Below are positions 1 through 64,000 of a DNA stretch of 64,000 bases, in pieces. Below the pieces are notes generated by a model that saw nothing but the letters and a program-made list of their open reading frames with translations, was not told where the DNA came from and ran no database searches. Made by a program: the position numbers and the translations under genes. Numbering within the stretch: the first letter of the stretch is position 1; the number at the start of each line of letters is the position of its first letter. This DNA comes from Pomphorhynchus laevis (taxonomy: Eukaryota > Acanthocephala > Palaeacanthocephala > Echinorhynchida > Pomphorhynchidae): NCBI GenBank assembly GCA_012934845.2, contig WNNJ02001540.1, forward strand, positions 1-64,000, written 5' to 3'.

Positions 1-337
1 ATAATTTGTAATTATATTATAAATAATATAATTATAATTATAATTATATTATTATATTATAATTTTTAATTATAATTAAGTAATATTAATTATATAATTT
101 TTAATATATATTTAACATAATTTGAAGTATTCACTCAAATTATGTACCTTGTCGACGATAAGGTACATAATTTGACAATACCTTGTCTGAATTAGTGTCA
201 TCACTATCTAATCGTTTTTTGATAGTCAGAATTGAACGCCCTCTGATATACATGCTAGTTGTGACCAACTTGAGTTTGTGTTACGATTAAATACATTTGT
301 ATTTAACAATACTTAAAGCCGCTTATAAGAACAGCAA
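1..337. other. AT-rich non-coding leader
   Basis: Nothing coding is visible. The first 120 bases are almost pure A/T with overlapping ATTATAATT-type palindromes. The rest is ordinary AT-rich sequence leading into the reverse transcriptase remnant that starts near 338. Confidence 0.6.
137..173. repeat. Perfect 14-bp hairpin
   Basis: AAATTATGTACCTT and its exact reverse complement flank the 9-base spacer GTCGACGAT. It lies 165 bases upstream of the Penelope-like remnant and may be part of its pseudo-LTR. No hammerhead core is seen in it. Confidence 0.7.
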
Positions 338-1090
338 TAGGTACCCCAATAGAATATTGCAGGATTGTTTGTAGCTGGTCTTGAACGTGATTTTGACTTC
401 AAACAATGCCAACGTTCTACTCATTGGCTACGCTATGTGGATGATATTTTGTTGGTGTGGGATTATAGCTAGGGCGAATTTGAAAATTTCTTAAAGTATT
501 TAAACAACTATTCCATTGCTGCTGGATTCAATATATCAGAACAGGTGAACCAAAACAACGTATTTCTAGACACCGAAATCTATCTGGATAGCAATAAACA
601 GTGGCAGACGATTGTACATAGGAAACTTGAAAGAACAAGAACACTGATTCACGCCAGCAGTTTGCATCCACGGACGGTGAAAATACTTGTAATGCGCAAC
701 GAAGCTATTCGTTTTAAAAAATATGCTCGCTTAAAAATGATTTTATCAAACAACTCGATCTCCTTGGGATTGAATTAGAAGAACGTGAATATAGTCCTAA
801 GCAGATTCAGCGTCAATTTAGTGATGCCCGAGGTATGACGCAAGCTGATCTACTCACGAGAAGAGTGCATTATAATTATAATGATAAGAAACTATATATT
901 GTCTTTGACTTTCATTTGGATTTAGTCAAACTACAAGGAGACATTGCTGCTGCATATGCCATGGTAGATACTCACATAAGTGAGAACTGTGCAAGGTCTA
1001 TAGTATGTTTTAGAAATCAAAGAACTTTGCGTAACCTATTAAATAACAAAATGTGCCATGATACACTACTAGGATTTAGTCGTAGTTGAT
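338..1090 (+). pseudogene. Penelope-like RT remnant (palm to thumb), PLE-1
   Basis: Decayed reverse transcriptase of a Penelope-like retroelement. A GTPIE motif near 341 (compare the family's MGSPIS) is followed after a frameshift by AGLFVAGLE and then RYVDDILLVW. The catalytic YVDD lies at 434-445. A stop codon interrupts the frame near 468. Reading resumes through NVFLDTEIYLD (545-778), which is the family's FLD strand after the palm. It then changes frame to a thumb-like segment at 835-1089 ending at TGA. The fingers and the GIY-YIG endonuclease are absent here. The GC content is higher than in the P1 family and the sequence differs, so this is another lineage. Not functional. Family confidence is high, clade is not determined. 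Confidence 0.8.
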
Positions 1091-1270
1091 GTGATAGAAG
1101 GTGCTTATGCTGTGATGTAATGAATGGTAGTTCGTATTTCATACGCTCTATCACAAAATTGAAATATACAGTTTTGGTAAATAATAATTGCAAAACTAAA
1201 CAGCTAATATATCTGTTTATTACAATGCGTAGCTGTTTATTACAGTGCGTTGGTGAATCTAGCCAGTAGA

Positions 1271-1433
1271 TGAATATTCGCTTTAGTAGTATAAGAGCTG
1301 ATATTAGGGAAGAGCGTATAGGTCGTGATGAAGCGGAAAATCATCAAATTATACAGAATGATCATTTCATGGATTATACAATTTCGGAATCAAATATTGC
1401 TAATACTGCTAAGCGTAAGAAACGGAAACACTG
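1271..1433 (+). other. Short basic-ended ORF, possible PLE C-terminal tail
   Basis: An open 53-codon reading begins MNIRFSS and ends in the basic cluster KRKKRKH before TGA. It follows the PLE-1 thumb remnant by 180 bases on the same strand, so it may be the far C-terminus of that element carrying a nuclear-localisation-like tail. No domain is recognised. It could be chance. Confidence 0.3.
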
Positions 1434-1925
1434 ATGGCTGATAAACAGTGCAATGATTTTCATGAATGTCACCTGCCGTAATTATACGCTCAGATTATCG
1501 CCCGGTGTACCTAATATACGTGAAATACGTTTTTATTGAAAATTGAGGCCGGCTCCAAAGTATAGTTTTGATTGCACTTGTACAATTAACAAGGTTTCTT
1601 CCGTATTAAACACATGTCATTATATATATATGTTTAGTTGTAACTGCCGTTGTGCGTGCAAAATATGTTGAGACTGTTTTGAGTAGACGCGTAATATATC
1701 TTGATAAAAGCAACGCTGCCGAAAGCTTGATAATACATTATATTGTGCATCTTGTTCTTGTACTTATTAGATCAAAGTCTTTTAAACTTATAAATACTAT
1801 ACGATCAAATAGTCTGACTTTCTTTGTTCTTTTCTGTGTTTTATTTTTAAAAACTTTTAGTGGTTAGATAGTTATTTAACAAAATCTTTATTATTAAAAC
1901 TTTATTATTAGACAAAATATCTAGT
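1434..1925. other. No gene seen
   Basis: AT-rich sequence between the PLE-1 remnant and the pseudo-LTR-like repeat. A 71-codon open frame at 1652-1867 has no recognisable motif and biased composition, so it is not called. Confidence 0.5.
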
Positions 1926-2056
1926 GTCGTACGGGATCACGAAGATCGATTGAAATCAGTACTGGTGATCCTTTAATGGATGCTTATTTATGTATTGAAT
2001 AGTTGCTAGGTCGTATAAGATCGATCTTCAATCGATCTTTATGATCCCGTACGATA
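1926..2056. repeat. Inverted repeat at edge of repeat B
   Basis: About 28 bases beginning GTCGTACGGGATCACGAAGA at 1926 return as a near-exact reverse complement at 2027-2056. Related single arms (GGGATCATGAAGATCG) occur at 33003 and 33444, next to other copies of repeat B. This looks like the terminal hairpin of a pseudo-LTR. Confidence 0.6.
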
Positions 2057-2440
2057 CAATCTATAATAAGCATGACAAAGAGCATCTCGGACAATGCAGT
2101 TTCTTGAAATCATGATTGAAGGTTTCACATACTGTGTGAAATCTGATAATCCTGGATTCGTAGCCTAGCAGATAAGGGCGCAATTCAAGTACGGAGAGCG
2201 ACATATCGATTCTAGGATGAGTCAAATTTCAAAAGGAGAAGAGTTGATAGTCAGCCTTCTGACAAGCCCGGGGCTACCAACATGTGACAAAAAGCGGGCG
2301 AAACGAAAACGGCTGTGGCAATGGTGCCGTTAGTAGTCAGGGTGTATGAAAATGGATATCACGAAGGAAGGATTCTGTAGTTGGTTTTCAATGCGAAAGT
2401 TACCTTGTGTGACCTAGCAATTATTATATATATTAGAGAT
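2057..2440 (+). repeat. Repeat B (pseudo-LTR-like, carries hammerhead)
   Basis: This stretch recurs at 32.9-34.1 kb in both orientations. Shared landmarks are GCTTATTATAGA-like text, CGGAGAGCGACATATCGAT, the hammerhead core and GGTTTTCAATGCGAAAGT. Higher GC than its surroundings and no coding capacity. Interpreted as the pseudo-LTR or a non-autonomous derivative of a Penelope-like element. Confidence 0.6.
2252..2346 (+). ncRNA. Hammerhead ribozyme, family B, core-mutated copy
   Basis: The order is canonical: CTGACAA (consensus of sister copies CTGACGA), then a helix II arm GCCCG/CGGGC with a long internal loop, GAAAC, a helix III hairpin AACGGC/GCCGTT, and the cleavage triplet GTC, then AGGGT. 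The AGCCTT before the core pairs with AGGGT to close helix I with wobbles. The G to A change in the core (CTGACAA) should abolish activity of this copy. Confidence 0.6.
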
Positions 2441-2508
2441 TTGGTTCAACCAGGACTGTATCTTACACCTATCTTCTTCTCCCCCTATATAGAGAATTTA
2501 ATGTTTCA

Positions 2509-2561
2509 GCACTGCAAGACGGCATACCGTTTCGTCTTTGATAAGCCTCAGCAGTTGCAGC
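2509..2561 (-). ncRNA. Hammerhead ribozyme, family C, copy 1
   Basis: On the minus strand: GCAA then CTGCTGA (one core change from CTGATGA), helix II GGC/GAC around TTATCAAA, GAAA, helix III ACGG/CCGT with loop TATG, cleavage site GTC, then TTGCAG pairing with the leading TGCAA. The order is that of a type I hammerhead. The core change probably inactivates this copy. Confidence 0.65.
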
Positions 2562-2750
2562 GCATACAATTTATTATTTAATTTATTATAGTGATCATTT
2601 AATGATCCCGCTGATGTCTATTATATTGAAAAGAATTCACTGCATTACATTGACTTCGAAAGCGCAAGTTACGTCATGCAATTAACATATAGTGAATTCT
2701 TTCTGCTTTAATCTATATATAGTATGTTTTTCATGTGTATGCATTGTATG

Positions 2751-2803
2751 TGCTGCAAGTGATGAGGCTTCTCCGAACCGAAACGGTATGCCGTCTTGCA
2801 GTG
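2751..2803 (+). ncRNA. Hammerhead ribozyme, family C, copy 2
   Basis: CTGCAAG and CTTGCAG close helix I with seven pairs. The core reads GTGATGA instead of CTGATGA. Helix II GG/CC, GAAA, helix III ACGG/CCGT and the GTC cleavage triplet are all present. The C3 to G change should lower or abolish cleavage. Confidence 0.7.
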
Positions 2804-3098
2804 TTGAAACTTTAAATTCTCTATATATAGAGAAGCAGATAGGTGTAATAGACAGTTCTGTTTGAATCAAATCTTTAATTTATTGATCCTCTGAGGATCC
2901 CAGGAAGCGGTAATATTTCATTTGTAATTTATTATATTGATCATTTTATAATTTCACTGATGTCTATTACATTGAAAAGAATTAACTGCATTACATTGAC
3001 TTTGAAAACGCAAGCTACGCCATGCAATTAGAATGTAGTGAATTCTGTCTGCTTTAATCTAAATATAGTATGTTTTTCATGTGCATGCATTGTATGTT

Positions 3099-3148
3099 TT
3101 GCAACTGATGAGGCTTATCAAAGCCGAAACGTTATACAGTCTTGCAGT
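3099..3148 (+). ncRNA. Hammerhead ribozyme, family C, copy 3
   Basis: TTGCAA, intact CTGATGA, helix II GGC/GCC around TTATCAAA, intact GAAA, a weakened helix III (ACGTTATACAGT), then CTTGCAG, which pairs with the leading strand. This copy has the best catalytic core of the three, but substitutions in helix III. Confidence 0.7.
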
Positions 3149-3289
3149 GTTAAACCATTAAATGTTCTATATATAGAGAAGCATATATGTGCAATAGACA
3201 TTCCTGTTAGAATCAAATCTCAAATTTATTTATTGATCATCTGAGGATCCTAGGCAGCAGTAATATTTCCTGTGTAATATATATGCATT

Positions 3290-3790
3290 GTATAGAGTGT
3301 TGCAGGGTACTCCATCATTTCAATGCTGAAGTGGTCTTATAGAGTAACATAATGACTGAAAGTCGTGAATCAAAATCCAGTCTATCAAGCAATACCATTT
3401 TCTATAAATGCCGCATTTTGTAAGAAATCCTGGATCGTTGTTTACTCAGCACATCAGTGCACCACCATTATATATGCCATATCTATAGAAATCCATCGAG
3501 TGCAGCGACAATTTAGCAACAACCTATGCCTAGTATTTAAGGATGGTCCGCACAGCAATTCGACCTGGAAAGAGTGTAAGTTTCAGTCAATTAAGCAAAA
3601 CGTCGGAAACGCCTTTATTCACAATGTCACAAGGCAACTGAGACGATCGGGGATACTTCATTCTACTGATGAGTGTTGCGGGTACTCCATAATTTTGATG
3701 CTGAAGTGGGCGTCTAGAAATAACATGGTGACTGAAAGTCGTGAATTAAAGTCCAGTTTATCAAGCAACATCATTTTCTATATATAATCA
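3290..3790 (+). repeat. Repeat D copy (permuted hammerhead segments)
   Basis: Shares long stretches with 17000-17640: GTGCAGCGACAATTTAGCAA, GATGGTCCGCACAGCAATTC, AACGCCTTTATTCACAATGT and TTCTACTGATGAGTGTTG. The open frame at 3365-3787 lies entirely inside this repeat and is not conserved as protein in the other copies, so it is not a gene. The GAAAC segment is changed here (CTGAGACGAT). Confidence 0.65.
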
Positions 3791-3797
3791 TTTATCA

Positions 3798-4038
3798 GCT
3801 ATCGAGTATTATGCAAATATATTACTAATACTATATTTTATAAATATAATTTATATTGAATTAAATTAAACACATCACATATAAAAATGCCTATATTTTT
3901 TAACTTATTTAAAATTATGTGTATAAAGTATTTAAAAATATAGACATTTTAATACGTAAGGTGTAGCAATTCAGTATGAATATGAATTATATTTATAAAA
4001 TATAGTATTAGCAATGTATGTCCATAGTACTCGAATAA
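3798..4038. repeat. Fold-back (MITE-like) inverted repeat
   Basis: Arms of roughly 55 bases (from TATCGAGTATTATGCAAATA at 3798) return as a reverse complement ending near 4038. A second nested inverted pair, AAAATGCCTATATTTTT against AAAAATATAGACATTTT, lies inside. The whole segment can fold on itself. No coding. Confidence 0.65.
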
Positions 4039-4370
4039 TATCCGTTGTGGTTTTTATTTACAATAATGAAATGAATTTAATTATTATTGTAATCTCAGGA
4101 TAAATATATTCTTAACGTACAATATAGAAATTTAACTAACCGTTTAAATACCTCATAATGATTTTGGATTTCTTAGGAACCAAATTTATTTTAGAATTAT
4201 AGAAAGATTTTAATTGGAAAGAATTTTTATATTTACAGCATATACCTATCACATAATATAGAACTTTCTATTTAAATAATCATTGCTCAAATGTCTACAA
4301 AAGCCACAAATATCATCAGAGCTTGAAAATATATTTAAACTTTTATATTCAAATACGAAATAGTAATCAA

Positions 4371-5096
4371 TTCAGCTAACTGAGTCTACGTCATTAATAT
4401 AATTATAAAATAATAAATAAATAAATAAAAACAATAATGCTAAATCAATCAATCAAAATTAAATAATTAGATAATAAATAATTATATATAATTGTTATAA
4501 GATTATTTATAACTTATATAAAGATTAAATAAAAATTTAAAATAAAAGTCAATTTCTATTAATTGACTTTTTATTAATTGTATCAAAATAAGAATTAGTT
4601 GTCATCAGAAGGAACTGCAATGCTATCAGGTATCGACCCCTATTCTTAGACCTTTAATTTATAATTAAAATAAATTATTTTTAATTATTAAGAACTAATA
4701 TTTATTAAAACAACACCTTTTATTACGTAATAAAGAGATATTTCTGCAGTATAAAGCGTTCATATTAAGAATTCAAATTACGGGGGTTTTATTAAGCGTG
4801 CTTTAATAACGCACGCTTTAATTACGGGGCCGAAACCTGATAGCATAGCAGTTCCTCCTGATGACCTCTAATTATTATTCTGATACAACGTCTGTTATTT
4901 ATTAGTCAATTCATAAAAATGACGTTTATTTTAAATTTCATTTTTTTAACTTGATTTAAATTATAGAAAATTTAAATTATAGAAAATCTAAAAGCAATTA
5001 TTAATTTTATTATTTAATTATTAAATTTTGATTTAGCATTAATATGTTTTGTTTATTTTATAATTATATAACAATACGTAGACTCAGTTAGCTGAT
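4371..5096. repeat. P1 3' tails in head-to-head fold-back
   Basis: Both outer ends carry the P1 terminus: GCTAACTGAGTCTACG at 4375 and its complement at 5078. Moving inwards, both arms hold the AT-rich tail and the P1 structured motif, antisense at 4600-4660 and sense at 4795-4872. The sense arm keeps GGGGCC, GAAAC, CATAGCAGT, TTCCTC and CTGATGACCTC in order. The centre (4690-4800) holds GCGTGCTTTAATAACGCACGC, a perfect small hairpin. No coding. Confidence 0.7.
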
Positions 5097-6439
5097 TTAA
5101 TTTGTCTTCTTAACAAGCTACGTACCTTTGATTCTTTGTTAGAACTATCAGTTTCGATCGGTCTCTGCACCAAATTATCATTTGTTTGCTCACAAGAAAC
5201 TAAAATTATCATCCATAAATTATATTTCAAAAACACGATTATTTGTCAGTTGAAATTGTTAAACTTATTTATATCATTGTATCAAAATTATATACCTGAT
5301 CTATACATATATGAGTGATTCTTTATCGTCGTTATTTGTTTTATCAAAGGACGTATGCATATATTTAGTAATATTGAAGCGGAAATGATTTGTGCGCAAT
5401 GAACAAATCGAGCAAACATTTAAATTCTTCTAAATTTCCCTCATATAAACGCAATGTCATTGCGTAATGTTCTACTACCGTCGTGATGTTCAAATTCCAA
5501 CTACTAATTTAAGCAACTACTCAGCTTTATGAAAAGTTATCAAAAATATACCTGCGTAATTCATCGATCTTCTATTGAATAAAGGTATACACTCGTCTAT
5601 TTACAAATTAGTTACTTTGCAAATGTTGTATCACTTCTTTGAATAAATTATGTTTTTAAAATCAAATGCACGTCAACGGTCTATTTGGTAAAATAAATGT
5701 TTTCGTCAATTGTGTTCTCATAGAAAAATCGCTTTTTTATACAGATAGGAGGAAGAAAAGAGTTTAGGAAAGAGAGAGAGAATAAAAATATTGCACGCAT
5801 GCATATAAGAATGTATTTACCTTCTTGTTTGACGACGTAGTTATTATACTATACATGCGATGATGTTATAGAAGAGAGGAAGATGGAAGTTTTTCCACTT
5901 TGCCGAGAGTGTACAATCAGAAAACAAAACACGTAATTATAAACGTGTTTTCTTCGTCAAAATGAGAACACAAAAAGGGGCGCATAAAACAAGATACATA
6001 AACGTGTGTATTTTTTCTATGTGGATTTTGCTTCAACATAAATGCATGATAAAATAAAAAAAATTCATGAATACTATAGTCCACTATTTAGATAGTCATA
6101 ACTAGAAAAATTTAACGATTTTTAATCTGTAATTAAGGAAAATTATAAATAATTTGCGCTATCATAAGGACTTCAAAAATAATACAAGCGGATTTTTTGT
6201 AAATTATTAAATTACATTATCTAATATTAAATTATTATTAAATTACAGTCATTAATTATACATAAAAGTGTAATAATTTAATTAATTAAAAATTATTAAA
6301 ATATTTTTTTATAATTTAAAAAAAATTGAAATCTTTCGGAACGAAAGATTTTCACGACAACCTTGAACATTGGCACTTAATTTGTAAAAGGCAGAGCGCT
6401 GGTTTTCGGCGAGAATAACCAAATGATTAGTTCTATCAA
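5097..6439. other. AT-rich, no confident gene
   Basis: Unique-looking sequence without recognised protein or RNA. A short open minus-strand segment at 5126-5199 has AG and GT at plausible splice positions and is mentioned in the findings only. 5740-5790 is purine-rich (GAAAGAGAGAGAG). Confidence 0.5.
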
Positions 6440-7165
6440 ATTAACGCCACAGTCGACGAGCATTTGCCTACTTTGTAACCATGCAAAAAGAATGGAGCAC
6501 CCCTCTATTCGAGGTGAGTGCGCTCGAGCTCGCCACAAGTGCTACCGATGCAATTACTACAGCCTGCCTAATCAGCGTTAAGGCACCCACTGCTGGAGCA
6601 TTCATACAGACAGTTCCAATGTCCACGTCTTGAATTTTGCTCACAGACGAAGTCTTAAGAGTGGCAATAGCCTTACGATTATGATCGCCAATATACCAAC
6701 CTCACACGTGCCGTTGCGGTACAGTTTTTGACAGGATAGGAACGCGTGGCTTGAGTTGTTCACGTTCCGCTGTCCATTTTACCATACATTCAATGCTGAA
6801 CAGCATAATTCAAGATGCGCTAAGAAAAGCTCACGTACCGAGCCGCCTTAACATCCAGGTATAACTCGGTCCAACGAAAAACGACCGGATGGCAGCACGA
6901 TGACTCCGTGGGAACGTAAGCGTTTTACATGAGAAAAAGTACAAGGCTATCACATCCAGTGGCATGGATTTCATACCGATAGGCATAGAAATCCTTGGGT
7001 AGAGGGGCTACCGTGTTTTTGACGAGCTCGGTAAGCGTCTCCGCCGTCACTGCGACGAGCCTCGCGCAAAGACGTTTTTACTCCAGAGGATCAGCCTGGC
7101 CGTGCAAACCAGCAACGCAGTTTCTATGCTGTGGACGACGGACAGAGACACTGATAACTTTTAAC
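6440..7165 (+). pseudogene. RLE-type LINE, C-terminal nuclease fragment (RLE-a)
   Basis: C-terminal end of an R2/NeSL-like LINE whose endonuclease is a restriction-like (PD-D/E-K) domain. A zinc-binding motif is visible as HTCRCGT, then RGLSC, then a histidine (about 6700-6790). It is followed by KRPDGSTMTPWERKR at 6878-6925, the RPDG start of the nuclease. The core that should follow (WDxTCxDT) is deleted. Reading resumes with FIPIGIEILG, ELGKRLRR and LLQRISLAVQTSNA to about 7155, the family's C-terminus. Several frameshifts and stops. Dead copy, 5' part missing. Confidence 0.75.
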
Positions 7166-7860
7166 TAATAATCTTATTTACTATAAAGAATTGAAATCTA
7201 AAAAAATAAAAAATTATAAAAATTAAAAAAAAATTTTTAACAAAAATTTATAAATTAATGAATTAAATAATTATTCGTTGATGGTTTAAAGTACAAAAAT
7301 GTGACAAACTCATTTGACTTTAATGGCATTGTGCGATCAAAGCTCTCCGAATTGCATCTTTGTTTTTCAGGTGATGTAGTCATGAATTATTCATTGAGAC
7401 GCAATTCTTTACTGTCGATATGGAATTTAGTGGATATAAATATATTAATCCAGTGCATTGAGTTTTGCCCGTACATTCAAAGGCAATGTACACACAATTA
7501 TATCAAGCAAACGATCTACAAAAAAATAAATAATTTAGATTAATTTCGGCATTTTTGCAATAATTTCATTGTAACTTTAAATTTAGTATCTAATTTTTTA
7601 TTTAAACAAATGCTATTATAACATTTTTTACTAAATTATTAAATTCAAAAATTTTTATTTACTAAAAAAATTTAGTAAATAATTTAGTAAAAATTTACTA
7701 ACATTTTTTTACTAAAAAAATGTTAGTAACATTTTTTAACATTCAAAAATTTTTATTTAAAAATATAATTTTAATTTTTAAAAACTTAAAAATTTAAACA
7801 TCTAAAATTAACTCTTTATTTACTTTTAAATTAATAAAAATAGATAAATACAGGAGAACG
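7166..7860. other. AT-rich spacer between two LINE fragments
   Basis: Low-complexity AT sequence rich in short self-complementary runs such as TTTTAGTAAAAATTTACTAA. An 80-codon open frame at 7301-7543 has no recognisable feature. Confidence 0.5.
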
Positions 7861-7908
7861 TTTGTCTTCTTCGTAGATAAATGCCATTCTTTAAGCAAGA
7901 CCGGCTGC

Positions 7909-8619
7909 TACCACCAGCCTAACATGTTCTTGCCCTTTGGAGCCGTCGCCAGAATGCTGACTTCATTTCCACGTTGGGTGGTGATGCTAACGTTTTGGAG
8001 GAGGTATGAAGTAGCATACCTCCGTGACGTGCTCTAATCTTTTTCCTATCTCCTTAACAAGAGCCAAATCAAAAGAGCCCAGTGATCCATAAGTTTCTAC
8101 TCCAAAAGGGCAAAATATGTGGGACATGGTAAGTTGGCATATTTCAGCCGTTTCCGCTCTTCGGAAATATGAAACTGCTTCGCCCGCTCATCTGGCTGCG
8201 TTCCTAACATTGCTAGCTGCGAGGGTGTCAACGCAGGTGGCCTCCCACATCAAGCATTTCCCTTCACGCCAAGGGAAAATGGTGACTCCATCAGGACGTC
8301 GACCGTCCGATCTGCATGCATTGGATGACTCTAGAATGTTTGGGGCGTTGACGGTGTTGATGACTCTGCTTATCACTGAATTTATTTCCGCGTGTCTGGA
8401 GAATCTGCCTCTCGAAATTCTGCATGCTAATCCGTGTCATCCTGACTCGTCAACAGACGCTCCACGATGACATATGTGTGGAGTACATGTAGGAAAGCAT
8501 AGTCTTAGGAAAATGCTCAATCTCACAACCTCGTCATCAAGCAAAGTTCCCAGGGCACCAATCGGGACTTTGTTTAGCCAAGAACCAGACTCACTTGTGG
8601 ATACCGTCATAATTCGCAC
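7909..8619 (-). pseudogene. RLE-b zinc motif and restriction-like nuclease
   Basis: After the RT, a degraded zinc region (TPHICHRGA, near 8470) leads to GRRPDGVTIFPWREGKCLMW and EATCVDTLAASNV at 8290-8190. These are the RPD and WxxTCxDT signatures of the restriction-like endonuclease in R2/NeSL-like LINEs. The C-terminus reads SITTQRGNEVSILATAPKG up to the stop at 7909-7911. Separate frames show indels. The plus-strand open frame at 8117-8470 is its antisense shadow. Confidence 0.8.
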
Positions 8620-9105
8620 GCGAGATGCCTCGCCTTCCGAGCCTTCAATTAATGATTCATGAGCTCGTTTAACGAGGGGAGTGTCTCAAGCGGATTGTTT
8701 ATGGCTATTAGACGGTGCCTCACTGAGATCCGTCTTGGCCAACCAAGTTAAGTAGCCAGCGTCAAAATGTGGGCAATGTGTAGAATTATTTAAAAGAATA
8801 TTGACGCAGTCCTTCGTTGCCACTACAGACGATAAAAAGCCGGAAGAGCAATGTCCGCTGAACTGCAGATCCCCAAACCACCGAAAGGACCGGGTAATGA
8901 AGCTTGACGCCAAAAATCGTTCGTTATCGCTCAATTTGTGATGTGGGATAAATATTTTTTCAGTACACCATCGAGCTTATAGAGTTCCGCGTACATGTTG
9001 AAGCAAGGAGTTGTACGTAACTTATAAAGCAGTATGGGCATGTAAAGGCAGTTCTTTACAAGAAAAGTGCCTCGTAAGGATGAAGCTCGCAAACCCTAGT
9101 GCACA

Positions 9106-9943
9106 TTAATACCAATTGTTCCTCGCTCTGAGCGAAATCTTTTGGTGAATTCTCTTCAAAGTCAACGCTTCCAAGGATTTGCAAATTTTCCGACCAATCA
9201 CTTTTATGTTTGGCGCTACAGATGAAAATGTAGTAGTCATCTGTTCTATTTCATGTTCCATCATATTCAGGAACATGAGCTCACATTTACCTGCATTGAG
9301 CTCCAGACCAATTCGGTTAGCTGATGCCAAAATCGTCTCCAAATCGTGCAGCACAACAGATGAATCTCTTCCGAGCGTTGCGTCGTCCAAATACAACGCG
9401 TTAAAGGTGGATTGAAGGGAGTGCGAAATAGGATTTACTGCTAGAGCAAAACCAATTGGACCAAGGGGATCGCCTTGTTGAACACATGTTTTTGACCAAA
9501 GGTGCCTGAGAGCCGTAGGCAGTTTGGAAATATGGAAATGCTTCAGGGACGTGTTCTTTAACTGCTTCGAGAAGAACACTGCGATCTATGGTGTTAAAAG
9601 CATTTCGAAAGTCTATTTTGAGAACAACTGTGGGCTGTTGGCAGTTTATTATAAATGATCTAGCTGCGTGAACAATTGCTTCTGCTCCGCATGGTGTACA
9701 ACACCCTAGTTGGTATGGACGAAGGTGATCACCTACTTTTTGTGATATCCTTATACACAGTATCTTGGCAGCAATGCGACGGAGTGTGCTCCCGATTGCG
9801 ATTGGGCGAATCCCGCCATCCTTTTTGTTAAGTGCATAAGGACGCCAAAAGGAAAATCTGCACTCCTTCCGCGACGATATTGCCATTGATAAAACCATCG
9901 ATTGCACGAGAAAGAGCGAGTTCCAGAGACGGAAATGCATCAC
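9106..9943 (-). pseudogene. RLE-b reverse transcriptase
   Basis: Two overlapping open frames (9943-9401 and 9579-9106) together give a LINE RT. Recognised in order: NKKDGGIRPIAIGSTLRR (RT1-2), PYQLGCCTPCGAEAIVHAAR, VVLKIDFRNAFNTIDR (motif A with the catalytic D), VQQGDPLGP (motif B), and ALYLDDATLG with YLDD at 9382-9393 (motif C), then GLELNAGKCELMF. The frame changes between motifs A and B. All catalytic aspartates remain, but the protein cannot be made as one chain. Confidence 0.85.
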
Positions 9944-10149
9944 CAGCGCTATAGGACATAATGTCTCTCAAGTGTTGAGGGCGAAGGTCATTCATTCCAT
10001 GTCCCGAACCATTAGCGAAACTCGAAATGGCCCTTCTTATCTCGAAAGAGTTGGAACGACTTGAATTTACTGGAGAATAGTTTTGAGGAATGAAACTATT
10101 TTTTGTGTGTGAAGGGTGCAGTTCCTTAAGGGACTGAAAGGAACTCTCT

Positions 10150-10810
10150 CTATATTGTCAGCAAAGGAGTCAGATGATGTGAGTAGCCTACAGCCCCACG
10201 AACATCACAGTCCGCAAGCTTGATAGAAACTCGTTCGCACAAGGTTTTTGATTTCGGATCCTTCGAATGGGCATTATTTTTCATTGATATACAGGGGTCC
10301 GATTGTTGGGTAATCTTAAGGAAGCTATCATCAAACTTCAAAATTCTATCCTTGATCATAGATGTAAGGGATCTCCCGGATGATTCACCCGATGTAAGTA
10401 CGAGTCTCGAGAACATGAATAACCGAAGCCAGCTTGTTGGACTGTTCTTATCCGCGCAGTCATTTAAGAGGCAGATAAATGCCTTAGCTGTATGGAAACT
10501 AGCACCATTCGGTATTCTTTTAAAAACTGATTTAGGGAGATGCTAAGACAGCTGATCTAAGGTAGGTATGTCGTTCAATTTTAAGACATGAAGAGCTGGG
10601 TTATTTGCAGTTTGTTGATGTTGTAATGCAGAAAGTGTATAACCGGACCCCTCACACCTGGAACGAAGGGGCCGTGAACCCAGAATTTTCCCAATTTGGT
10701 GATCCTGCAAGAAATATTGCAAATTGGACATTCCCACTCGACATTATTTTTTGATGTTGTATGATCTCGAATATAACCAGTTTTGATACGAATATCATCC
10801 AGCAACAGAT
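10150..10810 (-). pseudogene. RLE-b N-terminal region
   Basis: Reading from 10805 down, WECPICNISC followed by a histidine resembles a C2H2-type finger used for DNA contact by these LINEs. Downstream come FKRIPNGASFHTAKAF and WLRLFMFSRLVL (10546-10380 across frames). SIKLADCDVRGAV at about 10230-10190 matches the family's SxKLEDGDxRGA motif before the RT. Frames are broken by several indels. The 10428-10606 part is duplicated at 12210-12390. Confidence 0.65.
10428..10606. repeat. Source copy of 180-bp LINE duplication
   Basis: Begins AGCCAGCTTGTTGGACTGTT and ends GAAGAGCTGGGTTATT. It matches 12210-12390 with only a few differences. It lies in the N-terminal coding part of RLE-b. Confidence 0.8.
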
Positions 10811-10960
10811 GTGAGCAAAAACATATATACAGACTGCTAAATTTGATAAAATGAATACAAAACGAATCGTAACATTTTTAAGTCCTAGAAAAAAGGAATT
10901 ACCCAAAGATGCCTGACGCTGATGGAAAATTTACGACGCATGATTTACTAGAGTGCAAGA

Positions 10961-11515
10961 CGCAACACGGTAAGTGTTATCATGAAATCTAAAAAATAAG
11001 TCTATAAGGGCACATGCACTGGATAATTAGGATTGTACATACAAGGGAATGATACAATTAGCATTCAACATATAATTAGCATTCAACATTCAACATATAA
11101 CATTCATTATAGCAGTACTTTTGATGTACTTAAGCAGTATGTCAAAAAGAAAAGCATACAATGAAATATATAAATCATCGAACTAAGGTAAAATAGCCAA
11201 AAATGACAGAGCTGCAGAACAATGCGTACGAAATTCTGAGATAATAGAAATATTATCCGAGATAGAAATATCGAATAAGAGAAATATATAATAGAAATGT
11301 ATAATAAATATCCGAGATCTTTTAAAAATAGACAGAACGCGACTGGATAAAACAAATAATGATAGATTGCACAATTATCATTTATCAACATACTTTTTCG
11401 AAAAGCCGCCCTAAATTTTTCCGCGAACAACACAAAAAATAAAACGCTGAAGAACATTTTATTATATATATTTTTTATTAAAAAATTGTCTTAATTATTA
11501 TAAATTCACAATGTA
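10961..11515. other. No confident gene
   Basis: AT-rich. Three short direct copies of CATTCAACATATAA occur at 11060-11105. The minus-strand 116-codon open frame at 11107-11457 is extremely hydrophobic with low complexity and has no partner. I do not call it. Confidence 0.5.
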
Positions 11516-11519
11516 CTGA

Positions 11520-12200
11520 ATTTTCAGAATATAAATACGCACGATTTTAGTACGCTTTATACAAATCTAGATTTAGCGATATTAAAGATGCATTAGAAAA
11601 ATTAATTAATCTTATATTCGGAAAAAGATATACATATATATGTTATAATAATTATAACGCCTATCTAACAAAAATTAAACCATCAAGTAAATATAAATAT
11701 ATGGATAAAATTGAATTAATAGAATCCTTAAATATTTTGATAAATCAAAATTATTTAAAAGTAGGGACATCTATATTTAGACAAGTAAAAGGTGTTCCAA
11801 TGGGTGGTAATAGTAGCCCAATTATAGCGGACTTGTTTTTAAGATTATTGAACATGTTATATAGAAAATGAATTTGTTCATAACTGTTTAAAAAAAATCT
11901 TAATTTTATAAAGACATGAAATTTATGTTTTGATACTTTGATGATTTATGTGTATTTAACAATAATTTTTGTTCAAAGATAAACAAATTTATCCAGGTAG
12001 CCTTATTCTTAATAAAACCAATATTAATGATAAAGGATGTATATATCTAGATATGAATTAAAAATTCATAATGAATTAATAGAATTCTAAAATATTTTAA
12101 TAAAAACTATTGATAAAGCTAGTAATAACTTTGTCTTCCTATGCAAAAAGCTTCATTATGATATAATGATGAAAAAAGTTAATTATAATGATTTAAATAT
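11520..12200 (+). pseudogene. P1 Penelope-like RT fragment
   Basis: Opens with the P1 block found best at 22727-23233: FQNINT, then FSTLYTNLDL, the YICYNNYNAYLT segment and KGVPMGGNSSPI at about 11785-11825. It continues towards EYEFVHNC and then jumps to the SLILNKTNINDK region near 12000. Frameshifts break it in at least four places and the YIDD palm motif is mostly destroyed. A short N-terminal scrap (TIDKASNNFVFLCKKLHYD) follows at 12107-12165. Confidence 0.75.
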
Positions 12201-12209
12201 AAACACAAC

Positions 12210-12390
12210 ATAGCCAGCTTGTTGGACTGTTCTAATCCGCACAGTCATTTAAGAGGCAGATAAATGCCTTAGCTGTATGGAAACTAGCACCATTCGGTAT
12301 TCTTTTAAAAACTGATTTAGGGAGATGTTAAGACAGCTGATCTAAGGTGGGTATGTCGTTCAATATTAAGACATGAAGAGCTGGGTTATT
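12210..12390. repeat. Copied LINE segment inside P1 fragments
   Basis: About 180 bases nearly identical to 10428-10606, now inserted between two P1 scraps 1.6 kb away. The copy ends exactly where a palindromic array starts. Confidence 0.8.
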
Positions 12391-12476
12391 GAATTAACCC
12401 AGCTCATGATGAGCTGGGTTATTAACCCAGCTTATGATGATGTTATTAACCCAGCTCATGATGAGCTGGGTTATTA
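12374..12476. repeat. Tandem palindromic array, GAGCTGGGTTATTAACCCAG
   Basis: The 10-base word GAGCTGGGTT and its complement AACCCAGCTC alternate about seven times, with ATT or ATGAT spacers. The first unit is the end of the copied LINE segment, so the array seems to have grown by repeated fold-back copying of that end. Confidence 0.8.
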
Positions 12477-12479
12477 TGG

Positions 12480-12760
12480 ATTAAAAGTGTATAAATATTG
12501 AATCAGATAATAAAACTATACCTATATTATATCGGAATCCAAAATTACATAAAAATCCAATACAACCTAGGTTTATATGTAGTGCGTTTAAATGTACATT
12601 AAAACAACTTTCTGATTATATAAATTAAATACTTAAAGTAATTAAAGCACACTTCAAAAATATTGTAGGATAATCGAAATTTATACTGGTATAAAACATT
12701 ATTTCGGCATTAATATGGGTTCATATTTTAGAAACAAAATATAATTTGTTGTAACAACAA
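12480..12760 (+). pseudogene. P1 N-terminal RT fragment
   Basis: ILYRNPKLHKNPIQPRFICS at about 12515-12575 is the RT1-like PKLHK motif of Penelope-like RTs, followed by AFKCTLKQLSDYIN. It breaks at a stop near 12627 and fades near 12730 (TGIKHYF-like text, degraded). Same family as 23345-23700. Confidence 0.7.
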
Positions 12761-12769
12761 ATTATATAT

Positions 12770-13030
12770 TATATATTTGCAAACTTGAAAGTGTCCCTGT
12801 AAAACAGCATTTCTATTTAAAGAAATTTAGTGAATGAGGCATGGTTAAACTGCAATACGCACTGCCATGCACAGAGCTTATGCTAAATTCCCTCTGATGA
12901 TTCAGATTAAGGGTAGTTCTGTTTTTCGAGCTTTAAGCACTGTTTAAGCGTGTGTTAAGGTATGTTTGGATGATTATTGAAGTCACGGTACTGATGAGCT
13001 CAGTTAGAGCAAAACGCGCCATAACAGAGG
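12770..13030 (+). repeat. Repeat A (pseudo-LTR-like), sense copy 1
   Basis: From AGTGTCCCTGTAAAACAGCA to the hammerhead. The same text occurs inverted at 13165-13990 and in both senses at 35200-36120. Landmarks: AATTCCCTCTGATGATTCAG, TTCTGTTTTTCGAGCTTTA and GCGTGTGTTAAGG. Non-coding. Confidence 0.7.
12982..13028 (+). ncRNA. Hammerhead ribozyme, family A, dead copy
   Basis: GGTA, CTGATGA, helix II GCTC/GAGC, then AAAA in place of the essential GAAA, then CGCGCCATA. The loss of G12 and the lesion at the cleavage strand make this copy inactive. Confidence 0.65.
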
Positions 13031-13054
13031 GTTAAACATTAAGCAATGTATAAA

Positions 13055-13167
<113 letters not shown>

Positions 13168-13310
13168 TATGTTTTCCTCATGAAGAGGCATAAACACCAG
13201 GCAGCATTCTATATATCCTCATCAGACTAAGAAATAGAAGGGAATTATTCTCGCAATATTTAAAGTTGCTACGTATGCCCAGTCATCCCATGTGTGACGA
13301 CAAACTTCAA

Positions 13311-13357
13311 CAACGGTATACGCGTTTCGCTCTAACGGAGCTCATCAGTACCGTGAC
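13311..13357 (-). ncRNA. Hammerhead ribozyme, family A, intact core
   Basis: Minus strand: ACGGTA pairs with TACCGT (helix I). CTGATGA, helix II GCTC/GAGC with loop CGTTA, GAAA, and then helix III reduced to the palindrome CGCG between A15.1 and U16.1, cleavage after GTA. This minimal palindromic helix III is characteristic of hammerheads in Penelope-like elements, which work best as dimers. Confidence 0.85.
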
Positions 13358-13715
13358 TTTAATAATCATCCATAGGCACCTTAACACACGCTTAAACAAT
13401 GTCTAAAGCTCGAAAAACAGAACTACCCTTAATCTGAATCATCAGAGGAAATTTAGCATAAGCTCTGTACATGGCAGTACGTATCGCGGTTTAACCATGC
13501 ATCAGGTACAATAAAATATAATTTGTTGCTACACCTGCCCTGGGACACCCAATGGTGTACTCGTAAATAAATCACTGTTTTCACCACAAGTGGGCATAAA
13601 CACTAGGCAGCATTCTATATATCCCCATCAGACTAAGAAATAGAACCGAATTATTCTAGCAATATTCAAAGTCGTTACAAATGCCGTCATCCCATGTGTG
13701 ACGACAAACTTCAAC

Positions 13716-13762
13716 AATGGTATACGCGTTTCGCTCTAACGTAGCTCATCAGTACCGTGACT
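13716..13762 (-). ncRNA. Hammerhead ribozyme, family A, second copy
   Basis: Same architecture as 13311-13357. CTGATGA, GAAA, CGCG and GTA are intact. Helix II has one changed base (GCTA/GAGC) and helix I one (ACGGTA against TACCAT). Probably weakened. Confidence 0.8.
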
Positions 13763-13989
13763 TCGAATAATGATCCATAGGCATTTTTACACGTGCTTAA
13801 ACAGTGTTTAAAGTTCGAAAAACAGAACTACTCTTAATCTGAATCATCAGAGGGAATTTAGCATAAGCTATGTGCATTACAAGGCGTATTGCAGTTTAAC
13901 CATGCATCAGGCACTAAATTTCTTTTAATAGAAATGCCGGTTTACAGGGACACTTTAAAGTGTGCAGATATATAAAATAGCAACAAATT

Positions 13990-14420
13990 ATATTTTATAC
14001 ATATGTACTTGATGTACGGATTGATCGTAAAAAGAAGAACAATAAAATAGTATATGAAGCATTTACTTTTCGAAGACCTGAATCAACAGCAATGTACCTA
14101 CACGCGTATAACAAGCACAGTTCGACTACTAAACTTGCGGTCATACAAAATGAAATTCGAAAGATAATTAAAATATCAAGTTCAGCAAATGCGAGATTTC
14201 GAGAATTAAAGAAATTGCAAATATATTTATTAGGAGGGGGTATTCTCACATGTTGATATATAAAGAAATTAGCAGGACATACACTATTCACCGCATGGAT
14301 CTTCCTAATAATAAAGAAGAGAATCAAATCGTAAATCGGTGTGTGGTTCGTTATCATCTTTCTTTACGTGATTTACAACGAAATATGTTGAGAGCATTCA
14401 AGAAAACAGGACAAAATGGA
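13990..14420 (+). pseudogene. PLE-2 RT C-terminal (thumb) remnant
   Basis: FTYVLDVRIDRK, IVYEAFTFRRPESTAMYLHA and NEIRKIIKISSSANARFREL match the post-palm LDV strand, the EAF/RKP strand and the thumb helix of Penelope-like RTs. The frame ends at a stop near 14254 and shifts to RAFKKTGQNG at about 14390. The palm with YxDD is absent. GIY-YIG domains follow on the same strand, so the parental element was of the endonuclease-bearing type. Confidence 0.75.
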
Positions 14421-14519
14421 TCACCCCAGTAGTATTTTACAGAAACTCAAGCAAAAGACGCGATATAATTAGCAGACAGTTATTATATAATGCGACTGGT
14501 AACATTAATCGACGAAATC

Positions 14520-14765
14520 AATGTCAACCTTGCAAACGACACCGATGCAAATCAAATGCCATTAAGCAATTATCGGAACACGTACGTAGTGAAACTACGT
14601 CACTTAAATACAAAATACGAACGCCCGCTACATGCCCTACCAATAACTGCGTATACGTTGCAACCTGTGCAATGTGTTGTAAGCAGTATGCCGGTGAAAC
14701 ATCAACACAATTAAGCATCAGAATAAATAATCGCCGTTGTCACACATTTAATCGACATGAATTAC
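14520..14765 (+). pseudogene. PLE-2 GIY-YIG endonuclease, first copy
   Basis: CQPCKRHRCKS gives the cysteine-rich lead, then NNCVYVATCAMCCKQYAGET and STQLSIRINNRRCHTFNRHE. The VYVATC...KQYAGET pair is the GIY-YIG equivalent in Penelope-like endonucleases, and the arginine in SIRINNRR matches the family's RxxxHR helix. Stops near 14780. No catalytic glutamate region follows. It overlaps the start of a large inverted repeat. Confidence 0.75.
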
Positions 14766-15056
14766 CTGATAGATACTGACTAATTTTCATGCCAAGTTTG
14801 AATCACACTTTAACTTGTATAGATTTATTTGGAGTGTTTGCTAAATGACGAATCTTTTTGGAATCTAAATGTGAGCAAAAATGAAACTTCAATTATAACA
14901 CTTCTTTCGTTCCATCCGATACTGAACACGATACAGACAAAGATTTGTCATTTAGCAAACACTCCAAATAAATCTATACAAGTTTAAGTGCGATTCAAAC
15001 TGAGTATGAAAATTAGTCAGTATCTATCAGGTAATTCATGTCGATTAAATGTGTGC
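14741..15056. repeat. Inverted repeat joining two GIY-YIG copies
   Basis: About 110 bases at 14741-14855 (starting TAATCGACATGAATTACCTG) return as a reverse complement at 14943-15056 with roughly 92 percent identity. The right arm abuts the second GIY-YIG copy exactly after its first cysteine motif. This is the inverted-copy structure typical of Penelope-like insertions. Confidence 0.8.
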
Positions 15057-15461
15057 CAACCGTGCATCGGCAGACGATGCAAAACTTGTGCCGTTATTGA
15101 AACTAGCACGATTGTGAAGAGCACAGTAACTAAAGGATTTGTACCGATCAAATGTATGAGTAGTTGCAAAACTTCAGGTGTAACTTATGTAGGAACATGC
15201 TTGTTATGTGGTAAGCAATACGTCGATCAAATCAAATTAGGTTTAGCAAGGAAGCTTAATGTTAGACGGTCTCGTTGTCAAGCGAATATCATAAGTGATG
15301 GTACAATAAAAAATGCAATGGAGCATCATATTATGGACTGCAATGTTAGTGATGTGAATCAACACCTTAAATTAGAAGCGACATTAATAGGTAAGCTGCA
15401 CACAAAGACAAACTCGGGGTGCAACCCTGATCATCTTTTCAGAGATCCAGAAATTTCATAG
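15040..15461 (+). pseudogene. PLE-2 GIY-YIG endonuclease, second copy
   Basis: Open frame reading CQPCIGRRCKTC, then SSCKTSGVTYVGTCLLCGKQ, YVDQIKLGLARKLNVRRSRC and a long helical part ending EATLIGKLHTKTNSGCNPDH. VTYVGTC and KQYVDQ are the GIY-YIG pair, and LEATLIGKL carries the glutamate expected in the catalytic helix. This copy looks nearly complete as a domain but lacks an RT in frame. It starts inside the inverted repeat. 15545-15590 (AAAGGCCTCTTGGCCCAAAAG) is the PLE tail. Confidence 0.8.
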
Positions 15462-15529
15462 ACGATTAGTCTTGGTCAAAAAAAACAATTTCATTTAAAA
15501 ACTTTACGCATATTTTAGCTTTTGACAAT

Positions 15530-16760
15530 ATTTTTTATAATGTTTGTGTTTGTTATAGATTATAAAAGGCCTCTTGGCCCAAAAGACATGAAATAAATGA
15601 ATTAAACAGGCATCTCCGAGAATTCGCTAACGTAGTAGCACGGGCATATACTCTTTAAACTAACAACGGACTTTCCGAATTATCCTAATTTTATTTGACA
15701 GGAATTTTGATTGATGTAGTTGTTTTCTTTCTAACAGGATCCTCTTATAGAAGACATTTTTATAATTAATTGCAGAATATGCAAAACTAAGCTCCGGTAG
15801 CTACAGAATATGAAAAGTTGTGCTTTGGAAACTAAAAAGATTTAGTTTCATAATCGTAGATGTTAACAAAAACAGGAGTTTGATTACATGCAAAGCAGAC
15901 TTCTTTATCACTCCATTGGCATAGCCTGTTTAAACTAACAACGTATTTTCGGGATCATCCTATTTTTTCAGGAGGAATTTTCATTGCTGTCATCGCTTGC
16001 TTTCTCACAGGATCCATTTATGGGATACATTTTATAATTTAATCGCAGAATGTATAAAACTGTAATTCAGATGCTAAAAAGCTTAGGTTTCGTATCCCAA
16101 AATGCCTCTAAAAACAGGAGTTTAAGTACATGCATAGCAGACTTACTTATCACTGCTAGACGAGCTGATGGTAGCCGGAAGCACTCATCAGTAGGGTGAA
16201 CTACCATCAGTCGTTTCGGATGCCTTGTGATATATTAAAAAGGCATCTCCGAGAATTTGCTGACGTAGTAGCATAGGCGTAGTTTCTTTAATCTAACAAC
16301 GTGCTTTACTGATCATTCAAATTTTATTCGGCTGGAATTTTGATTGTTGTCGTTGCTTGCGTTCTGTCAGGATCTCCTTGTAAGATACGTTTTTATCGGC
16401 TGACTTGTGATATATATTACGAAGACATCTCCGAGAATTTGTTTACGTGGTAGCATAAGCATTGCCTCTTTAAACTAACCATGTGCTTTCCGGATTATCC
16501 TAATTTTATTTGGCAGAAATTTTGATTGCTGTCGCTGCTTGCTTTCTAACAGGATCTTTTGATAGAATACATTTTTATAATTTAATTGCATAATGTGTAA
16601 AACTGTGCTTCGTGACCTAAAAAGCTTTAGTTTTATATTCGTAGATGTTTCTAAAACAGGAGTTTGATTACATGCATAGCAGACTTCCTTATCTTTGCTG
16701 TCGTTGGTTGTTTTCTCACAGGATGTTTTGAGGATATCTAATAGTAGTGTAGTATATAGT
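15530..16760 (+). repeat. PLE-2 tail repeats (direct, irregular)
   Basis: CATCTCCGAGAATT starts units at 15612, 16243 and 16424. Each unit, plus a partial one near 15900, holds TTTTATTTGGCAGGAATTTTGATTG-like text, CTAACAGGATC and AAAACAGGAGTTTGATTACA. Truncated units vary between about 180 and 330 bases. Non-coding, similar to the 3' region of a Penelope-like element amplified in tandem. Confidence 0.65.
16150..16235 (-). ncRNA. Permuted hammerhead segments, family D variant
   Basis: Minus strand order: GAAAC, then GACTGATGGTAG, TTCACCCTA, CTGATGA, GTGCTTCCGG, CTACCATCAG, TCGTC, TAGCAGTGA. The long hairpin CTGATGGTAG/CTACCATCAG differs in sequence from that of the other D copies yet still pairs. 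GTGA and TAG pair with TCAC and CTA. All hammerhead strands are present, but in non-canonical order. Confidence 0.5.
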
Positions 16761-16799
16761 ATTATATAATACTATATAACAGTAGTGCACGGATGTGCT

Positions 16800-17000
16800 G
16801 AGTAGACAACGCCCCAGGATTTCTTTCGAAATACGGCATTTATACTAAATGGTGTTGTTTGTTAGACTGGACTTCGATTCACGACGTTCAGTCACCATGT
16901 CACTTCTAGACGACCAATGAGTACCCGGCAACACTCATCAGTAGAATGAGGTACACACTGGTCGTTTCGGTTACCTGTGTGACATTGTGAATAAAGGCGT
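16800..17000 (-). repeat. Repeat D, inverted copy
   Basis: Reverse complement of 17100-17235 and 17460-17630. It contains GGTAACCGAAACGACC, ATTCTACTGATGAGTGTTGC and GTACTCATTGGTCGTCTAGA on the minus strand. With 17000-17235 it forms a fold-back. Confidence 0.7.
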
Positions 17001-17640
17001 TTCTGACACTCTGCTTAATTGTCTGAGGCTACGCTCTTAACCAAATCGAATTGCTATGCGTGACATCCTTAATCAAAGTCCATGACTTTGATTCACGATT
17101 CTGACAATTAAGCAAAGTGTCAGAAACGCCTTTATTCACAATCTCACACAGGCAAGTGAAACGACCAGTGAGTACTTCATTCTACTGATGAGTGTGGCCG
17201 GGTACTCATTGGTCGTCTGGAAGTGACATTGTGATTGAAAGTCGTGAAATAAAGTCCAGTCTATCAAGCAACACCATTTAGTATAAATGCCGTATTTCAT
17301 AAGAAATTCTGGACCGTTGTTTACTCAGCACATATGTGCACTACTTTTATACCTGCCGTATCCATTAAGGATCCAACGAGTGCAGCGACAATTCAGCAAC
17401 AACCTCTGCCTAGTGTTTAAAGATGGTTCGCACAGCAATTCGATCTGGTTAAGAACGTAAGCCTCAGTCAATTAAGCAAAGTGTCGGAAACGCCTTTATT
17501 CACAATGTCGCACAGTCAACCTAAACGGCCAGTGAGTACTTCATTCTACTGATGAGTGTTGCCGGTACTCATTGGTCGTCTAGAAGTGACATGGTGACTG
17601 AAAGTCGTGAATCGAAGTTCTATTAATCAGCATTATTTTG
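17000..17640 (+). repeat. Repeat D, head-to-tail pair with 364-bp period
   Basis: The motif ACGACCAGTGAGTAC...CTGATGA...GTACTCATTGGTCGTC occurs at 17161-17215 and again at 17525-17578, giving a unit of 364 bases. Between them lies the same GCAGCGACAATTCAGCAAC and GATGGTTCGCACAGCAATTC text as at 3480-3560. In the second copy GAAAC has become TAAAC. Unit size and lack of coding resemble retrozymes or PLE pseudo-LTR tandems. Confidence 0.7.
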
Positions 17641-18010
17641 TATATAAATAATAGTAGTGCACGGGAGATATGCCAGCTTGGATCTCATATTCTTGCGAAT
17701 ATGTTCCATTTATACCGCCGACCTTGTACGTACGTTTAGATATAAAATTTTGTATCCAGCGAATTAAAATAGGGTCCAAACCTATTGCTTGAATTTTCAT
17801 AACTAGCAGATCATGAGGCACTTGATCAATTGCTTTCGAAAAGTTGAAAAATATGAAATCGACGTCAATACCCTTATCAAGCCAGTAACCATGTTGATCA
17901 TTGAAACCATGTTGATTATTGCATAGCACATTGCTAGATTCAAGAAAGTTGGTAATGCTGCGACAAAGTAGTCTCTCCAAAACCCTACAGAATCTGCGTC
18001 ATACTAATGG
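17633..18010 (-). pseudogene. CR1/jockey-like LINE RT fragment
   Basis: Reads VLERLLCRSITNFLESSNV, LCNNQHGF, KGIDVDFIFFNFSKAIDQV, PHDLLVMKIQAIGLDPILIR, WIQNFISKRTYKV and GGINGTYSQ. These match RT domains 2-4 of APE-type LINEs: the NQHGF motif, motif A as FFNFSKAID in place of DFSKAFD, and the W-I-x-x-F-L helix. It stops before motif B and YADD. The first catalytic Asp of motif A is N. Short 5' and 3' truncated relic, embedded between repeat D and a PLE scrap. Confidence 0.8.
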
Positions 18011-18089
18011 TTGATAGTTGTCAACACAGAAGCGACAGCATTTTTAAACAGTGTATTGCTGCTCCATCATCTTTGATGAAGAGATTCTT

Positions 18090-18432
18090 TGTTACGATTC
18101 TTAGACTATTCATTGTCTTTATTCTATTTGATTGACAAGGTGTTGGTACAAATTTAAGACCAAGCTATAATACCGATTTTTGAGACTCAGTGAGTACGAT
18201 GTCTGTGAGGCTGAGTTTTTCCGGAGTTGGTCCTTTAACGTTTAGAAATTTCACAAACCGACGCCACCCGGTATGCGAAGTCTGGGGCGTCGGTTTCATC
18301 ATTCTTCGATCTTTTATGTTTAACGTCTGAACGTCTCGTGAGCTCGCGTGCGCTCATCTTATCGTCTGTTCGACCAACATTTTGGATCAGTTGCATCATT
18401 TGCAAAGATATACAATGCCAGTACTTTTGCAT
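18090..18432 (-). pseudogene. Possible PLE N-terminal fragment
   Basis: On the minus strand just before the LINE scrap, KLSLTDIVLTESQKSVL and, past a stop, LGLKFVPTP resemble the N-terminal region ahead of the RT in several Penelope-like elements. Upstream, a 65-codon frame (18432-18235) is polar and unassigned. No RT of this lineage follows. Low certainty. Confidence 0.35.
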
Positions 18433-19430
18433 TAATTCTTTCTGTGGAATCTGTAGTTAGCTTCCGTCACTGATCTTTCAAACGTATTAACTTCCTCCAT
18501 TTCTGCATAACATTTACATCGCTTGTCGTTGCATGCCATAATGTTGCCGAATTGCTCAATTTCACAGTTCTCTGCAAGTTGATAGTAAAGCTGTTGCGAA
18601 AGGCTACTTTAGTTCCACGAACTTATTGTCGACAGTCTGGGTCGACGGTTAATGTCTCAAGTTAGATTTTTACGATATGTGTGTTTAAGGACTGGATGAT
18701 ATTTTAAAACAATATAACTGGATGTCATATCGTTTTAATTGTTTGTCATTTTCGATAAAAATCATATAGATATCAATATAAAATATCTATACGACATATA
18801 CTAAATATTTATATGAACACTAAACATGTGCCAACAATATTAATAATACATATTATTCAAATTACTATATGCAATCTATGAACATTCAGCATCTTGGTCA
18901 TCATCAATGATTACTTATATTGCATTTGTTCATTGCCCAATTTTATCATCAATACCTCTTCGCAAAATACACGCTTTAACTGTAGATTCCAATCTAATAT
19001 CCATATTAGACTATATACTGCATAAATATCACTAAATCTTATAGCCTTCGATTGATTTTCATTAATTAAAAATTAATTAATATATAATATAACATTAATT
19101 AATATAGTATTAATTAATTTAAATTAATTTCATGTTTTCAATTCATACAGTGTAAATTTTGCTTTCCGACCTAATAAAAGGGGATGTAATAAGTATTAAT
19201 ACTACATTATAATTCTACAAATCAAAAGTCTTCTTATTGTATTCCTACAAAACTGTGTGTAATTAGAAAGACTAATCACTAGTAAAACTTCAGTACAGTA
19301 TCAAGGTTGGGCAACACCAATGTAATTTATAAAGATCATTAAAGTACTTTAAAGTACCTCTTATAATAAACTAAAAAGCTTGAATAAAAGTTGTGCAATC
19401 TACTAATGATTTCTATAATTAAAACAGAAA
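18433..19430. other. No gene recognised
   Basis: AT-rich sequence with short palindromes such as AAATTAATTAATATATAATA near 19070. Nothing coding on either strand that I can support. Confidence 0.5.
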
Positions 19431-19432
19431 AT

Positions 19433-19979
19433 CTAATTAATTAATGCGATCATTACAAAGTAAAACTTTGCACTCGAGATAATTACACAGACTATAGGCA
19501 TATTCTGTACATACGTTACTCTGGAGTGCTGTGGATCTGCATTTGCCCAGGTACAAGGATTTAATTTTTTCCATCGTTTTATATTGTTTTTTGATTGCAA
19601 CTTTGCGGTACCATCGATTTGACAGTTCGTCAATTAATTTGAGGCCGTTTTTGAAAAATTCCTCTGTGGTTGAGCAAATTTTCTTAATTCGGATAAATTC
19701 ATTTTTAGTAATCATTCTCTTTATTTTCTTTGTGGCGCAGCTCCGGACATGTAAAGTTGTGTATATTCAAGGAAATTTGCTATGTAGTGTTGTGTTCCAC
19801 ACGGTGCCATCTTTATAAAGTTCTGTGTCGATTAAAACGGTTGAGCTTTTAATTGGATGAGTAAATCGCAAGTGACTTGATATATTTGAACGTTTAACTT
19901 CATTTAGACGAGTAGACTTTAAATAGTTTATTATGTCCATGGGTAATGTCCATTGCAGAAAATAATAATGTCGTACCAA
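19433..19979 (-). pseudogene. Penelope-like RT C-terminal remnant (PLE-3)
   Basis: Two overlapping frames give SSTVLIDTELYKDGTVWNTT (19880-19800) and MITKNEFIRIKKICSTTEEF with FKNGLKLIDELSNRWYRKVA (19715-19590). The first is the LD strand after the palm. The second matches the thumb consensus in which a basic residue, RxxxIC and a RGY-like turn follow each other. The palm and endonuclease are absent and the frame shifts near 19770. The lineage differs from P1, PLE-1 and PLE-2. Confidence 0.7.
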
Positions 19980-20512
19980 TACTACATAATTTCAGTATTT
20001 CTGACAGAGGTGGTATTACATGAAAAACAAAGTCCACAGGTCAATAATAACTTGTCAGTAGAACAAATCAGATAAGATAACTGAGTCTACGTGTTTTGTA
20101 CTAAATACAAATTTAAATAAAGATAAATAATAAATAATTTTATTAGATTTTATCTCTCCTAATATTATTTGAGTGCTAGTGAATATGTTTTGTAGGCACG
20201 GTTTATTCTTACCACAGGAGAGATACACAACGTTTCGGTAAAACATTATATCTTTTCAAGTTTGTACTTGATTGAAAATGATCACAGTGTTCAACTGAAA
20301 CGTTGTTTAAAAATAGACTATGTGTATATCTCCTTGTTAAATTTTTAAAATACTTCGACTCCATAAACTGGTATGCTTCTGCTTTATCCAATGACTTATC
20401 TAATTCATATATCATTTACGGACAATAAAAAAGTTCTTTTTAACTAATCAGATCAGATAACTGAGTCTACGTATTTTATATAAGATTTATATCTTTATAT
20501 AAGATTTTATAC

Positions 20513-20515
<3 letters not shown>
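19980..20515. other. P1 termini and inverted short repeats
   Basis: Two antisense P1 ends (AACTGAGTCTACG) lie at 20080 and 20460. Between them ACAACGTTTCGGT (20228) and CAACTGAAACGTTGT (20290) form an inverted pair with hammerhead-like GAAAC, but no CTGANGA partner is visible. Two short minus-strand open frames are not supported. Confidence 0.5.

Positions 20516-20549
<34 letters not shown>
20516..20549. repeat. (TA)n microsatellite
   Basis: Pure TA run of about 34 bases. Confidence 0.9.
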
Positions 20550-20551
<2 letters not shown>

Positions 20552-20755
20552 CTATTATTACAATATAACCGCCTCCCGGGATCCGTCGTGGATTCCATAA
20601 ATATTTCAAATTTTAGCACAAATTAATGAAAATTTCATGTTGACAAAGGCTTTTGTGTTGACAAAGGCTAGTAAAAACGCCGAAACGTTAAAAATAATCT
20701 TGCAAATTCCCGGTTATTTTTTTCACTAATTTTCATTAATTTGTGCTAAAATTTG

Positions 20756-20757
<2 letters not shown>

Positions 20758-20819
<62 letters not shown>
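20758..20819. repeat. (TA)n microsatellite
   Basis: Pure TA run of about 62 bases. An apparent open frame of alternating Ile-Tyr through it is an artefact of the repeat. The text TTAGCACAAATTAATGAAAA on one side (20614) and its complement at 20729-20748 flank a degenerate GCCGAAACG element at 20640-20690. Confidence 0.9.
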
Positions 20820-20821
<2 letters not shown>

Positions 20822-20932
20822 AATATTATTATCAAATCGAACTCGAGAGCCCATTGAGGCTGCTTTCAAATAAATCGTTAAACAAATCAAATCAAGAATC
20901 GAGTAACAGCAGCGATTTTTCTTTTATAGCAC

Positions 20933-20985
20933 AATACAAGGGCTAAGCTTTCGGCGTAAAAGCCTTCTTCAGAGTTGTAAGTAGT
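20933..20985 (-). ncRNA. Hammerhead-like motif, CTGAAGA type
   Basis: Minus strand: ACAACT, CTGAAGA (allowed N), helix II AGGC/GCC with loop TTTTAC, GAAA, GCTTAGCC, CTT, then GTATTGT, which pairs weakly with ACAA. Core residues are right. Helices III and I are poor, so activity is doubtful. Confidence 0.45.
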
Positions 20986-21173
20986 TTATTAAACAGCTAA
21001 GAAAGTTCAAACTGAACTCGATTCTATATATATGTTACTCGATTCTATATATATTGAATTACAATTATTCATTAACAGCCTCCTATATATAGTATATATA
21101 TAGTTGTTACTAATAAGTAAACGGGGGAAACGGACATAACTGGGTATTGGAAACCATCACAGTTCATCAGCAA

Positions 21174-21227
21174 TCGAATCCCTATACCGGTTTCTGCTTA
21201 TTAAGCTTCATCAGTAGGGCCTATATT
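21174..21227 (-). ncRNA. Hammerhead ribozyme with CCGG palindromic helix III
   Basis: Minus strand: CCCTA and TAGGG form helix I. CTGATGA is followed by helix II GCTT/AAGC with loop AAT, then GAAA, the palindrome CCGG between A15.1 and U16.1, and cleavage after GTA. The architecture matches family A, but every helix sequence differs. All conserved core bases are intact. One A-A mismatch caps helix II next to the core. Confidence 0.8.
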
Positions 21228-21640
21228 TTTGTAACATGAAAGCTGAGCTTGATGAAGGGACAGTAATCTATACACCTTGCTGAACGGACAGTATATATAC
21301 CGATTCAAACGAAACTATTAAGATTATATATATTTATATTTATATATACATATATATACTGTCAGTACGTATTGATTGCTCGCACCAAAATTGTAAAATA
21401 TATTGTAACTATAAATTTAAATCAATTTATAAGCTACATCCGGTTGGGATCACGCTATGACCAAAATATATACGAAATATGATTATTGGTCTCTACTAAT
21501 TAATTCTTCAATTTATGTTTCGTGTTGCGGCTTCTTCAAGAAAGTTTAAACTGACATAATCGCGGAAATAAAAGCGTTTAAAAGTGATTAATTATAATCT
21601 ACTTAAAAAGTTAAACAATAATTGAAATGTAATTGATTAC

Positions 21641-21824
21641 CGTCTATAAAATCGGACATAAAAACTATGAAAAATGAAACAATTAAGTCATTCATTCCTT
21701 GAACATAACCACTAGCTGGGTGCTTGACAGCCCACAAAAACAGAATACGTTGAAACATTTCTTGAATTACTGGATTGTGAAGAGCTTTTATTTGTGGATT
21801 CATCCGGGGACAATCTATTGATAT
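21641..21824 (-). CDS. TBC1D22: TBC1D22-like Rab-GAP, internal exon (catalytic)
   Basis: Internal exon of a TBC-domain GTPase-activating protein for Rab proteins, which acts at cytosolic membrane faces and stimulates GTP hydrolysis. It reads ISIDCPRMNPQ from the first codon, giving the IxxDxxR arginine-finger motif, then FQRILFLWAVKHPAS and GYVQGMNDLI, giving the YxQ glutamine finger, then SFFIVFMSDFID. Both catalytic fingers are intact. The split right after Gln and the wording match vertebrate TBC1D22A/B closely. Acceptor TTAAAATTAG at 21825, donor GTAATC at 21640, phase 0 in and phase 1 out. Downstream exons are not found in the window. The TE cluster below may separate them. Confidence 0.85.
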
Positions 21825-21868
21825 CTAATTTTAAAGAATTAGCAAGCGAGTTTAATTGGAGTATGTAC

Positions 21869-21997
21869 CTGTCGAAAATCTTCTTTGTACATAGGTTCAA
21901 ATCTTTGATCAAAATAGCGATCAACAAGATTCCAATATTCATCGCGTTTACGCTCTAATATCAATTTGCTATCTTCTCGATTTCTTGGCATGTACAT
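21869..21997 (-). CDS. TBC1D22: TBC1D22-like Rab-GAP, upstream exon
   Basis: Forty-three codons reading MYMPRNREDSKLILERKRDE and YWNLVDRYFDQRF, then EPMYKEDFRQ, directly before the arginine-finger exon. It corresponds to the TBC1D22 segment GYLPxN...LQRKxxEYFxFIExYYDSR...TYRQ. Acceptor AAATTTAAG at 21998-22006, donor GTACAT at 21868. The intron to the next exon is only 44 bases (21825-21868). The M here is probably internal, not the start. The N-terminal part with the SWSGIP motif was not found upstream, where P1 insertions begin. Confidence 0.8.
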
Positions 21998-22680
21998 CTT
22001 AAATTTAGAAGTTAAATTTACATCATTATGCCAATTTGATTAATTTAAAAATTAATGGTTGTTCAGATAAAAATTCGAGTTTCAAAACTCGAATAGTTTT
22101 TGATACTATTCAAAAAGTATAAATAGTTTTCGATACTATAGAAACGGAAAAGCATTTTATGCATTTTAAAACATGGTGCAAATTCTGTGTAAATTGAAAT
22201 TTACAAGCTGGTCTCTTGGCATTTTATTGACTTTTAAATAAATGACGGCATTTTAATAAACGTGACATCAAAAATATAAGTAAATAGAATTTAATAAAAA
22301 ATTACAAATCAAATTCGCTTAATTTGTAATCATTTAAATTGTATTTTATATTCTAATAGCTTTCTTCCAACTTAATTTAAAATTAAGGTTTAAAATTAAA
22401 TAAAAAATTTAAGATGTTTTTTAATCTTCCAGCTAAAGAAAACTTATTCGTTTCAATAAATTTGAAACGATTATTATTCAATAACATAAATTTGACAAAA
22501 AATAAAAAACATTATATTTTATAAAAAATATAAACATTGTAAGTATAAATTTAATATCAAGTTAAAATTTAAAATTGAAATTTTAAATATTAAAATGATC
22601 CTTTATGTTCCAAAGTTTTGTAATAATATGGTATATTCGATAAATCAGATCAAATAACTCAGTTTACGTATTAATTAATA
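21998..22680. other. Intron of TBC1D22-like gene plus P1 end
   Basis: AT-rich with direct and inverted short runs (GTTTTTGATACTATTC, GTTTTCGATACTATAG at 22095-22140). A P1 terminus (AACTCAGTTTACG) lies at 22655, immediately before P1 coding sequence in the opposite orientation. Confidence 0.6.
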
Positions 22681-22689
22681 TCGGAAAAA

Positions 22690-23240
22690 TATCTTTCTGT
22701 CTATATGAATAAAATACTTAAATATATTGCAAGGTAATCGAAAGAAATATTGCAAGGTAATCGAAATTAATACTGGTATAAAACACTATTTCAGTATTAA
22801 TTCTACAAAAGAATTTTTAGAACAGACAAAAGGAATAAATTTTCAGAATATAAATACATACGATTTTAGTACGCTTTATACAAATCTAGATTTAGTAGAT
22901 ATTAAAGAAGCGTTAGTAAAATTAATTAATCTTATATTCGGAAAAAGATATACATATATATGTTATAATAATTATAACGCCTATCTAACAAAAATTAAAC
23001 CATCAAGTAAATATAAATATATGGATAAAATTGAATTAATAGAATCCTTAAATATTTTGATAAATCAAAATTATTTAAAAGTAGGGACATCTATATTTAG
23101 ACAAGTAAAAGGTGTTCCAATGGGTGGTAATAGTAGCCCAATTTTAGCTAACTTGTTTTTAAGCTTCATAGAATATGAATTTGTTCATGACTGTGTAAAA
23201 AACTATGTATTGCCTAGTTTAATATCTACTTAGTAGATAT
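22690..23240 (+). pseudogene. P1 Penelope-like RT, best fingers-palm fragment
   Basis: The longest intact P1 frame (168 codons from 22727). It shows INTGIKHYFSINSTKEFLEQ, then NINTYDFSTLYTNLDLVDIK (motif A-like DFSTLYT), EALVKLINLIF, YICYNNYNAYL, FRQVKGVPMGGNSSPILANL (motif B, the MGxxxSPxLA signature of Penelope-like RTs) and FLSFIEYEFVHD. It is cut just before the YIDD palm. It is the reference copy for fragments at 11.5, 23.4, 24.2, 55.0 and 55.4 kb. Sits within or just upstream of the TBC1D22-like gene. Confidence 0.85.
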
Positions 23241-23344
23241 TAAAGAAGCGTTAGAAAATGTAATGAACCAATAATTTAATTCAATTTAATATTCACAAAA
23301 AGATTGCCGCTACATACAGATAAAGATATACATATGTTATAATA

Positions 23345-23700
23345 ATTATATTGGAATCCAAAATTACATAAAAATCTAATAAAACCTAGGTTCATATGTA
23401 GTGCGTTTAAATGTACATTAAAACCACTTTCTGTCTATATGAATAAAATACTTAATGTAATTAAAGCACACTTCAAAATATATTGCAAAGTAATCGAAAT
23501 CAATACTGGTATAAAACACTATTTAAGTATTAATTCTACAAAAGAATTTTTAGAACAGACAAAAGGAATAAATTTTCAAAATATAAATACATACGATTTT
23601 AGTACGCTTTATACATATCTAGGTTTAGTAGATATTAAAGAAGCGTTAGTAAAATTAATTAACCTTATATTCGGAAAAATCATATATAAATTAAAAATAT
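23345..23700 (+). pseudogene. P1 RT N-terminal fragment, tandem to previous
   Basis: LYWNPKLHKNLIKPRFICSA (RT1-like PKLHK), then FKCTLKPLSVYMNKIL, and again the INTGIKHYLSINSTKE to LINLIFGK block up to 23678. It is almost identical to 22760-22950 where they overlap, so two staggered P1 pieces lie head to tail. Confidence 0.8.
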
Positions 23701-24224
23701 ATATAAACAAGATAAAGATAAATAATGTATAATTATATAAGATTTTATACAATTTATATTTTTGCATGAGCATTCATGCATACTATATAATTAAAAATAA
23801 AGATAAATAATAAATAATTATAAAAAATTTTATACAATTTATATATATAACGATAGAAGATTTTGTTGTCTTAATCTCAATCTTAATAAGATATAAAATT
23901 TTATTGTCAGTGCCAATATTGACATAAATATTTATACTATCTATAAATCAAAAATAAAGATAAATAATAAATAATTACATAAGATTTTATACAATTTATA
24001 TTTATATCAAAAAAAATTAAATTATAGCAGTTTAATATTTTATTAATTTTTTGCGGATTATATCAATTATTTAATACTGTTTTTTATAAAAAATTTAACG
24101 TAAAAATAAAGTTATTATCTATTATTATATAAAGATATAATAATAAATAAGTAATTATATAATTTTAATGTAAATTAAAATTATATAAATTAAAAAAAAT
24201 TATTATAAATTACAAAAATTATAT

Positions 24225-24420
24225 ATTTAACAAAAATTAAACCATCAAGTAAATATAAATATATGGATAAAATTGAATTAATAGAATTCCTTAAATATTA
24301 CGATAAATCAAAATTATTTAAAAGTAGATACATCTTTATTCAGACAAGTAAAAGGCGTTTCAATGGGAGGTAATAGTAGCCCAATTATAGCTGACTTGTT
24401 TTTAAGATTATTGACAATGA
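24225..24420 (+). pseudogene. P1 RT motif B fragment
   Basis: Starts at TKIKPSSKYKYMDKIELI and reaches the motif B text for a GVxMGGNSSPIIADLF segment with a frameshift near 24290. It ends abruptly at 24410. Confidence 0.7.
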
Positions 24421-25527
24421 TTAATAATCAATCATTAACAATAATTCAATGATTCAATATTAGTAATTAATAATGATTAAATATCGAGCGTGTGGAATTG
24501 TGGTGATTTTCTTCTGAATTTTATCAAATTTTCTGAGAAAGCCACCTATGTTTTTAGAATAGGATGGTGAGTGCTTCAACACCGGATAAATTCTTTTGCG
24601 TAGATGTTTTGCAAGCTGCTCGGTAGAGTTTCACTGTTGCGTGTAATTGGTATCTCAATGCATAGAGTTTTTGCTTGTGGATGTTCGGCAATGAATAACA
24701 TTCCTGTATTAGTATTCTTTGATGTTATGCCATTTCTGATACTTAAATCTCTGAAGTATTTGTTTATTACTTATGAATTAACTATTAATTAATAGTTAGC
24801 TAATTCTCGTATAATAGCTCGATGATAATTGGCGCTGTGCTTCATCATCAAAATCTTTCCTTGTCTACATGGTGATTTTACCTTTTTTATTCGCATTTTA
24901 AAACTATTTAATCTATAGGACTATTTTATATTCTTATCAGAACACTTATTTTTATGTTATTAATTTGTTGTTCACCCATAAATATTCAAAGGAGAAAGTG
25001 AATAGAATTTTTATTTCAATCAAATTTTCGATAGCTAAATTTTATCCTCAATGTTATTAATTTTATAGATAAAATTATATAAAAAGTTTTTAAAAATTAC
25101 TAATTATGTGATGATTACCATATCGCAGAAGTTCAAAACATCAAACTAAAATTCACAATGAATGACAAAATGAACAAAAAACAACATAATAACACTATTG
25201 TTTTAAATGACACTATAAAGAATAAACAACACTTCCAAAATATTTAAAATAACACTATTGTTTGGAACAATAATTTTAAAACATCAAATAATTTTAAATA
25301 ATGAATAAACTACAATTTTAAAATATTTGAACAAAATTAATTAAATATTTGAACAAAATTCAAAACAAAATTAATTACTTGATTGTAATTGGACCCCCTA
25401 CAATATCACAGAAGTTCAAACGATTAATTGTGCCTATATCTATCAAAACATCCAACTGAAATTCAAAATGAACAAAAAAATGAACAAAAACAACAGATAA
25501 AAACACAAAACCAATAAAAAAAGAACA
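24421..25527. other. No confident gene
   Basis: 24490-24790 has slightly higher GC. On the minus strand it gives protein-like stretches (LYALRYQLHATVKLYRAACK, LSGVEALTILF), but with frame breaks and no family I recognise. The plus-strand 62-codon frame at 24604 is its shadow. 25100-25500 contains two loose copies of GAAGTTCAAA...ATCAAACTGAAATTCA text. Confidence 0.4.
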
Positions 25528-25592
25528 TTATTCGAAACTTATTTAATTGAATATTTCGATGCCTAGCTGGCATCATCTTCAGCAATTGTAAA
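25528..25592 (-). ncRNA. Hammerhead ribozyme downstream of a GIY-YIG remnant
   Basis: Minus strand: TTGCTGAAGA gives the CTGAAGA core. It is followed by helix II GATGCC/GGCATC with loop AGCTA (six perfect pairs), then GAAA and a possible helix III ATATTC/GAATAAT. It lies just 3' of a decayed PLE endonuclease on the same strand, as expected for a PLE tail ribozyme. Helix I is not clear. Confidence 0.6.
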
Positions 25593-25599
25593 TAGTTAA

Positions 25600-26060
25600 T
25601 TATCGAGAAAGTAAATTATCATATTTACATTCAAGAATGCTTCTTCACTGAAATCACTTTACACCTATCAAACCCCTTTTTTTATTATCATTGCTTAAGG
25701 AATGATCTATAACAGATCATGATCCAATTATTTTTCAAACATAACATTTATGTTGGCTAATACGTTTTGATAAACTCTGCCTCTATTGATTTACATACAC
25801 TCTATCACAATCATCACAGAATATCTGATATAAAATACCATTTTTAGTGTAATGTGGCTTGCGTTAAAACAGATTTTTTATTGGCATTTTTCTATTATAA
25901 AGAACTATGCTATTTCTGAAATTCTCAAAACATTTTACGTTTAACTATTTTGCTGTTCCATCTATCATCAATATATTGTACATCCATATATTTTGTCTCT
26001 TGTTGAGGTCCTACAAGTCTAGTCGTAACGCTCGCTGTTCCCTTTGAATCAGATCAAAAA
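25600..26060 (-). pseudogene. PLE GIY-YIG endonuclease remnant (PLE-7)
   Basis: Minus strand reads KNGILYQIFCDDCDRVYVNQ, a stop, then RQSLSKRISQHKCYV and, later, SVIDHSLSND. This matches the GIY-YIG pattern: GxxYxIxC..C..xYVGQT, the R-Q-L-x-x-R-I-x-x-H helix, and the H-rich end. The catalytic Gly-Gln turn is VNQ. No RT is attached. The hammerhead at 25528-25592 lies downstream. Confidence 0.7.
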
Positions 26061-26199
26061 ACTGAGTCGAATTAAATTATTATATTAATTAAATTTTATT
26101 AAATTATTATAATTTAATAATTTAATATAAGATTTCATATAACTATATAAAGTTAAAATTTAAAATTGAAATTTAAAATTAAAGTTATTTTCAAGAATT

Positions 26200-26960
26200 G
26201 ACTAATTCATATAAATCAGAATATTATCATATATTATTATATTATACTTATCAGAACAAGGATAATAAATCACAAGGATGAACTGCTATGTAATCAGGTT
26301 TCGGCTCTTATTCCTTGATCGAACGTAGCAGCTGAGATAAATACATGCTAATGACGTATTTCCTTATTCGAATACAAAGTATAGAATTTATTATCCATCC
26401 ATAAAAATTTTCATCCAATGATTTTTAATTTATTTTTAAAATTATTGTGCTGATATATATATTTTACTATTTTCTGCTTGATGTTATTTTTATAGTAACC
26501 TAGTTTAAAATATGTATCTATTAAATTATTTAAATGATTTTGAAGAAAGCCAATATCATTACATATTGTTGCAATTCTTAAAATTTCATTATTTAATGTA
26601 TTATATTTAATATTATATGGTATGCATGAATACTCATGCAAAAATATGTTTCTTGTAAATTTAAATATGTCATCTTTACGATTTAAATTAAAAGTAGTTT
26701 TAATTGATGTTAATCTAATGTTCATATCTAAATATACACCTTCTTTACCATTAATATTGGTTTTATTAATAAAGCTACTTAGATAAATTTGTTCACTTAT
26801 ATAGTTCATATATTTCATATATTTATATAGTTTAGATTTATTTTTTACACAGTCATGAACAAATTCATATTCTATAAAGCTTAAAAACAAGTTACCTATA
26901 TTTGGGTACTATTACCACCCATTAAAACACCTTTTACTTGTCTAAATATAGATGTCTCTA
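26200..26960 (-). pseudogene. P1 C-terminus with 3' tail
   Basis: An open frame at 26890-26411 reads FLSFIEYEFVHDCVKNKSKL, then YKYMKYMNYISEQIYLSS, YLDMNIRLTS, the FKFTRNIFLHEYSCIPYN block and ILRIATICNDIGFLQNHLNN with LIDTYFKLGYYK (thumb), ending near IIG at 26411. Compared with 55850 the segment holding the palm FRYIDDICVFN is cleanly missing in frame, so this protein would be catalytically dead. Downstream (26400-26250) follow the TATTATCCATCC stop region and a P1 structured motif whose CTGATGA has decayed to GTGATTT. Confidence 0.8.
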
Positions 26961-27329
26961 CTTTTAAATAATTTTGATTTATCAAAATATTTAAGGATTC
27001 TATTAATTCAATTTTATCTATATATTTATATATGTATAAAAAAGAAGTATATAAAGAAGTATATCATCAGCGTACTGCACTGCTCTGAAGCAGAATTTAT
27101 TAGTTATAAATATATAAGAAGAAGCGTAAAGAGAATTAGGCCAAGCACTAAACCTTGAGGTATACTACCAGGGAGAGAAGATAAAGGAGAACATATTGAA
27201 TTAGAATGGACGAAAAATGATCGATCGGAGAGATATGAAGAAAACCAAGCCATGGTAGACGAAGAGAAGATAACTTATTGAATAAAAATTATTAGAATTA
27301 AATACACATATATCATAAAAATATCGAAA

Positions 27330-27420
27330 CATACATTTTAATATCTTTATATAGTTTAGATTTATTTTTTACACAGTCATAAACAAATTCATATTCTATA
27401 AAGCTTAAATAAAACTTTTT
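27330..27420 (-). pseudogene. P1 scrap around EYEFVYDC
   Basis: Short stretch reading FIEYEFVYDCVKNKSKLYKD, identical in context to 26890-26810. No flanking P1 domains. Plain remnant. Confidence 0.6.
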
Positions 27421-27856
27421 AATAGTTCAAGTAGAAAATCCACTACATAACAGCCTGCTACAGATCATGTCATCTCTTCTCTTTTTCAGAAAAACTACTA
27501 GAATAAAGAGGTCACAAGCATTTTACTTGGTAAAAAATGCAGATTTTTGTGTAAATATATTATGCATTATTAAAAATAATAAATTTTAAATATTTATAAA
27601 TGATACCTTATTAAATAATAATTGTCAAATAATCCTCTATTGTCAAAGTAATATTAAAAATAAATTTAAACTCATAAGTGCCAAATTTTTAAGAATGGAT
27701 AGTAAACAATAAATCCTGTATTAAATTATTTGTAATTATTTTTTGCTTAAATCTTAGCAATAAAATAATGTATATTATATTAAAATATAATACAATAATA
27801 TATGCAATAATATACATAATAAATAATATTTATTTAATAAATAATATTCCTACAAA
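27421..27856. other. No gene seen
   Basis: AT-rich, including a weak P1 N-terminal-like scrap near 27640-27715 on the plus strand (INNKFKLISAKFLRMDS, resembling the P1 C-terminus LSGKFLWMD) and ATAATATA-type low complexity at 27770-27850. Confidence 0.4.
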
Positions 27857-28085
27857 GGAAATCAGACATCCTTTACTATCCACGAAAGAATGTAACTTAA
27901 TTTTAAACAGAAATAATGAGATAGAATATCTCTTAATATCTTTTTGATATCTCTCGAAGAAATATGAAATTTTCACAATTAAATGCAGCACTGAACTCGT
28001 GTATATTTTATTTTGGTATCCTTCGTGGACGTCTGTTAAAAATTTAAATTGGAAATTTTGATAATTTGATAAATAATATATATTT
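27857..28085. repeat. Direct repeat, copy 1 (229 bp, about 98% identical)
   Basis: Begins GGAAATCAGACATCCTTTAC and ends near ATAATATATATTTA. Copy 2 lies at 28574-28803, 717 bases downstream. Only about four substitutions separate them. Non-coding. Confidence 0.9.
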
Positions 28086-28179
28086 ACAATATTTGTTTCT
28101 CAATATACTCTCAATCCTATAAAAAATACATAATTTATATACGTATCGGTATCTATAATCGATTAAAAAATTACCAAAA

Positions 28180-28259
28180 TTATAAAGCATAAGCATACTT
28201 TCTAAAGTCAATTGTCGCGGCCTGCTTTACAAATTCGGCATCTTCATCGTTATTACATA
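28180..28259 (-). CDS. Candidate terminal exon, unidentified gene
   Basis: Minus strand reads CNNDEDAEFVKQAATIDFRK then YAYAL and TAA at 28180-28182, after an acceptor TTTCAATAG at 28260. GC is well above the surrounding AT and the peptide looks like a real acidic, amphipathic C-terminus. The other strand is also partly open, so orientation is not certain. I do not recognise the protein. It sits between the two copies of the 229-bp repeat. Confidence 0.3.
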
Positions 28260-28573
28260 CTATTGAAAGTTTTTTTTAAAATCGAGTTTGCCTGTTTGTA
28301 GATCGAACATCGGGTGGCTATTTTCATATTAATGACGTAAAAGATAAGCTTCAAAGTTAAAACAAAATTTTTAAATTATCTAATGCGCGCATATAATGTA
28401 ATAAAAACAATGCAGTCGATGCTTTGAAGGAACTATATAGTAAAGTAAATAATTTTGATTAATTATTAAATTATATAAAATTGAATTATATCGAGTGCAG
28501 CGCTCGATTAAGAGCTCCGAAGCCATATTCATAGAAGCGCAACAGTTAAACAATGATTGCTACATTTGTCGGA

Positions 28574-28803
28574 GGAAATCAGACATCCTTTACTATCCAA
28601 GTAAGAATGTAACTTAATTTTAAACAGAAATAATGAGATAAAATATCTCTTAATATCTTTTTGATATCTCTCGAAGAAATATGAAATGTTCACAATTAAA
28701 TGCAGCACTGAACTCGTGTATATTTTATTTTGGTATCCTTCGTGGACGTCTGTTAAAAATTTAAATTGGAAATTTTGATAATTTGATAAATAATATATAT
28801 TTA
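28574..28803. repeat. Direct repeat, copy 2
   Basis: Near-identical partner of 27857-28085. Together they bracket a coding-like island at 28180-28550. Could be a segmental duplication or solo ends of an unrecognised element. Confidence 0.9.
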
Positions 28804-29259
28804 ATATAATTTATATGTAATTTTAAATGTTTTCAATAAACACCACATTTTCATGTTGTCTTCAATCTTAAGTTTTACGCGATTTAAAATATAAAATTTT
28901 ATGCTAAAATATAAATTTAAATATTTTAAGTGATTACAATAAATAGCTTAATAATATTCAATAACTCAAAAAAGCACAAATATTCAATTTTATTTTTTGT
29001 TCTCTGGTACTGATTAATATCACAATAAAAGAACTAGCAATTAATAACCTGCAATTAATATTAAACATGTATCTAGTTAAAAGGTAATAGTTATGATAAC
29101 ATTATTCCTATCGCAAATCTGGGTTTTCTAGTAAATTGATATTTTACATCAAGTATTATTTTCATATTGACATTTTAGTAAAATAATAAATAACTTTTTT
29201 TGGAAACAAACAACTGCTTCAACCATTTATCAATAATCAGATTGATTTGTCACAGTTAT
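28804..29259. other. No gene seen
   Basis: AT-rich sequence with no motif that I can support on either strand. Confidence 0.5.
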
Positions 29260-29411
29260 TCAATTATACTCGTAACTTTTTTGCTGCTCCTTCAATTTAT
29301 ATAATTGTTTAGATTGCCGTATGAAAGCATGAGCACTCTTATCTACAGACTTGTCAGCTAAATTGCGATACTTTTCAACTGATGGTTTTGAAATTTCTAG
29401 GCTGATTTTAA
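29260..29411 (-). CDS. Candidate terminal exon, unidentified gene
   Basis: A long pyrimidine tract (TATCTATTTTTTTTGTCAG) gives a strong acceptor at 29412. The exon then reads KISLEISKPSVEKYRNLADK, SVDKSAHAFIRQSKQLYKLK and EQQKSYEYN before TGA at 29260. The peptide is charged and helical, and ends in a KLKEQQKSY tail. I do not recognise it. Upstream exon phase should be 1. Whether it joins 29693-29795 is doubtful because the phases do not match directly. Confidence 0.4.
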
Positions 29412-29692
29412 CTGACAAAAAAAATAGATATTTTTTTATTGCAAAATTAATTAGATAACTACTCTCTAGAAATAAACTATCATCTTTTGTTTGAATTTTC
29501 ATCAGACATAACTTCTTTTTTCTATACAGTATAGACAAACAGTGCTGATTTTAACGGATTTATTGCCATCAGATTGTAAATTGTTCACGTCAAGTATTTC
29601 TCTTTAAAGTCTGACAAACGATACTTATTTTTTTAAAACATCGCCAGCCAAATGTCTTTATATTCTGTAAACAGAAAATATGTTCATTTGAC

Positions 29693-29795
29693 CTTATTTT
29701 AAATATGTCTGATTTTAAACTATGCATATCTGCTTCATCAATTAAAAAGTATAACGAAAAATACTGATTTGAAAAATAAAACAAAAATCGGAAAA
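29693..29795 (-). CDS. Candidate internal exon, unidentified gene
   Basis: Acceptor TTCTCTGTTTCAG at 29796 and donor GTCAAA at 29692 bracket 103 bases that are open only in the frame reading FRFLFYFSNQYFSLYFLIDE and ADMHSLKSDIFKI. The first half is hydrophobic enough for a membrane segment, the second half acidic. Unidentified. It lies on the same strand as the exons at 29260 and 30446 and may belong to the same gene. Confidence 0.3.
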
Positions 29796-30067
29796 CTGAA
29801 ACAGAGAAGAAACTTTTTAAAGGAAATTGGTTCAGCACTGTCTTACTAAAGGTCATGACATCGACAATATTCTACCCTGAATTCGAACCTTTAACATACT
29901 GCCCTTTGAGTCGGCTACAAACAAATATGTAAGTGAATCAAAAAAAACTTAACACTTTAGATAAAACTAATACATTTTATTTTTTGATAAAATACGAATT
30001 GAACTAATACATTAAATTGTTACAGTCGTCTTTAATGATGAGACTGATTACAACTTTACGTTTATTT

Positions 30068-30167
30068 AAGTATTATAAAAAGAAAGAATTAAGTAAAGAA
30101 AAAATAATAAATCGATTTTTATGAGTTAATTAAAGAATCAACATACATATTGGTACAAATAAATCCA
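30068..30167. repeat. 100-bp direct repeat, copy 1
   Basis: Identical over 100 bases to 30644-30743 (starts AAGTATTATAAAAAGAAAGA). A shorter third copy of its right part (TTAAAGAATCAACATA) lies at 30576. Confidence 0.9.
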
Positions 30168-30445
30168 GTTAATTGAATTATAATTCAATTAATAGTATAA
30201 TTTACTTATAATTCAATAATTATGCTTTAAATAAATTGGAATTATGCAAACAGCACAGCACACATCTCATGAGCTATTGCAATCGGTACAATGGATACGA
30301 TATGGGTGAAGATATTTGAATTTAATATTTAATAAACTATATAGGGTTGTAGGTTTTTCATGATAAATGTTTATATAACCATTAACGTAAAATATTATAT
30401 ATATTTTTACGATACATGATTAAACTATGATACATATTTATACAC

Positions 30446-30571
30446 TTTCAACATAGCTTTATGAACGGGGAATATTTGCTCGGCAATCACTAACCACGTT
30501 TTGGATACCGACACTGATATCAATTTAGAATGTATATAGGCTATTTGTATTAAAGCGGATACACTAGAAGG
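30446..30571 (-). CDS. Candidate internal exon, unidentified gene
   Basis: Forty-two codons in one phase-0 block, reading PSSVSALIQIAYIHSKLISV and SVSKTWLVIAEQIFPVHKAM then LK. Acceptor TCTTTAATTAG at 30572, donor GTGTAT at 30445. Codon use and balanced composition look coding against the AT-rich background, and the peptide suggests a helical repeat protein. Family not recognised. The acceptor side overlaps a sequence duplicated at 30068 and 30644. Confidence 0.4.
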
Positions 30572-30643
30572 CTAATTAAAGAATCAACATATCGGCACAA
30601 ATAAATCCAAAGTCAGCAGAGGGAATAAGTCGCTTTTATATAT

Positions 30644-30743
30644 AAGTATTATAAAAAGAAAGAATTAAGTAAAGAAAAAATAATAAATCGATTTTTATGA
30701 GTTAATTAAAGAATCAACATACATATTGGTACAAATAAATCCA
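30644..30743. repeat. 100-bp direct repeat, copy 2
   Basis: Partner of 30068-30167, period 576 bases. The two copies flank the candidate exon at 30446-30571. Confidence 0.9.
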
Positions 30744-31469
30744 AAGTCAGTTAGCCAATCCAACTGGAATCTAAAATTTTCATTGGGCTCTATGGGAGTA
30801 TCTTCGATGCTGAATTTTTTCGTGTTTATTGTATACACATAGAGAATAAGGTGCTTTTATACTCGTGTCTATAACTTACAATAATGCATAAATTACTAAT
30901 TACTAAGTAATTAGTAATGTATTCGTTAATAATTACTAATTATTAATAAATATATTTCAATTCGATGATGGGTATTTTATCATTAATGATTTTTAGAGTT
31001 GTTTTAAATATGTACTTTATTTGACATGCCTACTAAACAGTGATAAAAACTCCCTTTTTAGTACATTACTAAGAGTTTAAAACAATCACGCGGGCTGAAA
31101 GATAAGCAGAGTATATAATTTACATTGAAATCACTTCGGAAATAATAACCTCATACATAATATGTGGACCCCTGAAAGCGATTGGCATTAGTTTAATTAC
31201 TGAAGATAAAATTAAATAAAGTACGAATTAATAAATCAATTTTTATGAGTTGATTCATGATTACTTTAAGTTCTAATTTTCCTTTCTAATTTCTTCACTA
31301 AAATCTTTTCAGATCTACGATACTTTGAGTTCTATTATTCGAGAGACGTAATTTCATGATATATTCTATATTAAACATAAACGAGAAAGAATAAAACAGC
31401 ATATTGCTATCAACAACACATTCTATATCAGTGGCGTTGATATATATAAAGGAAATAATAAATAACTAT
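30744..31469. other. No gene seen
   Basis: AT-rich. TTAGTAATTACTAAGTAATTAGTAAT-like palindromes lie at 30890-30950. A further loose relative of the ATTAAATCGATTTTTATGAGTT text is at 31225-31255. Confidence 0.5.
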
Positions 31470-31740
31470 AAATCAGTTTAGTTAACTGAGTCTCCGTATT
31501 CTGTACTATATATAAATTAAAAATAAAAATAAAAAATTATAAATAATAAATAATATAAGATTTTAAACAATTATAATTTATATAACAAAAAAATTTATTA
31601 TTAAAATTTAAAGTAAAAATCAATTTCTATGAATTGACTAATAAATAATAAACGTTGTATTCTAATAAGGAATATTGGTCATCAGAATAAAATACTATGT
31701 TATTAGGATGTTATCAGGTTTCGAATAACGATTATAATAT
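31470..31740 (-). repeat. P1 3' tail, antisense
   Basis: P1 terminus GTTAACTGAGTCTCCG at 31480, AT-rich tail, AATTTCTATGAATTGACTAA, then a damaged structured motif (GGTCATCAGAATAAAATACT ... TATCAGGTTTCG) ending near 31720. Coding part absent. Confidence 0.7.
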
Positions 31741-31949
31741 ATACTATTTTCAACTGCATTAAATTATATATTTTCAACTGTGTTTAAATATATATATATA
31801 TCTCAACTGCATCAGAAAAATTTATTATCAGAAATTAGAAGGCAAGCGCTTAACAACAGTGAGCCGAAACGTACAATTAAAATATATAATTGTATCTTTT
31901 GATCTTTAAATATATATATATATATATATATATATCAAGGTCACAAACC
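31741..31949. other. AT repeats with degenerate GAAAC element
   Basis: Contains short TA runs at 31790 and 31910 and, at 31850-31900, GAGCCGAAACGTACAATT followed by AATTGTATC. The GAAAC plus hairpin resembles helix III of a hammerhead, but no CTGANGA is present upstream. Confidence 0.4.
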
Positions 31950-32350
31950 AATAATGGTAAAAAAACACAATTTCAGCTACTCAATCAAACCATCGTGTAT
32001 AAGCTTTTCCACTTTAATTCGTCCTGAATCATCTACTTCAGTATCGTTGTCACTTCTTTTTGGTATTTAATCCAACCAATATTCGTCTACTTGAAGATCA
32101 TAGATTGCCAATATACAGGCATTTGGCAATCTTCCAGCATCCATCATCATAACATGGCCCACATATTTCCATCTTCGCATTTCCATAACGCTTTCTAGAT
32201 CTCGCACCTTACATTGGCACCTTACTTCAGTATTGCTAATCTCATGTATGGACCGAATTTACTTAACCGTCTAGCATTGGCCCACCTACTCATGGCATTT
32301 CCGTAGCGATGCTATCATATCCAGACGCTTTTCCAAAGCACAGAGGCCCT
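31950..32350 (-). pseudogene. LINE C-terminal scrap (RRWKYVGHV)
   Basis: Minus strand reads VRDLESVMEMRRWKYVGHVM and MMDAGRLPNACILAIYDL. This matches the tail common to APE-type LINE and related RT proteins (RRWxWxGHVxRM, then LPxAxL). Higher GC than the surroundings. No RT core remains. Confidence 0.5.
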
Positions 32351-32879
32351 AATTGCCTTTCTGTGCTTCTTCCTCATTTAAGTTTGATACAGTAACATCT
32401 ACACATCATCCAGTACAGACAATTTAAAATGAGGTAAAATTATTGATATACAGATTAGCAAAGTAATGAGATCATACGGCTAAGCGTCATAATTTTGTGT
32501 ATATTGCTTGACCTCGTGTAGCTTGTTATGATGTGAACGGAACCGCACTCACTGAGCAGCTCGCATTATCAGTAACTCGTATTATTTAACATTTTGCGAT
32601 ATAATCTGTAAAATGTCATCTGTAAATGTCATTTGTAAAATATCATCTCTATACATATATACTTCTAAATCAACAAAGAACGGCATATATATACAAAATA
32701 GTGTTGTTTGTTAGACTGAACTTTAATTTACGACTTTCAGTAACCATGTCACTTTTAGACATATATCACTTATTTAATTATATATAATAATACAAATTTA
32801 TTTAACGTGGCAAATGCGTACACGCTTACAAGTCCACAAATATATATTGTCGCTCTTCGTACTTGGTTTGCGCTCGTGA
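32351..32879. other. No gene; partial repeat D at 32690-32765
   Basis: 32690-32765 repeats the end of repeat D on the minus strand (AGTGTTGTTTGTTAGACTGA, CATGTCACTTTTAGAC). The rest is unassigned. Confidence 0.5.
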
Positions 32880-33144
32880 CTGCTAAGTTACGAATCCAGG
32901 ATTATCAGATTTCACACAGTATGTGAAACATTCAATCATGATTTCAAGAAACTGTATTGTCCGAGATGCTCTCTGGAATGCTTATTATAGAATGTATCGT
33001 ATGGGATCATGAAGATCGGTTGAAATCGGGCTGGTGATCCTTTGATGGATGCTTATTTATCTATTGAATAGTTGCTAGGTCACATAAGATGACTTTCACA
33101 TTGAAAACCAGCTATATAATCCTTCTTTTATGACATGTAATTCC

Positions 33145-33241
33145 ATACAACCTGATTACAAACGGTACCATTGCCATACCCATTTTCGTTTCGCCCGCTT
33201 TCTGTCACATATAGGTAACCCCGGCTTGTCAGAAGGCTGAC
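33145..33241 (-). ncRNA. Hammerhead ribozyme, family B, antisense copy
   Basis: Minus strand: AGCCTT, CTGACAA, helix II arm GCC/GGGC region with a long loop, GAAAC, ATGGGTATGGCAATGGTACC hairpin, GTAATC in place of GTAGTC, AGGTT. Core G to A and cleavage-site changes imply inactivity. Confidence 0.55.
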
Positions 33242-33596
33242 TACCAACTCTTTTCCCTTCGAAATTTGACTCATCCTATAATCGATATGTCGCTCTCCGT
33301 ACTTGAATTGCGCTCTTATCTGCTAGGCTACTAATCCAGGATTATCAGATTTACACAGTATGCGAAACCTTCAATCATGATTTCAAGAAACTGCATTGTC
33401 CCAGATGCTCTCTGACATGCTTATTATAGATTGTATCGTATGGGATCATGAAGATCGATTGAAATAGGGCTGGTGATCCTTTGATGGATGCTTATTTATC
33501 TATTGAATGTTACTAGGTTACACAATGTGATTTTCGCATTAAAAACCAGCTACATAATCTCAAACGAGTCGAATTTCGAAAGGAGAAGAGTTGGTA

Positions 33597-33693
33597 GCCA
33601 GCCTTCTGACGAGCCCGGGGCAACAAATATGTGGCAGAAAGCGGGCGATACGAAAACGGATGAGGCAATGGTGCCGTTATTAGTCAGGGTGTA
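33597..33693 (+). ncRNA. Hammerhead ribozyme, family B, copy with GATA
   Basis: AGCCTT, intact CTGACGA, helix II GCCCG/CGGGC, then GATAC in place of GAAAC, AACGG hairpin closing with CCGTT, and GTC, AGGGT. A single core change (A to T) probably kills cleavage. Confidence 0.6.
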
Positions 33694-33887
33694 TGGAATT
33701 GAATGTCGTATAAAAAGGATTCTGTAGCTGGTTTTCAATGCGAAAATCACCTTGTGTGACCTGGCAACTATTTAAAAGATAGTTGCCAAGTATAGCTGTA
33801 GCTCTCAAGAGCGCAAGCCATGTATGGAGAGAGCTACAGCTCGAATCTCGGATGAGTCAAATTTCAAAAGGAGAAAAGTTGGTAGTC

Positions 33888-33984
33888 AGCCTTCTGACGA
33901 GCCCGGGTCTACCAACATGTGGCAAAAAAGGGGGCCGAAACGAAAATGACTGTGCCAATAGTGCCGTTAGTAGTCAGGGTGTAT
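33888..33984 (+). ncRNA. Hammerhead ribozyme, family B, best copy
   Basis: AGCCTT, CTGACGA, GCCCGGG with a long internal loop and GGGGGCC, GAAAC, a helix III hairpin, GTC, AGGGT. Both core strands and the cleavage triplet are intact. Helix I is AGCCTT/AGGGT with wobbles. Helix II closes as GCCC/GGGC with one bulge. Confidence 0.7.
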
Positions 33985-34259
33985 GCAATTGGATATCACG
34001 AAGAAAGGATCATGTAGCTGGTTTGCAATGCGAAAGTCCCCTTTTGTGACCTAGCAACTATCCCATATATGAATAAGCATCCATCAAAGGATCACCAACC
34101 CGATTTCAACAGAATTATGTTTTCTTACAAGATGGCATAAACACCAGGCAGCTTACTATATATCACATATATATTTTATTAAGCTGTCATTGTTTCTCTT
34201 TTCTTCAATATGGCAAAATCAGTAATAAATTGTTTCGTGCAATATTTAAGCTCTTTATT

Positions 34260-34800
34260 AGCTGCGTGTAAACTCTGGAAGAATTTAGAGAATTTTGATG
34301 TGGATCAGGGAGTATTTGGACTCTATGGCAAATAATATTTGTACTCCGAATTTAGCTGTTTATCCGACATCAGTTGTCAAATTCAATATAGTTCTGTCTA
34401 TTTTCTTTATGATTGTTGTTTGCATTGTGTATCCTGCGTTTTGTATGCAGTGTTTCGCCGCTCCTTCATTTTTTGCTTGTTTGTGGGCGATGTCTGATCG
34501 GCGTGTGAGTGCGCAGATGTTCATCTGCCCGCCAGTCTATTCAACGTACATATTTGGGCATTTCTCGCACTTACATAAGTATATGACCGCTTTGCTTTTT
34601 CAATTGTATGGATCTTTTATTTTATACGTAGTTCCTGTGACAGTGCTTACAATCATAGTTCTGCTGCTCATTTTAGCGCAGCACTTGCATCGTATGTCAT
34701 TGTATTGCAGACAAATCCTTCATGGACCTCTCTCTATGTGTATTCTTCGGCATGTCATTGAGTGTGTATGGACTTCGAAAGGCTATTTTTAGGATTCGGA
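34260..34800 (-). pseudogene. PLE-4 GIY-YIG endonuclease
   Basis: Minus strand reads KSKAVIYLCKCEKCPNMYVE, a stop, TGGQMNICALTRRSDIAHKQ, KNEGAAKHCIQNAGYTMQTT and IIKKIDR. It fits the Penelope GIY-YIG domain: VIYLxxCxKCxxxYVxQT, the R-R-S-D-I basic helix, the AxHxxxxGH-like segment and the TIIxKI strand. Upstream TMIVSTVTGTTYKIK is the linker. The apparent 165-codon plus-strand frame at 34295-34792 is its antisense. Confidence 0.75.
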
Positions 34801-34871
34801 ATACAGCTACAAATTTAACACTATCCCGGAATTTGTATTCCGAATTTAGAATTCGGAATACAACTACAAAT

Positions 34872-35129
34872 CTATCCCGGGGATAGATTAAGTGTGGCTA
34901 ACGTAATATCTGGGTTCCAGGACGTTTTGGATGCCTCAATCAATCGTATAAATTCGTCAGTGTTTGATATGTATGAGGATACATTGTTAAGTAAAGAGGC
35001 TAGCAATGTGTTGAGATGACGGGATATTTTCTCTGTTGCTGTACCACAATTGCTTATTATTGGTCTCCCTGGGCAAGGACTTTTCCCTTTGTGAGTCTTT
35101 GGCAGGAGATAGAATCGGCCCTTCAACAA
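34872..35129 (-). pseudogene. PLE-4 RT N-terminal fragment fused to hammerhead repeat
   Basis: Minus strand reads GRFYLLPKTHKGKSPCPGRP, IISNCGTATEKISRHLNTLL and VSSYISNTDEFIRL. RFYxLPKxHK, GRPIxSxxGTxTEKIS and SYIxDTxxF are strong Penelope RT fingers motifs. The palm and thumb are deleted: the sequence runs from here straight into the endonuclease remnant on the same strand. Upstream the frame abuts repeat A exactly after TTGTTGAAG, next to its hammerhead, so a pseudo-LTR is joined directly to a 5'-truncated ORF. Confidence 0.85.
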
Positions 35130-35172
35130 CGGTATACGCGTTTCGCTCTAACGAAGCTCATCAGTACCGTGA
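35126..35172 (-). ncRNA. Hammerhead ribozyme, family A, at PLE-4 5' junction
   Basis: ACGGTA/TACCGT helix I, CTGATGA, helix II GCTT/GAGC (one wobble) with a CGTT loop, GAAA, CGCG, cleavage after GTA. Core intact. Directly upstream of the PLE-4 RT fragment on the same strand. Confidence 0.85.
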
Positions 35173-35332
35173 CTTTAATAATCATCAATAATTTAGAGCT
35201 TATGACATAATCGTTCATAATTTAGAGCATATGCTAAATTTCCTCTTATGATTCAGATTAAGGGTAGTTCTGTTTTTCGAGCTTTAGACATTGTTTAAGC
35301 GTGTGTTAAGGTGCCTATGGATGATTATTAAA

Positions 35333-35380
35333 GTCACGGTACTGATGAGCTCCGTTAGAGCGAAACGCGTATACCGTTGT
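35333..35380 (+). ncRNA. Hammerhead ribozyme, family A, reference copy
   Basis: ACGGTA pairs with TACCGT. CTGATGA, helix II GCTC/GAGC with loop CGTTA, GAAA, CGCG palindromic helix III, cleavage after GTA. Every consensus base is intact. It has the same core as 13311-13357. Confidence 0.88.
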
Positions 35381-35828
35381 TGAAGTTTGTCGTCATACAT
35401 AGGATAACTGGGCATACGTAGCGACTTTGAATATTGCGAGAATAATTCGGTTCTATTTCTTGATCTGATGAGGATATAAAGAATGCTGCCTGGTGTTTAT
35501 GCCTCTTCATGAGGAAAACAGTGATTTATTTAAGAGTACACCTTTGTGTGTCCCAGGGCAGGTGTAACAACAAATTATATTATTTATATATAATATATAT
35601 ATTAGATATATAAATTGTTGTTACACCTGCCCTGGGATACCCAATAGTGAACTTGTAAATAAATCGCTATGTTTTCATCATGAGGAGGCATAAAACACCA
35701 GGCAGCATTCTATATATCCTCATCAGACCAAGAAATATAACCAAATTATTCTCGCAATATTCAAAGTCGCTACATATGCCAGGTCATCATATGTGTGACG
35801 ACCAACTTTAACAACAGTTTATGCGTTT

Positions 35829-35876
35829 CGCTCTTAAGGAGCTCATCAGTACCGTGACTTCAATAATCATCCATAG
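35829..35876 (-). ncRNA. Hammerhead ribozyme, family A, weakened copy
   Basis: CTGATGA, helix II GCTCC/AGAGC-like with a changed loop, GAAA intact, but the palindrome reads CGCA and the far side of helix I AAACTGT no longer pairs fully with ACGGTA. Probably inactive or slow. Confidence 0.65.
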
Positions 35877-36149
35877 GCACAATATCACACGCTTAAACAG
35901 TGTTTAAAGCTCGAAAAGCAGAACTACCCTTAATCTGAATCATTTGAGGTAATTTAGCATGAGCTCTGTGCATTTCAGTGTGTATTGCAGTGTAACCATG
36001 CATCAGGCACTAAACAGAAATGCTGTTTTTCATGGACACTTCCAAGTTTACAAATATATAAAATACAATTTGTTGTTACACCTGACCTGGGACACCCAAT
36101 GGTGTACTTGTAAATAAATCACAGGCAACCGAAACGACCAATGTGTACC

Positions 36150-36930
36150 TCAGAACCCGCATTCTTTCTTTTTTATTTGGAGATTGAAGTACTTTAACTG
36201 TTGCGGTAAATTTCTCTCCGAGAACTAGTTTACGAAAAGTTCTTGTTCATTCTTGACCACTTTGATTGTATGATTTCCGTGATTTAAGCATTTGCGTAAG
36301 GCGGGCTTCTTCCTATAAGATATCGTATTCTCCTTTAATTTAGTTGTTTATGCGCCGAGCCATCAAGTTTTTTATTTTTTATAATTAGATTTTTTACATC
36401 TCTGAAGTTGCAGCTGGCAAATAACACGATCCTTCATGAATTGTTGTTTTTCGATGCAGATTCAAATACTTGGACAAGTAGGTTAATAAAAGTTTTCGAC
36501 TTTGAACATCGTGGAAGTCTGAAGAGATTGGGTTTACACAAGACGACTTCGTTAAATATAGACTCTATTACATGATTTTCCACAAGCGATGCCAATTGTT
36601 GGATTGATGTTGGACAAGGAGTAATGTATAGCGCAAGGCTATAGGAAGCTTTCTGATGATCATTTATTGTATTTACGACTTTATGATTGAGAGTATTAGC
36701 CGTTGCCAGTAAGTGCGAATTACAATCATTTGCATAAGGACTATTTCAGTTCTTGCATCTCGGTGTCGTACAGTTTATGCAAACCTAATTTGCCTTTTTT
36801 ACATTTGCAACTTTGACAAACGGCGGAGGGGCCCTTGCATGTACAACATTCGAGATACCGAATTGATATTAGCTTATAGAATTGTGTGTGTAAGCTTATA
36901 ATCAGACCGATTGTCTATATTATTGTATAT
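36150..36930. other. Unrecognised, moderately GC-richer block
   Basis: The minus strand yields stretches such as SLALYITPCPTSIQQLASLV, ENHVIESIFNEVVLCKPNLF and a cysteine-rich CCTCKGPSAVCQSCKCKKGK, in different frames with stops. They look like decayed protein, probably a transposon, but I cannot place the family. The short plus-strand frame at 36713 is not supported. Confidence 0.35.
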
Positions 36931-36989
36931 ATTATCTCTCTTAGTTTTTTGCGTGTATACATTATGTTTGATAAAAATTAAATAATAAT

Positions 36990-37275
36990 AAAATTTACAA
37001 TTCTTTATATGATGACTTAAATTCTTATTTTAGTAAGCTGATTAATAACGAAAGCTTAGATGCATCTAAAATTAAAATTTGGAAAAATTATATTTTTGAT
37101 AAAATTAAAAAGAAAATGAAAATAACAAAAAGTTACAAAAGTAAAGGTCAAATGAATAAAGAAATGTATACAGAACTTACCAAATTAAAGGATTACTATA
37201 TAATAACAACTACTGATAAAGCTAGTAATGACTGTTTTCATATGCAAAAAGCACAATCATGAGATACTGATGAAA
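36990..37275 (+). pseudogene. P1 N-terminal region
   Basis: Reads NSLYDDLNSYFSKLINNESL, DASKIKIWKNYIFDKIKKKM and TKLKDYYIITTTDKASND. The DKAS segment with KL/IITTTDKA matches the region ahead of the RT in P1 (also at 12107). The remaining RT is missing. P1 tail follows at once. Confidence 0.7.
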
Positions 37276-37309
37276 GAAGTTAATTAACATGACTTAAATT
37301 TTAACGCAA

Positions 37310-37600
37310 GATGAAAAAGGAATAGTAGCCGAAACCTGATGAGTATTTGCAGTAATTTAGCAGCTCTTTCATATGATCTTAATCCTTATTTGATACATCA
37401 TCTGTTATATATTAGTCAATTGATATAAATTGACTTTTATTTTAAATTTAAATTTTAAATTTTAACTTGATGTAAATATAAAATGTATAAAATCTTATAT
37501 AATTATTCATTATATAAAATTATATTATAATTAATTATATTTAATTTTTTAATTATATTTAAAAAATACGTAGACTCAGTTATCTGATCTGGATTATTTA
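37310..37600 (+). repeat. P1 3' tail, sense, degenerate motif
   Basis: TAGCCGAAACCTGATGAGTA at 37325 is a decayed structured motif. It is followed by the tail TTGATATAAATTGACTTTTA and the terminus ACGTAGACTCAGTTATCTGA at 37566. Confidence 0.7.
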
Positions 37601-38100
37601 AACTATTAAGCGAAAACGTTTTATAGATGAATAATAAACAATATGCTTTGTATTAGAATAATGTACACTAAATAATCAAATTTCATCAGAGGAAATGCGT
37701 CATTAGCGCGTATTAGCCCCGCTGCTATGTTGGGTCGAGGAATAGGGGTCGAAACTTGATAACATAGCAGTTCCTCCTGATGACCTCTAACCTTTATTCT
37801 TATACATCATCTATTATTTATTAGTCAATTTATAAAAATAACTTTTATTTAATAATGATTAAATAATAATAAAATTAATAATTCTTTATATAATGACTTA
37901 AATTCTTAGTTAGTAAGCTGACTAATAACGAAAGCTTAGATGCATCTAGAAAAATTATATTTTTGATAAAATTAAAAAAATGAAAATAACAAACAATTAT
38001 AAAAGGAAAGATCATAATAAGAATTTGAACATAGTAAATATTCAAATGCGGTATTTTTTGTGAATCTATTTTTTATAATCTGATCTGATGATAAAATATT
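37601..38100 (+). repeat. P1 3' structured motif and N-terminal scrap, sense
   Basis: 37680-37795 holds one of the cleanest motif copies: AATGCGTCATTAGCGCGTAT hairpin, CTGCTATG and CATAGCAG, TTGGGTC, GAGGAA and TTCCTC, GAAAC, CTGATGACCTCTA. From 37850 another P1 N-terminal scrap (LLISKLTNNESLDAS-like) follows. Confidence 0.7.
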
Positions 38101-38202
38101 TAAATAAATGGGATTTAAGTGAAAATATTCATTATAAAAACACAAGCGTTTGACATATACTATGTCAAATGCATAATATATGTGTTTGACATATATTCAC
38201 AA

Positions 38203-38276
38203 CTGTATTGATCTGCAATCGTACCCGGGTCACCCGTGTTCAGGTGAGTATTCTACCACTAAACCACTAATGTAGA
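38203..38276 (-). tRNA. tRNA-like pseudogene (Gly/Val-like)
   Basis: Minus strand carries TGGTTTAGTGG, a perfect A-box and D-arm start, GTAGAATACTCACC, then a TCACC/GGTGA anticodon stem with an 8-base loop, and GACCCGGGTACGATTGC, a mutated B-box and T-arm. Acceptor ends pair poorly and the T-stem is broken, so this is a decayed tRNA or tRNA-derived SINE head rather than a working tRNA. Identity is uncertain. Confidence 0.5.
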
Positions 38277-38283
38277 CAAATCA

Positions 38284-39020
38284 AATCAGCTAACTGAGTC
38301 TACGCATTTAATTTAATGATAAAATAAACAAAACATAATAATGCTAAATCAAAATTTAATAATTAAATAATAAAATTAATAATTGTTTTTAGATTTTCAA
38401 TAATTTAAATCAAGTTAAAATAAAAAATTAAAATTCAAAATAAACGTCATTTTTATGAATTGAGTAATAAATAACAGACGTTGTATCAGAATAAGAATTA
38501 GAGGTCATCAGGAGGAACTGCTATGATATCAGGTTTCGACACCTAACTCCTCTACCCAACATAGCAGTGGGGCCAAATACATACTAATGATGTATTTCCT
38601 CTGATAAAACTATCTAGTATCTTATTCTAATACAAAGGATATTATTTATTATCCATCCATAAAAATTTGCCACTTAAGAGTTTAAATTTATTCTTTATAT
38701 TATTGTGTTGATTTATATATTTTACTATTTTCTGCTTGATGTTATTTTTATAGTAACCTAGTTTAAAATATGTATCTATTAAATTATTTAAATGATTTTG
38801 AAGAAAGCCAATATCATTACAAATTGTTGCAATTCTTAAAATTTCATTATTTAATGTATTATATTTTATATTATATTGTATGCATGAATGCTCATGCAAA
38901 AATATGTATCTTGTAAATTTAAATATGCCATCTTTACGATATAAATTAAAAGTAGTTTTAATTGATGTAAATTTAATATTCATATCTAGATATATACCTT
39001 TATATATCTAGATATATACC
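38284..39020 (-). pseudogene. P1 C-terminus and complete 3' tail
   Basis: From right to left: P1 frame 38983-38642 with MNIKFTSIKTTFNLYRKDGI, FKFTRYIFLHEHSCIQYN, the ILRIATICNDIGFLQNHLNN thumb, KQKIVKYINQHN and the end SGKFLWMDNK before TAA. Then comes the region ATCAGAGGAAATACATCATT, the structured motif (38590-38490), the AT-rich tail, and the terminus ACTGAGTCTACG at 38290. This is the clearest view of a full P1 3' end. No GIY-YIG domain lies between thumb and stop. Confidence 0.85.
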
Positions 39021-39489
39021 TTTTAAACAGGCTGCGTTGTAAATTTACAACTACAGTTCTGTTTTAATCTATTTTTAATTTATATAAAAAGGTTTTAATT
39101 ATCAAATTTATTATTCATACGAACTATTTAAAAACCCTGCAAATAAATTTTAATTAGCTGTAAACTTAAACAGATAAAAAGAGCTTTATTTATTAAAGTT
39201 GACTTGGTATCGGCGAAATCAATATAAAATAATGATTACATTCAACCATATTATATTCAATTAGTACACTTTAGAATTTAAATCAATTACAATAACATGT
39301 TCTGTCAATTACTTCTTTATTCGATGGGTATTGATCAATATTGTAAATATTGATAGAATATCAATGTGGTAGGAATGTAATGCTACAATACAAGTAACTA
39401 GAAGTTTAGTAGGATCCAGAAAAATTAAAACCTCTTTGTTGACCATTGATTATAACGGATGGATAAAAATCAGAATACTTGAGTAAATA
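39021..39489. other. No gene seen
   Basis: AT-rich. A duplicated TATATCTAGATATATACCTT at 38988-39020 marks the end of the P1 fragment. Confidence 0.5.
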
Positions 39490-39800
39490 AATTCAAGTGA
39501 TGCTTACTATAAACAGAATGTAATTGTAAATATTAATTTCGGTCAAATAAATGAGCATATAGATTTAAATAATCTAGAATTAATTGAAAATGGCGAATTA
39601 AGAAATATGCTATCAAAAAAATTTGAAAATTTAAAAACTTTACAATTCGTTATATAAAGACTTTAATTCTTACTTTGGTAAGCTGATTAAAGCCAAAGTT
39701 TTAATGCAGCTAAGAGATAAATATTTGGAAAAATTATATCTGTGATAAAATTAAAAAGAAAATTAAGGAAAATTAAAAAGGAAAGATAAGAATAAGAATT
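39490..39800 (+). pseudogene. P1-like N-terminal scrap
   Basis: Reads INFGQINEHIDLNNLELIEN, GELRNMLSKKFENLKTL, then frameshifts to a LISKLIKAKVLMQLRDKYLE-like part. The order and the lysine-rich end match 36990-37140. Not functional. Confidence 0.5.
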
Positions 39801-39809
39801 TTGCAATCA

Positions 39810-39930
39810 TTTTTCTCATCAAGAAAAACTGCTATGCTATCAGGTTTTGTCTATTATTCCTTGCCCGACATATTGGCTGGGATGGGATCTTAAGGTTAAA
39901 TCTTAAGATATCAGAAGATTATAAGAAATA
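39810..39930 (-). repeat. P1 3' structured motif, antisense, diverged
   Basis: TCATCAAGAAAAACTGCTAT, GCTATCAGGTTTTG, TTATTCCTTGCCCGACATA. On the minus strand CTGATGA has become TTGATGA and GAAAC has become AAAAC, yet CATAGCAG remains. Confidence 0.6.
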
Positions 39931-40059
39931 ATTTATATGATCTGAATTATAGAAAATCTAATTATTTTAACACAGGTATTGCAAAAGGCTTTGGTTTATC
40001 AAAATATTGTCTTTACTAATTCTAGAAAATTAGATCAATTAACATAAAAATACTATTGT

Positions 40060-40140
40060 AATAAGACAAGCTTTCGACAGTTACGTCTGCTTCGAACATT
40101 TGACTCGAAGCAGACGTAACAGTCGAAAGCTTGTCTTATT
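40060..40140. repeat. 36-bp near-perfect hairpin
   Basis: Arms at 40060-40095 and 40105-40140 pair at 35 of 36 positions around the 9-base loop ACATTTGAC. The arm includes AAGCTTTCGAC and GTTACGTCTGCTTCGA. It has higher GC than its surroundings. Confidence 0.95.
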
Positions 40141-40309
40141 AAAATAAAGTATTTTCTATAATGCAAACCTATGTCTGAACATAATTTTGAACCGAAATAT
40201 TAACTATTTATGATTCTTCTATAACTATCATTATAATAACTATATATTATAATAACTATCTATGATTCTTCTATAACTATCATTATAGTTATAGAAGAAT
40301 GTTTTAAAT

Positions 40310-40560
40310 TTAAATTATAAAAATTTACTAATAAATAAAATATGATGTATTTGAATTAAGATTAGAGCTTACTTAACTTTGAGATTATAGGATATCAGGA
40401 GAAACTGCTATGCTATCAGGTTTCAACCCCTTTTCTAGACCTAACATAACAGCCAGCCAAATTCGCAAAAATGACGTATTTCCTGTGGTGAAATGTGATT
40501 ATTTTTTGTACATTATTCTAATACGAAACATATTTATCATCCATCCATAAAAAATTTTAA
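40310..40560 (-). repeat. P1 3' end, antisense
   Basis: ATCAGGAGAAACTGCTATGC, TATCAGGTTTCAACCCC, the GACGTATTTCCT hairpin arm and TTATCATCCATCCATAAA at the coding end. The flanking 40200-40300 holds palindromic TTCTATAACTATCATTATAG text. Confidence 0.65.
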
Positions 40561-41710
40561 AAAAGAAAAAGTCCATTAAACTCATTTGAAAATAAGCAGA
40601 AAAATAATTTTGTACAAGAATGCTGTGTAGCTATTTTTGAAGTAAAAAAATAGCTGAAAGTGTAAAAAATAAATATTGAATATTAAACATATTTAATTTA
40701 TATGCCAATACTAGAAGTAAAAATTTTACATATTTGTGCTTATTTAAATTCCTTATTCTGGTATATATTTTATTATTCTTGATATTTTTATTTATTATTA
40801 TATTTTTTATTATTCTAATAAAAAAATAAAATGTAAAAGATAATTTTATTAATGATTTTATCAAAAATATCCGATAATTTGCAAAAACGGTTGTCTATCA
40901 AAATACTGCATAGATTAGATTATATACTTTTCGATGAGTCAAGAAGTCTGTAAAAAAATTTGATTATTTAATTTAATGTTTGAATTTAATGTTCCCAGTT
41001 GCAACCGTCTTAAATTTGATTACAGTTCTCGATTTCATACAAAACAATCAAGTGAGTTGTAATATTTCACCCAGCACAGAAAACAATAATAGGCTGTGAT
41101 TTTTTTGTCACTTGCAGCTACCGTTTTTAATAGCATCAAAACTATCTGATGGAGTAGTTACACAATCTTGCGCAGACTGAAATTTAAAGTATAAATTGTG
41201 AAATTGAGTCTATTTTACGACATATAATTATTACGAAGTATCGTGAGCAACTGATAGAACGAATAAAAGCAATTCACAATTGATATGATAAATTCAGATT
41301 GCAATTTAAGATAACATCATGAATTGGAAATTTTATCTACCGAGAAATGAAATAACAAAAGTAGGGAAAATGCTAGCTGCAACAGTATAAAAAGCTCCAA
41401 TATCTACAGAAGAATATTCTCAGACTTCAATTTTGTATGTTAATATTTTATTAATTTATTCAAAAAATTAAATGTTGCTTTAGTTTGAGAACGATTATTC
41501 GATTTTGTAAGATCAAAGTAAACTTTGTAAGATCAAAGTAAACTTTTGAGGTATCTTGCGTTGAAAAGACATCGCTTATTAATACAGTGAATTTTTGATA
41601 TAACTTTTAAATTTTTTTATTTATTACGATATATAATGTTATTTTTATAATTTATATTATATAAATATATTATATATTTAAATATTAAATATATAATATA
41701 TAATATTATT
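40561..41710. other. No gene seen
   Basis: AT-rich sequence. The 77-codon minus frame at 40631-40864 is Ile/Lys/Phe low complexity, probably a remnant of a P1-like tail. The rest shows no motif. Confidence 0.5.
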
Positions 41711-41770
41711 ATATTTACTCACTTGTATGAACAAGTGAGTAAATTCATGGTTTTACACATGAATTTAAAA
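41711..41770. repeat. Two adjacent hairpins
   Basis: TTTACTCACTTG/CAAGTGAGTAAA around TATGAA is followed immediately by AATTCATG/CATGAATT around GTTTTACA. Confidence 0.85.
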
Positions 41771-41879
41771 TTGTGTAATTTCCTAAAGATTATTCAGGAA
41801 ATATCGAAATCAACTTTAATATAATTAATAATTAATTAACTAATATAATTATTATATTAATTTAATAAATATTATACTT

Positions 41880-42235
41880 TGTAATAGAATAAGATACTAG
41901 ATAGTTTTATTAGAGGAAATACATCATTAGCATTTATTTGGCCCCGCTGCCATGTTTGGCAGAGGGGTTAGGGGCCGAAACCTGATAACATAGCAGTTCC
42001 TCCTGATGACCTCTAATCCTTATTCTGATACAGCGTATGCTATTTATTAGTCAATTCATAAAAATTGATTTTTATTTTTAATTTCATTTTATAATTCATC
42101 TTGATATAAATTATATAAAATCTTATAACAATTATTTATTATTAATTAATTTTTTATTATTTAACTATTTAACTTTTATTTTGCATTATTTTTAATTTGC
42201 AATATAAAATACGTAGGCTCAGTTAGCTTATTTGA
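41880..42235 (+). repeat. P1 3' tail, sense, well preserved
   Basis: From TAGAATAAGATACTAGATAG through the hairpin arm, GGCCCCGCTGCCATG, GGGGTTAGGGGCC, GAAAC, CATAGCAGTTCCTC, CTGATGACCTCTAATCC, the AT tail and the terminus ACGTAGGCTCAGTTAGCT at 42211. CCTCTAATCC pairs with GGGTTAGGGG over ten positions with two wobbles. Confidence 0.75.
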
Positions 42236-42335
42236 TTTATAAATCAATTTTATCCACTTTGTATAATCACCAAATAGTTTGTCTTAATAACACATTTCGT
42301 TAATTTGTTTATTTTAAGCAAATTGACATTCAGAG

Positions 42336-42376
42336 AACCATATCTTTTCCAAATAAATTTTGGAAAAGATATGGTT
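42336..42376. repeat. Perfect hairpin, AACCATATCTTTTCCAAA
   Basis: The arm and its exact complement flank a 4-5 base loop. A third partial copy of the right arm follows at 42390. Confidence 0.85.
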
Positions 42377-43479
42377 CATATAATTTTTGGAAAAGATATT
42401 TTCGTTACATTTTTACAAATGTAAGGATTAAAGTAAACGAAATTGTCAATTATTAATTTCATATTAGTAATTGCAACAATTTTACAAAACGATAATTTAT
42501 AAACCACGTTGTTCAATCATTAAACAGTAGCTAGCTGAAACCAATTAATTACACATTAAATAATGTCAATTAGTAAAACAAACGATAAAATGAATAATAA
42601 GAATTTATAAATTAATAAAGTTGATTATTTTTTATTAATTAAAAATAAAAAATATCCAAATTTAAAACGATAAGGTAACTATGTAACTAATAACTTTGAA
42701 TATTATAACTATATGTGATGCTACCACTTTTTATAGCGGTTAACACAAATTACAATAAAATATAAATATATACTCAGACATCAAAATGTGAGCTTATAAG
42801 GGACAAACCTTAAAGTCGTTTTAATGAAACCAATAAAATGAATTATTAAAAAATTGATATTTCGAAAACTACTGTCATTGTTTTATTCTGTTAGTAACTG
42901 CCAAAATATTAATCTTTTAATAAAAAAACTATTCAGTAAATTAAATGCTGATATCTGAAAAGTTCTTCGTCAAATAGATTTGATCTCTACCAATCCGAAG
43001 CTAATCAGATCACTTAACGGAGTTACGTATTTTGTACTATATCTTTAGTATTTTGCATAAATATATAAACCTAAATATCTTAACCTTTAGATTTTATAAT
43101 TTATTAAATTTTTATATAATGATTTTTATTTTATATAGATACGAGCGTCATATTTTAATATGACGTCATTTTTCTCATTATATTTCGTGTTTTTTATTAT
43201 ATTTATTATTATTTTTCGTTATATTTCTTATTTTCACATCGTCGTAAAATAAATGATTTTGAAATATTTTACAAATTTATTATGATATTTCTCCATCAAT
43301 CAGATTAGCTAACTAAGTTTGTGTATTTCATTTTATTTATAAATAAAAAATAAAAAATATTTATATGACAAATAAATTATATATTTATCAATTGTTTGAA
43401 AATATATACAAGACAAATTTATGCAAGACAAATATACAATTGTGTTATATATAATACAATTGTATTATATTAACTTGAT
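42377..43479. other. AT-rich, P1 termini only
   Basis: Two diverged P1 ends lie at 43012 (CACTTAACGGAGTTACG) and 43305 (GCTAACTAAGTTTGTG). TCATATTTTAATATGACG at 43150 is a perfect palindrome. Nothing coding. Confidence 0.5.
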
Positions 43480-43880
43480 AAATTGTACATTTATCAAGTT
43501 AAAATGTAAAATTGAAATTTTAAATAAAAGTCAATTTTTATAAATTGACTCATAAATAATATACGAAGTATCAGAATAAGGATTAGAAGTCATTAGAACG
43601 AATTTTAATTTGAAGATGCTATTTTACACGGTATTTTTTCTAAAATGAAGAAATGCATTTTTTAAAAATAATTATTTATATTTTATACAATTTTAAAATA
43701 TAAATTTAAAATAAAAGTCAATATTTATCAATTGACTAATAAATAACAGACGTTGTATCAGTATAAGGATTAGAGGTCATCATGAGGAATTGTTAACTTA
43801 TAATATCTCGGCCTTTGTTCCTCGACTAAACAAGGCAGCGGACTAAATACGTGCCAATGATGTATTTCCTTTGATGTATT
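43480..43880 (-). repeat. P1 3' tails, antisense, two stacked
   Basis: Two copies of the AATTGACTAATAAATAA... region (43535, 43730). The second carries a motif with GGTCATCATGAGGAATTGTT. On the minus strand GAGGAA and TTCCTC still pair, CTGATGA has become ATGATGA, and GAAA has become GAGA. Confidence 0.65.
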
Positions 43881-46149
43881 TTGATCACATTATTTGATCG
43901 ATATAGTGTGGAAATGTTCCAATTAAGATTATATAAAATTGATATTTATTTACTAAATCGATTCTAAATTTGCTAATTAGTATAAAATTTTGCTGTATTA
44001 ATTATTAATTTTGATTTATAAATTATTGCTTAATTAATTATTATCAGTTGATTGCGTTTTCGTATTTTGTATTTTATTCAATTTATAAATATTTTAATCT
44101 AAGGATTATCTATAAATCATATTTATATAAGAATTTTTAAAATTTAATTTTTATGAGTTAATTAATGAACAATTTAAGATGAGTTAGAAGTCATATGTAG
44201 ATGACTTAAGACAGTCAATGTAGACTTATCTATAGTCACTGTAAATAGCTATAATCTGTAGATGACAGTAATTGCAAATATAACTAGATTAAACATAAAA
44301 AAGAGTCAAAAATGTGAAAGAACGATTGCATTTTTAGTCCTTAATTGTCAAGAAACGATTGGTTTCTATTTTTGTAACTTATTTGAATAACACGATAAAA
44401 TTCCACAGAATGTTTTTAAGCCACTCGACTGGTCTCCTTTAACCTAAAGAAACGTTTAAATTAATCGAAAATTCTTTGATATGATCGTTCCTAATCTTAT
44501 CTCTATATCCCTATTTCTGTTGTCTTTACCTGAGATTTTACTCTTATGGTTCATATCTGTAGTTCATTATTAAGGTATGAACTAAAATTAAATGATAAAT
44601 TAGCTGACGGTTCAGCTTCCTCTTTTGCACGTCGTTATTTACAAACAACGCATCACTTGGTTAGCTAAACATATTCGTGTCTCAATCTATTTGGGGTTTA
44701 TACCATGATTCAAGAATAATTTTAAAGTACTTGAACTCCTTTGCATCCAAGTATTTATTAGCATTTAAGTAGAGTAACTATCATGGTTACCGATTAACAT
44801 TTCAACTAATAATCAATCAAATAGGTATTAAAGTCTTCAAATCGTCAAGCCAACAAAACAACATTATCAACAAAAAGCAATTGATATCGCAATTTAACCA
44901 AACGGAAGACTGACATTCGGCAGAAAAGCTCGTATCGATATTTGGTCCATAAAAGTTATGAAAAGAAGTGAATACAAAATGAAGGGATACATTCATTATC
45001 ATTCATACATTCACTTCAATACAAATGAAGTGACAGTCGAATGAAATACTCGTATACATTCAGTCATGAATTATTGTAGTTTAAATTCTAACCGATCGTC
45101 TTGGTTATTGTAGAAACACCACTGTCATTAGATCTCCATTGATGTGCTGGAAGAAGAACGATGTGCCGCTTTTTAAGCGCTGCATGATGAGATTGGACTT
45201 TTACTCGTGACATGATTTAAATATTAACAAAAATAAAAACGTTCATATTGAAATTTTATGTTTAAACACAAAATAGGGATAAGAAACTTTTGAAATTATA
45301 TCATATAACTCTGCCCATTAATATATCTGCTGCTTAGATAATTATGTCTTTAATTAAAACACGTAACTAAAATATGAAATACAGTTGTGATTTTTAGCAT
45401 TAGTTAATAATATATAACTATTTATATTAACTATATTTTAATTTTATTAAAATTCGAATGCTATTATACTTTAAATTATTACCTAAAATAACTTTATAAA
45501 TGTATTTTTAACATTATCGTGCAATTAAAAAAGAAAATTGCAGATATAAAATAACAATCTACTGAAAAAGAGAATGTTCATCAAATTGCTCAGTAAAAAA
45601 CAATAGTATTTTAATTATTTCTATGAGGAGTCGTAAACCAAATGTCTCTGTACCTAAAATACAGAAGAAAAAATTATAAACCAAAAATAAAATAATTGTT
45701 TATTATAATTACTTATAATAATTATAATAATTGTTTATTAATTATAAAATAACTGAATTAAAATAATTATAATTTAACTGGACATACTTGAATAGAAAAC
45801 ACACGGGAAATCAACTTTAGATTCGATTAAAGTTTGCAAAATGACAGTGCAAAATATTAAAATCTTAAACTTTTCAGGAAGTTGAGAATATATAGGAAAA
45901 ATACTGACAATATTTTTTGGCTACACTATTTACAGTACTTTTACAGTGAATCCGTCTGGGATAAAATATCTGCTCTAACGTTTGCAAACTTTTTAGGCAT
46001 TATTGTTGAACATCTACATGATAACGTTACTGATTAATAAATAATGAAGCATTTTGATGGCGAAATTAAAGTCATCACACAATGATGACTTTAATCAAAT
46101 TATGACAGTCACACTTGATTATCTATTTCATGCTTTATAATAAATGAGA
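43881..46149. other. No gene seen
   Basis: AT-rich, apparently unique. A P1-like end at 44048 is diverged. The minus 61-codon frame at 44817-45002 has no support. GATGACTTTAAT occurs as an inverted pair at 46070-46095. Confidence 0.5.
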
Positions 46150-46500
46150 AGTTGTACAAAATTAATATTATTTAATATTATTAATATTATTTTTATAAAT
46201 TAAAAATAATGATATATAAAAATATAATAATTAAATTATAAATAATAAATAATTATAAATAATTTTAAATAATTGTTATAACATTTTATATAATTTACTT
46301 CAATTTAAAATCAAAATCAATTTTTATGAATTGACTAATATAAATAATAGACGATGTATCAGAATAAGGATTAGAGGTCATCAGGAGGAACTGCTATGCT
46401 ATCAAGTTTCGGCTCCTAACTCCTCTACCCAACATAGCATTATTCCTGGACGGGACATAACAGCAAAGCCAAATACATGACAATGAATATTATTTATTTT
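46150..46500 (-). repeat. P1 3' tail, antisense
   Basis: AT tail, AATTTTTATGAATTGACTAA, GATGTATCAGAATAAGGATT, and a motif reading GGTCATCAGGAGGAACTGCT, ATGCTATCAAGTTTCGGCTC and CTAACTCCTCTACCCAACAT. The minus strand keeps CTGATGA, GAAAC, GAGGAG/TTCCTC and CATAGCAG. A terminus-like ACTGAGTTACAT is at 46570. Confidence 0.7.
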
Positions 46501-48104
46501 ATTGACTTCGATAAAATTTAATTTTAATTTAAACAATAAATATATAGTCAAATAATATGTTACGTAGCCAACTGAGTTACATATTTAATATAATTATAAA
46601 ATTGAAAGAAAAATAATAATAATTATTTATTATTCAACAATTTATCAGTATAAAATTAATGTTTAAAAAAATTATTGAAGTTAATAATAACTTCAATAAC
46701 AGGATATAATAAATTTATTATAAGGCATTCCTATAAATTAGAAATTCAATGTATGTTTCTCAATGTTTTAAAAAATAAAGATAAGTTGCAAAGTTCATAA
46801 TCATTGCGTTTAAGTTAGTAAAAAATTAAAAAAATGTAAGAAAAACAAATCATACACCTCGAAAATTATCAATAATTATCTATTTTCAATAGATAGTAAA
46901 GTTACAGATTTTTGTAACTTTACGACAAAGATTTGATTTTGACCCTTATTGTTTACACTAGAAAGCACGTATTTATATATTAATAAGTCAAATGTTTAAC
47001 TTTGTCACAAATTGATCAAGTAATCTATAAATCAATAACTAATCAGTAATAGGAATAATTTTTCTAGTAATATATTGCATAAGTATCTTACTAAAGATGC
47101 AATAATGGCAGATTATTCAAAATGTTTGAAATATTAAATATAAATTTTTTTAATATATTAAGCATTCAATAAGATGTTTAATATATATGTATTAATAACA
47201 TTTGATGCATTGATTAATATTTGATGTATTATTTTAATATATTAAGCATTCAATAAGATCTTTAATATAGATTTATTAATAATATTTGATGTAAAATATT
47301 ATTTTATTATTATTATATTATTTTGTTAGTAAATTATTGTGGTCCATTTATTTTAGTCGAAAATAAATGTGAAAGTAAATAAATCGAATCAAAAATAACA
47401 AAATAAAATATTTATTTTCCTTATTTATGAAAAAGCTAAGAAGTATATATTTAAAATTGGTTAATTCCTAATTTGATGAAATATTTTCAAATAATTAAAA
47501 AATACTGTTAATTTACGATCCAAAACATGTTTTTACAGTGTTTATAACTTAAAATTAGAGATAATAATATAAATGTATAATTTATTGACTAGAATTTAAA
47601 CAAGCATTTCATGTTAACTTCAAGGTTACAATTATTTGATACCGAAATAAAACAAATTGAAAACTGGAAAACTAATTATGATGGTTTGATGACCATCCAT
47701 ATTTTCAGTAAGACAAAGACTGTGTCAATGAATATGCCAATTTAATAAGTTTTCGTGACTGTGTATTAGACAAGAGTGTGGTAGAACATTCAGATATAGT
47801 CTACCGGGAAATATCGATAGGTCACGGTTATCAACCATACGAATGTTTAAATGTGTGATTAATACATTTCCAATGCATCTTAATGCACAAAGTTGCATCT
47901 AATATAGGAGTGCAGCAAATGTACAGAGTATATGTTTGAAACATATTTGTGCATTAAAAATTTCCAGTTCCTACATAAAGTTATTAAATCAAGAAAACTT
48001 TTTCCTAATTGTTTATTTAAGTTCGGCAATTTAAGCAACATCTGCTAGTTTACGAGACTTTAAATTTACAAAACTTAAAATTTCAAAACGCTTTTCGGTC
48101 TACA
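46501..48104. other. Region upstream of the Ig gene
   Basis: AT-rich with ATATTAAGCATTCAATAAGAT repeated at 47155 and 47238. No exon or promoter element that I can defend. 5' exons of the downstream gene may lie here or further left. Confidence 0.5.
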
Positions 48105-49551
48105 ATGAAGTGTTTGTGTGGTTTGTCGTTTTACAGGTTAAAGAAATCTTTTCGGAGCTTGGTGAGGTGCAGCAGAGCGCCTGTTTGGTTTCAATCGACT
48201 AAAATAATTGAACAGCCACCATGGGCAACCATTGCTAGTCAACCAATATTACCATTTCTACAATCATCAATGAATGGAATACCTTCATATTACTATCCTC
48301 AACAAAAGTACATAAATTTCACTGTTGAAAATTTGCGACAGACATTTCCCCGTGGAAACCAGATTCCCAGAATGAAATTGGCTAAAAACCATGTGTATAG
48401 ACATTTTTTGCCTGGAAAGCAGACGGATAGCACTATTGTTGTCGGTAGTACGAACCGTAAAAGTGTGACTGCTGCTAATAATATTCGTCAATCGCCATAT
48501 GAAAGAAAAGTGCAAGAAACATCTAAAATTGTTGCATTGGGAAATTCAAATCAACAAAGACAGTTTCCAGGTGATTTTAACAGAGAATCACAAGACAAAT
48601 CGTTAACTACAATTCCTGATAGTATATACTGTAATCTAAGTGAATTATCACTAAATAATTCTATCGAAATTCCAATCGTTCGATATACAAAAGCAGCAAA
48701 AGCCAATCATTGGGACGTCACAGTTCAAACTCAGTTTGATTATATGCCTGCAGCAAACTTGAAAGGAAACCACAATCATCAAATGATGACGTCATCCACA
48801 ATGACGTCATCATTAATATCAGAGAAAAGAGGTAACTATAAAAATAAACCTGAAATCGTGAATCAAACAAATTATTCGGCTTCGGAACATCAAAGTTCAA
48901 ATAGTCCTCGTATATTTTGTGCATCTGTCGACAAAGTTAGCAAAATGATGTCAATACCTAAACAAGGAAATCCAAATAAAGTAGAAAAGGCATCAAAAAT
49001 TGAGATGCTTATGAAAGAAGGTGAAAAAAAGTGCAAGTTAGATCAACATTCAAATTCCCCAGCAACTGTCAGCTCAGCTAAATTTTACGTTCGTAAAAAC
49101 AGTTTAGAAGAAACTGTTCATTATAAAACGTCAAATAAACTGCCATCAACAAAGATAAGTACATTGCATTTTGATGTTAATAGACAGGTGGATCAAAATG
49201 TAACTGATACTCGGCAGCGATCGGAATCTGATTTAGTAATTTGTAATAAAATTGAAACTACGAAGATGCATCACGCTGATATAGTAAAATCCTGCGGTAA
49301 AGGCATAATTAAGTCAACAAGCGAATGTTTAGACAAACATACAAGAAAGTCAAATGCAAGATCCCGGTCTGTGGAGGAAATGGGTACTTCCAAGTGCTCG
49401 TTTGCAACACACTCGGAATTGTCAAGAAGTAGTTCAGATATACTAAATGCAACGACAATATCGGATGTTTCAATCTTCGATGAAACAGATCCTGATTGGT
49501 GTTTTGATCTACACGGTGGGAATACTGATGACAACACATCAACGAGTGAAG
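48105..49551 (+). CDS. Ig-domain protein, long disordered exon (exon 1 of those seen)
   Basis: A 1.4-kb exon encoding about 480 residues without a folded domain: rich in Ser, Asn, Lys and Thr, with patches such as SRSVEEMGTSKCSF and ELSRSSSDILNATT and an acidic end FDETDPDWCFDLHGGNTDDN. The start is uncertain. ATG at 48105 opens the frame, but TTTTACAG at 48129-48136 is a good acceptor in frame, so this may be an internal exon starting at 48137. Donor GAAG|GTAGGA at 49551 (phase 1). Joined to the next exons it precedes Ig domains, as in palladin, myopalladin or titin-family muscle proteins. The exact orthologue is not recognised. Confidence 0.75.
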
Positions 49552-51390
49552 GTAGGATGTTTTCTTATTTGAGTTTATATTTCAATGATTTCAAAATTCT
49601 GCATTTTTTAATTTAAAATTTAATATACAACAAATACAATTGTCTATTTATAATATTTTTCATCTGCAAGTGAAATTTCTTTTTGCTAAATGAACTAAGT
49701 TCTATCAAAGAAAATAACTTAAGTTTATAGAACATTTTGAAATTATATTTTAATTTTATTTTATTTACGTATTTTATATAATTATAATTTTTCAATTTTC
49801 TTGGGAAAACAAAGTTTAACTGGGAAAACTTTCAAAGTTTTTTTTTAACTTTGTTTAAACTTTGTTTTCTTGGGAAAACAAAGTTTAAACAAAGCAAATA
49901 TAATAGAATAAAAATAATAAAAATAAACTAAAACACCATAAATTTATAAATTCTATAAAATTTTATAAATTTAAAAAATGTAAATCTATTTGATTTCAAG
50001 AAAAATTAATCTTCAAATTCATAGTTTATTTATTGTGAATTAAAAATATAAAATTCAAATCAAACTTGGATTTTTACTACTAATTCTAATTATTTGACAA
50101 AGTATTAATTTTATTATTTTATTGTTTTAAGTTAGACTTTTCGAAGCCAAAATATTTATTCCGCCTTCGTTAGGATTTTATATATGGCCTAATGCATCTT
50201 GACATGAAATATTAAAAAAAGATTGATTTTATTAATTCAAATTCTCAATAACAAACTGCCATTACCAGGAAACGCTATTTACAATCATTTACAATCTAAA
50301 ATGATTGTAAATTTTTAAAATGATTAAAAATTTGTCAAAAACTAGCACATTTAGAATAATTATCATACTATGGAAATTTTCTTATAGTTTGTAGTAATCC
50401 CATCCACAACATTTGTTAATAAAATGTTATCAAAATGCGATATTTAAGTTAATAAAGTATGAACATTTATGATCTATTACTTGTAATATCTGGTACTTAA
50501 ACGTTAAAGTAATTGTCTATGACTGTATATTATTTAATTAGGCAATCATTTCCATAAAGAATTCAACGCTACCTATAATCTTCCTATAATAAAAAGATTA
50601 ATCTTAAGTTTATAAAATATATCAATCTATTAATATTTAATAAAGGTGAAAACTGCTCATAATAAAGTTTCTATATTGAATTTATTTGTTTAATTAACAA
50701 TGTTCTGTTCTCTAAGTAAGTGATAATTTCTCTTAAAAATCTTTGCACTATTTTCTGGAGCAAATAAAAAAAACGAAAGAGAAAATTAAAAAATTGAGAA
50801 ACAATAAACTATCATTTCCGGAACATCATTTCCTAGATTGATAGATTAAAAAATAATATTAATATATAATATTGATACATTGATATTATAGTAATATTAT
50901 AATAATATTGAATTATATATTTAATAATATTGATAACATTGATAGAAATATATAATATATAATAATATTAATAACATTGATAGGTTGAAATTATAGATTA
51001 AACTACCATTTCCGAGAAAATATACATTTCTCATTATCCAAAATATTTGTTACTTATCATTTCCGGGAAATTTTTAAGAACAAGTTAAAAATAAAACTAT
51101 TCGTTTTCCAGAACCACGATAAATATATTCACAGCATTGGCGAAAATGAATTTACATCATTGTTTGAGGATGTAAATGTTGATTTACATCATGATTTCAT
51201 GTTGGCTAATAATGACGAATTCATATAATCAGGATTTGAGCCCCATTTACGGGAACATATTAACATGTAAATAATAAATTAATTAAAATTTAAATTATGA
51301 AATGATAATTACATTATTTTTAATTAAAATCATTACTGTATTTATTTAAATAAACATTGATTCGATAATCATATTTATTATCTTATTAAG
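49552..51390. other. Intron of the Ig gene
   Basis: AT-rich intron with GT and AG ends. 49800-49895 holds a nested inverted repeat (below). No transposon coding seen. Confidence 0.6.
49800..49895. repeat. Nested inverted repeat, CTTGGGAAAACAAAGTTTAA
   Basis: CTTGGGAAAACAAAGTTTAA at 49799 recurs at 49870 in direct order, and AACTTTGTTTAAACTTTGTT lies between them as partial reverse complement. Can form a long hairpin in the pre-mRNA. Confidence 0.8.
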
Positions 51391-51480
51391 CCTCTCCAAA
51401 TAGTGAACAAACTGTCAGAGGAAATATGCTGCTTCGATTTGTTAACAATTCCAAACGAAGAATTATATCAGATGGAGCAG
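51391..51480 (+). CDS. Ig-domain protein, small linker exon
   Basis: Ninety bases, phase 1 at both ends, bounded by ATCTTATTAAG and GTTAATG. Joined to exon 1 it reads ASPNSEQTVRGNMLLRFVNN then SKRRIISDGA and D. Its length is a multiple of three and its phases fit both neighbours, so it can be included or skipped without breaking frame. No domain; a polar linker. Called from splice logic and coding look, not homology. Confidence 0.6.
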
Positions 51481-53046
51481 GTTAATGAACAGTTTAAAGC
51501 AAATATGTTGAACAATATATTTATAAATATATTTTTAATATAAGGGATATATCCTTTCTATTAAAGGATACATTTATATATTTAATCATATATTAAAGCA
51601 AATCATAAGATCTGACGTAGTTTTAGTGGGACATAAATATTGCTAGATTCATGATGATATATTTTATTATAATTATATTAATCAATAATTATTTACATTT
51701 TGCCAGCTAAATAATCACATTTAAGTAATAACGGATTAGGGGATTATTATCTTTTCTACTTAAATGTGTGTTTTTATAAATTCTAACTTGAAAACATCTG
51801 TAAAATCATACACTTTCATGAAGATAAATATTATCTATTGCACTATCAAAAAACGCGGCAATTTGAAATTTTAGTAAAATTGTAGATAATACATTACATA
51901 TATGACACAAATGTGGATCAATTTATAACAACGCATATTAGTGATTATATTTTTGTAATATAATATTTGTAATATTTTTATACATTTATAATAATTAAAA
52001 AAATTAAAACGCAAATTCAAAATGTACATGAAATGTACATTTTTTATTAAAATGTATATTTTTTAATTGTACATTTTTTATGTAATCATTTAATTCAAAG
52101 AGTTGAATGAACTGTAAAAAGCTGATATTATAATTTTTCCATTATCAGATTGATTCTTTATTGAAGTTAAAAAAATTACCAAATACAAACAAGCAACCAT
52201 ATCTGCTTAAGTTGCCTTCAACTTGAATAAAAATAATAAGGATGAACAGCTATAAATTGGTAGGATAGCACAATTCAAGAAAACTATGCTCCTACCTTGT
52301 CAAGATTACAAATTTACAATTTTCTGGATTTGTTGACCCTGCTCTTCTAATGATCTAACATCTTTGTATAGGTTCAAAGAGGAAAACGTTTCTATTCGAG
52401 ATGCTTTCAATCCAAAACTTTTCTATTTACTTAATCTGTTTAGTGCAGTTAGTATCCCCGAGACAAAATTCAAATATATATAATTTATATATATTTATAA
52501 AAATCTGGGAATTTATTTATCCATTGTTTGGCTTAACAATTGCATGGATATTAGTTGGTTTGGGTCAAGGGTGTCGGTAAGGTCAATAGCTAACAAATCG
52601 ATGTGCTTGAGTGACAATTTGGAAAGGACGGGGCAATGAAACAAAGGAGAAATAGGTGAACATTAGATGTGACTAAATATACAACGTCAATAATTCGAAC
52701 GATCGTGGAATGGGATACTGATTATGTCAACCTTATCATAGAAAATATCGACAATTGAGACAATATTTTAAAATGTTTCGATTTTCGCAAACGTTGTTTC
52801 GACCTTCGTCAGTAAATTGTAGTTAATTGAAATTAACTACAGAAATTTCCACAACGAGAAATTCATTGGAAATTTCTGACTGCTTAACATTGACCGGCAA
52901 AGGTCGAATCAACTTTGTATATTGACATAATATTTAATATAATGCCAATAATAATTATGTAATGATATAAAAATATATAAATTTTATTAAAATAAAAATT
53001 AGGAAGATCATATAAGTTTAATCTAAAACAAAATTTCAATTTTAAG
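51481..53046. other. Intron of the Ig gene
   Basis: Contains low-complexity AT, TGTACATTTTTTATTAAAATGTA palindromes near 52025 and an antisense PLE fragment (52200-52860). Confidence 0.6.
52200..52860 (-). pseudogene. PLE N-terminal scrap with hammerhead-like leader
   Basis: Minus strand, 5' to 3': ACTGACGAAGGTCGAAACAA at about 52820-52795 places a CTGACGA and a GAAAC close together, as in PLE leaders, although helix II is too short to be convincing. Further on, RIETFSSLNLYKDVRSLEEQ and GQQIQKIVNL resemble the coiled N-terminal region before Penelope RTs. RT not present. Inserted antisense in the Ig gene intron. Confidence 0.4.
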
Positions 53047-53406
53047 ATGAAACTGAAACTTTGTCTGAGGAAAAACGAAACCGGCTTAACTTTAAAGCAA
53101 ATATGGATGCTAACAGCACAAAGAATCTAAGTCCATACTTTATCCGTAAACCCAAGCACGCAACAGTGAAGCCTGGAGAACCAGCTCGATTTATGTGTTC
53201 ATGGATCGGGTATCCAAAGCCCGAGGTGTCATGGTATCTTCATGATGTACAGCTAAAGAACGACAATAGAACTAGGATTAAAGAGATAAACAGCAAGTGC
53301 TATCTAGAATTAGAGGATATAGCAGTGGAAGAATCAGGAACAGTTAAATGTGTGATATCTAATCCGTTGGGCAAGTCAGAAGTGTACGTTCAACTGATTG
53401 TTCAAG
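53047..53406 (+). CDS. Ig-domain protein, I-set domain exon
   Basis: Exon of 360 bases, phase 1 in and out, between CAATTTTAAG and GTAATG. After a charged lead (ETETLSEEKRNRLNFKANMD) it encodes a full I-set Ig domain: SPYFIRKPKHATVKPGE, ARFMCSW (first Cys), KPEVSWYL (core Trp), then LELEDIAVEESGTVKCVISN (second Cys), and NPLGKSEVYVQLIV. Sequence style is that of intracellular muscle Ig domains (titin, twitchin, palladin, MLCK). Tyr of the usual DSGxYxC is Val here. The frame continues in the exon at 62930. Confidence 0.88.
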
Positions 53407-54979
53407 GTAATGAAAATATATAGACGTTGCATATTTGATAGCTCTCCGTAATTTAAAGAATAAATTCTAATAACATCATAAATTTAGATGATTTTATAAA
53501 TTTGACAATAAATTCAGCGTTTCAAAAGTCCGTGCAATAATTTAAATAATATATTATTTATTAAATTTTAAGAAAGAGTGATGAGTAACCAAAGAAATCA
53601 GTTACCGTAAATTTCTTAGTGTGTAAACATCTAATGAATTAAATACGATTTAAAAATGTAATGAGTCAGGTTAACAGAAAGGATAACGATATACAGAACT
53701 AAGAAACCAGATGATTGCTTTTAAATTGTTGAAAAGTGGCGTTTGAAGACAGGGTATGTGAAATAAGAACACCCTTAATAGATTAATTAATAATTAATTA
53801 AAAAATTAATTAATAAATAAAGAATAATTAAATAATAAAAGAGATAAAATAATATATTCAAGTAAGAGTTCGTTTTTAAATTAATTTCGTATTTAAAACG
53901 AAATTAAATATCAAAATTTAAATATCTTAATATTCAATTAAAATATTGTTTATTAGTCAATTCATAAAAATTGATTTTTATTTTAAATATTTACTTTATA
54001 GGTTGACTTTATATAAACTTTATATATTATATATTATATTAATATTAATATTAATTATAAAAAATAATTATAATTAAATATTAATTAATATATTATATTA
54101 TATTGATATTTAATATATTATATTATATTTATATATTATAGGTTGTCAACTAAATCAGTATAAGTTGCATAATATGTTATAATTATTAATTAATTATAAT
54201 TCATTTAAATTCATATATATTATGTAGGAATAAAATACCAAGAATATAGTCTTAATTCGACCATGTCAATGGTTATTAATAGTTATTAATAACTATGATT
54301 GACCTGTTGTTATGCAGGGTTGGGTTATAATTATTTATTATTTATCTTTATTTTTAAATTATGTATGGTAATTTATTTTTTAAATTTAATTTTCTAGCAA
54401 TTTATTTTGAATTTAAATTCATATATATTATGTAGAAATAAAATACCAAGAATATAGTCTTAATTCGACTATGTCAATAGCTAAGATTAATAGTTATTAA
54501 TAACTAAGATTGGCCCGTTCTTATGCAGGGTTGGTGCATATGTTATCGAAAACCCGCTAACACAGAAGTTGCTCCTGATCACCACTATTTTTTGTTCGAA
54601 TACGTCGTATATTATTTATTAGTCAATTCGAAAAGATTGATTTTTATTTTAAATGTAAACTTTACATAAATATAAAATCTCTTATAATTATTTATTATTT
54701 ATAATAAGTAATTTTATTTATAATTTAATAAAACTTTTATAGTAATTAATTTTTAATTCAAATACGTAGACACAGTAAACTAATCTGTTTTATACATTAT
54801 GCTAAACATGGTCAATCGATAACTATTATGAATTCAAACTTAATGCATTTTTATTGGTAAAAAATATTTCCGAACAAAAATCCAATTTTTAAAATAGTCA
54901 AAGTAATTTGTAGTCAAAATAGTCAAACTCAATTATTTTGATTCAATATCAAAATATAGTATAAAATTTAGATAGGCAT
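53407..54979. other. Start of 9.5-kb intron, repeats
   Basis: AT-rich with a sense P1-like tail near 53940-54010 (TTAGTCAATTCATAAAAATT). It is followed by the duplicated segment described separately and a sense P1 tail end at 54590-54780 with terminus ACGTAGACACAGTAAACT. Confidence 0.6.
54206..54540. repeat. Tandem duplication of about 120 bp, period near 207
   Basis: ATTCATATATATTATGTAGG to TTATGCAGGGTTGG occurs at 54206-54326 and, with a handful of changes, at 54414-54531. The second copy is followed by a partial P1 motif (TTATCGAAAACCCGCTAACA, GTTGCTCCTGATCACC). Confidence 0.8.
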
Positions 54980-55215
54980 AAATTAATCTTATATTCGGAA
55001 AAAGATATACATATATATGTTATAATAATTATAAGGCCTATCTAACAAATATTAAACCATCAAGTAAATAAAAATATATGGATAAAATTGAATTAATAGA
55101 ATTCTTAAATATTTTGATAAATCAAAATTTTTTAAATGTAGGGACATCTATATTTAGACAAGTAAAATGTGTTCCAATGGGTGGTAATAGTAGCCCAATT
55201 ATAGCTCACTTGTTT
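54980..55215 (+). pseudogene. P1 RT motif B fragment
   Basis: Reads INLIFGKRYTYICYNNY, a stop-broken middle, then the GVPMGGNSSPI equivalent (CVPMGGNSSPIIAH, 55170-55212). Inserted in the sense direction of the Ig gene intron. Confidence 0.75.
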
Positions 55216-55385
55216 TAATGTTGACCATCAACATTAAAATTAATTTATTAAAATTAGATGTTGATGCTGATCTTTAATGTTGATCTTTTAATGTTGATGT
55301 TTTAATTTTAATCAATTAAAATTAATTTTAATGTTGATGTTCTAACTTTTGATTTTAATGTTTATTTTTTTGGTTTATTGTTCTA
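55216..55385. repeat. Degenerate TTTTAATGTTGAT array
   Basis: Roughly ten imperfect copies of ATTTTAATGTTGAT in both orientations (AACATTAAAATTAAT). Separates two P1 fragments. Confidence 0.75.
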
Positions 55386-55389
55386 ATTG

Positions 55390-55960
55390 TGTATTAATAC
55401 TGGTATAAAACACTATTTCAGTATTAATTCTACAAAAGAATTTTTAGAACAGACAAAAGGAATAAATTTTCAAAATATAAATACATACGATTTTAGTACG
55501 CTTTATACAAATCTAGATTTAGTAGATATTAAAGAAGCGTTAGTAAAATTAATTAACCTTATATTCGGAAAAAGATATACATATATATGTTATAATAATT
55601 ATAACGCCTATCTAACAAAAATTATACCATCAAGTAAATATAAATATATGGATAAAATTGAATTATTAAAAGCCTTAAATATTTTAATAAATCAAATTTT
55701 TTAAAGGTAGGGACATCTATATTTAGACAAGTAAACAGTGTTCCAATGGGTGGTAATAGTAGCCCAATTATAGCTGACTTGCTTTATAGAATATGAATTT
55801 GTTCATAACTGTGTAAAAACGGAATCTAAACAATATAAAGATATGAAATATATGTTTCGATATATTGATGATATATGTGTATTTAATTCTAATAATTTTT
55901 ATTCAATTAGTGAACAAATTTATCCATGTAGCCTTATGTAGCCTCATCAATATGTCATCT
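55390..55960 (+). pseudogene. P1 RT with intact YIDD palm
   Basis: INTGIKHYFSINSTKEFLEQ to IELLKALNILINQIF is open for 105 codons (55387-55704). After a frameshift come FRQVNSVPMGGNSSPI and, in another frame, KDMKYMFRYIDDICVFNSNN with YIDD at 55861-55872, then FYSISEQIYPCSL. It is the only copy here in which the P1 catalytic palm motif survives clearly. The frame is broken twice, so it is dead. Confidence 0.85.
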
Positions 55961-56119
55961 TTACTATCGTAACGATGACATATTTAAATTTACAATAAAC
56001 ATATTTTTAAATTTTAAGAATTGCAAATGAAAGATAAATATTGAATAATTATATAAGATTTTATATAATTTATATCAAGTTAGCATAAAAAATATGTTTC
56101 GAAATTACTTTGGAATGTT
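55961..56119. other. P1 scrap and AT tail
   Basis: Decayed sequence related to the P1 FKFTRNIF region, with no intact frame. Confidence 0.4.
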
Positions 56120-57500
56120 TGATAAAAATGTATTATCCATTTAACAATCATCATCAGCGTCGCCGCTGTAAGTAGAGCGTGTGCGATTACCTTCAGCCGG
56201 GCAACGATGATCAGCTCGCCACAAAACGTCGTCAGCAAACTTTACCGATTTTTGGAGTCGTTTCTTTCGTCCGTCGTGTTTGATGCAATATTCGTCACCG
56301 GTACCGCAGTTCTTCACTAGAGCGCTCTTTAGAAGAAGCTTCTCATAGGCGTTGCTGCCGGCAATAATAGATAGCAGAATATGGTGTATCGCTAATTCTA
56401 CTGCATAGAAGTCCGCGAATTTGCCGACAGTTTGTTCACTGCTAGTTGCGCAATTCAGTGTTTGGGATTTCTGTGGCATCACGTCTACGACTGCGCCCTG
56501 TTCGCTTACTTGATCACTGCACTGCTCGTGAAATTGCTGATAGTATGTCATCGAATACGATATTACTCTGCAAATCCTGAATATCGATAACTAACGAATT
56601 TAGAACAATATAATCTTTCCCGTTAACGTGATAAAAACTAGGCGATTAAATTGGGTTGATTTTCCGAATTGTGGTTTTCTCTTGGCTTTCGCTGACTTAT
56701 TCTGATCCGTATCTGATGAAGGTTGTTGAATATCGGTCTCACTAGTTCTACAAAGCGAAATGCTTGGTTTAGACCTATTATCATCGACCGTCTCACTGAT
56801 ACCAGCTTGTCAATTGCGGCAAATTGTTGTAGGTATAGCTATTAAAACTACGTCTCCGACGTGGTTTCCCGCGTCGTCCGTAGGTGGCGTCGCACTCCTG
56901 CCTCCTCTTTTTATCAATATTTTATAATGTTCATTGCTGAATAGTCGTTCTCCAATTCGTTAAGCTAGCTTATCCAATTCGGTGATCTAGTTATCCAATT
57001 CGTTGAGGAAGCATTAGCATCCTTTAATCGTTGCTTTCGGGTTAATTTTTTTATTAATGATGTCCTCCGAGTTCTTTCCTGGTTGCAACCAATGAACGCA
57101 CGTGTTTAAGTGTGTGAAATCTGTCGCGTTGCATTTTGGGTGAATGAGTTAAGGCTGTATGCAATGATAGGGTCTTCGACAAGCTATCTAAAGGATCATT
57201 TGTTGATGATCTTACCGTTATCGACCCCTTTCGAAGGCTAACATCTTTGTTTCGAATCTGTTCAAGCAAATTGTTTTTAAATTTTTCGCCCTAGGCGGCA
57301 TTTTGTCCTTCTCTTGATTGCTAGTAGTTTCGTTTTAACTATCAAAATTGATCCTACTATTATGTAGTGAAGGAAGTTCGTCAATATGTGCGGTGTCATG
57401 TACAAGTAATGATCGTTTTGACTGATCGGTGTCATTAAAACTGTTTTGGGATGATTTCATTATATTATAATTCAGCGACAATTAACATGGTTCCAGGAAT
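56120..57500 (-). other. GC-richer block, unrecognised
   Basis: Near 45 percent GC against about 25 percent around it. The minus strand has a 136-codon frame (56551-56141) starting MTYYQQFHEQCSDQVSEQGA and including KKRLQKSVKFADDVLWRADH. A further protein-like stretch GNHVGDVVLIAI lies near 56860. It directly follows the RLE-c LINE on the same strand and may be its flank, a second element, or read-through of transposon 3' sequence. No family recognised. Confidence 0.35.
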
Positions 57501-57703
57501 ATAACTGAATATGGCGTTTCTCCGTCATTTAAAGATTTGGATTGAAATTTGTCGTAAAGGGTAACATGCCTTCAACAGCATCTGAATCGTTATTTCCGCA
57601 TTTGAAATATCGCGTAATGGGTGATTAACAGCATCGGTATGTAGATTATACTGACACGTTCTTGTTGAGACTAGCGTCTGGCTCGAATAGGCGTTCCTCA
57701 GGT

Positions 57704-58327
57704 TTACATGTTTCCTGTTGGATGTGGCCAAAGGCCAATATTGGAAGCCGATCGAGTGAAGCTAGCATGGCTTTTGCGTTGCCCCACATTATCGCAATCG
57801 AGATGCGCTGATATAATCGTGTGGCCGTCATAGAGTATATCATTTTGCTTGTACGGCTCATATTGTTCGCAACCCGCTTGATCATCCTGTTTCCCTCCTC
57901 GCCCATCCACCAAAGGTCTCAACTATGGCGGCTGAAAACATGTACCCCGCATCTTCGACGCTGTCCCTATATTTCCTATCCTTTACTGTGACGACGTGAC
58001 AGTGACACTTGTACGTTGGCGACGGAATAATGGTATGCGGCTTGTTGGGGGTGAGTGACTACAAAGTCGATTGCAAGGGGAAGGTCCCCATATAAAGGAT
58101 GTCTGCCGGGCTTTGCGTTAGTTCAGGCTAATTCCTCGCACTTCCGGGGCTACATCCATACGGGCTGATTGTGCAGCTGCGAATACCATGTCACGGATGG
58201 CATATGCCGCAGTCCTTGATAACCCCAGTAACTGGCAAGTGAGTGTGTGTACGTCTCCCTTATCCGCCATACGCATGCAACGGCCGCATCGATACTCCTT
58301 TTCGTACAAGGGAATCTCAAGCCCCAT
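57704..58327 (-). pseudogene. RLE-c zinc motif and nuclease
   Basis: EYRCGRCMRMADKGDVHTLTCQ is split as CGRC, then DVHTLTC, a CCHC zinc motif, followed by RTAAYAIRDMVFAAAQSA. In another frame, KPGRHPLYMGTFPLAIDFVV and THPQQAAYHYSVANV give the nuclease core (AIDFVVTxPQ). Then VKDRKYRDSVEDAGYMFSA and IVETFGGWARRE follow. KxxKYxD and ETFGGW are diagnostic of the restriction-like domain. Frame breaks make it non-functional. Confidence 0.75.
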
Positions 58328-58563
58328 TCAGGCTAGGATGCCGAACTGTATTGGTGTCAGTTCTGTTCCAGATGCCGAATATGACACGGGGCTAAGCCAA
58401 ACTTCAGCCTATGGGCATGACGATGCGTGTTGTCGGGCTTGGTCTATTTCGCAAGACGATTGTATCAGCTAAGTCGAGGTAAGATTATCGATCAGCCGTA
58501 AAGTCGATGATCGACCGCATTCCGTAGACGTTATGAAGTTTGGGCCCATCCTTGTTCTTAAGG

Positions 58564-59683
58564 TTACCAATGCCTCAGAATAGCCAGGAAATAGTAAAGC
58601 GTCCATACTGTATATCTTTGTGATTTGCTGCACGCAATGGATGAATGTGTTCTGGGCGTGCACAGCATAGCATCTAAGACCGAAGCCAACCAGACGGATA
58701 GGAACTGCCATCTGTGATTTGGTAGCTTCTTGTTGCTGGCACGCGCATATTTTCTGAAAAGCGCTGGCGATTTGTCTTTTAAATGACTGACAAAATTTTT
58801 TGTCATCCTTGGATCGACTGTGCGGAGGAGGTTGTTTATCCTTGACGATGATACACAGTGTCGAAGTAGAAGGTATACGACTTGAGTGTCTGGCACATTG
58901 GCCACTGCATCGATTGTCTGAACCAGTGGTGGAATAACCTCATTAGACAGGTGGTTCTCTATGAAAGACTCGTCACCTATGGATATGCCTAGCAAATGCA
59001 TTCTTACGGAAGTGTTCTCCGAAACCACCTCAGAAAGTAGGGCAAGGCAGGCGTTTACGGCTTCAAGCATGTGATGACTTCTGTCTTTTGTCAATTTAAC
59101 TGGAGTTCCATCATTTTGAAGCTCGCATCTAGCCAGCCGAGTACGGATGCAATTGCTGATGGCGTCCACCGACTATGCCGTCATCCAGATACCACATGTT
59201 GAGGTTTATTCCAGGTATTTCGGATACCTTTTCAATCGTTCTATGAATAGCTAATGAGAATAGGAACGGGCCTAATGGACCTCCCTGCTGGACTCCTTCG
59301 CATGAGTTATGAGGGTCGAGTGAGCCGAAACGTAGGAGTCCTTTGCATTTGTACTTGAAATCAAATCAGGACATGAGCTCTGGAACGTTTTCTCAGATCT
59401 CCACTCGTAACTGTGCTCTGGACACTGAGTTGGATGCGTTTGACAGGTCGATCTTTACACAGGTCCAATTAGTGTCGTTAACGTGTTGCTCGTGGAGTCG
59501 TATGACGTTGTAAACGATCCTTTCTACTGCTTTCGGGGTTGCTACCCTTAATTGTGTTGGTAGTAGCAGGCTGGCAATGCGTTTACGGTGTTGAAGACAT
59601 ATGCACTTCGAACAGAGACGGCGGAGAGTTTCGTCGACGGCGATTGGTCTTACACCTCCGTCCTTTTTTGGCAGCGCGATCAA
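58564..59683 (-). pseudogene. RLE-c reverse transcriptase and connector
   Basis: IALPKKDGGVRPIAVDETLR (RT1-2), QLRVATPKAVERIVYNVIRL, WTCVKIDLSNASNSVSRAQL (motif A, D kept), then in other frames VQQGGPLGP (motif B with D to G) and MWYLDDGIVGGR with YLDD at 59180-59191. The connector frame 59169-58564 reads VRMHLLGISIGDESFIENHL and VVYLLLRHCVSSSRINNLLR, matching the LLGxPIG and LLRxCxxPRxxYLLR elements of this class. Broken by several indels. Confidence 0.8.
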
Positions 59684-59827
59684 GTTAGAGCCAACGATAT
59701 AAAACGCTTCTTCAGGGAGTGTGTGTCTTGCAAGTAGATGGTTGATAAGGTGTCAAATTATCTGCTAGTGATCCTCCGCTATTGGCTCGTAACATATCCT
59801 GTAGATGCTCTGGTCTTAGCCCAGGCA

Positions 59828-60656
59828 TCATGGTCCCGACGCTGAATGGAAAAAGTTGACCGCGGCAAGGACTGTTTCACGACTTATAATTATCGACAAA
59901 AGCGGATTGTTCGAGCGGTGTTTTGTAATATCAGGGGATGGAGGTGGTTGATCTGTACAGCTGCTGTACGTAGGAGGATGCAGTCTTTGTAGGACTATCC
60001 ACGCTTGTACATATGGGTTGATATTCCGACTGAAATCAGCCGCTGGGCTGCTTTCCCGTAATTTCCGTGCTTGGTGAGACTGATACAAGCAAGTTCCGAC
60101 TTGCCGTTCGGTTAGCAATTTGCAATTTTGCGTGACATTGCTCTCACCGATGGCAAATCCTGTAAGGCGTTTGTCGCGTAGGCTCTTTTTGACTCGCAAA
60201 TGTGCTTTTTGACTTTATGTCGACCTTTGCAAGTTGTAGGTATAGAGCAACTGAATCACGATTTAGCGAAGAGCAGCAACTTGGCCCATGAACCGACATT
60301 TGAAGCGCGCATTTAATGTTATCACAGAAATGGGTGGCTGCTAGAACTCGTGCTTTAAACAGGATACGTATGACCGTTGACGATTCTTTGCGCCAGCGTG
60401 ATTGAAAATACGACAGATGGCTTGAATATTCGACTCGAACGGGCGGAATCAGTGAATTGATCTCTTCGGTGCCTTCATTGGATTTAGCCTTTGACACATG
60501 GTCAAAACAACTCTGAAGGATTCCTTTGTCGGAACCTGCACATCTTGAACCTTCAAACTTGTGAAAGCGGAAGCGTCCACTATATGCAAAGGCAATTTTT
60601 CTTTGGAAGAGGTGAGAAGGACTCTTTCCTCCTTCCATTGGTGTAGTTAATTGCAC
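59828..60656 (-). pseudogene. RLE-c N-terminal region
   Basis: First frame from 60656 includes GGKSPSHLFQRKIAFAYSGR and RWRKESSTVIRILFKARVLA, basic and amphipathic. The second frame (60199-59828) ends RETVLAAVNFFHSASGP, followed in another frame by GLRPEHLQDM. The SxxxGxDGLRPxHLxD junction is the usual entry into the RT of RLE LINEs. TGFAIGESNVTQNCKLL parallels the SDDT region. At least two frameshifts. Confidence 0.65.
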
Positions 60657-60660
60657 TGTC

Positions 60661-61261
60661 GTTTGATTGTATTCAGATATGATTTTGTATTGTAATTAGT
60701 TGTGCGAACAGCAAAGTATACGGATTGTATCGGCAATTTGTAATCAGGTATTAATAGATTGTAATCAGGTATTACGAAATTGTCTTCTTTGCTTTATATT
60801 GTATGTAGTTACAACCAAGCTAAATATTAAATCATTCTTTTAATAATAAATTGTGGTCTTAGTTTTAAAGTCACGTTTTACTTGCTGACACTACAAATAA
60901 TACGAGATATGTATTGTTACAAAATTAGCCGAAGCCGATCGAAACGAGGTGACAATCTGAAATTGACGATTGTATATATTCTTCAAAATCACCAAGACAA
61001 TTTTATAGACAAAACGTCAAAAAACGACCTTGTAGCATCTTACGCGCGTTATTTCTATTTACATAGAACTATATATATTTGCAAACTGTAATGTAGACGT
61101 AGTATCGTGTAATCAGGTATTACGAAATTGTCTTTGCCTTGTTGACTTGTAGTAAACTTGAACACTTATAACGTTTTTTGTGTATATTCTTTATATCACT
61201 AAGACTATTTTTAACGCCTATTGTAAGTAACTATAATCAAGAATTTTTAAACCGGTCTGTT
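60661..61261. other. Flank of RLE-c with short direct repeats
   Basis: GTAATCAGGTATTA occurs at 60742, 60765 and 61109, the last two followed by CGAAATTGTCTT. No gene; the 69-codon frame at 60882 has no support. Confidence 0.5.
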
Positions 61262-61740
61262 TCGAAAAAAATATGATATGTGTATTTAATTCTAATAATT
61301 TTTATTCAATAAGCGAACAAATTTATCCATGTAGCCTCATTCTTAATAAAATCAATATTAATGATAAAGAAGGTGTATATCTAGATATGAACATTAAATT
61401 AACATTAACTAAAACTACTATTAATTTATATCGTAAAGATGACATATTTAAATTTACAAGAAACATATTTTCGCATGAGCATTCATGCATACCATATAAT
61501 ATAAAATATAATACATTAAATAATGAAATTTTAAGAATTGCAACAATATGTAATGATATTGGCTTTCTTCAAAATCATTTAAATAATTTAATAGATACAT
61601 ATTTTTAACTTGCTTACTTTAAAAATAAAATCAAACAGAAAATTGTTAAATATATAAAGCAACACAATAATGTTAAAAATTTTAAGTTACTATTGAAATT
61701 TTGATGACTATTTTTATTCTACACGTTACTTTAATTATTT
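61262..61740 (+). pseudogene. P1 C-terminal fragment
   Basis: Starts just after YIDD (ICVFNSNNFYSISEQIYPCS), continues with INDKEGVYLDMNIKLTLTKT, the FKFTRNIFSHEHSCIPYN block and ILRIATICNDIGFLQNHLNN to LIDTYF and a stop at 61607. It is followed by readable KIKQKIVKYIKQHNNV. Sense orientation inside the Ig gene intron. Confidence 0.8.
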
Positions 61741-62465
61741 TAACACAAAATAAAATTGAAATACAACAATTATACGAATGAACGCTATTAAAAATACACT
61801 TTCGTTTTGAATAGATAGATCTCTTACCTATTCTATATACGATCATTCATTAGGTAAATTAATTTATAAACTAATATTAGCGACAGAAAATTTATATATG
61901 GTTATGAGTGAAAAGTTATATTGAAAATATATTTTTGAATTCGGATATAGTTACAGTAATATAAATATACAATATAAAATTTATATGTATAAAATTTTAT
62001 TTTATAATCATAAATTAATTTATGATTTTATATCGAAATCGAGTTGTGATGTATTCAATAAAGCATTTGTTCTACTTTAATGTCCGATAAACACTAAAAT
62101 TAAAAATTAATCTTATTGCATAAAATGTAAATTCATCGAAAATGTGAATAATCAAATAGTATTGAATTTCAATTGAATTTGTATCAGCGAAAATAATTAT
62201 AAAATTTAAATAAATTAAGTTAAAATTGCGACACTGATATGATCCTAAAAGTCAGATATGCTTTGAATAATTATTTTCCATTAATCTTTAAAATTGATAT
62301 TTAATTTAAATATACCTTTATTTAAAAACGTTTGTTCAAATGTTTTGTAAATTTTTAATAGCTTAAAAATAGATTAATAAATAGATTAATAAATATATTT
62401 ATTAATATTGATGTTTATTAACAAATACCGATAAATCTATAGAATTAATCAATTATATTTATTTT
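61741..62465. other. AT-rich intron sequence
   Basis: Nothing supported. A possible P1-like NTKIKN...CIKCKFIENVNNQ stretch at 62090-62155 on the plus strand has a Cys-x-x-Cys but is too short to assign. Confidence 0.4.
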
Positions 62466-62890
62466 TGAAAAAGTTTAATCTTAAATATTTTTAAAAAACT
62501 TTTGATTGCCTAAAATTTTGAGTAGCATATTGGTTGCTTCCATTTACCACAATCGAAAAATGGTATTCTACTTTTACAAAATAAGAGAAGGGGTCTGATA
62601 AAACTATCTAGTATCTTATTCTAATACAAAGTATATTATTTATTATCCATCCATAAAAATTTGGCACTTAAGAGTTTAAATTTATTCTTTATATTATTGT
62701 GTTGATTTATATATTTTACTATTTTCTGCATGATGTGATTTTTATAGTAACCAAGTTTCAAATATGCATCTATTAAATTATTTAAATTATTTTGAAGTAA
62801 GCCAATTTCATTGCAAATTGTTAATTTACAATGAAAAAGTTTAATCTTAAATATTTTTAAAAAACTTTTGATTGCCTAAAATTTTGAGTA
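62466..62890. repeat. 59-bp perfect direct repeats flanking a P1 scrap
   Basis: TGAAAAAGTTTAATCTTAAA...TTTTGAGTA occurs at 62466-62524 and identically at 62832-62890. The 307 bases between hold the antisense end of P1 (GTCTGATAAAACTATCTAGT, TTATTATCCATCC, then the thumb coding complement). The right copy ends 39 bases before the exon at 62930. Confidence 0.9.
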
Positions 62891-62929
62891 TAGATATCGA
62901 TAAATCTACATTTTTGATTCCTTTTTAAG

Positions 62930-63072
62930 ATCAATTTTTGGATGTGGCTAAAAAGTCAGTAAGGATATTAACTCCGATCAGCAATGTTGAAACTACAGAA
63001 GGATCAAATGTTCGTTACAAATGCAAGATATATGGAAATGAGTTTGATGTTAGATGGTATCACAATGGCAAG
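62930..63072 (+). CDS. Ig-domain protein, first half of next Ig domain
   Basis: Acceptor CCTTTTTAAG, phase 1 in, donor AAG|GTAATTG, phase 0 out. It reads DQFLDVAKKSVRILTPISNV, ETTEGSNVRYKCKIYGN (first Cys) and EFDVRWYHNGK (core Trp and the conserved turn), then is interrupted by the intron. This is the N-terminal half of an I-set Ig domain. The second half must lie to the right of the window. Splice phase agrees with the exon at 53047-53406 across a 9.5-kb intron full of transposons. Confidence 0.82.
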
Positions 63073-64000
63073 GTAATTGTTAATTAGTAAGCATAACATA
63101 AATTTTGCATTTTTATTGATTACAACATTTACTTATAGTGATATTTAAATTTTTATAAATTAGCCAAATTTTGTTAAATATATATTATAGTAAATTTGAT
63201 ATATCATTTTGCATATTTCTTTAGCTATCGTAATATTAAAAAAATGCATATCATCATAACTCAAGTAAATATATTTATAATTAAATAATAAATATTAAAT
63301 ATACTATAAATATTCATTAAATATATTATTAAAATATATTTATATAATTTACATTAAATATGATATGATATATAATATATTTTCAAAAAATATTATATGG
63401 TTAAAATTGAAAAAAAGCTTAAAGAAATTATTATATTTTTATACAAAGATGTATAAATGAGATGTTTTTTTATTTTTGGTCGTAATTTGCAAATAATTGT
63501 CAAAGAGGCTTTGCAATTTTTGTTAGAACTTACAAACTATCCATGAATTAGTAACGTCATTATAATATAGTGATTATAATAGTGATAAAATATTAACAGC
63601 ATGAATTATCTATAAGATGATTATAATTAAAAACGAAAAGTACCAAGTTATTAACAATTGACAACTTGGTAAACACGTGATAGTGTGAGTTTGTAATCTA
63701 AACTAAAACATCATCTAGCATTAATATTAATACAAAAAGGGCATTTATTAGTGCATCACTTATGTTTAGCTTTTCGAAAGTTTAATTAAAATAAGCAATT
63801 CAGCAATTCCGATCAGCAAGTTTACGTATTTTAAATTATTTATAAATTTAAAATAATTCTAAATAAAATTAAATAATTAAATAATAAATAATTACAAATA
63901 ATTAATAATTTTTTAAGATTTTATGGTATATCAAGTTAAAATTTAAATTTAAAGCTAATAAAACTCCATTTTTATGAATTGACTAAGATGTATTAAGATG
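63073..64000. other. Intron with P1 tail at window edge
   Basis: AT-rich. From 63805 an antisense P1 tail begins (GATCAGCAAGTTTACGTATT) and reaches TTTTTATGAATTGACTAAGA at the window end, so its structured motif would lie just outside. Confidence 0.6.

Follow-up and report, generated by a model that had tools for sequence, protein, structure and literature searches.

Natural hammerhead ribozymes whose blocks stand in the non-circular orders SGC, CSG and GCS were described by Eckert et al. 2023 (PMC10085705). In the parts of that paper used here, five SGC sequences were cut at the predicted site, and in one of them all four stems were proved by disruption and rescue. The single GCS sequence, from Caballeronia peredens, showed partial cleavage in vitro, and the same text leaves its relevance open because it has no covariation. 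Apart from this sequence, none of the permuted RNAs is placed there in the genome of a known organism. In the literature that we searched, which held few subscription papers and no bioRxiv, this was the only source on type-SGC or type-GCS hammerheads, and no permuted hammerhead of an animal was found. The hammerheads of Penelope-like elements (PLEs), in the available text on Anolis (PMC11167929), are canonical in order and sit in or at the pseudo-LTR; that of Anolis Poseidon cleaves only with protein, and RNA-seq reads of the Anolis element neither start nor end at the hammerhead site. Metazoan retrozymes, as far as the text used goes, are non-autonomous repeats with a type I hammerhead (PMC7229834).

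Here we analyse a window of 64,000 nucleotides, the whole stretch examined from the acanthocephalan Pomphorhynchus laevis (contig WNNJ02001540.1, positions 1 to 64,000), together with other loci of the same genome. A preliminary description of the window had proposed an undescribed split or trans hammerhead in the tails of a repeat called P1. P1 shares with the type-SGC RNAs (HRIMA-1 and its variants) the S-G-C order, the core letters and strands of stems I and II that are linked directly or nearly so. Unlike them, it resides in an animal retroelement, carries C-C at 10.1/11.1 and a pair of additional bases ahead of GAAA, and has no I-II interaction stem that we could see; covariation and cleavage are documented for HRIMA-1 and its variants, which the parts of the paper used here report as absent from the genomes of known organisms (PMC10085705). 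Like the hammerheads of PLEs, such as Anolis Poseidon, P1 belongs to a GIY-YIG/RT element that occurs in tandem copies, and is located in or at its pseudo-LTR; theirs are canonical in the text available, whereas P1 has the S-G-C order only (PMC11167929). A second group of repeats has the G-C-S order of the Caballeronia candidate. The latter, partly cleaved in vitro, is one sequence without covariation in the text cited, whereas here several animal repeat families have paired changes in all three predicted stems (PMC10085705). These families resemble metazoan retrozymes in being non-autonomous repeats with a putative hammerhead, and differ in its order, GCS instead of the type I reported there (PMC7229834).

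The genome thus holds convincing candidates for non-circularly permuted hammerheads. Our main reading, to which we give a probability of about 0.7, is that the P1 tail is the structured apex of a pseudo-LTR, with an RNA that most likely folds as a long rod, and that the better-supported permuted hammerheads of this genome are of type GCS and lie in retrozyme-like tandem repeats.

The element that carries P1

P1 is the pseudo-LTR of an intact and abundant Penelope-like element. The sequence TTCCTCCTGATGACCTCTA occurs exactly 2523 + 2563 times in the 249-Mb genome, so P1 is a real repeat, and thousands of further copies hold parts of its three hammerhead-like strands. At one locus (L014), a stop-to-stop open reading frame of 908 aa shows by eye YIDD and a GIY-YIG-like motif near its N-terminus. 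The Pfam search of this frame itself returned no match at E up to 1; among 14 homologs some match PF01541, PF00078 or PF26215, the first two of which we take to be GIY-YIG and RVT_1. The N-terminal endonuclease is, we presume, reminiscent of the permuted-domain PLE clade. Among eight fetched regions upstream of the 5' part of the element, four hold a whole tail in tandem, three start inside the apex and one starts after it; on this basis the P1 tail is a pseudo-LTR. Head-to-tail copies lie about 3.5 kb apart at L014, with further tandems among the fetched upstream regions. Identity is 99-100% in every one of the 40 matches to the 5' part that were scored, and the element has therefore been active recently. 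Hence an RT plus GIY-YIG, pseudo-LTRs and tandem copies, the features by which a Penelope-like element is recognised, are all found in P1. In the copy at 38490 the outer helix described below begins some 30 nt after the end of the RT frame.

Two other observations concern the neighbourhood. A tRNA-like sequence, seen by eye (CATTAGTGGTTTAGTGGTAGAATACTC...), lies 3' of a P1 copy at about 38210-38275 (-) of the window, and the reading frames at 14372-15461 (+) resemble by eye GIY-YIG endonucleases that belong to another Penelope family. The window also contains an I-set immunoglobulin exon at 53046-53423.

Hammerhead-like blocks of P1

The preliminary description had placed three hammerhead strands at 37680-37795 in the order C-B-A. 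All three are there, at 37722-37789 (+), and correspond to blocks S, G and C (Table 1). Their presence in P1 copies exceeds chance. In 200,000 dinucleotide shuffles, made from two tail consensuses typed by hand, three stems totalling at least 16 pairs never arose; 1531 of these shuffles had retained both tokens. We also used a block scanner that looks for CUGAnGA, GAAA and U-H in whichever of the six orders, demands 4 or more pairs in each of three stems and tolerates a stem II offset of at most 2 bases. Over 10 Mb of random sequence, matched in composition to the 200 nt surrounding the P1 apex, it made 11 matches in any order; the best scored 27, whereas the two typed consensuses scored 41 and 47. 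Both the shuffle and the random models are without evolved self-complementarity. At the same offset, S-G-C was the sole arrangement that the scanner gave within the 1 kb surrounding the P1 pseudo-LTR. No canonical hammerhead was found elsewhere in P1 (L014 3300-7400, both strands, offset of at most 1), and the Rfam search gave no hammerhead in P1. A search for DNA relatives, by one exact pattern each in viral contigs and in prokaryote contigs, gave 0 matches, and per-position conservation is near neutral and uninformative.

The SGC core set, CUGAnGA, GAAA, U16.1-A15.1 and H17, is present. Over 99 full-tail copies U16.1 is T in 92, and H17 is A in 74, C in 19, T in 5 and G in 1; in the reported copy the predicted H17 is C37736. 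The other copies named in the preliminary description do have the blocks, with damage: TTTGGC stands in place of the needed TTGGGT in the 41925 copy, which has thus lost U16.1, and helix II has one mismatch each in the copies at 38490 (GGTG) and 46370 (GGAG). The two bases that it had noticed between helix II and GAAA are indeed a feature of the repeat. This unpaired pair is CC in 76/99 and TC in 11/99 full-tail copies, so that stem II is not stacked directly on the core, and C-C stands at 10.1/11.1 in the consensus. In the TC copies, among them that at 37680, TC is able to pair with G8-A9 of CTGATGA (GACCTCTA/TAGGGGTC). The preliminary description errs in saying that a hammerhead is never C-B-A, and the order is neither new nor impossible in cis: it is that of the published type-SGC hammerheads, which cleave in cis in vitro according to the parts of the report used here (Eckert et al. 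2023, PMC10085705). Its hammerhead blocks, their non-cyclic order and the Penelope lineage stand; the word undescribed has to go.

In P1-derived repeats at L062, L071 and 37305-37400 of the window, CATATGA replaces CTGATGA; these repeats start at or near GAGGAATAG, and L062 has two copies 131 bp apart. In the P1 dimer at L063 the upstream part stops at the predicted H17, with ...GTTGGATC, and is joined to AAATTTAATC; this junction is ambiguous because ATC is a shared microhomology.

Table 1. Features of the window and stems of two GCS copies from elsewhere in the genome
Feature	Positions	Strand	Sequence or basis
Canonical hammerhead, Hammerhead_HH9-like	2500-2563	-	Rfam E 8.7e-4, below gathering score
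Canonical hammerhead, Hammerhead_HH9-like	2741-2818	+	Rfam E 0.37, below gathering score
Canonical hammerhead, Hammerhead_HH9-like	3089-3164	+	Rfam E 4.5e-6, below gathering score
F4 GCS-related copy, longer stem III arm, GAGA for GAAA (decayed)	3626-3742	+	sequence, homology
F1 GCS copy, stem II pairs 5/7	16134-16242	-	sequence, homology
Candidate type-GCS hammerhead, F3, well formed	16881-16993	-	GGTAAC-C-GAAA-CGACCAGTG..., TTCTA-CTGATGA-G-T-GTTGCC, ...TTGGTCGT-C-TAGAA
F3 GCS copy, partly decayed stem II	17134-17244	+	sequence, homology
F3 GCS copy, TAAA for GAAA, expected dead	17498-17607	+	sequence, homology
Rival outer helix of P1, 5' strand	37683-37694	+	TCATCAG-AGGAA; partner 37771-37783
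Side hairpin of P1	37695-37713	+	ATGCG...CGCGTAT (main subfamily ATACAT/ATGTAT); covariation
Candidate pseudoknot of P1, 5' strand	37715-37720	+	AGCCCC, with GGGGTC 37745-37750; helix energies
P1 block S (strand C)	37722-37742	+	CTGCTATG/TTGGGT/C/GAGGAA: stem III 3' strand CTGCTATG-TTGGGT, stem I 5' strand GAGGAA
P1 block G (strand B)	37743-37770	+	stem II 3' strand TAGGGG, two extra bases TC, GAAA, stem III 5' strand ACTTGA-TAA-CATAGCAG
P1 block C (strand A)	37771-37789	+	TTCCTC (stem I 3' strand), CTGATGA, CCTCTA (stem II 5' strand)
P1 pseudo-LTR copy	38490-38610	-	Penelope RT C-terminus (38642-39007 -) just upstream
P1 copy, U16.1 lost	41925-42018	+	sequence
P1 copy, one stem II mismatch	46370-46480	-	sequence
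Predicted stems of F2' (L177)			II GACCC/GGGTC; III ACGT/GCGT plus GTCTGGG/CCCAGAC; I CTGCT/AGCAG
Predicted stems of F2 (L195)			II GGTCC/GGACC; III ACAC/GTGT plus GCGTAGG/CCTACGC; I CAGTG/CACTG

The fold of the P1 RNA

The P1 RNA most likely folds as a long rod. This rod would have outer inverted arms, an outer helix of TCAG-AGGAA on TTCCT-CTGA that buries CTGATGA, and the side hairpin ATACAT/ATGTAT; it would also include the hairpin CTGCTATG/CATAGCAG, with a possible pseudoknot between its loop GGGGCC and GGCCCC. The nested fold has z = -5.0, with 0/200 shuffles as stable. SGC stems I and II come to -5.7 to -6.7 kcal/mol, whereas outer helix and pseudoknot are each worth -12 to -15 kcal/mol; the side hairpin on its own is weak (-2.7 kcal/mol), and the predicted nested minimum free energy structure of P1 subfamily a is without the CTGCTATG and ATACAT hairpins.

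The mutation record leans towards such a different fold over the hammerhead. Covariation of helices I to III, to which the preliminary description had looked for support, did not appear: over 99 full-tail copies and 500 shuffles, a model that does not include the relatedness of the copies, SGC stems I, II and III have 1, 0 and 0 two-sided cells, no better than the shuffles. The rival hairpin has 13 such cells (0/500 shuffles as high), of which 11 are at one pair and may be one inherited change, and the rival outer helix has 7 over 4 pairs (0/500). Covariation is weak in the pseudoknot, with shuffles as high in 25/500 (per cent paired) and 227/500 (two-sided cells), and in the rod arms (2/500 and 37/500). 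As the P1 stems hardly vary between subfamilies, missing SGC covariation is weak evidence, and P1 covariation as a whole is moderate evidence, since shuffles ignore relatedness and invariant pairs are uninformative.

The ends of the elements were also considered. Of 164 P1 copies, 91 extend to the full tail and 73 are truncated, with 5' breaks from -24 to +20 of the predicted cut in 44, further upstream in 17 and further downstream in 12. There is no peak of 5' ends at the predicted H17 in the 164 copies (one at position 0, one at -1, six at +2 to +4, ten at -12 to -7), and breaks inside block G are hidden because 88 of the 164 were chosen by an exact 20-base match to that block. The missing peak is not decisive; the Anolis hammerhead site, in the text available, is likewise unmarked by RNA-seq read ends (PMC11167929). 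We rejected an HDV-like reading of the P1 pseudoknot, which has by eye the same P1-P2 topology: the letters of an HDV-like active site could not be seen, and the G of GGCCCC, at +22, coincides with none of the 5' breakpoints, the nearest being +20 in one copy.

How, then, should the blocks be understood? The alternative that survives best, plausible though short of even odds, is that purine-rich and pyrimidine-rich stretches are retained for the sake of rod and pseudoknot and fall into this arrangement by coincidence. The rod helices account for CTGATGA, TTCCTC, CATAGCAG and GGGGCC, and such covariation as exists sits in them; against this, the arrangement is absent from the shuffles and random sequence, models that have no evolved self-complementarity, and the rod leaves two features unexplained, GAGGAA exactly after GGGT-H and GAAA between its two strands. 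It is unlikely that P1 works as a type-SGC hammerhead and cuts itself in cis after H17, possibly in need of its own bound protein, for which Anolis Poseidon gives a precedent in the text available (PMC11167929). The gap of two bases between stem II and GAAA and the C-C at 10.1-11.1, the want of any I-II interaction stem by eye (bases 5' of TTCCTC and 3' of CCTCTAA), a distal stem III arm that runs into stem I with a linker of zero, SGC stems without covariation, the burial of CTGATGA and TTCCTC by competing helices and the lack of a peak of 5' ends at H17 all weigh against such activity, even if the core letters are kept (H17 not G in 98/99, U16.1 in 92/99), stems I-III pair, the scores, 41-47, lie above the 27 that 10 Mb of random sequence gave at best, the arrangement is the only one that the scanner gives in 1 kb around the pseudo-LTR, where PLE hammerheads sit, and stem III is in two parts like that of the GCS families (by eye). 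That strands from two copies or molecules form a canonical hammerhead (a nested type III, in which G comes from the unit after the one that supplies S and C) is very improbable, for even though head-to-tail P1 tandems about 3.5 kb apart exist at L014 and elsewhere, the stem II defect is the same, the stems do not covary and a 3.5-kb loop or a second molecule would be required. The S-G-C blocks of P1 are thus real, yet they make up a candidate or relic type-SGC ribozyme; that it is a working fold is doubtful, and the rod is favoured.

Tandem repeats with candidate type-GCS hammerheads

In 260 kb of the genome the scanner made 15 matches in P1-like sequence (14 SGC, 1 GSC) and 13 outside it: five CGS, two SCG and six GCS. 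Several of the CGS matches arise because the scanner lets the two strands of a palindromic stem III overlap. The six GCS matches score 31-40, whereas 10 Mb of random sequence gave three, the best at 27. Their order is stem II'-GAAA-III, then I'-CUGAUGA-II, then III'-H-I. The candidates fall into four or more tandem families, the unit measuring about 355-400 bp: F1 (L020 6046 and 6402; repeat period of 360 bp on C87), F2 (L013 and L016; unit about 370 bp), F3 (16881-16993 of the window, with copies at 17134 and 17498, 364 bp apart), F4, related to F3 (3581-3742 of the window; unit 377 bp), and F2' (L017 and L023; unit 396 bp), which was found via homology to F2. A first look at the genome gives 1145 candidates for F1, 1060 for F2, 1066 for F3, 1527 for F2' and 635 for F4, counts that are not confirmed copy numbers because only about 40 per family were scored. 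The match at 3581-3742 has a GAAA that is not the homologous one of F3/F4, and may be fortuitous. Fifteen of 20 further copies fetched from these families are GCS matches of the scanner; the five misses are all F4, and two other F4 copies matched. Consensus-like copies of F1, F2, F2' and F3 have the core letters and G-C at 10.1-11.1; F1b has G-U there, and older copies are decayed. Two F3 units stand head-to-head inverted at 16881-17244, with a weak Rfam match to MIR2606 between them (40.4 bits, gathering score 139.7).

Canonical hammerheads are present in the same window. The two plus-strand HH9-like copies of Table 1 lie inside a 346-bp tandem repeat at 2579-3282. Over the whole window no Rfam family reached its gathering score, and the only hammerheads that permissive Rfam scans of two stretches returned were the canonical copies. 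Type I hammerhead-like units were seen at 13291-13373 (-) and 13695-13777 (-), in a 405-bp tandem at 13187-13918, and at 35107-35189 (-) and 35317-35399 (+); their stem III is the palindrome ACGCGT, and a first look gives 1910 candidates genome-wide. A palindromic stem III is expected of hammerheads that cleave as dimers.

Compensatory changes in the predicted GCS stems

The predicted stems I, II and III of F1, F2, F2' and F3 have changed in matching pairs. Between F2 and F2', a single comparison of two lineages with pairs entered by hand and the stem I register set by hand, 9 of 21 pairs have two-sided changes (II 2, III 4, I 3), one has a one-sided change and none is broken. Between F1 and F3, in a register also set by hand and omitting the bulged base of F1 stem III and that of stem II, 25 pairs include 7 two-sided changes (II 1, III 5, I 1) and one one-sided. 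F1, F2 and F3 were selected for paired stems and F2' was not; as F2' came from homology to F2 and not from the scanner, its pairing is an independent test. A tool count over stems II and III of F2/F2' (MAFFT alignment, 11 copies, 10 distinct, 500 shuffles) found 91.7% of cells paired (26-39% after sliding by one to three columns), two-sided cells numbering 23 where shuffles have 9.0, and a covariation score of 0.395 against 0.225 (0/500 as high). Pairs with a two-sided change (6 against 4.4, 36/500 as high) and further pair types (500/500 as high) are not above shuffles. Stem I is outside this count because the aligner misplaced a 2-base gap. The evidence for the type-GCS candidates as permuted hammerheads is therefore stronger than that for P1, and the general idea of the preliminary description, that this genome has permuted hammerheads, is well supported by these other repeats.

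Discussion

From the observed blocks, their order, the stems, candidate copy numbers, tandem periods and compensatory changes we infer catalysis and a biological role for the GCS families. Each unit of a multimeric transcript would fold into a permuted hammerhead core, with predicted cleavage after H17, a C in F1, F3 and F2' and an A in F2, so that multimeric transcripts would be cut into unit-length RNAs. Once made, these RNAs of about 355-400 nt could form circles that a retroelement enzyme copies, the model proposed for retrozymes. GCS stems II, III and I cross one another, and with linkers of 1-4 nt they raise the same steric question as P1. The blocks might instead form canonical nested type-I hammerheads across neighbouring units, C of one with G and S of the next, a fold that needs no pseudoknot, that suits tandem units and in which the same stems would covary. 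We find this improbable, as some 75-80 nt of one unit take in all three blocks and those short linkers, block C stands exactly inside the stem III hairpin, and single units would be unable to cleave.

It is probable that we have here an animal nuclear genome with active type-GCS hammerheads in several tandem families and thousands of candidate copies, which would be the first GCS set with covariation and the first non-circular permutations of an animal in the literature searched, P1 possibly adding a further SGC case. Taken alone, P1 as an SGC case inside an autonomous Penelope element has a low probability. The C-B-A order itself is already known, and the GCS families are a fresh variant of recently described permuted hammerheads. 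In the literature searched, non-circular RNA permutations have so far come from one 2023 paper, with no SGC or CSG in the genome of a known organism and GCS in one sequence, to judge from the parts available. If the GCS families are what they seem, the fact that an animal has them in abundance, next to canonical hammerheads housed in tandem repeats of a similar kind, would bear on how the strands of a ribozyme reorder while its core stays, and standard hammerhead models would be missing whole classes.
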